A program made the position numbers and the translations under genes. A DNA stretch of 64,000 nt, taken from Anadara kagoshimensis. Taxonomy: Eukaryota > Mollusca > Bivalvia > Arcoida > Arcidae. The notes under the pieces were generated by a model. That model did not search any database and was not told the DNA's origin. It saw only the letters and a program-made list of their open reading frames with translations. The stretch spans positions 23,619,534 to 23,683,533 of the forward strand of contig CM037874.1 of the NCBI GenBank assembly GCA_021292105.1, read 5' to 3'. Shown piece by piece: positions 1 to 64,000 of this stretch (position 1 is its first letter; every line of letters begins with the position of its first letter).

Positions 1-340
1 TTGACAACAGTTGTAGCTACCAGACATACATCGTGATTTTTTTTTATAGTGCAGATTTTTTACGTTTATACTTTCAAAATAAATATTTATATGCATATTA
101 TGTTGTTTGTATATTTTAAAAATGCCGGCGTTGTAAATAGGTAGCTGATATTTTTATTTATTTATTTAATATTTTTGGGAGGAGGGACTGCAAAAATGGC
201 CCAATACACATTGATCATCGACAAGATTCTTCAGTCATATCAAGGTGATTAATTCTGGAATGGTAGAGGAAACCAGAGTATCTGGAGGAAACGACTGACC
301 TTTGGCAAGCGAACTGATAAACTTTCTCACAGTAGTATCT
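1..340. other. Intergenic, nothing recognised
   Basis: AT-rich sequence. I see no gene, RNA or repeat that I can support. Confidence 0.5.
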
Positions 341-407
341 GCACGAGTGGGATTCGAACCTATGTGGTGTGATCCGTAATTGCGCGCTTTAGACCACTCG
401 ACCCTCC
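341..407 (-). repeat. tRNA-like fragment (SINE head or tRNA pseudogene)
   Basis: Read on the minus strand it has an A-box-like GTCGAGTGGTCTAAAGCGC and a B-box GGTTCGAATCCCA at tRNA spacing. The would-be acceptor ends (GGAGGGT and CTCGTGC) do not pair, so it is probably a tRNA-derived SINE remnant rather than a working tRNA. A C-rich run follows on the plus strand. Confidence 0.5.
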
Positions 408-634
408 CCCCCCCCTTACAATTCGAGAACCATAAATTGAAAACAATATTAGAACTAAAACCAATGCTAAGGTAGGTATTGGATATATAGAGGATAAAGC
501 ATGGTGAAATCCATATCACATGCCGTATCTGCTCGAGACTCAAATATCAGGTCGAAGGCGCATATGTCATGTGGCTTGGTTTTTACGAATCATAAAATTT
601 AGTAAACAACATAAAAGTGTTTACATAATACGAT

Positions 635-735
635 AAGGGGTGTGATATTGAGTTTGCGATTTAGGGGTGTGAGAGTATAAGGGGTGCTATACAGGGGGTG
701 TAATATAAGGGGTGCGGTAAAGGGTGTGATATTCT
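635..735. repeat. Degenerate G-rich tandem repeat
   Basis: Several imperfect repeats of a motif like ataaggggtgtgatat occur within about 100 bases. The rest of 408-944 shows nothing else I recognise. Confidence 0.45.
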
Positions 736-944
736 TGTAGTTAGCATCAGTGTTGGCTATGTTGTTTGTTGCAATTGTATATCGCTGAAGGCCATATCAG
801 CAATTTTCCAGGGATTTGCAATTTAACATAGAAGGAAATTTGCAACTAAGGGATAAAAAAACTCACGTAGCAATGCAATCTATTAATAAAACTGCTGGTC
901 ATTTTAAATGAATGTTGAAAGATCAATACTGTACGTGTTGCGCG

Positions 945-1297
945 TGGGTTCATCATCAGTTGATAGAGTGTTCGCTCCGTAAGTGCGAGTCGTGGGTTCG
1001 AACCCTAACCGGGTCTGACCCAAGACTTGAAAGTGGGTAGTGACTATTCTTTCGCCAAGCACTCGGCATTACGAAATGAAAGTCACGGTTCTTCGGATGG
1101 GAACTTAAAATAAAAGAGGTCCCGTGTCATGGTGGGCTTGGCGCGCTAAAGAACCCTGCTGTATAATACAATCAGCGCAACGCACAGGCAAAATTTCTGC
1201 ACCTTCGCCTATAGCTGGCGACGTCTCGATATAAGTGAAATATTATTGACTGGGACGTTAAACACCATTACTCAACTCAACTCAACTCAACTCGTGG
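945..1297 (+). repeat. tRNA-derived SINE, type 1, near full length
   Basis: The head carries tRNA-like A and B boxes (B box GGGTTCGAACCCT near 992). A body follows with the landmarks ctgacccaagacttgaaa, cgccaagcactcggcat and cgcctatagctggcgacgtc. It ends in aaacaccattactcaactc with a short (ACTCA)n tail. The same body recurs at 44104 and 56284, and a 5'-truncated minus copy lies at 1690-1880, so this is a dispersed family. Retrotransposed by a partner LINE (general knowledge of SINEs). Confidence 0.8.
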
Positions 1298-1535
1298 GTT
1301 CATCCAAGTGTTTCTGATCTGCTTCATAACAGCGTAATAACACCTGCTTCAGACAACTTTTTATACTTGGCCATGACAACCAATAAAAGTCAAAAGTAAC
1401 GTAAATTCCTATAGTTCAGGTATACTGGTTGTGTATTAGCAATTCTACAAAGTTCAAATTTACTCGAAATAAAAAAAACATCACTATATATGTGTTACTT
1501 TATACTCGCAACAAGAGTCGTGTTTGTTTATTCTT

Positions 1536-1539
1536 CAAA

Positions 1540-1570
<31 letters not shown>

Positions 1571-1573
1571 ATT
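1536..1573. repeat. (AAAT)n microsatellite
   Basis: Uninterrupted aaat repeats followed by an A-rich stretch. Confidence 0.9.
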
Positions 1574-1689
1574 TAAGATTAAAAGAAAAAAAAGAAAAAA
1601 GATATACACGTTTTTGTAATAGAAAATCACACTTTGATTAAGAAGACTAAGTAAGCATTTAGACATGGCAACAACATTATGATACCCGT

Positions 1690-1880
1690 AGCTGAGTGAG
1701 TCGAGTAATGGTGTTTAACGCCCCAGTTAAGGATATTTAACTTATTTCAAGGCGTCACCAGCTGTAGGCGAAGATGCAGAAATATTGCAATGATGGCATT
1801 ATATATACACAGCAAGATTTTTTACCATTCCAAGCCAACCGTGAATCGTTTATTTTAAGAACTCACGGTGACTGATTTCA
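1690..1880 (-). repeat. SINE type 1, 5'-truncated
   Basis: The reverse complement of the 3' half of the SINE at 945: gagtaatggtgtttaac at 1702 is the inverse of its tail, followed by the cgtcacc-agctgtaggcgaag block. The tRNA head is absent. Confidence 0.7.
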
Positions 1881-4859
1881 GGCTATAAAGCGATTTTCCT
1901 CCAAATTGTAATTTTGATCTAATTTCTATATTGGCTGTTGGAACACATTTTAAAAATACAGTATCTATAAGATAAGCCAAAAATCCATTAACAATTTTAT
2001 AAAGATGGTCATTATTGGCATGTCGGTCTGTATTTTATTTATATTTAGGATAAACAAAATACCATATTGTTGACAATAAACAAGAAATTTATAAATATTA
2101 AAATCAACAAACTTGTTTTCAATCAGTTTCGATGTAACTGTGACCTCATGTGTCAAAATGAATATTGAGTAACGTAAATTAAATGACCCCGGTCACTATT
2201 TAATGCAATATCCATGTTAAAATTGACGTTACACATAATTTATAGATGTTAGACGATTGTTAAAAGTTTTTTGTTTTTATTAAGATATGTCCATTCATGG
2301 TGCGTTATTTCCGGGTTTTAAATGGTATGCGAGGTTAAATTATGAATTATTCTAGAAAAGTCGTATCACATTTATCGTACAAGTTAAGTTTTAACTTTTT
2401 AGAATATTTTAAAAATTTAAAAATTGTTATCCAATTGAAACATTAAGGGCTTTAAAATGAATCCCCGAAAGAAACATGATGAAAAATACAAAAATCAAGG
2501 CCTTTAAATTTGAATTAAACCAATGTGCGATTAGGTTTATTTATTTGTTTGAAAATAATAGAAAAGAAATGGTTCACAATTACCGTTTTGTAGTCTATCG
2601 GTGGCCATCTTGGATTCAAGGGAAGTTGATCTGTACAAACTTTAACCGGCTGTGCCGCCTAGAAACAGCCCACATTAGTAATTTCAGTGAATAAGATATA
2701 AAAAACGGTTGAAAAAACAAATTGACATAATTTATTCCTTGCTTTCTACTTTCTTCATTTTCAACCCTTTGTTGCCGATTTCCACAAATCCATCACTTGG
2801 AAGATGGCCACATTTTTACAACACGATAGTTTTTAAGAATACAACAAGGTTTCCCATGATACAAGATATGGCTTAAATGGAACAGCAAGTCAATTATGGT
2901 GTTTGTCAATATTGAGTTAACTTGTGTCTATTAATCAACAGCTCGTGTCAAACCAACGATTTACGGCTTTTAGTTATTGTATTGACAAAATGTTCCAATG
3001 TTTTGGTTGACACAGAACAATTATGCTTGATAGATGGATTGCATTAAATGTACCGAAAATTACATAACCCGTCTAGAAGCGATACTTAAGGATGACCGTC
3101 TATCGATAAAACTACCTAAAACACCATGTTCTGGGGTTCCTGTTGACATACCACTTGAACAAACCGTAAATGCAGATGATGCAGCATCACGCCTGACTGG
3201 TATTTCAGCATTCACTCAATCCGGATATGGATGATTACCCAGAGTGAATGTACTGCAATAGTAGGTTCTATTTTATTAATCTAAGGTGGGGATTAGCACA
3301 AAGATGTTAATCAAAGTCAGTCCATCACATTTGAAAAAGGAAACAAATACATTTATTCAACTATAATAACCTTTGACAGTTATATATGAAAACGGCAGAT
3401 TTATTATTATATCAATAGATCAAAACAATAATTAATGATGTGAAAGAAGTCATTCTCAGTTACGTAAAATACGGCGAAGAGAGTTATCATAAATTCAAAG
3501 ATGAATGTTTTGCAAACCATCAAGATTTAAGAAACCACTACATGAGCCTAGGAATAACTTGCATTTGGTTTCGCTAATGGCCGTTAAATTACAAGATAAA
3601 GGATAAAAAATAATAAAACTCCAATGCTGTTACAAACATTGATCAGAGAAAGTGTTTAAATATCCCTTCACTGCTGGATCACCACCTTCTCTGACTCAAA
3701 TTGATGATCCCATCTATAAAACGACCAAATAAAAAAATGGAAAATAAAGTTCAGTTTAGTACTGATTAAATTGACATTTATCTGGATCAAATCATAAAAT
3801 CATATTCTTACTTTCTTGATACTTTCGTGGGCATTGCCAAAATAATTCTTTGCACTACTAGTAGATGTAAATAGACCAAACAGAACATTTTGTGTGTGAC
3901 ATATATCCATTCATGGATTATGGATATCGAAAGAAAATTGAGGGGAGACGATTTTGGACCAGATACATTGGTGATAGCTACCTTAATACTTCTGTCAAGC
4001 ATTAAACTCAACCAAGTATTAATCATGCTTGCTTATCATACTTGTTATTTTTCTTGCATAGGGAATGACAGAACCAAATCTGTCTTGAAATTTTAAGAAA
4101 TCATCACACCGCATGTATTTCGCTCACGAAAGCAGGTGTTGTCATTTCTATTACAATGTTAACTTGAAGGCAGTCTGTGATGGTATAATCGATTTGCATT
4201 CTTCACATAAAGAGACTAACAATCGAATTGCCTTTCATGTTCATTATATTGAATCTTTTGTCAGATTCTCCAATAAAGTTCTGAGGTCAAATCTTAATGA
4301 TTTTGCGTTTACATTACTCCAACTCAATATTTTCATGTATATGGATAAATTCATGGATTCTGAAATTGACAGCAAAAATACTAGATAATATGTTGTATTG
4401 AAAAAAATCTTTAGATCTTAGATCTAAAATGTATGAAGCCCTTCTTGCTGTTTCCTACAGCTAAGGAAAGAAAAAATAAGACCCAATATATTTTAGAGAC
4501 TTATAACATCTTACACCGGTACAGTGTAAGAGAGAGATTTATCAACGAAGCTAAATTTATTTTGTCCAGAACGAGCTTTAGCGAGTTCTTGTCATCTGAG
4601 TTTGAAATTCCTTTGTCTTATACTGTTACTGGTGTAGGATTAATTTTTTTACAACATACAAGGGCCGTTCGACATGAAATATGTGTTTTGTTCCACAGCA
4701 CGATAACGCTTTGTAAGATTTCGTTGATGATGATATTCTTGAATAGCTTAATTTAATACCTTTCTAACATTATAAACACATGGACTCAGCTGCACAGTTT
4801 TATAATTGTCATTTCAAAAGAGACAGTTTCTGACCACTGTTGTAAAATGGTTGGAAAAC
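1881..4859. other. About 3 kb without a recognisable gene
   Basis: AT-rich. Only short open frames occur (for example 2476-2694, 3034-3234, 4113-4388, 4433-4756). None has a recognisable domain or splice framework. The stretch 3810-4760 has unusually many open frames for this base composition and could be an old element or a decayed gene, but I cannot assign it. Confidence 0.4.
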
Positions 4860-5835
4860 GGGTTGGGAATATTTAAGAAATTAGAACTTACATAAAAATT
4901 CGCATAAGTCATTCGATAATACAGATTTTAACTGAAATGTTGGAGGTTTATGGGACTGATACGATATCTTATGAGACAGTTTGTAGGTGGAAAAAAGGAA
5001 TTTCTGACTGAAATACAGTCCGCCAAAGATGCAGCAAAATCTGACCGACCTATGACTGTAACAAGCAATGAAAATGTCTCAAAAGTCAGGGAAATAATTA
5101 AAAGTGATGACAGATTCACAATCCGTGATATTACAAATGCTGTTGGCATATCGCCATCGCGGGTGCATTTCATTTTTGAAACATATTTTGAAAACACGAA
5201 AGATTTTTACCAAATGAGCCCGCATATATATTGACAGATGACCAAAAAAGGTCCAAAGCGTTAAGCAATTGCTCAAAATTTTCAAATTCAATTAAAGACA
5301 ATTTGCAAACATTGCTACTGGTGGCGAAACATGGATTCAATATTTCAAACCAATAAAAAACTTGGAAACAAAATATGGCTGGCTAAAGACGGTAGAAGGC
5401 TTGTAGTTGCCTATAGAAGCTTCAGGATAAAAAAGGATATCTATTGTACATTCCAGTGTCGAAAGACAAAAGTGTTACAAGTTAGTATTACCTGTGTCAG
5501 GATTTAAGCAAGTTCGTTTACTTCATGATAATGCTCCATAACATACATCTGGGCTTATGAAGCAATTATTGAAGTCAGTGACCGTCTTTCCACACACGCT
5601 ATACTCTCCAAATCTAGCCACATTCGACTATTTCCAACATGTATTTCTAAAGCTTAAACAAAATTCTTATATTGTCGTCGTCACAAGTTCCGACAAACCC
5701 TTGGCTCAGCCATCAGGTCTACCTAAAGCAGCGTACCGTCACGCATTTCAAAAATGGATCTGGATTTAGAGACTGGAATTGTGTATTTCAATCCGCGGAG
5801 AATACTTTGAAGGGATTTAATGTTCCTTTCACTGT
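4860..5835 (+). pseudogene. Degenerate mariner (Tc1/mariner, DD34D) transposase
   Basis: Stops and frameshifts interrupt a mariner-type transposase that can be followed along the plus strand. From 4938 comes the helix-turn-helix region (VYGTDTISYETVCRW, then TIRDITNAVGISPSRVHFIF near 5115-5178). The first catalytic block is TGGETWIQYF near 5322, then HDNAP near 5523. The SPNLATFDYF block near 5602-5635 follows and a C-terminal RHAFQKWI block lies near 5740. Mariner transposases cut and paste DNA at TA sites. Here the first catalytic Asp of the usual TGDETW block reads Gly, and there are in-frame stops, for example after 5234 and inside 5400-5420. I could not find a convincing pair of terminal inverted repeats. 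Clearly dead, and unrelated to its neighbours. Confidence 0.85.
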
Positions 5836-6890
5836 TTAAGTCAAATGCTATCGTACAGTACACATTACATATAGAACACCTCTCGTAAAACATGATTTGT
5901 ATATAAAGATTTGCATAAAATACTCGGTTTTTTTCTTAAAATGACGCAATCGATTTTTATTGACGTTATCTCGTAAAATGATTATGGCGTCATCAATTAA
6001 GTTTGTGCAAGTAATGGCGATGTTAGGAAAATGTTGGTCAGGAACAGTTATCTCACCCTAGTATGAGACAAGGAAATCACACATGATTTTCATGTCATAT
6101 TCGTGAAAAACCTGTCTTGCCAGACTACCTTTCGTATCAATTGGGACTAAAGAAAGTGATTACATAGTAGTAGAATGTTCTGTCAGTTCGTTGTATGGAT
6201 GCAAGAATTTGAATTTACAAAGCGCCAAGAAGGCAAGATTTGTGGTGATATTTCGTGACAAACATACCCATACAAATGAAAGTCTACTATTGTACTATAA
6301 AGAAACATGCTAATTGTAAAATTGTAGTATTTGATCCGTTATCAATAATATATATATGGACTTAATTTATCCCCACTTCATAAAATATATTTGAATAATT
6401 CACTAACACCACAAATGCGACTTATTCTAATTTTCGTATCGGTATGCAGGAGTTAGTTGTGTAAGAAACCATACAAATAATTCAAACAAAAGAAAAGTAT
6501 ATTTTCATCTTTTGAATCCATTTTTAAAAAAGATGGTATGCATATACGTTTTTATGCAACTTTTAAATATTAAAATTTTGTAAACAGCATAAGATAAATT
6601 TAGGTTGATATGAAACAAACTTGTACAAGTTGTAGGTTGATTTATTTTTATACAAATATTTCACCTATTTTGGAGCTTTTTACCTTTATGTCAGGTATTT
6701 TTGATCATTGTTTGATGGTAAAGTTATGAACACGTCATTGTATATGTATGTCTAAGACATTGATATGATTCAGCTAAATAGTATTTATTATTACAAGAAC
6801 TTTCTAGAAAAAACAGTTTGTTATTACTTTTTCTTTGAAATTGAAAACAATTTTTTGGGTGACGAAAATGTGTTTTTTATTTCAACAAAT
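5836..6890. other. Intergenic, upstream of secreted-peptide gene 1
   Basis: AT-rich with no supported feature until the TATA box of the next gene. Confidence 0.45.
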
Positions 6891-6893
6891 GAC

Positions 6894-6902
6894 TATAAAT
6901 AA
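6894..6902 (+). promoter_or_regulatory. TATA box of secreted-peptide gene 1
   Basis: tataaataa lies about 97 bases before a strong splice donor (CCAG|gtaagt, exon end 6990). Gene 2 has a TATA box at a similar distance from its own first donor, which supports this reading. The start of transcription would fall near 6925. Confidence 0.5.
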
Positions 6903-6924
6903 GACGTTTCTTTCAGACAATTTC

Positions 6925-6990
6925 ATAATTATTTGGATACTACCATCAAGCTATTGTTAAAAGCTCTTAAAGGTTTTACGTTTAATCCAG
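6925..6990 (+). other. Predicted non-coding first exon of secreted-peptide gene 1
   Basis: Bounded by the expected transcription start 30 bases after the TATA box and by the donor gtaagt at 6991. The matching acceptor is tttacag at 7789-7795, one base before the ATG, giving an 805-base intron. Inferred; the left boundary is approximate. Confidence 0.45.
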
Positions 6991-7796
6991 GTAAGTGAGT
7001 TATTACTATATATAATTATCTTTCAATCTTCATGTACTGTTGATGGCCTAGACAATTTAAAGTAATTCACTAATGGGATGGTTTAAAAGCATGTAGTCTA
7101 AAATATGATTCATAGATATCATTTGACAATAAACTTACAATCATACATTGCTAAAATTATTACAAATTACTGCTTAATAAAAATATATTGTGTATTAATC
7201 TATATAATATAGAATCGAAGCACTGTTTATTTTTACATAAATACAAAAAACATAAAAAGTCATATTGATACTATAGCTTTTATGCTCTCGACTTTGGACT
7301 GGTATTGGATACAGCGATAAATATAGATTAAAGAACATGTAAAGAAGTATTTTTTCAATATTGGTATTATATACTATATGAATATCACAATATCGAAAAT
7401 CGCAACAAAATTGATGACAACATGATGCTATTATGCAATAAGCGATTCATTTTAATAACTATCGATTTAATAAAGCTAAATTTGACATGCGGTATGGTCT
7501 CTTGTTTTGTGTTGATTTATAATACCGTTGTGATTTTGTATGTACATGAATGCACGTTTTAAACTATGTTAAGTGCACTATAGCATTTACATCTGTATAA
7601 CCAAACAATTGGAAAAAAATTGAAGCGGTCAGAAAAAGCCGCCATTTGCCTTGACCAGTCACGTGATTTCCCCCACATTATGTATGTGATACATATATTA
7701 AAACAAAAGTTTTAGACACCTTAGAAAATGTTTAATAATTTCATCAAATTGTTTAAAGAAATTATTTTCAACGTTTATAAACCCTCTATTTACAGG

Positions 7797-9093
7797 ATGA
7801 AGGCTGTGTTATTGGTTTCGATACTATCTTGTGTGTTCGGAATTACTAAAGCACAAAATCAACATGTATCAGGTATTTTTGTTTGTTTCTTCTTCTTTTA
7901 CTTCTTGTGTTTTGTCCTTCTTCGAATTATTATAATTATTATTATTATTAATGTTGCTAAATAAAATAAACAATCTATCTGACAGTTTTCTAGTATACCC
8001 TTATATTTAAGGTGAAATGATCTATGAAAATAGTCATAAAATAAATACTTATATTTTTGTAACTTTTATTGTTCCTTGACGTGAATGATTTATTTTTTTA
8101 AATTTTACAGGAGTTCTTGGAAGCGGGACATACCATGTGACAGATTCCCGATGGAATCGTCAAGATCGAAGTGATATGGTCAATCATCAAAGATTTGGTT
8201 GGCAAGACGGTGATGGTTCATGGCAAATGAGAGAATTCTATGGAAACAATAGAGGATTCGGAAGGGCATTTCCAGGTAAACATAGATTTTTTATAAATAA
8301 CACAGACGTTATATCCTGTCCAAATCATATAATGAAGGGTATAATTAAAAAACATATTGGTCAATGTTAAAATCACTATCCAAAAAAGGAAAGTAAAATC
8401 TTTGAAAATTATATTAAGTCAGTGAACATCACCAGGGAAGTGAGCCCTGGTGCTCCAGAAGGATACGTGCCTTCAGCCCAGCTGGCTATAAAACCACCTG
8501 TAAAATAATGGAAATTTATCACAATATGATAAAAAAAATACAGTTAGCTATTCAATGTAAGCATTCATTTATTTTGTCCATTGGGTCAACTGATATTCAT
8601 GTTAGGTCCATATACATCCCAGAATAATTTATTTCATTTTCAGCTAATAAACAGACCAGGAAAATAAACAGATTTGCCAATCTGTGAAAAGTCCTATACT
8701 ATTGTCTATTATAACTGAAAAGTAATATAGTTGTTTCTTTTACTAATATCAACATAAAGATATTTTCAAATTGAAATGGTCTGTTGGGTTTTGGAAATTA
8801 TCATGGACACTGTTTTATCATTTTATCAAGAAGTACGTGCATTATCAAATTTTACTTCGTGGTAAGATCAAAGTCGTGGCATTTTTTATATCAAATACTA
8901 GGAAGTACATCATTGCACATACTCAACGTAAAATGCAGCCCAATGGTTAAATTTTTCATTTTAGTTAGAAAATTATAAAATATGTTTTAAATTGTTAAAA
9001 ATAAATAAATGTATATGAAAACAACGATCGTAAATTCTCATTATAAATAAAATTGATTAATTCTCTTTTTATTTTATTTCAGGATTTTTCTAG
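7797..9093 (+). CDS. Small secreted peptide, paralog 1 (three coding exons)
   Basis: Coding exons are 7797-7872, 8111-8275 and 9083-9093. All junctions are AG|...|GT and phase 1, and together they give 83 residues and a TAG stop. Residues 1-19 are a typical signal peptide (hydrophobic LLVSILSCVFG ending GITKA), so the product is probably secreted as about 64 residues. The mature part starts QNQHVSG, has the core GVLGSGTYHV at residues 26-35, lacks cysteine, and is rich in Gly, Arg, Asn and aromatics (FYGNNRGFGRAFPGFF at the end). The third exon adds only the last three residues. I chose this ATG because a splice acceptor ends one base before it; an upstream in-frame ATG at 7728 lies in the predicted intron. 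The paralog at 16916-17628 on the other strand shares exon layout and core. I do not recognise the family. Extracellular matrix, shell, mucus or signalling roles are possible but unproven. Confidence 0.75.
8310..8505 (-). mobile_element. Penelope-like element 3' tail fragment in intron 2 of gene 1
   Basis: An inverted, diverged copy of the tail shared by many copies here (caccagggaagtgag...ggtgctcc...aagg). It sits inside intron 8276-9082 of the secreted-peptide gene. Confidence 0.6.
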
Positions 9094-9353
9094 CATCTGA
9101 GAACTTGTTAAAGCCATTCGTCACTTATTTCATCTAAGCTCAAGAAGTCATTCTTCATTCTCAATGCCATCCTAGTTGATAGTTTGAAGCCAGTCACCTT
9201 TCATTTTGTCATCGGAGTTCAAAGTTCAAGCATCGTAGCCAATCACCGCCATCCATTTCATTTGAAATAATTTTATCTGTATTTAAATATTGTAAATATT
9301 GTTATTTTGTTGTATTGTTATTATTCAGCATTTTGTTTGGTAAATAAATGATC

Positions 9354-9359
9354 AATAAA
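9354..9359 (+). terminator. Polyadenylation signal of secreted-peptide gene 1
   Basis: AATAAA about 260 bases after the stop codon, the only canonical signal followed by a T-rich stretch in this 3' region. Confidence 0.55.
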
Positions 9360-9513
9360 GTATATGTTGATTTTGTTATATTTAAAAAACGCTGTTTTTC
9401 TGTAAATAAATTTTAATAAGAAAACAAAATTTACGAAACACAATGTATCACCATTTGTTATACAGGAACGATATAAACATGTACAATGTTATATAGAAAT
9501 ATGTAACTGAATA

Positions 9514-9766
9514 ACACGTATAGGTAAACAGCATTGACCTGTCCGCTTGACCTTTGATTTTAATTTTCATTATGGACGAGTAAATTTAAGTAATAGGGAT
9601 AAGGCGTGTCTATTTCGTCTATATGATGTGAACACTAATCATGGGCAATGTCTATATGTATTAACTGTGAATCCTAACGTTACCTATGTATTGGATGGAC
9701 CCTCCTATATGAATATTCCTAATGAAAGGTCAAACGGACAGGTCAATGCTGTTTACCTATACGTGT
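9514..9766. mobile_element. 253-bp MITE with ~39-bp terminal inverted repeats (family M)
   Basis: The ends acacgtataggtaaacagca (9514) and tgctgtttacctatacgtgt (ending 9766) are exact inverse complements. The match continues inward through ttgacctgtccg-ttgaccttt with one mismatch. There is no transposase inside, so it is a non-autonomous DNA element. Related ends occur at 34092/34844, 45561/45793, 50353/51056, 57488/57724 and 61992/62696. Confidence 0.85.
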
Positions 9767-9779
9767 CAATCAGACACAA

Positions 9780-10860
9780 ATTACATCTCACTACAATAAC
9801 AGTCAAAATAAAAAAACAACACCCCAATCCATGTCCAAATCATAATCTCAAAGCAAAGTAAAAATCTTATTAAATCAAAAACCTAACGTAATAACCCATG
9901 ACAAAATTACAATCCAAAAGCAAAGTAAAAACTTCGAAAGTGACAAATTTGGTTACGCACCTAAACTTCCACCAGGAAAGTGAGACCGGAAGGGTAAGCA
10001 CCTCCTGTTTAGCTAGCTACAATCGCCACGTGTATGAAAGAAACATCTAACTATTTGATATCACAAATATATCGGGTAATTTTGAATAGAGAAACGTCAG
10101 ACTTATGAACAATATTGTGATGACGGCATTAACTTTTTGAGGGCCCTGATAAGCATAAGCTTGCAATATTTCTTGGTCAAAAATATATTTGTAAGCTGCT
10201 TGTTTCGTCATATAAAGTTCTTGTTTTTGGAACATTCTATACGATAACGTATTAATTGGTAAACAAATACGCCTCAAACAGAAGAAACAAATACATTTCT
10301 TTATAGAAAAAAGTTTTCAATAGAAATACTTCGAAGCAAGCTGCTAACACATAAACTGTTGACTCGGGGATATTGCAAATCTAGCCTTACCAAGGCAAAT
10401 AGATAAATGGTCGCCATCACAACATTGTTGAGATGTATAAAGTCTATGTTTTCAAAATTACCCTGGATATATTTGACGCCTAAGAGTTTGATGTTCCATT
10501 TACTCTCAATTTTAATAACATACGTTATGTGTTTAGCTAGCTTAACAAATATATTGCCTCTTAAAACATTTTGTTGATGCCACTTCAATATGATTCTTGG
10601 AGTCCGTATCGTGCTTGACAACATAATCAAAATCTCTGTTCAGAACAAGATTATTGTAGCTTTGCTTCTCTTTTAAAAATTGACCATAGACAATTCTTTT
10701 TGTTTTAGCTTTTCTCTAAATTAAGAAGAAGAGGTAGTGGTTATAGCGAAAAAGTCTAAGTTTTGTATACTTATTACACGAGATGAAGTATAAGGAGCAA
10801 GATGTAATTTTTTAAGAATGCACATTTGGTTGATACCAGATATAGAATAGACTTTATCTA
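9780..10860 (-). mobile_element. Penelope-like element, rearranged and decayed
   Basis: Minus-strand copy running from the tail (9780-10045) through the C-terminal reverse-transcriptase part (10050-10300). The upstream RT part at 10545-10860 can be compared with 27375-27690. Between them, 10325-10545 holds a second copy of the C-terminal part in the opposite direction (tgttgactcggggatattgc on plus), so the element is a mosaic with an internal inverted piece. No long open frame remains. Confidence 0.7.
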
Positions 10861-11199
10861 AATATGACGGAAGACCATCCTTGGCGACAGTTAAACTTTG
10901 TGTTATTAGATATTAACTACATTTAGATAAACCTGCTATCTATCTTTCATCAAATGATTTTTTGTACCCTTTAAGAATCCAATACAAGTAAGGAAAGACA
11001 AGTTCTTACTCCTTTATAGACATGGATTAGTATGTTTGTTTTTAATAATATTGATACCGAAACAACCATCTTTGGTAAAATTAAGTTCTGGTTTATTATT
11101 TAACAAACTATATAAATTGAAGCATATATTATCGGAAATTGTTACGTCTTGTTTTTTATAATGTCAATAACATTTACTTCTGAGTAATAATAACAAAAA

Positions 11200-11262
11200 C
11201 AACAACAACAATATAATAATAATAAAAATAATAATAATGATAATAATAATAATAATAATAAA
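11200..11262. repeat. (AAT)n-rich microsatellite
   Basis: Imperfect aac/aat/ata trinucleotide repeats. Confidence 0.8.
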
Positions 11263-11560
11263 TTAAATGCTTAAACACTATCAACAAATGGACATACAAT
11301 GGTAAAGTAGTTAGAACTGTAGATTGTTATATTTACATTGGGTTACTTATAAATTATAATTGAGAATTTAATTATTTACACATCAAGTAAGCAGAACAAG
11401 GTCGTACGCTCTTTTTCAGTTTCAAACAAAAAAGACATTGTATTTAAATATCGATTCACTGTTGTCACTTTTTGACTTTGACATATGTAGCCAGTGTTAT
11501 GTTTGCGAGTTAATAAAAAGGATTTATCTATCAATATTTCTAAATCTGTTTTATTTTGCA

Positions 11561-11823
11561 TCCTCCAGACGGTCGTTTCGGAATAAAATCCCTCATCAGT
11601 AGTGCTCGAGCCAAAAATTTGGCAATCCAAACATTTTAATGTTAAAATGAGAAAAAAGGACCAAAATGTATTTTACCAAATTCATGTTAGACAATACTTG
11701 AAACAATAATGCATTGCTTAGTTTTTTGAAAAAAATTTTAATTTAGGAAGAAGATTGTTTTGATAAACACTGTCCAAGTACTACCGATGAGGAATTGTAT
11801 TCCGAAACGGCCGTCTGGTAATG
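11561..11823. repeat. Inverted repeat with ~45-bp arms
   Basis: The left arm near 11561-11608 contains cagacggtcgtttcggaata and ctcatcagtagt. The right arm near 11776-11823 contains the inverse (actaccgatgag, tattccgaaacggccgtctg). About 165 bases lie between. It could be a small TIR element or an inverted duplication; I see no transposase. Confidence 0.65.
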
Positions 11824-11929
11824 TAAAATTAAAAATGGTATAACGTGTAATTTATCTAACAATATTATGTATTGCCTCCTAGGATAATGATATAATCGGG
11901 GATGCTTATCATACTTACATACTTTTTAT

Positions 11930-12301
11930 TAGGGTTGGTTGGCTGGTTGGTTGTATGCTGCTTGACGTCGAATCAGCAATTATTCAGCTTTTTGCGACGA
12001 GAACTATTTCATTAATTTCTATGGATTAATCTATGAACAATTTCGGGTATGCATGTGAAGTGCAAGTGTTTTGTCTGCCTTGTAATAGCGCGCACTCAGG
12101 GCGACTTTAAGGTGCTAGCACACCGAGTCAGTACGCCGCAGACAAGCGTACCACTCTTCCATTGCATTATACTGATACCAGGTTAATCAGTAAAGGCTCA
12201 TGGCAAGGAAAATTCACTTTCCCACAGCGGGACTCGAACTCACAGCGGTGAGAGACCCTGGATTTGTAGACTGACGCCTTATCCATTACACCACCGCGGC
12301 A
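11930..12301 (-). repeat. tRNA-derived SINE, type 2, near full length
   Basis: On the minus strand the head at 12301-12218 looks like a tRNA (GGTGGTGTAATGGATAAGGCG A box, GAGTTCGAGTCCC B box). The body ends in a (CCAA)n-like tail, seen on plus as ggttggttggctggttgg at 11934. A second copy without the head is at 32566-32765, and body fragments lie at 40537 and 52708. Confidence 0.8.
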
Positions 12302-12598
12302 TTTGCTTGGGATGAAAAGCACAAAAGACAATGCAGCTGTATATTGTGATATTCGTTACAGGTTAATGGGAAAGAACCAATTTTTAAGTTGCCTCAAATT
12401 ACTGAAAACCTCCGATTGTATTTTACGAGAAATTAATATTTTTTCTTAAACTTTTGTGGCGCAAAACCTTCTTTTAAGTATAATCATTTGCCATGTATAA
12501 AGCAAGCATTATTTCATTTTGTTTTGTGTAATATGGTTCTTTCCATATAATTTTGACCCCGTCTTTTACATACTTATTTTAAAACAACAGATAATAAT

Positions 12599-12780
12599 AG
12601 ACCAGTGTAAGAAGGATATGTTGTGCAAGATTCAATCTACATGTTTACCAGTATATATCTGATCACAAAATTGTCTGAAGGAATCATTGTTAGACCAGTG
12701 TAAGAAGGAAATGTTGTGCAAGATTCAATCTACATGTTTACCAGTATATATCTGATTACAAAACTGTCTGAAGGAATCTC
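12599..12780. repeat. Tandem duplication of ~92 bp
   Basis: Two adjacent copies beginning tagaccagtgtaagaagga, at 12599 and 12691, differ at only a few positions. Nothing else is recognised in 12302-13295. Confidence 0.85.
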
Positions 12781-13295
12781 TGAGTCCTTAAACGTGTATA
12801 GCAAAATACGCTTATCTAGTCATAGTCTTGCAATAGACGTATGGTGGTATAAATGGTTGTTAAGCATAACAGTTTTTGCTTTTACTATAAAACTGTATAG
12901 AGCTTGAGTATCACTTTATATTACTATGCCTTCTTTACACAAATTATATTAAACCTTATTACTTGGCAAAAGCGAGTATGTGTAAGTAAGGACAGTTGCT
13001 AATTGTGAGGTGTTAATTTTTTCCATCTTTTTACATTCGTAATTAAACTGTTAACACTTTGTTTTAATGTGCAGTCTTAATATATATTGCTCTATTACAG
13101 ATGACGTTCCGAAAAGGATCATTAGACCAATCCAATCAAAGCAGCCAACAGCAAATAAAAAGATTAGTTTGTAATGAGCGTATGGCTTTGTATATTTGAC
13201 AATTTTTCTTTTGTATAATCCAATGCTAATGCTTCAAAACTTTAACAAAAAGTGAAATTCTTATAATAATTTTTACTTTCAACTTTCCTTTTTTA

Positions 13296-13760
13296 TGCAG
13301 CAATATACCTGCTTCTCCTGCTTATGGTGTATTTGTTTTCCAATTAATACGTTATGATAGAGCTTGTTCCCACTACGGGGACTTTGTACAACGAAGTAGG
13401 CTGCTTGCAAATAAATTGTTGACTCAGGGATATTGCAAGTCTAGGCTTATCAAGGCCCTCAAAAAGTTTTATGGCTGTCATCACAGTATTGTTGACAGGT
13501 TTGATGTCTCTGTGTCCAGGATTGCCCTGGATATTTTTGACGTCTTATAGTTCCATGTTCTTTTCACACAATTTTGAATACACACGTGGCGGGTGTAGCT
13601 AGCTAAACAGGAGTTGCTTACCCTTCCGGAGCACCCGGCCTCACTTCCCTGGTGTACGTTCACGTGTCCAACCTAACTTGTGAGTTCCAAAGTTTTTACT
13701 TTGCTTCTGGATTGTGATTCGGATATGAATTAGTATGTTCGTTTTTGATTACCTAAGGAA
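13296..13760 (+). mobile_element. Penelope-like element, C-terminal RT part plus 3' tail
   Basis: Plus-strand translation from about 13300 gives the C-terminal part of the reverse-transcriptase polyprotein (IPASPAYGVFVFQLIRY, then SRLLANKLLTQGYCKSRL). The family tail follows: tagctagctaaacagg, ccttccggagcaccc, acctaacttgtgag, and the terminal catatgaattagtatgtt-like end. 5'-truncated, as is usual for retroelements. Confidence 0.8.
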
Positions 13761-14390
13761 CCTTTTAGCATATGGGTGGTCATACACTATTAAACACGCC
13801 ATTGCTATAGATTTATTAACACAGTTTACATGTATGTGTCGATTTATCAGAGAAATATTTAGAAACTTAAAACGAATGAATGTGCCAGATACTAAAGGGC
13901 TTTGATTTATTGTGATAAAATAAATTTATTATATATGCAAGTAAAGAGATTTATTTGAATCAATGTCATTTCACACAATAGATATATAATTTATGTTTAT
14001 AAGTTTAGTTTTAAGAGGAATGTACAGGCATTTTACATAGCTTTTTTGGTTTGTTTCAAACTATAATTTTAATTTTAAATACATGTGCAAGGTTGGTGGC
14101 ATTTATATAACGTTGATAACATAATATTCTTGGACCACACAAGTTACTTCATTTGATTTTCACAAAAGTACCTGTAAATTGACATTATTAAAGAATATTG
14201 ATTTATCAGCACTTAAATATATATATATATATGTTCAAGTTTAATGTGGTAAAATTTTAGTTTTTACTGGTTTAATCACTGCCAGAAAATACAAAGTCAT
14301 TTCATTAAAAAAAGTACATAGATTTACCATTCATCAGTATAAGTCTAAAGAGATGTTTCAGAATATCTAAGTCCGCCAATCTTTCTGAGA
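13761..14390. other. Intergenic, short (TA)n only
   Basis: A short ta run at about 14218-14232; otherwise nothing recognised. Confidence 0.5.
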
Positions 14391-14815
14391 AACACTGATT
14401 AACCCCAATCGTTTACTAAACAGAACAGGGAACTGTAAAGTTGTTAATAAATGTACAGCAAAACACGAATATTACGAACACTATAACACTAAATACATGG
14501 ATAGTGCGAAGTCAGATATTGGGCCCAACTGAACACTGATTAACCCCAATACTTTACTAAACAGAACAGGAAACTGTAAAAATGTTAATACATGCACAGC
14601 AAAACACGAATATTACGAACACTATAACACTAAATACATGGATAGTGCGAAGTCAGAAATGGGGCCGACTGAACACTGATTAACCCCAATACTTTACTAA
14701 ACAGAACAGGAAACTGTAAAAATGTTAATACATGTACAGCGAAACACGAATGTTACAAACACTATAACACTAAATACATGGATAGTACGAAGTCAGATAT
14801 TAGGCCCGACTGTTC
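14391..14815. repeat. Three tandem copies of a ~141-bp unit
   Basis: Units start aacactgattaacccc at 14391, 14532 and 14672 and run to about gcccgactg. Copies differ by a few substitutions. An open frame at 14722-14940 is an accident of the third unit. Confidence 0.9.
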
Positions 14816-15520
14816 CTGCACACATGTATAAGTCTATTTATAACAATATAACGAAATTATTTTATAACAAAAAGTTTAAAATAGCGTCACTGAGGCTTCG
14901 CTATAAACGTGTTTTATTGTATTGTGTGTTTTTATGTTAAAATTCATGTAGTTATGTACAGGTTAAACATATACTTGCATATAAAAAATAATTTGAATAA
15001 GAACATTTCAAATAGAACATTCTATATTTTTGCCGGTAGCAGCAGTGTACCTTACAGCATTGTGGGCTTTAATTTATACTAGTACATGTACGTATAGCTG
15101 CAATACCAACAGTTCTTCATTATAAAAACAATTTATCCCTTTTGGTAAATTGAATAGTGATAAAAACAAACATACTAATCCGTGTCCAAATCACAATCTA
15201 GAAACAAAACAAAAACTTTGGAACTGAAATTCTGATTACCTTGACAACGGCCAGGACGTCCAGTAATGTAATCTATGAATCTGATCATGTTCGTTAAAGA
15301 TTCCATGATGACTGACAAGATAATTAATTAACAAAAGCGTAGAATACTTAAAATACTTGTGTGGGTCTGAGATGGATTAAAGTAATGTTGTTTGAAGCTC
15401 ATTATGTCACTTTTAATTGAGGCGACCAGTTCAGGGATGGTGGTGGAAAGCAGATTCCCCGAACCTCCAATCTTCAATGAGTATTCTGGAAATGTTTCTT
15501 ACACTAAAGTTTATCAATAT
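14816..15520. other. Intergenic with a short Penelope tail remnant
   Basis: A minus-oriented tail remnant lies at about 15165-15245 (catactaatccgtgtccaaa ... aaactttggaactg). Nothing else recognised. Confidence 0.5.
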
Positions 15521-15524
15521 GTTA

Positions 15525-15790
15525 GCTTAGTTGGTAGAGTGGGTTGGGTCTGACCAAGACTGAATAGATGAAAATAAGCGATAACTGTATAAAATAAATA
15601 AAAGTCACTAGTCTTTCAGATGAGACGTTAAAACCGATATTTCGTGTTATGATAGGCACCAAACGATAAAGATACCACACTGCACATTGTTCCTAGACGC
15701 ATTGCAAAGATCAAACTTTCTGCCACATTACCGTTAACTAGTGTCGGGTCTATTTTGTAAACTATTTTTATTGGGATGTCAAAATCTCCA
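15525..15790 (+). repeat. Diverged SINE type 1
   Basis: Order of landmarks as in the SINE at 945 but with many changes: tagcttagttggtagag, ggtctgaccaagactga, agtcact..ctttcagatga, and attgggatgtcaaa at the end. Confidence 0.55.
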
Positions 15791-16800
15791 TTGAATTAGT
15801 TAACCACACTGTGGAATCTTCATGAAGGAGATTCGAACCCAGCTTGGTGATTATATTCACTGTGGCCAGTTATCAATAGATTTTCGATCATCGAGGTGCC
15901 TGTTTGGATCTGGTTCTTCAATTTTTCCAGAACCTTTCATTTCATATTTTCTAGCATATTTAAAAACAAACATACCAATTTATGTTCAAAACACAATTCC
16001 AAAACACTAAACGACTTTTACATAAAATAACAAACAACAGATTTATATAGAAAATAATACTTATTATCTTATTTAATATTGCACATAAATAAAATGGAAT
16101 ACATGTATAACAAATAAATATTTTAAAAATAATAAAATTGTGCTTTAGATATATACGGTGAACTTCATACTCCTCTTTCATGCAAAGATAAAACAAAATA
16201 TTCTCTCTGAAAAGCTGAAAAATAAATAACACTAGTGTAAGAAATTTGAGACAAAAGATATTATCTTAGTCTGGAATATCACTCTGACTTGAGTCGAATT
16301 GATTTTTTGATGAAATATAAAAAATACGTTGTTAGACAAATGTTCATATCTCCCTCAAACAAAGGCAATAAATTGTTTATTATACCGAAAGATAACCATG
16401 GTAATAAGAAAGACAGAAAAAAAGAAAAATATTTTCAAAAAGACAGTCTGAAAACATAAGTTCTTCTTCGATTCATTGCTTTTTCTCCTATCTGAACTCA
16501 TCGGAGACAAACGCTAAAACGTAGTGACTGATTCTCTATCGATTTTCAACAAGTATTTTTGTGTATTCTACGGCATTAGCTTAGTGTAAATAGAGCTCGC
16601 CAGCGTACCACGTGATCAATACCCCTTAGCGTTTGTGCGGAGCATTTTGGAAAACGTTTACGTCGAAATTTCCAGAGAAACGTCATTTTTACGGGAAAAC
16701 GTGAACTGAAGCATTTTTTTCCAATGGAAATAATTATTCCACAGAAACGCTATTGGGTATCACGTAGTACACTGGATAACCCCATTGTTTGTTTCATTTT
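15791..16800. other. Intergenic between SINE and gene 2
   Basis: A short minus Penelope tail end is seen near 15960-16010 (aacaaacataccaatttatg). Otherwise AT-rich with no supported gene. Confidence 0.45.
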
Positions 16801-16801
16801 C

Positions 16802-16872
16802 AATGGGGTTCGCCGCTGTTCCGCACAACATTTTAGAGCTATTTATCACTTGGTACAGCGGCGAACCCCATT
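16802..16872. repeat. Perfect inverted repeat, 18-bp arms
   Basis: aatggggttcgccgctgt (16802-16819) and its exact inverse complement (16855-16872), separated by 35 bases. The GC-rich arms stand out in AT-rich DNA. They lie just past the stop codon of the minus-strand secreted-peptide gene. Confidence 0.85.
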
Positions 16873-16877
16873 TAACG

Positions 16878-16883
16878 TTTATT
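16878..16883 (-). terminator. Possible polyadenylation signal of secreted-peptide gene 2
   Basis: AATAAA on the minus strand, 33 bases after the stop codon. This would give a very short 3' UTR, so a more distal site is possible. Confidence 0.4.
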
Positions 16884-16915
16884 TGTTAACACTTTGCATT
16901 CTTTGCATACCTTCA

Positions 16916-17628
16916 CTACCACCAAGGGTATCCACGTGGTCCCATCCCATATGCAAACCGCTCATTCATGAAATATGGACCATTCTGTCCACCCCATTGC
17001 GTTTCCCTTACTCTGTATGTCCCACTTCCGAGTACACCTATAAATAACAAAATAAAGTAGGCTTTACATAAAACAATGACATTATTAGTCTGATAATCTT
17101 TGTACTGCTATTCAGAATATTTTTAGTGTAGCTAGCTAAAGAGAATGTGCTTACTCTTCCGGAGCACCTGGTCTCGCTTCCCTGGTAGAACTTCACGTGT
17201 TTAACCTAACTTGTCGGTTTCAAAGTTTTTACTTTGCTTCTGAATTGTGACTCGGACATGGATTAGTGTGTTTGTTTTTTATTTGAAACGTTGACGTCAT
17301 GAAATAGAGACTCCAACAAGGTGCTAATACCAATGAGTAGTTCGGGTACAAATTAAATAAAAAATCATTCAAATTCGTTCATTGTCACTTTAGTACTAAG
17401 GATACAACATTTGCTAGATATATATTTGTACAAGAAACATCACCGAATTTAAACACAATATTAGATAGCAAGAATACCAACATGTAAAATTTAAGAAATT
17501 TAGAAGCATTTTAAAAATAGTTTAAAGGTTACCCTACCTTGCACGTGTTGGCCACCATTAATGACCCTGGACTGTGTCTGAGCACACAGCAATGAAAACA
17601 ATAACGCTACTATAGCTGCCAATTTCAT
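16916..17628 (-). CDS. Small secreted peptide, paralog 2 (two coding exons)
   Basis: On the minus strand the coding exons are 17628-17538 and 17037-16916, with a phase-1 GT-AG intron. They give 70 residues and a TAG stop. Residues 1-20 are a signal peptide (LAAIVALLFSLLCAQTQS). The mature part contains GGQHVQGVLGSGTYRV, aligned with QNQHVSGVLGSGTYHV of the gene at 7797-9093, then a W-x-x-Q and an NERFAYG block matching NHQRFGW there. It ends GMGPRGYPWW. There is no cysteine in the mature part, and Gly and aromatics are frequent. It lacks the tiny third exon of paralog 1. The ATG follows a splice acceptor (attacag) by one base, as in paralog 1. The coding intron contains a Penelope tail (17125-17285). 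Function unknown: I infer secretion, and the shared core suggests a conserved peptide family, but I know no named family with this motif. Confidence 0.75.
17125..17285 (+). mobile_element. Penelope-like element tail in the intron of gene 2
   Basis: tagctagctaaagagaatg, ccttggtag-like and acttgtcggtttcaaagt blocks and a terminal ggacatggattagtgtg. Tail only, 5'-truncated, inserted antisense to the host gene. Confidence 0.8.
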
Positions 17629-17684
17629 ACTGTAATAATAATAATGAAAAAAATCATAGAAAAACGGAATATAAACAGTGAGAA

Positions 17685-17748
17685 GACAAACCCGTCTATA
17701 AAGGCCACCTAAGGGAACCAATAAAAGTGGCCTTTATTGGCAGATGGC

Positions 17749-17801
<53 letters not shown>

Positions 17802-17864
17802 CAAATGATATGAATAAAGGACTGACCTATATATACTGGTGGCCTTTAAGGTAAATTGGACTGT
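17685..17864. mobile_element. MITE family P (pogo/Tigger-like ends) with (TA)n expansion
   Basis: The left end cccgtctataaaggccacc and right end ggtggcctttaaggtaaatt-ggactg-ta match the other family copies (22887, 24573, 31598, 48481). The middle has been replaced or expanded by (TA)n at about 17750-17798. It lies in the 5' UTR intron of secreted-peptide gene 2. Confidence 0.75.
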
Positions 17865-18246
17865 ATATACATATATAAATGGTACATAAAAGAGATTACC
17901 AAAGTTTCACAATAAGAAATGGACTTATCACGCACCTGTAGAACATTCACAAGTTGTTCTTGATACGTAATATTATTAGAGGTTTTGCATTTTTTAAATT
18001 TTACTTGCTTACTTACTTTGTAATATATGACGACATCGGTTCTAAACAAAACAACAACAAAAAAACCCAAATCAGTGCAAACCATGTATATTGTTATTCC
18101 GAAAGATAATATACGACTTAACAATTCTCAATCTCGGTTCAAAAGTTGTACCCTTCAAGCATCAACAATGGTTAATATTAATATAAAATTTATTTTACAA
18201 CTACAACCTAAAACACACTTAAATCAGAAAACCAAAATCACTATTC

Positions 18247-18248
<2 letters not shown>

Positions 18249-18295
<47 letters not shown>
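18249..18295. repeat. (AG)n microsatellite
   Basis: Uninterrupted ag repeats inside the predicted 5' UTR intron of gene 2. Confidence 0.95.
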
Positions 18296-18298
<3 letters not shown>

Positions 18299-18345
18299 GC
18301 ACACATATCTCATTATTGTACATTATGAGTAAAGCTTAGACTTAC

Positions 18346-18398
18346 CTTTTGACTTAAATTAATTATTATGTAAGTTTCTTCAAAGTGTTTGTGTTAAT
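18346..18398 (-). other. Predicted non-coding first exon of secreted-peptide gene 2
   Basis: On the minus strand a donor AAAAG|gtaagt ends the exon at 18346. It would join the acceptor at 17630-17631, one base before the ATG, with a 716-base intron. The 5' end is set by the TATA box and is approximate. Confidence 0.45.
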
Positions 18399-18420
18399 TG
18401 TGGCATTGTGCTGACGTCCC

Positions 18421-18428
18421 CTTATATA
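18421..18428 (-). promoter_or_regulatory. TATA box of secreted-peptide gene 2
   Basis: tatataag on the minus strand, followed by a GC-containing stretch and a donor 75 bases downstream. The layout matches gene 1. Confidence 0.5.
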
Positions 18429-19060
18429 CTCTAAATCAAAGAAAAAAATTTCGACAAAATCAACAACAAAGTCTGGAGAATTCGACGAGTAAACAAAAAC
18501 AGGAAACACAATAGACAATAGATTTGATTCAATGATAAATTTCATTCATAAAGTTGTTTAATGTTTTCTCCCACGTAACTGACGTACAATTGTGTTTTTT
18601 ATGTTTATAAACGTAATTACAAATTGCGTATAATGTTATAATGGTTTTTCTTGGTATTATGATTAAGTTTCTAGCTATTTATTTCGAATATTTACGTAAT
18701 ACATAACATCAATGACCAGAAAACATCAAGCAGTGTTGGCGTTTGCAGTGATGGTCACTAGTGACTGTGTAATAAGAAGGCGTCCAGAACAATGACACTT
18801 ACACGGACAGATATATCTTAATGTCAACAGTCATTGTTCAAAGGCCAAAATATTTATATATTGATAAAACATTTATTAGATATGACAGAAACATTATGTT
18901 GGCATTTAGGAAAAGCAAACAATACATCTTTGGTTGTTAAATTTTCTATGTAAAATAAATTTGAATAGAAATACAATTAGCTTGTCAAAAGTTTATTTGA
19001 AATAAAAAAAATGGATTTCATAAACACAAATAGAAGATTAACCATAATTTATTTCGCTTA
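18429..19060. other. Intergenic, upstream of gene 2
   Basis: Nothing recognised beyond AT-rich sequence. Confidence 0.45.
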
Positions 19061-19062
19061 CT

Positions 19063-19628
19063 GTAGAATACTTTTTTATCGCGAGAGATTTATTAACGCG
19101 TAATTTCGCAAGGACTCTCAGTCGTGAATTCAAATAACACGCGAATATTTTAAGAATCACGAAAATTTATAAGCCAAATTTAAAACATGACGACAATAGA
19201 CTATGACCGTAAAGGTTATATAGCATGTATTATAAGATGCAATAAAGTAAGTCGTAACTTGCAAGGTTCCATTGAAATTTCCCGTTAAACAGGCTTACTT
19301 AAAGTTTCCTTTCAACCGTTTACAAAAAAGTCTTGAAGAAACTTCACCGTAACTTACAAGGTTCCATTAAAATCTCCCGTTAAACACTGACTAATGAGGC
19401 TCAATTAAAAATTTCCCTTCATCTGTATACAATGACTATGGGACATTAAGAACCGATCAACAAAACAAGGGCCCTAAAGACAGGTAGATAACTATATAGC
19501 TGCCAGAAAGTGGACGCGAAATTAAATATGAACCTGGATTGTGGACGCGAATACACGTATTCGCGAAATGAAGCTCAGATGTAAGTACGCGAAATTTGAT
19601 ACTCGCGATATTAAAGTAATCTACAGTA
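19063..19628. mobile_element. TIR element, ~565 bp, with cgcga-rich ends
   Basis: The left end tactgtagaatacttttt-atcgcgag and right end ctcgcgatattaaagtaatc-tacagta are inverse complements with a few mismatches. The interior repeats cgcgaat/cgcgaaat motifs. No transposase, so non-autonomous. Superfamily uncertain. Confidence 0.7.
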
Positions 19629-19819
19629 TTTGTTTCATTTAGGTTGAATACTCATTTTGCTTATTATGGCGTGACAAATTTTAAGGTTACTTTGACAATT
19701 GCAAAGTACATCTCCTACCAAGAAGTTTGGAGACCCGTATATACGCATTGTTAAACAACAATTTTGCTACTTTTGGTACTTTTAATTTTGACATCTATTA
19801 TTTGTCGGAGGATTAGTTC

Positions 19820-20100
19820 GTTAGCTCACCTCACCTCACCTCACCTCACTTCACTTACCTCTTCGTGCCCTCTGGCACATAAGGCACCAATACACCTTTT
19901 CCACGATTCTCTGTCTTTGGCAGGCAGCAGCTCTTGCTAACACACAGTTTTTCCATCCCAGTTGTGTTCTTTCTTTCTCTGTTGTTTTTCGCCATGTTGT
20001 TTTTGGCCGACCTATTTTCCTCTTTCCTTCTGAGTGTCATGTAATTTCGGTGGTACAAATCTTGCTGCTTTCCATTCTAAGAACATGGCCAATCTACCTC
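19820..20100. repeat. (TCACC)n plus possible retroelement end
   Basis: The run cacctcacctcacctcac at 19827 is followed by cttcgtgccctctggcacat and cattctaagaacatggccaa. This resembles a 3'-truncated LINE remnant in minus orientation ending in a short repeat. The family is not certain. Confidence 0.35.
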
Positions 20101-20226
20101 CACTTTCTTATTCTTATTATGTTATTTGCTTAAATTAAACACATGAACTTTCCACCATAGAAGTGGGGTCGGGTCCTCCGAAGAAATAAGAAATAGGTTC
20201 TTGTTAACATCTAATCGTTATCGTTA

Positions 20227-20336
20227 TGTCATATACCATTTTTTGAATTTAATCATAAAATACATTCAAAAAATGGTATATGACAATAATTTTTTGAATG
20301 TATTTTATGATTAAATTCAAAAAATGGTATATGACA
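20227..20336. repeat. Near-perfect palindrome, 47-bp arms
   Basis: Starts tgtcatataccattttttga and ends tcaaaaaatggtatatgaca. The inner sequence tttaatcataaaatacattc is also inverted. The first 59 bases alone are palindromic, so it is two overlapping copies of a small palindromic unit. A diverged copy lies near 44785-44850. Confidence 0.85.
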
Positions 20337-20912
20337 GTTATATTAAATGTTTCTACTCGTAAATGATTGAATGAATTAAAATATAAAGTATTGGAATGGA
20401 CAGTAATTTAATTTTTTTAAATATATAGATAAAATACTTGGAATTAGTTTTAAATTAATATTTTAAGGAATTGAACGTTACATGATGATGAAAAAATAGG
20501 ATCAACGATTTTGCTTTCTAGTTTTTTATTTTAAATGCATCGGGACACCTATTTGTTAAGATTAAAACAATTAACATAATATAAGTTAAATATGCTTTGA
20601 TAAAACTTTTTATAATAAATGAATTTATCTAACATTAGATTAGTTTTTCTATGTGATTTGACGAATTACAAGTTTTAAAGAGCACGCATGATACAGAATC
20701 TTTGGCGGTAAAGTTAACGTCGGATTTCTCATTGTGACGTCATTGGTGAATCTCCGATTTGTCAAATGTAAAATTTATGATGACGTCATTACCACAGAAC
20801 ATATGACATAACATAGTTCAGTGTTTTTTTGTGGTGTAAACTATATTTTTCACAAAAGGTGTTGTTTTTATTATTTTAAATGGCCTAGTTGGAAATGTTA
20901 GATAAAATATCA
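20337..20912. other. Intergenic, nothing recognised
   Basis: AT-rich sequence only. Confidence 0.45.
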
Positions 20913-21049
20913 TATACACAGTGTGTATGTACAACCCTTCGTATCAGGTCTCGTCGTTTTTAGTGGCCGTATCACTACTAGTCGTGATACGGCTACTAAA
21001 AAAGGACGACACCTGATACGGAGGGTTGTACAAATAGACTGTGTATATA
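20913..21049. repeat. Long hairpin (TIR-like palindrome), ~137 bp
   Basis: atatacacagtgtg...tacaaccctt...tatcaggt on the left and acctgatac...agggttgtac...actgtgtatat on the right pair almost fully. The apex is tatcactactagtcgtgata. This is a compact foldback element or hairpin MITE. Confidence 0.85.
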
Positions 21050-22360
21050 ATATGTATGTCTTAAAATGTGTCTTCTAAAATTGTCTTGTATGCTGGTAAC
21101 AGATAACAGATGTTTTTCTTCTAAAGTATTGCTTTTATTAAATCGCTTGTTTTTAAGATCCGTTTAGATTGTTTAATTAAATCCATCATGGATACCAAAG
21201 CGAAAAATCATATTTATATGTCACATAGCTGTCAAAAACCACCTTAATGAAATTTTAATTAAAAGTTCATTAAATAGTTTTTGAGTACTGAAGTGCCCTA
21301 ATATTTGACCGTGAAATTAGTAAAGAATTAACTGGTATGTTCAGACTCTTATATACGTATGTTATTTTCCAGGAAAAACTAACTAAGGATGGACATCCTT
21401 ACATAACTAACATATTTTACAAAAAACTACATGCAATATACATTACATTGTCATAAATGTCTCGGAATGCATTGTCAAGTATTAAATTTTACGTAATAAT
21501 TTTATCTATCCTTGGTAATTAAAACTTGATTACAAGTTCAAAGTTGACGTTTATTTCATAAACGTTCCTAAATTCCTGATTAACTGTAGCCGAACGTCTT
21601 AAAGGTATGAGTTTAAAATTACTGATTAAAAAGTCAATGTTGATTTAGGCATATGAAACTACCGGAATCTCGCCGCTAATGGACGCCATTTTGTTTTTAT
21701 ATATGGTATTTTTCATGATTAATTTTCGTCGGCTTCCAATGTAAGGGAATCTTCAGACACTTTTAGATTTTGGTTTCCCATTAACATGCGCATTTTAGAC
21801 TAAAGCATAATTTTTATTGACAGGATTTGACCTCATGTCTTTAAAGATAAGAAACTATCTTAACACGTAACGAGTTAATATAACTATCTGATTATGTAAT
21901 AACATGAATGACACATGCAAATGTTCATTGGTCAGAAACCAGTAAAGATTGTATAGCAGAAACAAAGTGGTCTTACAGTTGCAAGGGGCAATATACTCTC
22001 TTTTCATTTTTTATATCATGGATATGAAAACGTAAAGACAGAATTGCTATGAACAAATGCCAATAGAATAGATCCTTTGTATTGGCCAAAATATGAAAAA
22101 TCTAATATAATACTATTACTTTTTCATTTAAATACAATCATATTTTGGGTATTTAAAAAATAGCTGTTTATTTAGAAGTTCACATCTTTTCAACCATGTG
22201 TTTGAAACTAGATATCGGAAGTCGTTCGTCTATATTATAATGAATTAAGTTAGTTCATTGTACTTTGGTCAGTTGTTTTTATTCAAATAATTATTCAATA
22301 TGCAATGTCCTTGATTCAAGTTTTAATTTCATTCAAATAATAAAAAAACATGATGGATAT
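21050..22360. other. About 1.3 kb with nothing recognised
   Basis: No open frame of note, no splice framework and no repeat that I can identify. Confidence 0.45.
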
Positions 22361-22365
22361 ATACG

Positions 22366-22367
<2 letters not shown>

Positions 22368-22402
<35 letters not shown>
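22368..22402. repeat. (CA)n microsatellite
   Basis: Uninterrupted ca repeats followed by short imperfect ones. A shorter (CA)n is at 23159-23175. Confidence 0.95.
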
Positions 22403-22408
<6 letters not shown>

Positions 22409-22886
22409 CGCTTTTATGATTAACGAAAAGATAATGTTCACGGATATATACGTCAACTGTTTATTCTGACAATTCGGGCACAGACACACACAAAACCCCC
22501 ATTTTCTGACCTGTTTCGTTTATATTTTGTAAACAAATACTACTACAACATATTGGTATAAACACATTAATTACCGTTTATTTCCTTGTTACATCTATTA
22601 TTCTGATAACTTATAAATAAATTATAACATGGTTTTTACATTATTTGATAATGGCAGTTACAATGTTTATATTTAGATCAACAATTTCAAAAATGGTATT
22701 ATAAATAGAAACACAATGACACCTAACATGAAATCTAATTTGATGAACATATTTCAAACGGTCATAGCAATACACACTTTTAGGACAAACATACCAATAT
22801 GGACATAGTCATTAAATTAACAATGTTTACATATACGCTAGGTAAAAATACAAAACAAAATGTTTTCAATACATTCCCGAACTAAT

Positions 22887-23063
22887 ATAGCCGAACCTAC
22901 CTTCAAGGCTACCTCTATATAAGGGTCACCTCTTTATAAACACCAGTACAATTGTATCTCATTTGTTCTTTATTCATATTACTTGAACCTGCATATAAAG
23001 GCCACATGCCCATAAAATCTACTTTTACTGGTTTCCTTTGATGGCCTTTATAGACAGGTTTGA
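22887..23063 (-). mobile_element. MITE family P, diverged copy
   Basis: Inverted copy: ggcctttatagacaggtttg near 23042-23063 is the left end on the minus strand. acctaccttcaaggct near 22895 is the other end. The middle keeps ttctttattcatattacttg. Confidence 0.75.
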
Positions 23064-23224
23064 CTTTATTTATTAACAGTATCAGAGAGTACCATATACC
23101 TTGAGTACACAAATGAGCCTACGAACGTAACTCACCATATTGGGAGAAACCTGTAGCCACACACACACACACACACCGATCCTTTAAATCAAATAAAAAA
23201 CATCAGTCAATGGCCAATCTTCGA

Positions 23225-23990
23225 GGCAACGTTAAAATTTTGAAAATTGAACACTAAAACTTCCAATCAGTGAGTGAAGACCATTGGTGTGTAAAGGTAA
23301 GCTCCTTCTGTCTAGCCCACTACTCCGCCACATGTGAAAAATTGAGAATAAAAAGAACGTTGAACTATTGAAATTTTGAAATATATTAAGGATAATATTG
23401 GATACAGAGACATTATACTTGACAATAAGGACGGTTATACCATGTTTATGGCTTTTATAAGCCTGGGATGGCAAAATCCATAAGTCAAATTAATATATTT
23501 CTAAGCGATCTGTCCGTTGAATAAAGTTTACACCGTGGGAACAAGCTATACCATAGGGTATTGATTGGAAAACAAATACACCATAAACAGGAGAAGCAGG
23601 TATATTCCTGGTGACAATTGAAGTATTGAAGTTCGTAATATTAATATAGTCTTTCCTTGGTTTCATTATTGATGTAGATCAGTTTATCTTTTATTGATAG
23701 ATAACATTAATCTATTCTCCAAATTTAGGATTGTTAAGAAATATAAAGTCATCTGTTTGCTGAATTTAATAATATGGTGACAGCTTCCTCTCCAGATGTA
23801 ACAAGGTTCTGCATAATTTCTACTTCACATGAATACAAAAACTCCAGCAATCAATGTTGCACAGTTTACGTCCAATATTATATCGATTGCTTGTTGAAAA
23901 TTATATTGCTAAGCACAACATATATGTTGTCTGTCAAAACATTTTGGTTGGTGCTATCTTCGGTATATTTTACAAACTGATTTTGAAAAC
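23225..23990 (-). mobile_element. Penelope-like element, RT part and tail, decayed
   Basis: Minus copy parallel to 26545-27430: tail at 23230-23340, C-terminal block 23440-23620, and RT core 23700-23990 (compare tctccaaatttaggattgtt here and at 27150). Stops and frameshifts throughout. A separate plus-oriented tail scrap follows at 24003-24060. Confidence 0.7.
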
Positions 23991-24060
23991 TCTGTACGAA
24001 GACAATTCCCTGGTGGAAGTTGACGTTTCTAACCTAACTTTTCAGTTTTGAAGCTTTTCG

Positions 24061-24572
24061 TTTCACTACCTTAAACTGAAAATAGAAATATTATGGGATG
24101 TTTTGAATCTATCCAATACAGAACGGAGAGGAGTTTGGTGTTTTACGTCAAGATTCTTTCATTCATATCGATTCGATCAGTTCAGAGATATTAGAAGAAT
24201 CTTAAATTCAACGTGAAAACATTGTGCCTTCAACAAGCGAACTGGCACATTTTGAACATCGGGATATGTAAGAGCAAGATCTGAATCTAATGATTAGAGT
24301 CGCTGTGATTAGTAAGAGCGAACTTTAGGCGAATCGACAACCAATGTCACTAAATTCGATACTGCACAATAGCCTAAATTGAAGATTAGAAAATTGCCCT
24401 CGACATCAACAATACGTGTGTAGAGCCTCACAAACTGGGTTGATGTTGTGGATAATTGGGTTTTCTGTTTCGAAGCGTACGGGACGAGCCTCATGTTAGT
24501 TTCAAACATCAACGTAATAAATATGAAACAGGTTAAAAATAAAACACTGATTTATCAATATAGATAAATATA
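24061..24572. other. Intergenic, nothing recognised
   Basis: An open frame on minus (24309-24512) has no recognisable domain. Confidence 0.4.
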
Positions 24573-26410
24573 CAGTTAAACCTGCCTATAAAAGGCAAAC
24601 CCAAGGGAACCAGTAAATGTGGTCTTTATGGACAGGTGACCTTTATATACAGGTTCAAATAATATGAATAAAGAATAATTGGGATACAATTCTACTGACC
24701 TTTATAACCAGGTGGCCTTTATATAGAGGTGGCCTTTAACCCCTTAAGCCTCAACTACGCATTTCTACGCATTTTTTTGGCGTCAACGTAAATCTCAAGC
24801 CCATAGTTTTCTTTTGGCCGTCATTTCCTTAATACTCATCATATTTTAACAAATATGGTATCAAATGAAAATATTCTTTCAGGGCTTCAATTTTTGTTCT
24901 CAAAATTTTTTTCTAGGTACACTCTAATGATGTGAAAATTTTACTTGAATGTTAAGAAAAATAATGACGTCATAAGAAAAAAAATCAAATATTAAAAAAT
25001 CGCAAAGTTTAAGTTGTCAAAAACCGGATAATAAACTTTATAAAAACAACAAAAGTGACATGACTATAAAATAGACTGACTTCATATTTTAAAAATATCA
25101 AAATTAATGCTGTTTATAAAAAAATTTAGTATTTATAAATAGTTATAAACACCGACATTTTTCAATACCTTTACAGATTTTTCGGCAGAACTATAACGTA
25201 GTGTTTCTAAAATCTAGCTGGACCGCAGCTTCTAAATATACATATATTATTTTATTTTAAAGACCGAAATAAGTTTTTATTGTGATAACTAAGTATTTTC
25301 AGAAATTATATAATTTTATAATTTTCATTTTTTTAAAGTTTATTTCTCGGTGGCACATGTTACTCAAGGTATCCTGGCCATGAGGACAAGGACAGGCCGG
25401 TATGGCGGTAAATCTCAGAAAATATGACGTCTTACACAAATAAAATTTATGTGTTTGAATTTAACTAATATGCTAAAAATGAGAAATATCGGAACACCGA
25501 TGATCGTAAACAAATATGATATATACGGACGGAAATGTCACTCGATATAAAAATAAACATGTGCTATAAATAGAACCACGGGAATCCCATATTCACACAC
25601 AATTTGCAGAAAATCAACAAATTAATCGCACAGAAACCGATGTGCAACATGTACCTAATTATTGTTCGATCTTTCATTCAGTTCCAAAATTGACAGTGGA
25701 GATGATGGCGATAGTCAGATTTCTAACATGTATCACGAGATGAATTCTGGCCATAGGTCGGTAGGAATCTAGAAAACCACCAGCGTGTCCCTAAAGCTTC
25801 GCTGATTTTAACAAATCTCTACTCAAAGATAACTCACCATGTTTACAATAGCTACATGTTGTATGGCCACTTCTAACAAATCAATGTCGATTTTAGGTTT
25901 TAAACTATCGGGTCAACGTGTTAGCAAGCCCCGAATGAGAAATAATACATGCATGTCAATTTTTATTCAATTATATCCTCATTTGCCCTTGGCCGAATTT
26001 TCTGCCCTAATGGTGGTAGGACATGTTTGATATTGCAAATGATTCGGCCTCAATTTACCCAGCACTGTTTCAGAATTATCTTGGAAGTTGCCAACACTGG
26101 GCTGGCATTTAAAATCCGATATTATGATGTATTCACTAGATTTTAAATATTAAACTCTATAGTATATTTGAAATTTTTAAAACTTATAAAACTAATGCAG
26201 TAGTTTAGAATGTATATGCATTCCAAATAAAAAAGTAATTTCGACATGACCAACTAAGAAAACTCAAAACATCTATCTTGTGCATTGTGCAGCAGATTTT
26301 GTTGTAGCTAAAATTGCTATGGTCCGTACTCCGGTGCCAATTTCAATGATGCAAATCACCTGAGAGTCTCTCCTTTTGATGGTACGTGACTGAAACAATT
26401 GGTTGGACTG
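24573..26410. mobile_element. MITE family P interrupted by a ~1.66-kb insertion at its TTAA
   Basis: A family P MITE runs from cagttaaacctgcctata (24573) to ggcctTTAA at 24739, where family members continue ggcaggttggactg. Instead the sequence continues ccccttaagcctcaactacg, and the expected end ggttggactgta reappears at 26401-26412. The material between (24740-26400) is most simply an inserted element that used the TTAA site, as piggyBac-type elements do. I see no transposase in it, only short open frames (25839-26146), and its right end is not clean. Confidence 0.5.
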
Positions 26411-26544
26411 TAATTTAATGAAATTTGATTTAGGAATATATCTATTTTCTAATCTGTTTAAATATCAAAAGTCAATAAATGGGCGGAAAAAACACATGAA
26501 ATCCAACTAGTGAGTACTTTAACTGACAACTTACAAGTTGTTGA

Positions 26545-27700
26545 ATAAAAATCCAGAAGCAATCTAAAAACTTTGGAACTGACAAGTTAGGTTAGACACG
26601 TGAACTTCCACCAGGGAAGTGAGTCCGGGTGCTCCGGAAGGGTAAGCACCTCCTGTTTAGCTAGCTACACCCGCCTCGTTTGTAATCAAAATTGTGTGAA
26701 AAGAACATGGAACTATGAGACGTCAAATATATCCAGGGCAATCCTGGACACAGAGACATCAAACTGATCAACAATACTGTGATGACAGCCATAAAACTTT
26801 TTGAGGGCCTTGATAAGCCTAGGCTTGCAATATCCCTGAGTCAACAATTTATTTGCAAGCAGCCTACTTCGCTGTACAAAGTCCCCGTAGTGGGAACAAG
26901 CTCTACCATAGCGTATTAATTGGGAAACAAATACACCATAAGCAGGAGAAGCAGGTATATTGATGCATAAAAAAGGAAAGTTGACAATAGAAAAAAGTCA
27001 TCACGTTTGTCATAAAGTTTCAAATGTAGCCTTTCGTGTGCGTCATAATTCAGGTATAAGTCTAAATATGAAGCAGAACTTGAAGAATCAGTCGTGTCTT
27101 TTATTTCAAGCTCACTAGGATAGATGACATTTACATAGTCTCCAAATTTAGGATTGTTAAGAGACAGAACGTCATCTATATATCTGTATGTTAAGTTGAA
27201 TGATTTGGCGACAGTCTTCTCTCCAGATTTAACAAGGTTCTGCATAAATTCTGCTTCGTAAGAACAAAGAAACAAATCAGCAAGCAATGGTGCACAGTTT
27301 GTACCCATTGGTATACCGATTGTTTGCTGAAAAACTATATTACCAAATACAACGAATATGTTATCTGTCAAAAACTCTAACATTTTGTTGATGGTATCTT
27401 CAGTATATTTTTGTTTGGAATCTGTATGGTGCTTGACAAAATAACCAGAATCCCTGTGCAGCACCAGATATTTGTATCTTTGCTTACCGTTTTTTGTAAA
27501 AGAAAGACAAGTGAATAATTTCTTTAAGACGTTCTTTCAATTTAGAATGAGGGATAGTGGTGTATAGTGTAGAAAAAATCAAATGTTTTTATACTTTTTA
27601 CATGAGATTAAGTATTAGAAGCAAGATGTTCAAGTAATTCTTAAAATGTTTGAGAATCCACATTTGGTTGATTCCAAATGTAGAATATCCTATTGCAATT
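26545..27700 (-). mobile_element. Penelope-like element, best preserved copy
   Basis: Minus-strand, 5'-truncated copy. It spans the upstream RT region (27600-27465, with a frameshift), the RT core (27464-26990), the C-terminal part (26990-26713, in another frame) and an approximately 150-base tail ending near 26545. Several other fragments in this window align to it, so it serves as the reference copy. Confidence 0.8.
26916..27464 (-). pseudogene. Reverse transcriptase core of a Penelope-like element
   Basis: A 182-codon open frame contains the RT palm motifs GIPMGTNCAPLLADLFL (about residues 50-66) and YRYIDDVLSLNN (about 93-104), with the YxDD-type catalytic aspartates intact. It then has the SASYLDLYLNYD and LKLYDKRDDF blocks. 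RT copies element RNA into DNA. After DDF the frame shifts within a T run near 26988, so the C-terminal part (AYGVFVSQLIRY, LLANKLLTQGY) continues in another frame to a stop near 26713. The N-terminal part is also frameshifted. Family assignment rests on the RT motif pattern. It is clearly a retroelement; Penelope-like is my best call. Confidence 0.75.
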
Positions 27701-28596
27701 TACAAAAAAATAAAATTCAAATTCAATAAAATAACAATAAGATTTATATAAATCAGCTACTTATTTAACAAAATACGGCAAAAAATAAAAATAAATAAAT
27801 ATCTGTAAATAAATAAACAAATAAAATAAATAAATAAATAAATACATAAATTTATTAATTATAAAATAAAAACTGTATCGTTTTCCGAGAGAACTGAGTA
27901 ACATTCAAAGGGATAGTTGTAAGTCTTCTTCCATCAAATGCAGGAATAAAATTGTTGTTACCAACAAATTGTTCCACCCGCAAACTATCAGCTATGCGCG
28001 ACTAGAATAAATGATGTTTCAATGACAAAATCTCATGGATCTCTATTCAGAATTCCAACGTATTTTTGTGAAAACTGTACTAGTAGCGCTTTTAAAATGA
28101 TATTTGTTGTGTAATTTAAGTGCTAGAACTTTCGCACTAAAGCGAAAGAACTAGTTGGAGGGGGCACTTGACTGTAACTAACTAGATAATAAAGTCGCCA
28201 AGATGTTATCTTATGTTGGATGTGTAATACCTATGTACTAGTTTATCAATAAGTTTCGTTTCCTTGTTTAATTAATGTAGGTCAAATGTCTTGCATTCAT
28301 TTACAATTCGCGCCAAATTTATTAAACCTTTTTTTCTTCTTCTAAATTGAAAACCCATGTACTGGATCAGTAAAACAATACAATGACAAGTTAGCGAATT
28401 ATGTCATGACAAGATTTATTTTTTGGATAAAAATATAAAACATGGAATTCGAATTAAAATTCGATTTTCTTACATAGATTATTTCCATAAAAACAATCAA
28501 AGATTGAGAAAAAGATATTAAATCACCTTAAATAAGGCCAATGTTTTTTTATTTGTTTTATGCTTATAAACGTTAGATTTTTATCCTAATGACCGA

Positions 28597-28598
<2 letters not shown>
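27701..28598. other. Intergenic with (AAAT)n
   Basis: aaataaataaat repeats near 27795-27845. A small hairpin around ctttcgcac/gcgaaag lies near 28130. Nothing else recognised. Confidence 0.5.
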
Positions 28599-28634
<36 letters not shown>

Positions 28635-28738
28635 AATGCATTACCTAAAAGGCGTTTTTTAAATAATTTTATGGTTCACTCTGTATCGTCATATTGACTA
28701 GACCAAACTAAAATAATAATAATAATAATAATAATAAA
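28599..28738. repeat. (GT)n and (AAT)n microsatellites
   Basis: (GT)n at 28599-28631 and (AAT)n at about 28711-28738. Confidence 0.9.
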
Positions 28739-28899
28739 TAAGTTGTACATACAAACCCGAGGATTTAACCTACATGTTTGTTTTATCTTAGATATTCATC
28801 TTGCCGTATGTCGACCATCATGGAATCATCAATGCACAGGATAACAAACTAAGTAACTGGACACCCTATAGCCTAGTTTCGAGGCAATTTAGATATATC

Positions 28900-29080
28900 A
28901 AAAACAAACATATTCATCCATGTTCGAATCACAATCCAGAAGCAAAGTAAAAACTTTAAAACTGACAAGTTAGGTTAAACACGGGAACTTCCATCAGGGA
29001 AGTGAGGCCGGGTGCTCCAGAACGGTAAGCACCTCCTGCCCGCCACGTGTGTAATCAAAATTGAGTGAAAGGAATATAGA
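28900..29080 (-). mobile_element. Penelope-like element tail
   Basis: Well preserved minus tail: aaaacaaacatattcatcca at the end, agaagcaaagtaaaaacttt, and gggaagtgaggccgggtgct. Confidence 0.8.
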
Positions 29081-29499
29081 ACGATATCGGACGCATCTAT
29101 ACAAATTTTGTTTGCGGTGGTACAAAATAACATTGTCTCTGGGTTTTATACTACGTTGATAATGAAATATTAAATATATATTATCACAACAGAACACGGG
29201 TTTTCTAATAAATCTAAAGCTTAATTTTTAAATGTGTTTTTTATTTCAGTTTGCCTTTACTTCAAATAGAAATTGAAATTTGTATAAAATAATAAAAAAC
29301 GCATATACAAATGGTAAACTAAAATCTCCAGATTAACAAAGACCGATTAATATTAAAGCGTGGGCATTGCAGGTGCGTTCATGGTTCTTTCACGCAATTA
29401 CGAAGTTTTAAACCAGTATTGTAATTCTACAGATATATCAGAATCTAAAAATAATGAAGATATTAAAGGAAATGTAAAAATATATTACATCCCACAGTT

Positions 29500-29690
29500 C
29501 CAAATCCCATTCATTCTTAATTTGGATTTAACACGTGGCGAGTGTAGGTAGTTGCTTACCCTACCTAAGCACCTGAACTCACTTCTTTGGTGGAAGTTAA
29601 CATGTTTAACTTGATTTTCAAAGTTTTTACTTTACTTTTTGAATTGTGATTTTGGGTATGGACTAACATGTTTGTGTTTGAATTCATTAC
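29500..29690 (+). mobile_element. Penelope-like element tail
   Basis: Plus-oriented diverged tail: cacgtggcgagtgtag, cttaccctacctaagcacct, tttttactttactttttg, gtatggactaacatgtttg. Confidence 0.7.
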
Positions 29691-30324
29691 ATAATTTGCT
29701 TTAACATATGATTACTATTTCTTTTATGTCAATGCTCTTGTTGAAATTTGAATATATAACTGACAATTCCACATCAGAGGTATAAAGTAATGATGATGAA
29801 ATTATACACCAATGAATTGATGCTTAGAATTTCTAAATGAACAACTCAAAATCAATAGGGACACCGGAATAAAATATCATATTGTGAACACTATTAATTC
29901 ATTCCTTATATTTAAACGAATCCCAGTAGTACAATTGCCCGCTATATGACTTGACTTTATAGTGTACTATAAATTATTGAAAGCATACATTCCATTTAAT
30001 ATGAAATATAAGCCGATGCTATTTAATTGCTACAGACAAATACTGGTTTCATATGTCCATAGAACCAATGCACGAAAAACTGTTACCTGGATTAATTTAG
30101 TCTTACAGTGATTGCTTAAAACAAATAACTGATCTTTTTTTCTTTAAAGCTCAGATAACAACCTGTTTGGTGTAAAACGGTTGTAGTTAAGCAATTGGTA
30201 AGCGACCAAATCAGCAAAACAGTAAAAACAATTACCAGGGATATATGCAAGACATTTTTTGAATAATAGATGATTGTTTGGAGCAGTGTACGCACAGATT
30301 CACTAACACAAGGTAGCTTTCAAA
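29691..30324. other. Region upstream of Kv-A
   Basis: No TATA box or first exon that I can defend. The promoter of Kv-A is presumably here or further left. Confidence 0.4.
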
Positions 30325-30500
30325 TTTGGGTTATAAAGCCTCATGTTGATGTAAAAAAAAAATCACTTTAAGGTTTGGGATTGAAAGTTTGAAAACAAAC
30401 AAATTTACATTAAGTTAGAATTTGTGAATAGATGGATACCGCTACGTTGGACATTGGTGGAACAATTTTAGAAACTTTTCGAAAGGTGGAAAGCTACACT
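30325..30500 (+). pseudogene. Tandem duplicate of the Kv-A 5' end (truncated exon 1)
   Basis: The 5' flank and the first coding bases of Kv-A exon 1 are repeated directly upstream. tacattaagttagaattt and gaatagatggatacc occur at about 30410-30440 and again at 30590-30630. The copy reads MDTATLDIGGTILETFRK and then diverges after about 18 codons. Its ATG at 30433 is in a good position to be an upstream start, but it has no downstream exon of its own. Confidence 0.7.
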
Positions 30501-30622
30501 ATAAAGCCTACTTTGGAAAGCCTCATGTGATAAGTTTTTTTCACCTTAAGGTTTATTATTGGAATTTGAAAACATAAATTTACATTAAGTTAGAATTTAC
30601 AAGTTTAAGATTTTGTGAATAG

Positions 30623-33600
30623 ATGGATACCATTACATTGAACATTGGTGGAACAATTTTTGAAACTTTCCGAAAGACGCTTCAAACAATTCCGAATTCA
30701 AAACTTGCAAATATAGAGACAAATGAGACCGCATATAATGCAAATAAAAAATATTACTTTTTTGACAGAAATCCGGAACTGTTTAATAACATACTTGATC
30801 TTTATCGAAACGGGAGTCTTCATTTTTCAGAGAATGTATGTTTTGCGTCTGTTCGACAGGAACTGGAATTCTGGGGAATTCCAATCGAGCGGATATCGCC
30901 TTGCTGTATGAAGGTGTATTACAAATATGACAGCAACTTGAATCTTCATGAAGAAATTGAAAAAGAGCTGTTCAACAATTTCATGGATTATGACCAATTG
31001 GAGTATGAGCGCAGTGCTTTCACCAGATTTAAACGTAATGCCTGGTTATTTTTTGATCAGCCACATTCGTCTTTAGCAGCTAAGGTAAGAATAAAAGAAT
31101 CTTAAAAGAATCTGACACCGCGGTGATTGTGTTTAGTGAACAAGAGTATCGACAAACATAATTTAGGATCATTTGTCAAAAAATTTGTCTCATCGATATC
31201 GCAATATCGAAGAAAAAATGTCAGAAAATTGTCTATTTTACATTATACTGAGATTACTCAATGCAAACGATGTTAAAATGACGCCATGAAGCCACGCCAA
31301 TGTAAAATCATTTTCTTTAACCATCCTTTTCAAGACTTCGTCGCGAATGCTGATACCACGTAAATCAACATTACAACTAACAACAATTAGACACGTGAAC
31401 TTCCAAAGGGAATCGAGAGCGGGTGCTCCGGAAGGACAGGTTCCTCCACGTGTATATCAATATCAAAAACAAACATACTAATCCATGCATAATCACAATC
31501 CAGAAGCAAAGTAAAAACTTTGAAACCGACAAGTTAGACTGAGAATGAAAAAAAATAGAATTATGTAACGTAGAATTATATCCAGGATAATGTTGTACAG
31601 TCAAGTCTGTTTAAAAAGGCCACCCAAGGGAACCAGTTAAAGTGGCCTTTATGGGCAGGTGGCCTTTATATGCAGGTTCAAATAATATGAATAAAGAACA
31701 ATTGGGATACAATTCTACTGGCCTTTATAAGGAAGTGGCCCTTATAAAGAGGTGGCCTTTAAGGCAGGTTGGACTGTATATAGAGAGAGACATCATACTT
31801 ATTAGCGGTATTGTTAAAAATTAATGATTTTTATTAATTTCATAGACTACAATATCAGACTGCGCAGTTTCAAAATCATTCCTTAACTAATGAATCCCTT
31901 AACTGAAATATAGGAAAAATTGGCAATCCTGTTAAACACTACAAATAAACACTTTTGACAACCCTAAAAATAAAAGTTATAAGCTGTTGATTAAAATAAC
32001 ATCTAAAAATCCTAGATATCTTAACAATTAACAAAATTATTACGGTATAAAATTTGCCAGATTTAAGATAAGGAAACCCTTAGTTCTGGAATGATTGTCA
32101 AATCCAGAATTACATAGAAACTTGCTCTGTAAATGCACTAATCTGCATTTGATAAAATCAGCATAAAATTCATGACCGTTTAAAATAGCATAGTACGTAT
32201 AAGAAATTAATTATTGAAATTCACTATCTTTATTATCGTTAGATATCAAAGACACGCGTTACATATTTTATAATTTTAACCATTTGAAATTTTGTAATGA
32301 CCGGTATATAACGTCAAGGCATTTGATTAATATCATTTATGTTAAATTTATGTAAAATTTATCGGTCATACTACAATAACCTACGGTAGCTCATATGTTA
32401 GTGCTAAAGTGTCATAACTAAGAGTGTCAAGTGGGGTAATGGCGTTGTACGTCCTTGTCCAAAGAATTCCACTTATATAAGTCATTTCTTGGATGGTGAA
32501 AGAAACCGTAGAACCCGAAATAAACCCTTGACCTTCGATAGACACATGGCAGACTTTCACATACTAGGTTGGTTGGTTGGTTGACTGTTGCTGAACGTCG
32601 TATCAGCAATATTTCAGCTATTCGCGATGAGAACTATTTTTTAATCTCTGAATTAATCTATGAACAATTTCGTATACGCGTGTGAAGTGCGAGTGTGTTG
32701 TATGGTCTGCCTTGTACTAGCGCGCACTCAGGACGACTTTAAGGTATACCTGATTGAAGTTATTGGGCGTAGTGTGAATTTCTTTGGATTTTCCCGTTTT
32801 CAACGTTACGCGCAGCGTTAAAGTGGGGATCTAGAAACCCGTTGACACACAGATTGTCAACAATGCCGGAACTACTTTCTATTGTTGTTATCGGCTGATA
32901 ACATATAATGACAATTAAAGTGTTATCGAAGTTGTAATAATGAAATTGTAAATATTATGGCTTGTTGTAGATTGTTATGTTGTTTAAGTCACAACAGAAA
33001 CATTATAGCTATTCGAGACAAAAGCAAGTTTATCAATCTCTAAGGACAAATCAATAGGATGGAATACATTACTAATTATATACAACAAATATATGAAGAA
33101 TTTATATCAACTCTCCTATTTTTATATTTCAGATATACAGTTACGTGTTCTTGCTTGTTGTTGTCCTCTCTTTCGTAGTTTATGCCATGGGGAGCCTTGA
33201 AGCATGGCGGGAGCAGTATCTCAGCGACGAGCGTATAGCCTACCTGAAATACAACGCAACATCACTTCCGGGACTTTTGGGATTAATAGATTTTAACAAC
33301 CCGAAATTGACAATGTTTCTCACAACAAGACCGATAAGCCATTTGGGCACAATAAGAAATTCTTGTCGTTTATTTTTTGCCATAGAATTTTTCCTGCATT
33401 TTTTATTTTCTCCACGGAAATGCGCCTTCTTCTTAAACGGAATGAACGTCCTTGACCTTATATTGCTTATAGCCATGGTCGTCAATTTCGTTCTAGACCA
33501 ATACCCTGATATCCTTTTTAGTAGTTATGCAGCCGCTATTGTGTATTCCATATTTCACACAATGAATTTTTTGCGGATTTTGAGAATATTTCGCTTGATG

Positions 33601-34056
33601 AAGCAATGTAATGGATTAAGGGTTCTGATAATGGCTATTTCTTCAAGTATCAAACCATTGCTTCTGCTTTTGTTGACATTTTTATTGGCCTCAATTTTGT
33701 TCGGAAATTTCGTGTTTTATGCCGACCTATTCGTTCCTGATACTTTTTCAAATGTTTTCGTTGGAATTTGGTGGGCAGTTGTTACTATGACTACGGTTGG
33801 GTACGGAGATCATTATCCAAAATCTCCCTTTGGGCGTGTTGTAGGAACAATGTGTGCAACATGCGGTATTCTGATTCTGTCAATGCCGGTTGCTATGGTT
33901 GCAAGCAGTTTTAGTGAATACTTTAACCTCAGTAAAAACCAAGAGAAAATGTTAAAACTTAGGAAAGAACGATTAAACGTGTCAAAACAACCCAGCAAAC
34001 GATCAAAGGTGTGGGCTGTAGAAGTGGCTAAAGTGGAGGAGACAGACATGACTTGA
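30623..34056 (+). CDS. Kv-A: Shaw/Kv3-like voltage-gated K+ channel subunit, complete
   Basis: Two coding exons, 30623-31084 and 33133-34056, joined in phase 0 (AAG|gtaaga ... tttcag|ATA), give 461 residues. Residues 2-105 are the T1 (BTB-like) tetramerisation domain with the zinc motif HX5CX20CC (H67, C73, C94, C95) of Shab/Shaw/Shal-type channels. Six membrane segments follow: S1 155-173, S2 231-248, S3 258-277, S4 296-313, S5 327-347, S6 388-412. The filter is TVGYGD (375-380). It would form tetrameric K+ pores in the plasma membrane. Oddities: S4 keeps R302, R305, R308 and K311, but the two outer arginine positions are H296 and N299. The S6 gate reads PVA (406-408) instead of PVP, and the FELxxR of S2 reads IEFFLH. 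The C-terminus is short. These changes recall electrically silent subunits but do not prove it. The intron holds a Penelope tail, a MITE and a SINE. Confidence 0.88.
31380..31597 (-). mobile_element. Penelope-like element tail in the Kv-A intron
   Basis: Minus-oriented pieces cacgtgaacttccaaaggga, gggtgctccggaagg, aacatactaatccatgca and agaagcaaagtaaaaacttt, in partly shuffled order, suggesting two tail scraps side by side. Confidence 0.65.
31598..31776. mobile_element. MITE family P, near-complete, in the Kv-A intron
   Basis: cagtcaagtctgtttaaaaa at the left and aaggcaggttggactg at the right, flanked by TA on both sides (target site TA, as for Tc1/mariner/pogo-type elements). 179 bp, no coding capacity. 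Confidence 0.85.
32566..32765 (-). repeat. SINE type 2, head missing
   Basis: Matches 11934-12115: ggttggttggttggttga, gaatt/gatt-aatctatgaacaat, cttgtactagcgcgcactca, gacgactttaaggt. In the Kv-A intron. Confidence 0.8.
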
Positions 34057-34091
34057 AAGGAAACGAACAATGATTTTTGTTACTGTTTTGT

Positions 34092-34844
34092 GTATAGTGA
34101 AACAACATTGACCCGTCCGCTCGACGGTGTGTTCCTCGAACGCCTACTCGTATAAAACAACACCTAATTAGAGATGGGGATTAAGGAGCCTTTCAAGGGT
34201 GCTTTACCTGTTATAAATAAATATTAAAAACAACAATTACCAACAAAACCATCCTCCTCTACTTTAAACTAAAAAGAAAGGATTAAAATAATACTATCAA
34301 ATACGCAAAATTTATTATTTAATATAAACTGTTAAGAGAATTTTATCAAATGTGATTCAAACATTACAACTCATTATGTATTTTGCGCAAATTCGTTAAG
34401 AATATTCATATTATAATTAGGATGATCCATTGATTATATGGGTTGTGTTAGGATTTGCAATGAGTACACGGGTCAGTCGTTCGAAGCATGATTAGTTAAA
34501 TCAATTGATTACTTAAAATTTAAATCAGGCACAAATCCAGAAATGTTATTATCAAAATGTTGAAATGTCGAAAATGAATAATATTTTTTATCAAACTAAA
34601 GAAAATTGTAATAAAACTATTGATTCGGTAAAATGTTTTTATTTTTATTCATGTTTTAAAGTTCTGCTAATCATTGATTAAATTAATCAAGTTTCGAACA
34701 ACTGGGACCTTGTGTTGAATCCTCGAGAAAGTGTTTCCATTATCAATACGAAATAAACATTAATTTATGTTCACTATATACAAATTTATTACAAATGATT
34801 ATAATTGAAGGTCAAGCGGACAGATTAATGCTGCTTGCCTATAC
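34092..34844. mobile_element. TIR element family M, ~753 bp, directly after Kv-A
   Basis: Left end gtatagtgaaacaacattga-cccgtccgctcgac; right end gtcaagcggacagattaatg-ctgcttgcctatac. These are the same ends as the short MITE at 9514-9766, around a different, longer interior. The left end starts 35 bases after the Kv-A stop codon, so the 3' UTR lies inside the element. An AATAAA within ttataaataaatatt near 34215 could polyadenylate the transcript. Confidence 0.7.
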
Positions 34845-34944
34845 AACAAGGACTTTGATAAATGGGATGGACATTTATTTTAAGTTTTATGTGGTAATGT
34901 AGGAACAGTTTAAAACAAAGTCCGGTATTTTTAGTTGTTAGAAA

Positions 34945-36042
34945 ATGACGACAACTGCGACATCCGCTGATAGCGAATTACGCATAGTGACAGAAGCGTT
35001 CTTGTAACAACCACGGATAGCGAATCGCGCATGGTAACAGAAACGTTCTTGTAACACCCGAGGATAGCGAATCATGCATGGTGACAGTAGCGTTCTTGTA
35101 ACACCCACGGATAGCGAATCACGCATGGTGACAGTAGCGTTCTTGTAACACCCGCGGATAGCGAATCACGCATGGTGAAAGAAGCGTTCTTGTAACACCC
35201 GCGGATAGCGAATCACGCATGGTGACAGTAGCGTTCTTGTAACACCCGCGGATAGCAAATCACGCGTGGTGACAGTACCGTTCTTGTAACACCCGCGAAT
35301 AGCGAATCACGCATGGTGAAAGAAGCGTTCTTATAACACCCGCGGATAGCAAATCACGCATGGTGACAGTAGCGTTCTTCTAACACCCGCGGATAGCGAA
35401 TCACGCATGGTGACAGTAGCGTTCTTGTAACATCCAGGGATAGCGAATCATGCATGGTGAAAGAAGCGTTCTTGTAACACCCGCGGATAGCGAATCACGC
35501 ATGGTGACAGTAGCGTTCTTGTAACACCCGAGGTTGCGAATAACGTATGGTGACAGAATCGTTCTTGTAACACCCACGGATAGCGAATCGCGCATGGTGA
35601 CAGAAGCGTTCTTGAACATCCGGGGATAGCGAATCATGCATGGTGAAAGAAGCGTTCTTGTAACATCCGCGGATAGCGAATCACACATGGTGAAAGAAGC
35701 GTTCTTGTAACACCCGCGGATAGCGAATCATGCATGGCGAAAGAAGCGTTCTTATAACACCCGCGGATAGCGAATCAAGCCTGGTAAAAGAAGCGATCTT
35801 GTAACACCCGCGGATAGCGAATCATGCATGGTGAGAGAAGCGTTCTTGTACACACCCGCGAATAGCGAATTGCGCATGGTAACAGGGGCATTCTTGTGTT
35901 GAAACCCTCGGATAGCGAATCACGCGAACGCATGGTGGCAGAAACATTCTTGTAACACCCGCTGATAGCGAAACACGCATGGTGAAAGAAGTGTTTTTTT
36001 AACACCCGCCGATAGCGAATCACGCATTGTATCAGAAGCGTT
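34945..36042. repeat. 47-bp minisatellite, array I (~23 units)
   Basis: The unit consists of gtgacagtagcgttcttgta, acacccgcggatagcgaatc and acgcatg. Units vary at a few fixed positions (gacagt/gaaaga; cgcgg/cgagg/caagg). The edges degrade towards both flanks. The array starts about 100 bases after the family M element. Confidence 0.95.
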
Positions 36043-36374
36043 TATTAAATATGGTCCTATTTAGCAGACAGTTTAAATTACTGATATTTTATATTTATAC
36101 CTATTGTGCATTATCATTATATTGTTAATTCCTATGTTACAATATCAGTACATATTAATGCATGCTGCTTGTTGTTAATATATCGTTACTCTTTATGGCA
36201 TCATTTACGAAGTAAATTTTTCTCTTTGTCATGGAAAACAATTTATATATTTATAAAACTATAGCGGAAAACTACCGATACCATGTAAACAGTACACAGC
36301 AAGATAATCCGGCAAATATTGTATTCATTCTTAATTATATTAACTTGGGTTTTTTTGTAAGCTAGGGTTTTCTA
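36043..36374. other. Spacer between minisatellite I and the large TIR element
   Basis: Shared with 52034-52400 in copy II. It ends in the target duplication gttttcta at 36367-36374. Confidence 0.6.
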
Positions 36375-36689
36375 TAGTCCGACTAATCAGCCCACTAAAC
36401 CCCCATTTTAATGTTTTGACTTTTTGGAGGTTTGTGGTCTGACAGCTTCCATTATTGAATTCTTGAAATTTCTGGCGAAAACGGCAGAAACGAAAACACG
36501 CGTCGATAATTTCCATTATTTCCTTACCTCGCTCTTGTTGACAACATGGAACACTTCCTAAAACATTATTCTACCGATCCATGCTTAATTTTTTTAATTA
36601 AAATCCAACGATAATGGTAGAAATACAAGGTTTTCTGATGTCTCTTCAGCTCTCTGTCACTTTCACATCGTGAAGACATTACTAAGAAT

Positions 36690-38274
36690 GATTCCCAAAA
36701 CACCGAGCTATCCGCCTATAGGAATATATACGCAGGAAACTAGGTTACACCCTTTTCGGGCCTCTATACCCGTCACTACTTCGAGGCCAAGTACAAATAA
36801 ATCTCTGTGTAAATGTATACGTTGCATATGAATAACATTTTTCTTATAATTAATATGGCGTGTGTCGAATCTGGCTTTACCGGTTGGTAAGTTGTCTATA
36901 TAATTTAAATATTTGTTATTCTGCACCAAAGTGTAGCGCTTTTGTCAGAAATTGCTAGCACAAAAACGAAAATAATGCGTATGCGTTGTGTCTATTGACA
37001 GTATGTCAATGTGATTTCATAGCAGAATACTTCGATTTAGGCCGTTATACTTGTATTTAGATAAAATCAGTGATAGACAGCATTCAAGAAATGGTAAAGA
37101 CTCGTTTGAAGCTTTGTCAAGAGCAGTCCTAACGCAAAGCTTTTAGACCTTAGTGTTGTGGACTGATATAACCTTTGTTACAAGATGCTAAGTCCAGGCA
37201 ATGTATAATAGTCATCATCAGAAAGGTCATTTGTATAATCGAAATCAATTTCTCCACTTTTACTATAAAATATTCTTATTTGGAGATTGTTTAATAATTC
37301 GGCAATATTCTTATTTGGAGATTGTTTAATAATTCGTCGATTTCCGTTGTATGTACATGTATGTTTCATCTTTGACATGTTTGAAGCATCAAAGATTACT
37401 GAAGGTATGATATCTTGTTTAGATAAATGATTACAGCATATGCGAACACCAGATGGTAAATTAAAAAGATACCTTATTTCACGAAAATGTCAGTTATTGT
37501 CTGAATTGGTGCACGTTTCATGACAGAAACTTTTTCTTTGAAAATAAAGCAAATGACAAGTGGCCTTAAACTGGATTGTAATGTCGTTGTATGTATAAAA
37601 CAAATATGTGTGCATGTCTTTTTTCTATTATTTTATTTGCGGCAGAAATAAATTAATTGCATTTAAACTCTAACACAAAGTAAGAGTAAAAAAGAAATAA
37701 GGCCGTAAAATATACATTTTATTAAAATAAAATAAGTTGAAAAATAAAATTGTAACTTTGGGATACCAACAACGTAAGATTTACTAGTCCCTACGTATAC
37801 CCACTACACCACGCAGGTAATTGTTGACAACAAGGGTTTATTAATATCAAATACGAGTATAGTACGGTATAAAAAGAGGTTATATTGGGGTAACTCTCTA
37901 AACATTGATTTTTACAAAACTCAGTATCAGCGCATATCTCTCCATTAACCATACTTTGCATATCTAACAGTAAAATAATGTAGATTTTATATTCAAAATA
38001 TCTTTAATGGAGAGGCATGCGCTCTATGTGTATTTATTAAAAAACATGTTGATTTCTACTGACTTATTCCATGTTTGTATAGAGTTATACGGAGCCAAAC
38101 CTAATGGATTACATGTGTTAAACATATAATGCAATATTTTACTGAAATTTTTACCAAATAAACTTTTACATAGTGATAATAGCTTTAGGTTTTTTCACTA
38201 TCAATATGTATTCAACATACTTTTAAATTTTGAATCCTATAGGCGGATAGCTCGGCGTTTTGGGTATCATCCTT
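36690..38274. mobile_element. Inner ~1.58-kb TIR element inserted in the left arm
   Basis: Left boundary: cccaaaacaccgagctatcc-gcctatagga. Right boundary: tcctataggcggatagctcg-gcgttttggg. These are inverse complements with one mismatch. Removing it restores the left arm of the outer element to match the right arm across the junction (acattactaa|tttgcattgacc). Minus-strand open frames at 36708-36929 and 37178-37378 are not recognised. Confidence 0.75.
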
Positions 38275-38861
38275 TGCATTGACCAATCAGATCGCGCGTT
38301 GCATTTGGATGGTGAAACTCGCAGTTCTATCTTTAGAAAGCACATGGTGATGTTTATTTACATTGGTAATTCGCGTTATTAAGGATATTTTACATGGTGT
38401 TTAATACATGTGCTTACAAAAGGTAACATTGAATTGTATTCAAAATATTTAGAATTTATATGTAGACTTTCAAATAGAGTAGTCGTGATCTTCTCTATAT
38501 ATTTTTATATTCTTGACCCCTCTCATTTTTCTGAACTAGTAACCTAGAAATATTATTCCAGTAATTTTGGAGAGAAAAATTAAGCACCTCACTGTATATA
38601 TGTATGTTCACGCAAAATGCAGTTAAAATTGAACTCTATGACAAAATTTACAGTGTGGTCGGGATGAATATAAGAGAATTAATTTTAATGACCTTGCGGA
38701 CAAGTACTCTTGTGTTGAACTTTATATATTACAATTGGTTTAAAAACTTATAATTCTACGATCAACAAAATATTGGACAAAACTTGACAGCATTTCAGGA
38801 GAACATGCAAGTCCCAGATATGATAGAATATTACCCAATTTGAAAGAAAAAATAATTTAGA

Positions 38862-39692
38862 TCATAGGCGTAGGAGGGTTTTTAATATTGGGGTGGGGCA
38901 AACCGAAGCTATGTCTATGTCCTGCCGCAGGTACGACCTCGTGCCTATGGCACGAGGCGGGGAGAGTATGGGTGCTAAACCCCTCGCATAGGTGGGGGTC
39001 CAGGGAGCCTTCCCCGGAAAATTTTCAAAACTAAGCCCTGGATAGACGCATCTTCAATGTATTTTGCAGCGTTTTGATAGATTAAAATACTGTGATATCA
39101 AGGCAAGATTAAAAACAATAACCGTATGACACAAGTTCCATAATCAACCCTCTCATTGGAGATGGATAAGGGGGTACCCCAGAAAATTTTGCAGCGTTCT
39201 GAGTGAGAGACTGAAAAGCAGTGAAATATTAAGACAAAATTGTACAAATAACTGCATGACATAATTAAGTCCAATGATTAATTTTCAAACGTACGCTACT
39301 CAACTCACGACTTCTGGCTACATGGAGATTAAGGTTTGGTGCCATATAAATAAACTAATTAACCACACCAATCTACATTTACCTTTGATGTACATCATTA
39401 AGCTGGCCATGGGCCTATCATTGATATAATTCTCAACCCCCCCCCCCCCTTTCAAAAAATCCTGAATCCGCCCCTGCCATTGGAGATGCTGCGAGCCGTT
39501 TCTAAGGATGAATTTCAAAACGCCTTTTTACAAGTATATAATGAAATTGATAATTGATTGGTTACCAGATGGACATTTCCTGTTAAAGCTTTTGGTTTTT
39601 TTAGCACTTACACTATAAACATAAACTATGATACAAAATTTCACACAAGATATTGCGGGGGCCTGCCCCCCCCTTGCTTCTACGCCTATGTA
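38862..39692. mobile_element. Nested TIR element with hAT-like ends
   Basis: cataggcgtaggagg at the left and cttctacgcctatg at the right are inverse complements over about 13 bases. Inside are G-rich and C-rich stretches and the motif tcctgaatccgcccctg near 39460, a common terminal pattern in hAT-type repeats. Possibly two overlapping fragments. No transposase. Confidence 0.45.
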
Positions 39693-40536
39693 GATATAAA
39701 CGAGCCGAAAAAAAACATGAGAAATCTTCACTGCAATATTAGTACATATGTCTTCACATGGTATTGATAAAATAACTAACATAATATGTTATACGCGTTA
39801 AAAAAATTAATAGTGCGAATCGTTAAACATTGCCATGTGCTTTCTAAAGATAGAACTGAGAGTTTCACCATCCAAATGCAACGCGCGATCTGATTGGTCA
39901 ATGCAAATTAGTAATGTCTTCACGATGTGAAAGTGACAGAGAGCTGAAGAGACATCAGACAACCTTGTATTTCCACCGATATCGATGGATTTTAATTAAA
40001 AAAAATTAAGCATGGATCAGTAGAATAATGTTTTAGGAAGTGTTCCATGTTGTCAACAAGAGCGAGGTAAGGAAATACTGGAAATTATCGACGCGTGTTT
40101 TCGTTTCTGCCGTTTTCGCCAGAAATTTCAAGAATTCAATAATGGAAGCTGTCAGACTACAAACCTCCAAAAAGTCAAAAAATTAAAATGGGGGTTTAGT
40201 GGGCTGATTAGTCGGACTAGTTTTCTAATTCTTTTTTAGCATTTAGATCGCACGTGAACATTGTTCAATTGTATTTACGAAATTACCTTCAACGGTCGCA
40301 AATTTAAAGGTATATTTTGTGGTTTATTCCTTTCAAAAGCTCCGGCACGCCTATACTCTTTTGTTCTGTCAATTAATTAACCAACCTGTGTTGGCTAACT
40401 GGTAAAGGGGACATAACTTCTGAAACTTTACCTTACGAATCAATAATTGCCATGTTATCTTGCTTTGTATTGGTTTCTCCTAATTGCCTGTAGTATGATA
40501 TTAACTTGGGAATTTGGTGTATTGCGTTATGGAATG

Positions 40537-40640
40537 ATCTGCCTTAAGCTTGTACTAATGTTGCATGCAATCCGGGCATCTTTAAGGTGCTAATTTACCG
40601 AGATGTCAGTCGCAGACAACATAAACCATATTTCACCCAA
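40537..40640 (-). repeat. SINE type 2 body fragment
   Basis: gatctgccttaagcttgtac, atctttaaggtgcta and gatgtcagtcgcagacaa align with the body of the SINE at 11930. Copy II has the same fragment at 52708-52812. Confidence 0.55.
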
Positions 40641-42118
40641 AGTGGGAAGCGTTCTTTTGCGCCAAGTACATATTTTAGAGATATCATTTCCACCAATGAT
40701 TTTAATTTCTGGTGTTTTAATTTAAACAGAATGTGGAGGTCTTCTGTGCCAGTCTGTCTGTACAGGTGATTCATGTTATGGAATCAATCATATAGCATGG
40801 ATCTTAGTGGAAATTAAAAAGTTGGAAGCTAACAGGAAAACCAATAATCCTAATTGAAGAACACATTATTTGTCCCCAGCCCAGATAAAGGAGAAGAAAA
40901 GTAAAAATTATCGTTCATATGTCCATCGCACTCTCAATAAAGTAAGACAGTTGAGTAACATATTGGCGCAAAAGGAATAAGGTATTTCAAAAAGTTGTGG
41001 CGGAAATGATATACTGGCGCAAATAGGTTGTAGCGGAAAATGACGCTAAAATGACGTAAACGGAAATCAACCATACAAAAATGTTAAAGCATAATTAAAC
41101 CCATTAAGCGGCTTTTTTTATTATTATTACTTTTTTTGCTTGGATTGGATTAATGGAGTTTCACGCCTCAGTCAAGATTGTTCACGTATATCGAGGCGGT
41201 CAGTTCAGGAATGATGAAGAGAACTAGAAAGACATTCGATCTAAAAATGTATCGTTTTTTTCCAAATTTTACACAACCAGTGTTAGCATACTGGATCTGC
41301 TTCTCGTAACATATCTTCGTAACATCACATGTACACATAACTGTCCTCAACACAAAACACCATTTGTTTCAGTTGTGATCAAGTGGTTCTTAAACCCATA
41401 CCTTTAATCATCAATTTTAATTATCATGAGTTACCTCTCTTACTACAATAGAAAATATAACTTTATATTTGTTTTTACTCAAAGACGGTCAGAACGCCTC
41501 ACACTGTGTGGGGTCAAATCCAAGTCGAGACATTATATATTGTCAGATCACTTGCTCAAAGACCGATTGTTTTTCCGGACAGCGCAGAGGTTTTCACCAC
41601 TATCCATGAAGTAAGTGAAAGACTTAAACTCCGTTTCGCTTTTCAGACCAAAACCGTTGTTTAAAACTCCATTCCACTTAATTCTAAACCAGGATCCGCT
41701 TGATATCAGAGGAGTAAGACAATGACGTAAAATATTTTTGATGAGCTTTTTATTTTCAAAACAAAATTTGAATGTTAAGTTTCAAAATTTTAAAAGATAT
41801 AAAAGTTATTTATAAAAAGGACTGTCTCTAAATATTATAGATGAACAATAATGCCTGTTTTTTTACTATCGATCCAAGCGGAAGCACCAGATTACCGCAT
41901 ATCGGATTTAATAAGTTAATAATGAATTATTTATAATCAGATAATTTAATATAACATCATTGTGGGTTTTCTTCAATTATAATTTATACACATTAGCCGT
42001 TGGCAGTAATATAAACACAGTACAGACATACAGCCAGTCGAATAAATTAAACATGACAAATTCCAGCTTCAAAAAATGTACATCGTTATCAAAGGATGAT
42101 GATACAATGTGCTGTATT

Positions 42119-42120
<2 letters not shown>
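40641..42120. other. Upstream region of Kv-B
   Basis: Nearly identical to 52813-54290 in copy II. It contains a 62-codon open frame (41426-41614) preserved in copy II (53592-53780) with one residue changed. The frame ends next to a donor-like atgaagtaagtg, so a 5' UTR exon of Kv-B is possible but not shown. Confidence 0.45.

Positions 42121-42162
<42 letters not shown>
42121..42162. repeat. (CA)n microsatellite
   Basis: Uninterrupted ca repeats, longer in copy II. Confidence 0.95.
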
Positions 42163-42166
<4 letters not shown>

Positions 42167-42520
42167 CACAAAATCGATAAAACTAACACAGCATTTTACT
42201 GTTAAATATTTAATGAACATAGAAAAGGAGGACGAGCGAGTTTAAACATTTACAGGGGAATGTTTTGGCGAAACTATGATTAAGAGGACTATTAATTCCA
42301 GATCGATCCTTGTCGGAAACAAGCTAGTTTTTTGTTCATGGATGAGATAGAAGAGCATTATTGATCCAGGATATATCATACTAAGTTATCTGGTTAATTA
42401 ACTTATATATATACAATATATATATACACATGATCTAGATATTTTTACACATATCACCGAACAGAAAGTGCATTTGTTGTTTCATGCTCTTCTGGAAATC
42501 TCACGATAGATACTGCTGCT

Positions 42521-42982
42521 ATGGAACTTGTCACATTAAATGTTGGAGGCACCATGTTTGAAATCACCAATGAATGTTTGAAATCTTTTCCGGAAACTCG
42601 TTTATCCAACTTGTCGAGTTCATCTCCGGAATTCATTAAAGAAAGAAAGCAATACTTCTTCAACAGAAATCCGGAAGTGTTTAACTCCATCTTGGATTTG
42701 TATAGGACCGGAAGTTTGCATTTACCTACAAACATATGTGGCGCCACTTTGCGGAATGAATTAGAATTCTGGGAAATTCCCATTGAATATCTGTCAGAAT
42801 GTTGTATTAAAACATACTTTAAATACGACAGTGATGTAGAGAAAGTTGAGGAAATAAACAGGGTGTTCGGTTTGAATGACACGGGGTACTCTGAAGAGGA
42901 ATGTCAGAACAGTAAATGGACAAGGTTCAAGAGAAACGTATGGGTATTCATGGATCAGCCGACATCATCATTACCGGCAAAG

Positions 42983-43034
<52 letters not shown>

Positions 43035-46000
43035 TCTGCACTTACCCTTCTGGAGCACCTGGTCTTACTAACCTGGTGAAAGTTCCCGTGTTTAACTTAA
43101 TTCGTCAGTTTTAATTTATCATAGCTAAATTGCTTTAGGATTGTGGATTGGCCATGAACTGTATGTTTGTCTTTAATTTAAGTACATGCTAGTCTCATTG
43201 ATTCATGACAGGTGCATTTTTGTAACGTTTTATTATTTATTGTATTGGCGATATTTTTATCACTGATATTTAAGGCACTTATATAAGGCATAAATTCGAT
43301 AAAATACCGTTGTCAATTTAAACTTCTAGTAATTATATTCTAATGCTTTTTGTCAAGTACCCGGATTTTATTTGAACATTCCTACTACTGCAAGAAAAAC
43401 GTGAACTTCTACTTAAGGCGAAGTAGTTGATGGTCAAAAGAGGTAAAATGTATAGAAAACAAGCGTTGTATGCTGGTATTCTGATGGCTAACTTTAATGG
43501 AATAATTTCTGTCTGTGTTTCAGATTACAATTTAAGTTTCTTATATTTTCTCTCTTTGAGCATTTGGTGTAACCAACTAGTAGCTGATTTGAATAAGCTT
43601 AGACAATAAGCATCTCTTTTATGAGCAAACATTATTGGGACAATAGTGTTATTTCTATTTACAATCCGTGTTCTATTTCAAACTTAATCATAAGTTTTAT
43701 TTCTCGCATCAAGAAAAATCAATACCAGAAACCAAAATATGCAAAGTTAATATTGCTTTCTAGGGAATATTTTGATGATGATTTGATGTTGCTGACAGCT
43801 AATTGAAGACAAATTTTGTCCTTTGTGTATTTAAAATCTAATTCTATTGACTGAAAAGATAGACTGTTTGAGCTTGTTGTAGCCGAATAAACCGTGTACT
43901 TGGCAACAGTCAATGCTGTCACGGACATCAAGAAGTTGTCATGCAATCTGTTTATTATTACTAGTACATCCATTACCAATAGTTTTATACTCGTCCGAAT
44001 TTCTTTGTCCTTTTGTCTTGTTCTCTTGTTTCTTTATTGTGTAATTTCTTGATATTCGTAGTAATTTCAGTTCTTTACAGTAATAACTACATCTGTTCTA
44101 AGTATTAAGTCGCTCAGTAAGTGGGAAGTCCTCGTGGGTTTAAACTCCGACCGGTTCTGACCCAAGACTTGAAACTGTTTTGTTCGCCAAGCACTCAGCA
44201 TCAGGAACTGAAAGTCACGGTTCTTTGTGATGGGAACTTAAAATAAGCGAGGTCTCGTGTCACGGTGGGTCCGGAACGATAAAGAACCCTGCTGTATAAT
44301 GCCATCATCGCAACGCATAGGCTAGATCTCTGCATCTTCGCCTATAGCTGGCGACGTCTCGATATAAATGAAATATTCTTGACTGAGACTTTAAACACCA
44401 TTACTCAACTCTAAGTCTTTAGTAATCGTTCTGTGAAATACCTACATTCAAAATAAGCGTTGTAGTAAAAACAGTCGGTAAGACAAATATTTCATTATTT
44501 CCTCGCCTCGCGTGTATGCTGTTTTGGCCATTTTTCCCATCCTTCTGCACATGCAAACGTGATAAATAAATCAATGCGTAGGCCGGTTTGGCGTTTCCCC
44601 TGAAGCACATTCGCACATAATGATCCAAATGTTTAGTGTTCATAGTGTTCATGTTTTTGCTTATTTTAAAAAAATGTTTATAATTTACTTAACTATATTA
44701 TTTCGTTTTCTTCCTTGCGTTGACTGTTGCCAAGAAACTGTTTTCAGTTGCAAATTTTCGTCATTTATTTTCAGTTCAGTTATTAGTAAGTGTCATATAA
44801 CACTTTTTGAATGATTTTATGATTAAATTTAAAAAAAGTGGTATATTACCGTAAGTTCTAGCATTTATCATTTGATATTTTTATTCATTGTTGTATGTAC
44901 TGAAATATTTGTCGATTCATGACGTGAGTGTCGTCTAAAATAAGTCTAAACATGATCAAATTACAATTACTAATTTTATTGATTGCTATATGTTCAATTG
45001 TATTTTAAAGCACTGGAGAGATATCAATTTAAACGTATAGTGTCTTTGATGTTATGTTGTATGTTTCGGTTAAAAATACATTTCCTTTTTACACCGATTG
45101 CTTTTGAAGGTTTTTATGGTCGTCAAACAAATGTTATCTCATGTAACAGGAAAGAGAAAAACTGCAGGGTCGGACCGGGGATCGAACCCGGGACCTCTCG
45201 CAGTATAGGCGAGTGCTCTACAACTGAGCCTTCCTTTTTTCGAGTCAACTCACTTAAATCGAAACGACCAGGTTTCACCCGGGACCAACCTGTTGGTTGG
45301 CCACTTCCCAGGGTCGGACGAGCCCCCAAATGTAACAGAAAAGAGAAAAATGCAGGGTCGGACCGGGGATCCAACCCGGGACCTCTTGCACTATAGGCGA
45401 ATGGTCTACCACTGAGCTATCCAGACCGCTACACTCATAACAAATGTGTCAATTCTAGGCGGGTCAGGTATTCTGATTGGGTTGCAAGCAGAAATAGTGT
45501 GAATCTACTTTATCACAGTTGACGATGTTAAGTCGGGGCTGTCAAGTAAATCTTATGTTAAAGTCAAACAACATTGACTTTAGCGCTTGACCTTTCATTT
45601 AAACATTTATTATGGTCCAGTGCATTTAGTTATAGGGAAACAGATGTTTATTTTGGCTGCACCATGTGCCACGTGCGTTGTTAATGTATTTACTGAGAAC
45701 TCTAACACTACCCATGTATTAGATGGGCCCTTCTGTATGAGTATTCATAATGAAAGTTCAAACGAACAGGTCAATGTTGTTTGCCTATACAATCTTCTAT
45801 TGCAGATGTTTGGGGTTTTATTTATGCTAGTTGTATCACTCTCAGTGGTAATCAACGCCATGGAAACGGTTCCGGAATTCCGACAACAGATATACACAGA
45901 CGAAGAACTAAAACATCTGAAGAACATATCAGGTCTACCTAGTATTTACAATCACATTGACCTTGAGAATGAAAAAATGAAATGGTCAGTAAATTCATTT

Positions 46001-46720
46001 CTAGTGGATTGGATTTATTATCTCGAAATATGTTTTTTCACTTTTTTCACATTAGAGTTTATAGTACATTTTTCATTTTGTCCAAATAAAAGTACATTTT
46101 TCTGTAATTTTCTTAATTCTCTAGACGCCATATTATGTGTTACCATGTGGACTATTTTAATTCTTTACCACGCTATGGATAAAGACTACACAATTATGTT
46201 ATCAAACAAATACACTGGGTTTTTATTCATGGTTTCAGCCTGCATTACAGCATTAAGACTTTTAAAAATGTTTCGATTTTTAAAGAACTTTCCTGGTTTA
46301 CACCTGTTGTATATGTCCATTAAATGGAACATTAAAGATTTGGTGATACTGTTTTTAACATTTATTTCAATATGTTGCCTTTTCGGAATTGTAATATATG
46401 TTTGTGAATTTTATGAAAAAACTACATTTCCAAACATATTCATAGGTATATGGTGGGCTGTAATCACCATGACAACGGTTGGATATGGAGATTTTTATCC
46501 AAAATCAGTTCCGGGTTATATTGTTGGAATTGTGTGTGCAATATGGGGTATGATGTTTCTCGCCATGCCCATAGCGCTATTGTCTTCGAGTTTCAACGAG
46601 TATTTTAAACGCTATAACGACAGGAAAAAGTTCCACGCCTACAAAAATAGTCAGGGTGTATTTTGCCAAGAGAGAATGGACATTTCAACGCTTCATGTAT
46701 GCCATGTGCCAAACGCTTGA
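42521..46720 (+). CDS. Kv-B: Shaw/Kv3-like voltage-gated K+ channel subunit, complete
   Basis: Exons 42521-42982 and 45806-46720 join in phase 0 (AAG|gtaagc ... attgcag|ATG) to give 458 residues. Exon 1 is the same length as in Kv-A (154 codons), and the intron sits at the same place, just before S1. T1 carries HX5CX20CC (H67, C73, C94, C95). S1 is at about 155-173, S2 at 232-246 and S3 at 258-277. S4 (ALRLLKMFRFLK) has R305, K308, R311 and K314, with Ala299 and Thr302 at the two outer positions. The filter is TVGYGD (378-383) and the gate is PIA (409-411) rather than PVP. It is a clear but distant paralog of Kv-A in the same orientation. In copy II the aligned start is an ATG 15 bases upstream (MDTAAMEL), which here reads ATA, so I start at the next Met. 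A (CT)n tract begins 5 bases after the donor, and a MITE ends about 12 bases before the acceptor. Confidence 0.88.
42988..43031. repeat. (CT)n microsatellite at the Kv-B splice donor
   Basis: Begins immediately after gtaagc of the donor. A Penelope tail follows at 43032-43180. Confidence 0.95.
43032..43180 (+). mobile_element. Penelope-like tail in the Kv-B intron
   Basis: cttacccttctggagcacct, ggtcttactaacctggtgaa and ttaacttaattcgtcagttt match the family tail in plus orientation. The copy II counterpart is at 55196-55345. Confidence 0.75.
44104..44412 (+). repeat. SINE type 1 in the Kv-B intron
   Basis: Full-length-like copy with ctgacccaagacttgaaac, cgccaagcactcagcatc, cgcctatagctggcgacgtc and the end aaacaccattactcaactc. 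The B box is degraded (gggtttaaactccg). The copy II counterpart is at 56284-56597. Confidence 0.85.
45150..45430 (-). repeat. tRNA-derived SINE, type 3: two tRNA-like heads in tandem
   Basis: On minus, two tRNA-like units share the B-arm ccgggttcgatccccgg (the second with one change) and a gctcagt-gtaga D-arm. One is at about 45427-45349, the other at 45230-45165. In the first-listed unit the acceptor ends ggtctgg and tccgacc still nearly pair. The other has a perfect ctcgc/gcgag anticodon stem. Linker and adjacent aacaggaaagagaaaa repeats show this is a mobile SINE, not a tRNA cluster. The copy II counterpart is at 57078-57366. Confidence 0.75.
45561..45793. mobile_element. MITE family M abutting the Kv-B exon 2 acceptor
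   Basis: Left end gtcaaacaacattgactt; right end aggtcaatgttgtttgccta-tac. The interior matches 9560-9725 (gtattagatgggcccttctg vs gtattggatggaccctccta). It ends about 12 bases before the exon, so the branch-point region of the intron is probably MITE sequence. Its frame is open into the exon, which gives a false 73-codon extension. Confidence 0.8.
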
Positions 46721-47194
46721 TAATTGGTATTGTGATTTTTTTCTTGGTGTAAACATATTTGTCTTCTATTCTCAGTAAAAATTGAATAGTGGCTAGAATA
46801 TATTCATAGTAATCAGCTTTCCTAGCCAAATGACTATTAAAATCAGATAAGATTTAAATATTCGAAAACGTAAAAAATGGATAACCATTTTTTGTTATCT
46901 CTGGTTTGACATTCAATGTCACAAGAGCAAAATAACATAAACAAGTTTGTAAAAGGTTGTGACAATCCGTTGTATTATTTATATTATCTTAGTTGCTATC
47001 TTTGTAAACATCACAATCCTATAAATATTAAAATATCGCATTAAAAAGTCCTATTATATGCATCATTTACCAAAGATAAAGTAATCTTTAATTATGGCTA
47101 AGTCGCAGTGATCTATAAAGTATCATTTTGTGAATCTGTCTGTCTTTTCTATTTTATCATTAAAATGTTGTGATATTTGTAAACACACCCATAT
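46721..47194. other. 3' flank of Kv-B
   Basis: No canonical AATAAA close to the stop. AT-rich, otherwise nothing recognised. Confidence 0.45.
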
Positions 47195-47372
<178 letters not shown>

Positions 47373-47574
47373 ATTTTTATCTGATGTGAGTATAAACATG
47401 TATTTAAGGTATTAATATTATTTTATTAAAGTTTTAATGAACATTATTTCTCAATTTTCTACTTAATATTTTTACAATTACCAGTTATAAAACATAATAA
47501 CAACTTAAGTATTTTTATTTTTGTTTGATACATTATATTATATTGGCCGTCTCTACAATTATGGTAAGAAGTAC

Positions 47575-48260
47575 AATGTTTTGTATCCAACATTATCCTG
47601 GATATATTTCACATCTCATGTTCCTTTCATAATCAATTTTAATTTCACATATGGCGGATGACCCTAACTAAACAGGAGATGCTAGCCCATCCGGAGCACA
47701 CGGCCTCATTTCCCTTGTGACATTTTACATGTTTATTTTCCCTTTCTCAAAGTTTTATTTTATGTTTTTGGATTGTGATTTCGACATGGATCATTTTTAT
47801 ATGTTTGTGTTTGATTAACAGCATGGCGGGTTTAGCAAGGTATACCAGAAACGCTTACCCTTCTGGAACACACGGCCTTTCTTCCGTTGTGGTACATTAT
47901 ATGTTTACTTTCACTTTCTCAAAGTTTTTATTTTATTTTTGGATTTGTGATTTGGACACGGATCATATTGGATATGTTTGTATTTGATTGGCATCGTGGC
48001 GGGTTTAGCAAGGTATAGCAGTAACGCTTATCCTTACGGAATACACGGCCTCACTTCCCTTGTGGTAGTTTACTTTCCCTTTCTCAAAGTTTTTATTTTA
48101 TTATTTCTTGGATTGTGATTTGGACATTGATGATAGTAGATATGTTTGTGTTTCATTAACAGCGTGGCGGGTTTAGCAAGGTATAGCAGAAACACTTACT
48201 ATTCCGGAGCGTCTTTGGGGTTATTTGGACATGGATTGGTATCTTTATTTTTCTTTCTTC
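47575..48260 (+). mobile_element. Tandem array of four Penelope-like tails
   Basis: Units start at the gcgg motif near 47654, 47826, 47998 and 48166 (period about 170). Each carries ccggagcac-like, ggcctca-cttccctt, tttctcaaagttttta and gattgtgattt-ggacat blocks. Copy II has three units (59393, 59593, 59759). Confidence 0.8.
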
Positions 48261-48480
48261 TTATATAAGCAGGATATGTGTTATAAAATTTAATCAGTTT
48301 CTTATACGTTTTATTGATTTACCATCATACAAAATGTACTTCAGTAACAATTTTATGCAGAATATAGTAAAGTATTCGTAAAATGTAGATATAATGTAGA
48401 TTGTAAGGTTTTTGAGTATCAAAATTATATAACCAAAATTTACATGTCAAGACGATTTGGTGACTAAAACAAGCCAAGTA

Positions 48481-48659
48481 CAGTTAAACCTGTCTATAAA
48501 GGCCACCCAAGGGAACCAGTAAAATTGTTCTATATGGGCAGGTGGCCCTTATATACAGGTTCAAATAATTTGTGTGAAGAACGCTTGGGATACAATTCTA
48601 CTGGTCTTTATAAGCAGATGGCCCTTATATAGAGATGGCCTTTAAGGCAGGTTGGACTG
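48481..48659. mobile_element. MITE family P, complete
   Basis: cagttaaacctgtctataaa at the left and aaggcaggttggactg at the right, flanked by TA. The paralogous place in copy II (about 60060) lacks it. Confidence 0.85.
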
Positions 48660-49756
48660 TATTTGATCTACATTAATAAAACAAATAGGTACAACATTTA
48701 GCTAATCATGTTAGTTAGTTGAATTGGGTCGTTCTTTATTTAACTGGCTTGTGCTATTACACTTGTGTTTTCATTAAATATATATACTTTCAATACAACA
48801 TTGTTTATACCCTGAGGAATAGTCTGTTATTGATTTTTGCAACTGACATAATAATATGGTAATATTGACAGTCTTAAGGGTTTTATTCATCCTAAACCTG
48901 AAGTACGGCAAAATGTATATTTTATCATGGCCGACAGGTTCTAGTTATTTAAAATGCCGAATCAAAAGAAACTATGAATCTCATGAATGGATTTGACACT
49001 ACATTGATACTGTATTAAGGATCCATTGTCTAAAAATAACATTAAGTTTTGTTTAACGTAAAGAGACAAAATTATAACTTATGTAGGATATGTTGAATCT
49101 AGAACAACATTCCATGTCATTTAATTAGTTCAGAGAAAGGTTTCGTCTTTGCTTGATATTCTATCGTATTCTTCTTGTCCCATGGTAAAACGTAAACTCG
49201 TGAAAACATGCAATTATAATGTGCACTAAATATTAAAACTTGATTTACACAACTATTTTAAAAATACGTGCTTAAAATAAAGTCTGAAATAAACCAGTTT
49301 TCTTTATTAAAATTTTTATACCCCAGACTAAATTAGTTTGATCGGGTATGTGTAAGAATAACCTTTTTTTGGCCTGTCTGTCTGTGTCAGCTCCGTAACA
49401 TTTCCATTTATTGGCCTACTAACATGAAGCGATGTAGCGCGTTTGGCCTTTAGGCGTGTTGGTAAAAATATTAAATTTCGAACCTTGGTTGCAATTGGGT
49501 CATTTAGCTCTATAGCGATACAGCGACAACCCTAGTCTACGTTTTTCGATATTAAATCGCATACCATAAGTACTTTTTAAATATCAAAAGCCATTTACAA
49601 AAGATGTATAATGCTACTTGCTAAATATATTATGCCACTTAGCAACAGATATGAATTTATGTTGTCATCGTGTTTATCTGCTGCATCAGTCTCACCAGTA
49701 ACAATTCATTTATATAATGGTATTATAAGAATAACTCTATAACTTCATTTATATAG
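48660..49756. other. Spacer up to the duplication junction
   Basis: Shared with 60297-61392. Contains a stretch cctgtctgtctgtgtcagct near 49372 that looks repetitive. No gene. The junction to the Kv-A fragment is at 49756/49757. Confidence 0.5.
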
Positions 49757-50318
49757 ACCAATACCCTGATATCATTTTTAGTAGTTATGCAGCCGCTATT
49801 GCGTATTCCATATTTCACACAATGAATTTTTTGCGGATTTTGAGAATATTCCGCTTGATGAAGCAATGTAATGGATTAAGGGTTCTGATAATGGCTATTG
49901 CGTCAAGTATGAAACCATTGCTTGTGCGTTTGTTGACATTTTTATTGGCCTCAATTTTGTTGTTTCGTGTTTCGTGTTTTTTGCCGACTTATTCGTTCCT
50001 GATACTTTTTCAAATGTTTTTGTTCGAATTTCGTGGGCAGTTGTTACTATAACTACGGTTGGGTACGGAGATCATTATCCAAAATCTCCCTTTGGGCGTG
50101 TTGTAGGAACAATGTGTGCAACATGCGGTATTCTGATTCTGTCAATGCCGGTTGCTATGGTTGCAAGCAGTTTTAGTGAATACTTTAACCTCAGTAAAAA
50201 CCAAGAGAAAATGTTAAAACTTAGAAAAGAACGATTAAACGTGTCAAAACAACCCAGCAAACGATCAAAGGTGTGGTCTGTAGAAGTGGCTAAAGTGGAG
50301 GAGACAGATATGACTTGA
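49757..50318 (+). pseudogene. Kv-A copy II: 5'-truncated, frameshifted
   Basis: Aligns with Kv-A from 33497 (accaataccctgat) to the stop, so it lacks T1, S1, S2 and most of S3. S4 is intact (FLRILRIFRLMK). In S5 the sequence ttgtttcgtgtttcgtgttt replaces the Kv-A reading and shifts the frame near 49960. The second half then reads ITTVGYGDHYPKS to the C-terminus. Changes such as GIWW to RISW argue for relaxed selection. No start codon or upstream exon. Confidence 0.88.
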
Positions 50319-50352
50319 AAGGAAACGAACAATGATTTTTGTTACTGTTTTG

Positions 50353-51056
50353 TGTATAGTGAAACAACATTGACCCGTCCGTTCGACGGTGTGTTCCCCG
50401 AACGCCTACTCGTATAAAGCAACACCTAATTAGAGATGGGGATTAAGGGGCCTTTCAAGGGTGCTTTACCTTTTATAAATAAATATTAAAAACAACAATT
50501 ACCAACAAAACCATCCTCGTCTAATTTAAAGTAAAAAGAAAGGATTAAAATAATACTATCAAATACGCAAAGTTTATTATTTAATATAAACTATTAAGAG
50601 AATTTTATCAAATGTGATTCAAACATTACAACTCATTATGTATTTTGCGCAAATTCGTTAAGAATATTCATATTAGGATGATCCATTGATTATATATGTT
50701 GTGTTAGGATTTGCAATGAGTACACGGGTCAGTCGTTCGAAGCATGATTAGTTAAATCAATTGATTACTTAAAATTTAAATCAGGCATAAATCCAGAAAT
50801 GTTATAAACAAAATGTTGAAATGTCAAAAATGAATAAAAATTTTTATCAAACCAAAGAAAATTGTATTTTTATTTTTATTCATGTTTTAAAAGTTTCGAA
50901 CAACTGGGTCTCTGTGTTGACTCCTCGATAATATTGTTTCCATTGGAAATACGAAATAAACATTAATTTATGTTCACTATATACAATTTTTTTTTGTCCA
51001 TTACAAATAATTAAAATTAAAGGTCAAGCGGACGGATCAATGTTGTTTGCCTTTAC
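50353..51056. mobile_element. TIR element family M, copy II
   Basis: Same ends and interior as 34092-34844, about 50 bases shorter. Confidence 0.7.
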
Positions 51057-51157
51057 AACAAGGACTTGGATAAATGGGATAGACATGTATTTCATGAGTT
51101 ATGTGGTAATGTACGAACCGTTTAAAACTAATTCCGGTATTGTCAGCTGTTAGAAAG

Positions 51158-52033
51158 TGACGACAACTGCGACACCCGCGGATAGCGAATCACGCATGGT
51201 GACAGTAGCGTTCTTGTAACATCCGCGGATAGCGAATCACGCATGGTGAAAGAAGCGTTCTTGTAACACCCGAGGATAGCGAATCACGCATGGTGACAGT
51301 AGCGTTCTTGTAACACCCGCGGATAGCGAATCACGCATGGTGACAGTAGCGTTCTTGTAACACCCGAGGATAGCGAATAGCGCATGGTGACAGAATCGTT
51401 CTTGTAACACCCACGGATAGCGAATCGCGCATGGTGACAGAAGCGTCCTTGTAACATCCGGGGATAGCGAATCATGCATGGTGAAAGAAGCGTTCTTGTA
51501 ACACCCGCGGATAGCGAATCACACATAGTGAAAGAAGCGTTCTTGTAACACCCGCGGATAGCGAATCAAGCATGGCGAAAGAAGCGTTCTTGTAACACCC
51601 GCGGATAGCGAATCAAGTCTGGTAAAAGAAGCGTTCTTGTAACACCCGCGGATAGCGAATCATGCATGGTGAGAGAAGCGTTCTTGTACACACCCGCGAA
51701 TAGCGGATCACGCATGGTGACAGAAGCGTTCTTGTAACACCCAAGGATAGCGAATCATGCATGGTGAGAGAAGTGTTGTTATACACACTCGCGAATATAA
51801 TAGCGAATCACGTACGGTGACAGAAGTGTTCTTGTAACACCCGCGGATAGCGAATCGCGCATGGTAACAGGGGCATTCTTGTGTTGACACCCTCGGATAG
51901 CGAATCACGCGAACGCATGGTGGCAGAAGCATTCTTGTAACACCCGCTGATAGCGAATCACGCATGGTGAAAGAATTGTTTTTTTAACACCCGCGGATAG
52001 CGAATCAAGCATTGTATAATATCAGAAGCGTTT
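51158..52033. repeat. 47-bp minisatellite, array II (~19 units)
   Basis: Same unit as 34945-36042. Array order is partly shared with array III, including the odd tacacactcgcgaatataata unit near 51781. Confidence 0.95.
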
Positions 52034-52707
52034 ATTAAATATGGTCCTATTTAGCAGACAGTTTAAATTATTGATGTTTTTATATTTATACCTATTGTGC
52101 ATTATCATTATATTGTTAATTCCTATGTTACAATATCAGTACATATTAATGCATGCTACTTGTTGTTAATATATCGTTACTCCTTATGGCATCATCAACG
52201 AAATGAAATGTTCTCTTTCACTTTGTCATGGAAAACAATTTATATATTTATAAAACTAAAGCGGAAAACTACCGATACTACGTAAACAGTACACAGCAAG
52301 ATAATCCGGCAAATATTGTATTTACTCTTAATTATAATAACTTGGGTTTTTTGTTTTTTGTTTTTGGTTTTTTTTTTTTTTTTTGTAAGCTAGGTTTTTT
52401 TACATTTAAGATCGCACGTGAACATTGAACAATTGTATTTACGAAATTACCAAATTTAAAAGATATATTTTGCGGTTTGTTCCTTTCAAAAGCTCCGACA
52501 CGCCTATACTCTTTTGTTCTGTCAATTAATTAACCAACCTGTGTTGTCTACCTGGTTAAGGGGACATAACTTTTGAAAACTTTACCTTAGGAATCAATAA
52601 TTGCCAGATTATCTTGCTTTGTATTGTTTTACATAGTATTTATCGGTTTCTCCTAATGACCTTTAGTATGATATTAGTTTGGGAATTTGGTGTTATGCGT
52701 TATGGAA
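52034..52707. other. Copy II spacer with the empty site of the large TIR element
   Basis: Continues from array II through a T-rich run (52340-52384) to gtaagctaggtttttttaca and gatcgcacgtgaacattg. No 3.85-kb element is present. Confidence 0.7.
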
Positions 52708-54289
52708 TGATCTGCCTTAAGCTTGTACTACTGTTGCATACAATCCGGGCATCTTTAAGGTGCTAGGTTACCGAGATGTCAGTCGCAGACAACATAAACC
52801 ATATTTCACCCAAAGTGGGAAGCGTCCTTTTGCGCCAAGTACATATTTTAGAGATATCATTTCCGCCAATAGTTTTAATTTCTGGTGTTTTAATTCAAAC
52901 AGAATCTGGAGGTCTTCTGTGTCAGTCTGTCTGTACAGGTGATTCATGTTATGGAATCAATTATATAGCATGGATCTCAGTGAAAATGAAAAAGTTGGAA
53001 GCTAACAGGAAAACCAATAATCCTAATTGAAGAACACATCATTTGTCCCCAGCCCAGATAAAGGAGAAGAAAAGTAAAAATTATCGTTCATATGTCCATC
53101 GCACTCTCAATAAAGTAAGACAGTTGAGTAACATATTGGCGCAAAAGGAATAAGGTATTTTAAAAAGTTGTGGCGGAAATGATATACTGGCGCAAATAGG
53201 TTGTAGCGGAAAATGACGCTAAAATGACGTAAACGGAAATCAACCATACAAAAATGTTAAAGCATAATTAAACCCATTAAGCGGCTTTTTTTATTATTAT
53301 TACTTTTTTGCTTGGATTGGATTAATGGAGTTTCACGCCTCAGTCAAGATTTTTCACGTATATCGAGGCGGTCAGTTCAGGAATGATGAAGAGAACTAGA
53401 AAGACATTCGATCTAAAAATGTATCGTTTTTTCCAAATTTTACACAACCAGTGTTAGCATACTGGATCTGCTTCTCGTAACATATCTTCGTAACATCACA
53501 CATAACGGTCCTCAACACAAAACACCATTTGTTTCAGTTGCGATCAAGTGGTTCTTAAACCCTATACCTTTAATCATCAATTTTAATTATCATGAGTTAC
53601 CTCTCTTACTACAATAGAAAATATAACTTTATATTTGTTTTTACTCAAAGACGGTCAGAACGCCTCACACTGTGTGGGGTCAAATCCAAGTCGAGACATT
53701 ATATATTGTCAGATCACTTACTCAAAGACCGATTGTTTTTCCGGACAGAGCAGAGGTTTTCACCACTATCCATGAAGTAAGTGAAAGACTTAAACTCCGT
53801 TTCGCTTTTCAGACCAAAACCGTGGTTTAAAACTCCATTCCACTTAATTCTAAACCAGGATCCGCTTGATATTAGAGGAGTAAGACAATGACGTAAAATA
53901 TTTTTGATGAGCTTTTTATTTTCAAAACAAAATTTGAATGTTAAGTTTCAAAATTTTAAAAGATATAAAAGTTATTTATAAAAAGGACTGTCTCTAAATA
54001 TTATAGATGAACAATAATGCCTGTTTTTTTTTTACTATCGATCCAAGCGGAAGCACCAGATTACCGCATATCGGATTTAATAAGTTAATAATGAATTATT
54101 TATAAAAAGATAATTTAATATAACATCATTGTGGGTTTTCTTCAATTATAATTTATACACATTAGCCGTTGGCAGTAATATAAACACAGTACAGACATAC
54201 AGCCAGTCGAATAAATTAAACATGACAAATTCCAGCTTCAAAAAAAATGTACATCGTTATCAAAGGATGATGATACAATGTGCTGTATT

Positions 54290-54291
<2 letters not shown>

Positions 54292-54340
<49 letters not shown>
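54292..54340. repeat. (CA)n microsatellite, copy II
   Basis: Counterpart of 42121-42162. Confidence 0.95.
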
Positions 54341-54343
<3 letters not shown>

Positions 54344-55161
54344 CACAAAATCGATAAAACTAACACAGCATTTTACTGTTAAATATTTAATGAACATAGA
54401 AAAGGTAGGAGAGCGAGTTTAAACATTTACAGGGGAATGTTTTGGCGAAACTATGATTAAGAGGACTATTAATTCCAGATCGATCCTTGTCGGAAAGAAG
54501 CTAGTTTTTTGTGCATGGATGAGATGGAAGAGCATTATTGATCCAGGATATATCATACTAAGTTATCTGGTTAATTAACTTATATATATACAATATATAT
54601 ACACATGATCTAGATATTTTTACACATATCACCGAACAGAAAGTGCATTTGTTGTTTCATACTCTTCTAGAAATCTCACGATGGATACTGCTGCTATGGA
54701 ACTTGTCACATTAAATGTTGGGGGCACTATGTTTGAAATCACCAATGAATGTTTGAAATCTTTTCCGGAAACTCGTTTATCCAACTTGTCGAGTTCATCT
54801 CCGGAATTCATTAAAGAAAGAAAGCAATACTTCTTCAACAGAAATCCGGAAGTGTTTAACTCCATCTTGGATTTGTATAGGACCGGAAGTTTGCATTTAC
54901 CTACAAACATATGTGGCGCCACTTTGCGGAATGAATTAGAATTCTGGGAAATTCCCATTGAATATCTGTCAGAATGTTGTATAAAAACATACTTTAAATA
55001 CGACAGTGATGTAGAGAAAGTTAAGGAAATAAACAGGGTGTTCGGTTTGAATGACACGGGGTACTCTGAAGAGGAATGTCAGAATAGTAAATGGACAAGG
55101 TTCAAGAGAAACGTATGGGTATTCATGGATCAGCCGACATCATCATTACCGGCAAAGATAA

Positions 55162-55166
<5 letters not shown>

Positions 55167-55197
<31 letters not shown>
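55167..55197. repeat. (CT)n microsatellite, copy II
   Basis: Shorter counterpart of 42988-43031, starting after ataagcg. Confidence 0.95.
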
Positions 55198-55199
<2 letters not shown>

Positions 55200-55345
55200 C
55201 ACTTACCCTTCTGAAGCACCTGGTCTTACTAACCTGGTAAAGTTCCCGTGTTTTAACTGGATTCGTGCGTTTTAATTTATCATAGCTAAATTGCTTTAGG
55301 ATTGTGGATTGGACATGGATTCTATGTTTGTTTTTAATTTAAGTA
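55196..55345 (+). mobile_element. Penelope-like tail, copy II
   Basis: Counterpart of 43032-43180. Confidence 0.75.
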
Positions 55346-56283
55346 CCTGCTAGTCTCATTGATTCATGAAAGGTGCATTTTCGTAACGTTTTATTGTTTA
55401 TTGTATTGGAGATATTTTTATCACTGATATTTAGGGCACTTATATCAGACATAAATTCGATAAAATACCTATTGACTTGTAAAGTTGTCAATTTATTTCA
55501 CTTCAAACTTCTAGTAATCATGTTCTTGGTTCCAATGCCTTTTGTCAAGTACCCGAATTTTATTTGAAAAATCCTACTGCTGCAATAAAGACGCGAACCT
55601 CTCGTTAATATGGTTACGACGAAGTAGTTGATGGTCAAAAGAGGTAACAAGCGTTGTATGCTGGCATGCCGGTGACTAACTTTAATGGAATAATTTCTGT
55701 CTCTGTTTCAGATTACCATTTAAGTTTCTTATATTTTCTCTCTTTGAACATTTGGTGTAACCAACTAGTAGCTGATTTGAATAAACTTAGACAATAAGCA
55801 TCTCTTTTAAGAGCAACATTATTGGGACAATAGTGTTTTCTATTTACAATCCGTGTTTTATTTCAAACCTAATCATAAGTTTTATTTCTCACATCAAGAA
55901 AAACCAATATCAAAAACCAAAATATGCAAAGTTAATATTGCTTTCTAGGGAATATTTTGATGATGATTTGATGTTGCTGACAGCTAATTGAAGACAAATT
56001 TTGTCCTTTGTGTATTTAAAATCTAATTCTATTGACTGAAAAGATAGCCTGTTTGAGCTTGTGGTAGCCGAATAAACCGTGTACTTGGCAACAGTCAATG
56101 CTGTCACGAACATCAAGAAATTGTCATGTAATATGTTTATAATTGCTAGTACATCCATTGCCAATAGTTTTATACTCGTCCTAATTTCTTTGTCCTTTTG
56201 TCTTCTTCTCTTGTTTCTTTATTGTGTAATTTCTTGATATTCGTAGTAATTTCAGTTCTTCACAGTAATAACTACATCTGTTC

Positions 56284-56597
56284 TAAGTATTAAGTCGCTC
56301 AGTAAGTGGGAAGTCGTCGTGGGTTTGAACTCCGACCGGTTCTGACCCAAGACTTGAAACTCTTTTTTTTCGCCAAGCACTCAGCATCAGGAAATAAAAA
56401 TCACGGTTCTTTGTGATGGGAACTTAAAATAAGCGAGGTCTCGCGTCACGGTGGGTCCGGAACGATAAAGATCCCTGCAGTATAATGCCATCATCGCAAT
56501 GCATAGGCTAGATCTCTGCATCTTCGCCTATAGCTGGCGACGTCTCGATATAAATGAAATATTCTTGACTGAGACTTTAAACACCATTACTCAACTC
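56284..56597 (+). repeat. SINE type 1, copy II
   Basis: Counterpart of 44104-44412, inherited with the segment. Confidence 0.85.
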
Positions 56598-57077
56598 TAA
56601 ATCTTAAGTAATCGTTCTGTGAAATAACTACATTCAAAATATGCGTTGTAGTAAAACAGTCGGTAAGACAAATATTTCATTACTTCCTCGCCTCGTGTGT
56701 ATGCCGTTTTGGCCATTTTTTCCACCCTTCTGCGCGTGCAAACTTGTTTAATAATTCAATGCGTAGGTCGGTTTGGCGTTTCCCCTGAAGCACATTCGTA
56801 CATAATGATTCAAATGTTAAGTGTATGTACTGAAATATTTGTCGATTCATGACGTGAGTGACGTCTAAAATAAGTCTAAACATGATCAAATTACAATTCT
56901 ACTAATTTTATTGATTGCAATATGTTCAATTGTATTTTAAAGCACTGGAAAGATAACAATTTAAACGTATAGTGTCTTTGATGTTATGTTGTATGTTTCG
57001 GTTAAAAATACATTTCCTTTTTACACCGATTGCTTTTGAAGGTTTTTATGGTCGTCAAACAAATGTTATCTCATGTA

Positions 57078-57366
57078 ACAGGAAAGAGAAAAACTGCAGG
57101 GTCGGATCGGGGATCGAACCCGGGACCTCTCGCAGTATAGGCGAGTGCTCTACAACTGAGCCTTCCTTTTTTCGATTCAACTCACTTAAATCGAAACCAC
57201 CAGGTTTCACCCCGGGACAAACCTGTTGGTTGGCCACTTCCCAGGGTCGGACGAGCCCCCAAATGTAACAGAAAAGAGAAAAATGCAGGCTCGGACCGGG
57301 GATCCAACCCGGGACCTCTTGCACTATGGGCGAATGCTCTACCACTGAGCTATCCAGACCGCTACA
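57078..57366 (-). repeat. SINE type 3 doublet, copy II
   Basis: Counterpart of 45150-45430. Here the D-arm of the second unit reads gtggtagagc, closer to a tRNA than in copy I. Confidence 0.75.
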
Positions 57367-57487
57367 CTCATAACAAATGTGTCAATTCTAGGCGGGTCAG
57401 GTATTCTGATTGGGTTGCAAGCAGAAATAGTGTGAATCTACTTTATCACAGTTGACGATGTTAAGTCGGGGCTGGTAAGTAAATCTT

Positions 57488-57724
57488 ATGTTAAAGTCAA
57501 ACAACATTGACTTTAGCGCTTGACCTTTCATTTAAATATTTATTATGGTCCAGTGCATTTAGTTATAGGGAAACATATGTTTATTTTGGCTGCACCATGT
57601 AACACGTGCGTTGTTAATGTATTTACTGAGAACTCTAACATTGTCCATGTATTAGATGGGCCCTTCTGTATGAGTATTCATAATGAAACGTCAAACGAAC
57701 AGGTCATGTAATTTGCCTATACAA
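57488..57724. mobile_element. MITE family M, copy II
   Basis: Counterpart of 45561-45793, again ending just before the exon 2 acceptor. Confidence 0.8.
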
Positions 57725-58653
57725 TCTTCTATTGCAGATGTTTGGGGTTTTATTTATGCTAGTTGTATCACTCTCAGTGGTAATCAACGCCATGGAAACG
57801 GTTTCCAGAATTCCGACAACAGATATACACAGATGAGACTAAAACATCTGAAGAACATATCAGGTCTACCTAGTATTTACAATCACATTGACCTTGAGAA
57901 TGAAAAATGAAATGGTCAGTAAATTCATTTCTAGTGGATTGGAATTTATTATCTCGAAATATGTTTTTTTCACTTTTTTTCACATTAGAGTTTATAGTAC
58001 ATTTTTCATTTTGTCCAAATAAAGTACATTTTTCTGTAATTTCCTTAATTCTCTAGACGCCATATTATGTGTTACCATGTGGACAATTTTAATTCTTTAC
58101 CACGCTATGGATAAAGACTACACAATTATGTTATCAAACAAATACACTGGGTTTTTTATTCATGGTTTCAGCCTGCATTACAGCATTAAGACTTTTAAAA
58201 ATGTTTCGATTTTTAAAGAACTTTCCTGGTTTACACCTGTTGTATATGTCCATTAAATGGAACATTAAAGATTTGGTGATACTGTTTTTAACATTTATTT
58301 CATATGTTGCCTTTCGGAATTGTAATATATGTTTGTGAATTTTATGAAAAAACTACATTTTCCAAACATATTCATAGGTATATGGTGGCTGTAATCACCA
58401 TGACAACGGTTTGGGTATGGAGATTTTTATCCTAAATCAGTTTCCGGGTTATATTGTTGGAATCGTGTGTGCAATATGGGGTATGATGTTTCTCGCCATG
58501 CCTATAGCGCTATTGTCTTCAAGTTTCAACGAATATTTTAAACGCTATAACGATAGGAAAAGGTTCCACGTCTACAAAAATAGTCAGGATGTATTTTGCC
58601 AAGAGAGAATGGACATTTCAACGCTTCATGTATGTCATGTGCCAAACGCTTGA

Positions 58654-59330
58654 TAATTGGTATTGTGATTTTTTCTTGGTGTAAACATATTTGTCTTTTT
58701 TTCTCAGTAAAAATGAATAGTGTTTAGAAAATATTCATAGTAATCGACTTTCCTAGCCAAATATATATTAAAATCAGATAAGTTTTAAAAATTCAAAAAC
58801 TTAAAAAATAGTTAGCCATTTTATTTGGTCTGACATTTGATGTCACGAGAGTAAAACAACATATACAAGTTTGTTAAAGGTTGTGACAATCCGTTGTATT
58901 GTTTAAATTATCTCAGTTGCTATCTTTGTAACATCACTATCCCATTAATTAAAAATCACACTAAAGAGACCTATTACATGTATTACTTAAGATAAATATT
59001 TAATTATTGCTAGAATAACAGTTGCAGTGATCTATAAGGTTACATTTTGTGAATCTGTCTGTCTTTTCTATTTTATCATTAAGATGTTGTGATATTTGTA
59101 AACAAACACACACACGCACACACAATTTTTTATCTGATGTGAGTATAAACATGTATTTAACGATTAATATTATTTTAATAAAGTTTTAAATAAACTTATT
59201 CCTCGATTTTCTACTTAATATATTTTCTTAATTTCTTAATTACCAGTTAAAACAATGAAACTAAAATATTTTCTTTTTCTTTTATATATTCTATTATATT
59301 GGCTGTTTTCCACATTTATGGTAAGAAATA
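58654..59330. other. 3' flank of Kv-B copy II
   Basis: More diverged from 46721-47570 than the neighbouring parts of the duplication. The compound microsatellite is reduced to a short (CA)n. Confidence 0.5.
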
Positions 59331-59334
59331 CAAT

Positions 59335-59830
59335 GTTTTTGTATCCAAAATTATCCTTGATATATTCATATATTCAATTTTAATTTTAAACATGGCGGAT
59401 GGCCCTAACTAAACAGGAGAGGCTAGCGAGTCCGGAACACCAAGCCTCACTTCCCTTGTGGCATTTTACATTTTTATCCCTTGTGGCATTTTACATGTTT
59501 ACTTTCCATTTTCTCTCAGTTTTTATTTTATTTGTTTTGGATTGTGATTTGGACATGGATCTTATTGGATATATTTGTGTTTGATTAACAGCGTGGCGGG
59601 TTTAGCAGAAACGCTTACCTTTCCGGAGCACCCGGCCTCACTTCCCTTGTGGTACATTACATGTTTACTTTCCCTTTCTTGAAGATTTTATTTTAATATT
59701 TCTTCGAATGTAATTTGGACATTGATCATATTATATATGTTCGTGTTTCATTAACAGCGTGGCCGAAGAAACACTTACCCTTCCGGTGCGCCTTTGGGAT
59801 TATTTGGACATGGATTGATATCTTTATTCT
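59335..59830 (+). mobile_element. Tandem array of three Penelope-like tails, copy II
   Basis: Units begin near 59393, 59593 and 59759. A 27-base repeat around cccttgtggcattttacat (59452 and 59478) is local to this copy. Confidence 0.75.
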
Positions 59831-60081
59831 TTTTTCTTCTTATAAAAGCAGGATATGTGTTATAAAATTTAATCAGTTTCTTATATATATTTTTATGTAT
59901 ATCTAACATCATACAAAAATGTACTTTAGCAACAATTTAATGCAGAATATAGTAAAGTATTCGTAAAATGTAGATGTATTGAGATTGTAAGGTTTTGGAG
60001 TAGTAAAATTATATTACCAAACTGCATATGTCAAGACGATTTGGTAACTAAAACGAACCAATTACTTTTCTAAAACAAATG

Positions 60082-60296
60082 CAGTACAGACCTGTCGAAA
60101 GTTTAACATTCAGCTAACGAATCAGTGCTGAATAGCAGCTAATTTCGTCATCTCGTTAACTTGGATGTTTTTCGGCAGCAGTTATCTATCTCTCTACAGA
60201 TTTTCAGCCACTGAATATTCATATTTTGCCACTTGACAACTGAGCTATGACTTCTTTTCGTTACGTCGGTGTTTTACTTTCGACAGGCCTGCACTG
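60082..60296. mobile_element. MITE family F, 215 bp, only in copy II
   Basis: The left end cagtacagacctgtcgaaag and right end ctttcgacaggcctgcactg are inverse complements with two mismatches. Inside: a non-coding sequence. Copy I has aaacaaat|aggtacaaca at this point with no insertion. Confidence 0.85.
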
Positions 60297-61392
60297 TAGG
60301 TACAACATTTAGCTAATCGTGTCTGTTAGATGTATTGGGTTCTTCTATATTTTACTGGTTTGTGCTATTACGCTTGTGGTTTTATTAAATATACATACTT
60401 TCAATTTAACAAAAACTGTTAATACCCTGAGGTATAGTCTGTTATTGATTTTTCAAATGGCTGTTATTTTATCTCATAATTTAAAACAGGTAATATTGAC
60501 AGTCTTAAGGGTTTTATTCATCCTAAACCTGAAGTACAGCAAAATGTATTTTTATCATGGCCAACAGGTTCGAGTTATTTCATGCTGGAACAAAAGAAAC
60601 TATGAATCTCATGAATGGGTTTGACACTACGTTGATACTGTATTTAATAAGCTCCTTTTGTTATAGTTAAGGATCCATTGTCTTAAAATATCATTAAGTT
60701 TTGTTTAACGTAAAATTTATGTAGGATATGTTGAATCTGGAACCACAATATTCCATGTCATTTAAATTGTTCAGAGAAAGGTCTTGTCTGTGCTTGATAT
60801 TCTATCGTATTTTTCTTGTCCCATTGTAAACCGTAAACTCGTGAAAACATGCAATTATAGTGTGCACTAAAAATCAATACTTGATTTACACAACTATTTT
60901 TAAAATATGTGCTTTAAATAAAGTCTGAAATAAACCAGTTTTCTTTTTGATTATTATATCCCATGCTAAAGTAGTTTGATTGGGTATATGTAAGAATAAC
61001 CATTATTTTGCCTGTCTGTCTGTGTCAGCTCCGTAACATTTCCATTTATTGGCCTACTAACATGAAGCAATGTAGCGCGTTTGGCCTTTAGGCGTGTTGG
61101 TAAAAGGTTAAATTTCAAACCCTGGTTGCAATTGGGTCATTTAGCTCTATAGCGATACAGCGACAACCCTAGTCTACGTTTTTCGATATTAAATCGCATA
61201 CCATAAGTACTTTTTAAATATCAAAAGCCATTTACAAAAGATGTATAATGCTACTTGCTAAATATATTATGCCACTTCAGCAACAGATATGAATTTTATG
61301 TTGTCACCTTGTTAATCTGCTACATCAGCCTCACCAGTAACAATTCATTTATATAATGGTATTATAAAAATAACTCTATAACTTCATTTATA
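60297..61392. other. Spacer up to the copy III junction
   Basis: Counterpart of 48660-49756. The open frame 60319-60624 is not preserved in the counterpart. Confidence 0.55.
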
Positions 61393-61954
61393 TAGACCAA
61401 TACCCTGATATCATTTTTAGTAGTTATGCAGCCGCTATTGCGTATTCCATATTTCACACAATGAATTTTTGCGGATTTTGAGAATATTTCGCTTGATGAA
61501 GCAATGTAATGGATTAAGGGTTCTGATAATGGCTATTTCTTCAAGTATGAAACCATTGCTTCTGCTTTTGTTGACATTTTTATTGGCCTCAATTTTGTTC
61601 GGAAATTTCGTGTTTTATGCCGACTTATTCGATCCCGATACTTTTTCAAATGTTTTTGTTGGAATTTGGTGGGCAGTTGTTACTATGACTACGGTTGGGT
61701 ACGGAGATCATTATCCAAAATCTCCCTTTGGGCGTGTTGTAGGAACAATGTGTGCAACATGCGGTATTCTGATTCTGTCAATGCCGGTTGCTATGGTTGC
61801 AAGCAGTTTTAGTGAATACTTTAACCTCAGTAAAAACCAAGGGAAAATGTTAAAACATAGGAAAGAACGATTAAACGTGTCAAAACAACCCAGCAAACGA
61901 TCAAAGGTGTGGGCTGTAGAAGTGGCTAAAGTGGAGGAGACAGATATGACTTGA
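61393..61954 (+). pseudogene. Kv-A copy III: 5'-truncated, pore half intact
   Basis: Same truncation point as copy II (accaataccctgat). One T is missing in the run before gcggattttgag (61466-61471), shifting the frame ahead of S4. From there to the stop it is open and nearly identical to Kv-A (161 codons: RILRIFRLMK, TVGYGDHYPKS, MPVAMVASSF). It lacks T1, S1, S2 and most of S3. Confidence 0.88.
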
Positions 61955-61991
61955 AAGGAAAGGAACAATGATTTTTGTTACTGTTTTGTGT

Positions 61992-62696
61992 ATAGTGAAA
62001 CAACATTGACCCGTCCGTTCGACGGTGTGTTCCCCGAACGCCTACTCGTATAAAACAACACCTAATTAGAGATGGGGATTAAGGGGCCTTTCAAGGGTGC
62101 TTTACCTTTTATAAATAAATATTAAAAACAACAATTACCAACAAAACCATCCTCGTCTAATTTAAAGTAAAAAAAGGATTAAAATAATACTATCAAATAC
62201 GCAAAATTTATTATTTAATATAAACTGTTAAGAGAATTTTATCAAATGTGATTCAAACATTACAACTCATTATGTATTTTGCGCAAATTCGTTAAGAATA
62301 TTCATATTAGGATGATCCATTGATTATATATGTTGTGTTAGGATTTGCAATGAGTACACGGGTCAGTCGTTCGAAGCATGATTAGTTAAATCAATTGATT
62401 ACTTAAAATTTAAATCAGGCACAAATCCAGAAATGTTATAAACAAAATGTTGAAATGTCGAAAATGAATAAAATTTTTTATCAAACTAAAGAAAATTGTA
62501 TTTTTATTTTTATTCATGTTTTAAAAGTTTCGAACAACTGGGTCTTTGTGTTGACACCTCGATAATATTGTTTCCATTGGAAATACGAAATAAACATTAA
62601 TTTATATTCACTATATACAATTTTTTTTTGTCCATTACAAATAATTAAAATTAAAGGTCAAGCGGACGGATCAATGTTGTTTGCCTTTACAACAAG
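61992..62696. mobile_element. TIR element family M, copy III
   Basis: Counterpart of 50353-51056, very similar. Confidence 0.7.
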
Positions 62697-62790
62697 GACT
62701 TGGATAAATGGGATAGACATGTATTTCATGAGTTATGTGGTAATGTACGAACCGTTTAAAACTAATTCCGGTATTTTCAGCTGTTAGAAA

Positions 62791-63802
62791 GTGACGACAA
62801 CTGCGACACCCGCGGATAGCGAATCACGCATGGTGACAGAAGCGTTCTTGTAACACCCAAGGATAGCGTATCACGCATGGTGATAGAAGAGTTCTTGTCA
62901 CACCCGCGGATAGCGAATCACGCATGGTGAAAGAAGCGTTCTTGTAACACCCGAGGATAGCGAATCACGCATGGTGAAAGAAGAGTTCTTGTAACACCCA
63001 AGGATAGCGAATCACGCATGGTGACAGAAGCGTTCTTGTAACACCCGCGGATAGCGAATCACGCATGGTGAAAGAAGCGTTTTTGTAACACTCGAGGATA
63101 GCGAATCACGCATGGTGACAGACAGTAGCGTTCTTGTAACATCCGCGGATAGCGAATCACGCATGGTGACAGTAGCGTTCTTGTAACACCCGAGGATAGC
63201 GAATAGCGCATGGTGACAGAATCGTTCTTGTAACACCCACGGATAGCGAATCGCGCATGGTGACAGAAGCGTCCTTGTAACATCCGGGGATAGCGAATCA
63301 TGCATGGTGAAAGAAGCGTTCTTGTAACACCCGCGGATAGCGAATCACACATGGTGAAAGAAGCGTTCTTGTAAAACCCGCGGAGAGCGAATCAAGCATG
63401 GCGAAAGAAGCGTTCTTGTAACACCCGCGGATAGCGAATCAAGTCTGGTAAAAGAAGCGTTCTTGTACACACCCGCGAATAGCGGATCACGCATGGTGAC
63501 AGAAGCGTTCTTGTAACACCCAAGGATAGCGAATCATGCATGGTGAGAGAAGTGTTGTTATACACACCCGCGAATATAACAGCGAATCACGTACGGTGAC
63601 AGAAGCGTTCTTGTAACACCCGCGGATAGCGAATCGCGCATGGTAACAGGGGCATTCTTGTGTTGACACCCTCGGATAGCGAATCACGCGAACGCATGGT
63701 GGCAGAAGCATTCTTGTAACACGCGCTGATAGCGAATCACGCATTGTGAAAGAAGTGTTTTTTTAACACCCGCGGATAGCGAATAATATCAGAAGCGTTT
63801 AT
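62791..63802. repeat. 47-bp minisatellite, array III (~21 units)
   Basis: Same unit as arrays I and II. Extra units near 62840-63010 distinguish it from array II. Confidence 0.95.
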
Positions 63803-64000
63803 TAAATATGGTCCTATTTAGCAGACAGTTTAAATTATTGATGTTTTTATATTTATACCTATTGTGCATTTTTTTTTTTTTTTTTTTTTTTTGTAAGCTA
63901 GGGTTTGCTAATTCTTTTTTTACATTTAAGATCGCACGTGAACATTGAACAATTGTATTTACGAAATTACCAAATTTAAAAGATATATTTTGCGGTTTGT
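63803..64000. other. Copy III spacer with empty site, runs off the window
   Basis: A T run (63870-63891) is followed by gtaagctagggtttgctaat and gatcgcacgtgaacattg. This shows the target site of the 3.85-kb element without the insertion. Confidence 0.75.

Follow-up and report, generated by a model that had tools for sequence, protein, structure and literature searches.

In the 64,000-nucleotide stretch of DNA that was analysed (the window), two predicted spliced genes, A and B, encode related short precursors of putative secreted peptides, and the existence of both is well supported by features of the sequence. The two genes are, as judged by a single BLASTP comparison (37% identity across 63 columns, E 5e-11), paralogues, and Pfam matched no family for either of them, which supports the description in the earlier note of two related, unrecognised secreted-peptide genes. 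According to our preferred reading, held at a rough probability of 0.4, A and B would be Cys-free peptides made by an epithelium or gland and working outside the cell as components of a surface secretion.

Structure of the two genes

The spliced frames read from the sequence amount to 83 amino acids for A (+ strand) and 70 amino acids for B (− strand), and GT..AG was found at 5 of the 5 junctions proposed earlier (Table 1). The common gene plan that had been put forward could be read in both genes: there is a TATA box followed by a non-coding first exon, an acceptor placed one base ahead of the ATG, a signal peptide predicted from the sequence, and a phase-1 intron ahead of VLGSGTYxV. The part shared by the two proteins is QHVxGVLGSGTYxV-W-Q-N-RF, as described before, and the codons for the residues that A and B have in common in QHVxGVLGSGTYxV differ mostly by synonymous changes.

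Table 1. Positions of the features of genes A and B in the window
Feature	Position	Strand	Remarks
TATA box, gene A	6894-6901	+	Letters TATAAATA, read from sequence
Non-coding exon 1, gene A	6925-6990	+	Start approximate (~30 bases past TATA box), end from GTAAGT donor
Exon 2, gene A	7796-7872	+	One base, ATG 7797, signal peptide, QNQHVS, base 1 of split Gly codon
Exon 3, gene A	8111-8275	+	Remaining split Gly, VLGSGTYHV core through FP, base 1 of next split Gly
Exon 4, gene A	9083-9391	+	GFF, stop 9091-9093, 3'UTR; end approximate
AATAAA signals, gene A 3'UTR	9343 and 9354	+	
TATA box TATATAA, gene B	18428-18422	−	Read from sequence
Non-coding exon 1, gene B	18400-18346	−	Start approximate, end from GTAAGT donor
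Exon 2, gene B	17629-17538	−	One base, ATG 17628, signal peptide, RVINGGQHVQ, base 1 of split Gly codon
Exon 3, gene B	17037-16878	−	VLGSGTYRV core, YPWW end, stop 16918-16916; transcript end approximate
AATAAA signal, gene B	16883-16878	−	

A 3'UTR intron of gene B, with its donor directly after the stop and its acceptor near 16216, was also considered and rejected. The supposed last exon is conserved no better than the supposed intron (10.8% vs 10.1%), therefore a short 3'UTR with the AATAAA at 16883 is preferred. A stretch common to an intron of A (~8341-8461) and an intron of B (~17156-17282) is not part of the genes; on the B side it belongs to a family of interspersed repeats of which the window holds several copies.

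The mature peptides left after the predicted signal peptidase cleavage would have ~64 residues in A and ~50 in B. In agreement with the earlier description they contain no Cys, and their Gly content is 16 and 22% (Trp 5 and 6%). Their C-terminal ends are aromatic, FPGFF in A and YPWW in B. When the translations were read, neither KR, RR, RK or KK, nor an anionic C-terminal extension, nor a C-terminal amidation signal was present in A or B. Structure prediction for the A core exon, with B as its sole relative, gave a mean pLDDT of 57.5 and a pTM of 0.24; 13 of the 56 residues reached a pLDDT of at least 70, and the model contains one hairpin at 24-46.

Occurrence in the genome and a second copy of the locus

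The DNA pattern of GVLGSGTY was detected at 4 places in the window's own 1.1-Gb genome (control 0), all on one contig. These places are A, B and a second pair, A' and B', which lies 6 Mb away within an inverted segmental copy of the locus. The copy, with its breakpoint near C18:23619480, may be a true duplication or a misplaced haplotype. Protein searches with the A core exon and with the B core exon (4 first-look candidates per core, all 4 scored) both returned the same four places, and the core is therefore no dispersed repeat. It had been said that a core belonging to a repeat or transposon would speak against the pair; such an origin is rejected on the occurrence at only 4 places on one contig. 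A poorly designed pattern across the QHV-G splice junction (control 2) gave 0 matches, which shows no more than the lack of an intronless copy of that form.

When the two copies of the locus are compared, the coding exons show 13 substitutions in 451 positions and no gap, and the introns (1-3 of A, 1-2 of B) show 168 in 2990 together with 27 gap runs. The coding changes are 8 synonymous and 4 non-synonymous in 148 codons (dN/dS ~0.14, binomial p 0.001); three of the four amino acid changes fall in signal peptides, and the core exon of A is identical in amino acids in A'. The stretches from the TATA box to exon 1 have no substitution at all (0/105 in A, 6886-6990; 0/84 in B, 18429-18346), and the exon 4 region of A has 5 in 308. 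The divergence is nevertheless patchy, since A exon 2 (5/76) exceeds A intron 3 (30/804) and the B introns (13/668 and 17/500), and part of A intron 1 aligns badly, A' having an insert there; the contrast between exons and introns could thus be due in part to gene conversion or to an uneven age. In A' the splice donor of intron 2 is changed and the canonical in-frame donor is lost, so this copy may be broken at that site, while B' retains its GT and AG sites as judged by eye. Taken by their sequences, A and B look like real genes under selection.

A string of 8 residues in common is weak evidence by itself. When the first 28 kb was resampled by a Markov model, 7 of 50 resamples contained such a string, and the 28 kb as it stands holds 254 shared 8-mers owing to interspersed repeats. 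It is the restriction of the core pattern to the four places genome-wide, together with the conservation of coding exons over introns between the locus copies, that argues against both chance and repeat.

Possible role of the peptides

A matrix, mucus or adhesive role stands slightly ahead of an antimicrobial one. A and B would belong, as divergent members, to a small family of secreted peptides that is apparently restricted to one lineage; both are built on a TATA promoter, a non-coding exon 1, a signal-peptide exon, a phase-1 intron and an exon encoding most of the mature peptide. Following signal peptidase cleavage the mature peptide would probably be released as such, since further cutting is improbable where dibasic sites are missing, and with no cysteine it would carry no disulfides. 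Transcription and secretion would take place in a secretory epithelium or gland, and the product might act as a small Gly/aromatic/Arg-rich part of a mucus, an adhesive or a shell-type matrix, where the conserved core and the aromatic residues would bind other matrix molecules. The gene structure, the relation of A to B, the rarity of the core in the genome and the constraint on the coding exons are shown by the sequence and support the reading as a secreted-peptide family, as does the composition of the mature peptides. On the other side, composition alone cannot separate matrix from antimicrobial or signalling roles, the A/B core is a specific conserved sequence unlike the repetitive low-complexity sequence of many matrix proteins, and the divergence between copies is uneven, with A' possibly broken. 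Secreted peptides restricted to one lineage are frequent in the mucus, adhesives, shells and defence of animals; their shortness, their division into several exons and their lack of relatives in reference libraries make them easy to overlook in annotation. With the pair defined at the base level and with evidence of selection, direct transcript and peptide searches are possible.

By analogy with the myticalins of mussels, A and B might instead be mucosal antimicrobials, linear Cys-free peptides with a microbe-killing action, secreted by the gill or another epithelium, which we regard as somewhat less likely. According to PMC5577615 and PMC12294457, myticalin genes have a 5'UTR-only exon 1, an intron directly before the ATG and a second intron of phase 1, and like A and B they encode Cys-free peptides; B is moreover basic (+2.9 at pH 7, pI 10). 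However, A is near neutral (+1.0), neither peptide is Pro-rich, and both lack the dibasic site and the anionic C-terminal extension, while the same papers describe a strongly cationic mature myticalin part with a Lys-Arg site and an anionic tail. The phase-1 intron precedes the mature part in A and B, but in myticalins it follows the mature peptide and the dibasic site, and the mature parts of myticalins are called hypervariable (both in PMC5577615) whereas the A/B core is conserved. Myticalin genes are also described as clustered in the genome (PMC5577615 and PMC12294457).

Less probable still is an extracellular signal, namely a pheromone, hormone or cytokine-like factor whose receptor would recognise the GVLGSGTYxV core. 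The short, exactly conserved core and the low copy number would fit such a signal, but the lack of dibasic sites, of an amidation signal and of Cys in the mature part means that A and B are not typical neuropeptide or growth-factor precursors. We give yet smaller weight to a new one-lineage family in which the GVLGSGTYxV core and the aromatic end would form a disulfide-free binding module, maybe a glycan- or matrix-binding strand, with the WGG of B as a functional, convergent sugar contact and with A and B deployed as a pair. That A and B are not functional, being frames paired by accident or the remains of decayed genes, could draw on the lost donor of A', but it is highly improbable in view of the low dN/dS, the coding exons free of gaps, the unchanged TATA-to-exon-1 stretches and the retained sites of B'.

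Searches for known relatives

Neither core exon matched a Pfam family at E 10, and the PDB matches of A and B were at chance level only. At E <=10 B had three PDB matches, all of them lectins of the Oscillatoria agardhii agglutinin (OAA) family (best E 0.059), aligned through Y-x-V...QWGG...P-[WY], and B, perhaps also the ancestor, could be seen as a fragment of a related mannose-binding lectin. A profile was built from four OAA-family sequences with 10 repeats, of which 6 were used (the first repeat of each, lacking upstream residues, was dropped); B scored 12.7 bits against it, a value that 1 of 3000 shuffles of its mature peptide reached. The paralogue A scored -0.6 bits, reached by 1729 of 3000 shuffles, and 7.3 when reversed; furthermore the best single-repeat E for B was 5.9, Pfam SBD (PF17882) was reported for neither core exon at E 10, and the family had been picked after looking at the matches. 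With A at chance level and the lectin-like WGG motif of B not extending to it, membership in the OAA family was rejected, and we consider this relation the least credible of all. The SBD profile had no match in the 1.1-Gb genome, but none in any of 14 control genomes either, and the same holds for the Myticin-prepro family profile.

The profile of the A/B alignment matched Fibronectin type I at chance level (whole-sequence E 0.42, domain i-E 4.3), and TIGIT chains scored about the same. Two pattern searches of a viral contig collection (10 and 36 stretches matched, 0 confirmed) say little, these being viral sequences, and the same goes for a prokaryotic contig collection (9 matched, 0 confirmed). 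The strings VLGSGTY and LGSGTY were not found in the literature text searched, a weak negative as sequences are seldom printed there, and text searches on bivalve peptides yielded nothing relevant beyond myticalins.

Comparison with known systems

The likeness to OAA lectins, a family marked by binding of high-mannose glycans, is confined to the local YxV..QWGG...P[WY] motif of B, whose core exon has 40 amino acids against the 76 positions of the Pfam repeat model found twice in OAA. Fibronectin type I is defined by cysteines forming two disulfides, and the mature A and B have none. Byssal proteins of the mfp-3 type, which are expressed in the foot gland and have DOPA-modified tyrosines, resemble A and B in that they are small, lack Cys, contain Gly, Arg, Asn and aromatic residues and have a basic pI. 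A and B differ in the GVLGSGTY core, which is not known from mfp-3. A plaque location and DOPA are given for mfp-3 in PMC4275877.

With the myticalins and modiocalins of Mytilus and Modiolus, A and B have in common the short secreted precursors, the Cys-free mature peptides and the 5'UTR-only exon 1 with an intron directly before the ATG. They lack the dibasic site, and their pI (8.6 and 10.0), Pro (2% and 6%) and Arg (11% and 10%) stand against the pI >11 and the Pro/Arg enrichment of several subfamilies reported for mature myticalins in PMC12294457 and PMC5577615. The phase-1 intron of A and B separates the signal-peptide exon from the core.

Results

Judging from the sequence, gene A and gene B, two predicted secreted-peptide genes with a common QHVxGVLGSGTYxV core, are very probably real genes (probability about 0.95). 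The earlier note had proposed two spliced genes on opposite strands, with 83 and 70 residues, and this is borne out by the reading frames and by GT and AG at the five donors and acceptors which it named. Its further claims held as well: each gene has a TATA box, an upstream non-coding exon with a GTAAGT donor at its end, an acceptor one base before the ATG and, as judged by eye, a signal peptide, and the mature parts are Gly-rich and lack Cys. AATAAA signals lie downstream of both stops. When cut by eye after KA, mature A has 64 residues (pI 8.6, charge +1.0), and mature B, cut by eye after QS, has 50 (pI 10.0, charge +2.9); Gly amounts to 16 and 22%, Arg to 11 and 10%, and Trp to 5 and 6%, respectively. 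A single BLASTP comparison aligned A with B over 63 columns at 37% identity (E 5e-11), and by eye the C-termini RAFPGFF (A) and RGYPWW (B) correspond. In the QHV-to-YxV block the residues common to A and B stand mostly in different synonymous codons, as is expected for paralogues under constraint.

Features of the window and of its contig (C18); positions are those of the window unless marked C18
Feature	Position	Strand	Remark
Gene A coding exons	7796-7872, 8111-8275, 9083-	+	MKAVLLVSILSCVFGITKAQNQHVS-G-VLGSGTYHV..., 83 residues
Gene B coding exons	17629-17538, 17037-16916	-	MKLAAIVALLFSLLCAQTQSRVINGGQHVQ-G-VLGSGTYRV..., 70 residues
Inverted repeat	16802-16871		ends GGGGTTCGCCGCTG / CAGCGGCGAACCCC
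Open frame, 206 aa	26916-27536		
Potassium-channel array	30623-64000		
BTB_2 exons	30623, 42434		Pfam scan
Frame similar to BTB_2 exons	54609		similarity only
Ion_trans exons	33097, 45584		Pfam scan
Frames related to Ion_trans exons	near 49735, 61424		similarity only
47-base tandem repeat arrays	34848-36032, 51060-52017, 62694-63796		
B'	near C18:29712.3 kb	+	GVLGSGTY place, 6 Mb from window
A'	near C18:29722.1 kb	-	GVLGSGTY place, 6 Mb from window

Positions 30623-64000 of the window hold a tandem array of voltage-gated potassium-channel-like genes, in blocks about 98% alike and spaced 12-16 kb apart, and the 47-base repeats recur after the channel gene copies. The 206-aa frame resembles a reverse transcriptase by eye, which we take to be perhaps of the Penelope type; it had no Pfam match at E 0.001.

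When the first 28 kb was resampled 50 times with a Markov model, 7 of the resamples held an 8-mer in common, and the real first 28 kb holds 254, owing to interspersed repeats; an 8-mer match alone is therefore insufficient evidence. A third family member was not found in the window by six-frame tblastn. The whole 1.115-Gb, 36-contig assembly, in which the window is C18:23619534-23683533, gave a stronger test: a degenerate DNA pattern for GVLGSGTY matched at only four places (control 0), which speaks against the repeat or transposon origin that, according to the earlier note, would refute its reading. Protein searches (E up to 10) with the core exons of A and of B gave four first-look candidates each, all four scored, at the places already matched by the DNA pattern, A-type against B-type matches being weak (E 1.6 to 2.5); large-family counts from this search are lower bounds, and it could have missed relatives whose distance exceeds that between A and B. 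The A and B types form a small two-type family in the Anadara kagoshimensis genome.

The other two of the four places hold a second pair, A' and B', for which the window region has been copied in inverted orientation, in blocks of 10.2 kb (94.5% identity), 4.4 kb (91.4%) and 3.1 kb (92.5%). This copy runs from about window position -54, where the alignment ends (C18:23619480 / 29730461), to beyond 49 kb, with most long blocks 91-96% alike, and extends into the channel array. Farther in, three 10-kb stretches (at 23.75, 24.00 and 25.00 Mb) were compared with the 30, 60 and 60 kb around their mirrored positions; long matches of high identity were absent, those of at least 400 bases being 73-80% identical, so the copied segment seems to be of limited extent. 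It may be a true duplication or else a misplaced haplotype, and the latter would make A' and B' alleles. The core exon of A' is identical to that of A in amino acids, and its intron 2 donor (near C18:29722.3 kb) is altered, the nearest GT breaking the frame if used. Perhaps A' has recently become a pseudogene, is spliced differently or suffers from an assembly error at the donor; the change argues against a strict need for A', not against A.

Between A and A' and between B and B', 25, 54, 30 and 39 codons were compared, leaving out the split Gly codons and A exon 4. Of the changes, 8 are synonymous and 4 non-synonymous, which gives a dN/dS of about 0.14 (binomial p 0.001 against a simple neutral model that has no transition bias); two of the non-synonymous changes lie in the A signal peptide, one in the B signal peptide and only G66E of B' in a mature peptide. 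The coding exons differ by 13 substitutions in 451 aligned bases without gaps, introns 1-3 of A and 1-2 of B, taken together, by 168 in 2990 with 27 gap runs, and the TATA-to-exon-1 stretches by 0 in 105 and 0 in 84. The divergence varies along the genes, from 1.9% in B intron 1 and 3.7% in A intron 3 to 6.6% in A exon 2 and 10.9% in A intron 1, the last figure including a part that aligns poorly and where A' has an insert; gene conversion or patchy age may therefore contribute. The stretch around the inverted repeat directly 3' of gene B is more divergent between the copies than gene B.

No Pfam family passed (E 0.27 for A, 0.14 for B, both below the curated cut-offs), and the only PDB match of A had E 4.8. 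With B, the PDB search picked out mannose lectins of the OAA (Oscillatoria agardhii agglutinin) family, the lowest E being 0.059 when four repeats are summed and 5.9 for a single repeat. Against a profile of six OAA-family repeats, taken from OAA and MBHA and from portions of BOA and SfL-1, B scored 12.7 bits, a value reached by 1 of 3000 shuffles of B, and its paralogue A -0.6 bits, reached by 1729 of 3000 shuffles of A; the reversed sequences scored 7.3 (A) and 0.3 (B). Since A is a paralogue and the family was chosen after the search, the likeness is regarded as local only. The A/B profile matched fibronectin type I (E 0.42 for the whole sequence, i-E 4.3 for the domain) and TIGIT at chance level. 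By these comparisons the family is without a convincing match in the libraries searched. Structure prediction for the core exon of A, for which B was the sole relative in the alignment, gave a model of low confidence with one plausible hairpin.

Discussion

A and B would be lineage-restricted short secreted peptides, the restriction itself being putative, and their biology is of a familiar kind. Tentatively, we favour a role as matrix peptides of a surface secretion; their composition is similar to that of small byssal proteins such as mussel foot protein 3 (mfp-3). An antimicrobial function, with the mussel myticalins as comparison, is somewhat less likely, and a signalling one less likely still; no Cys, dibasic site or C-terminal amidation signal was read from the translations of the mature parts. 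Other functions have a small share.

Myticalins, which are Cys-free antimicrobial peptides, have a 5'UTR-only exon 1, a first intron up to the ATG and a phase-1 second intron situated 3' of the mature peptide; the pI of their mature part exceeds 11, and they are characterised by a Lys-Arg site and an anionic tail (PMC5577615, PMC12294457). A and B do not agree with these descriptions in the place of the phase-1 intron, the pI, the Lys-Arg site and the anionic tail, and are for this reason not considered myticalins. Nevertheless, with the 5'UTR-only exon 1 and the intron just before the ATG in common, the myticalin genes have the closest published architecture found.
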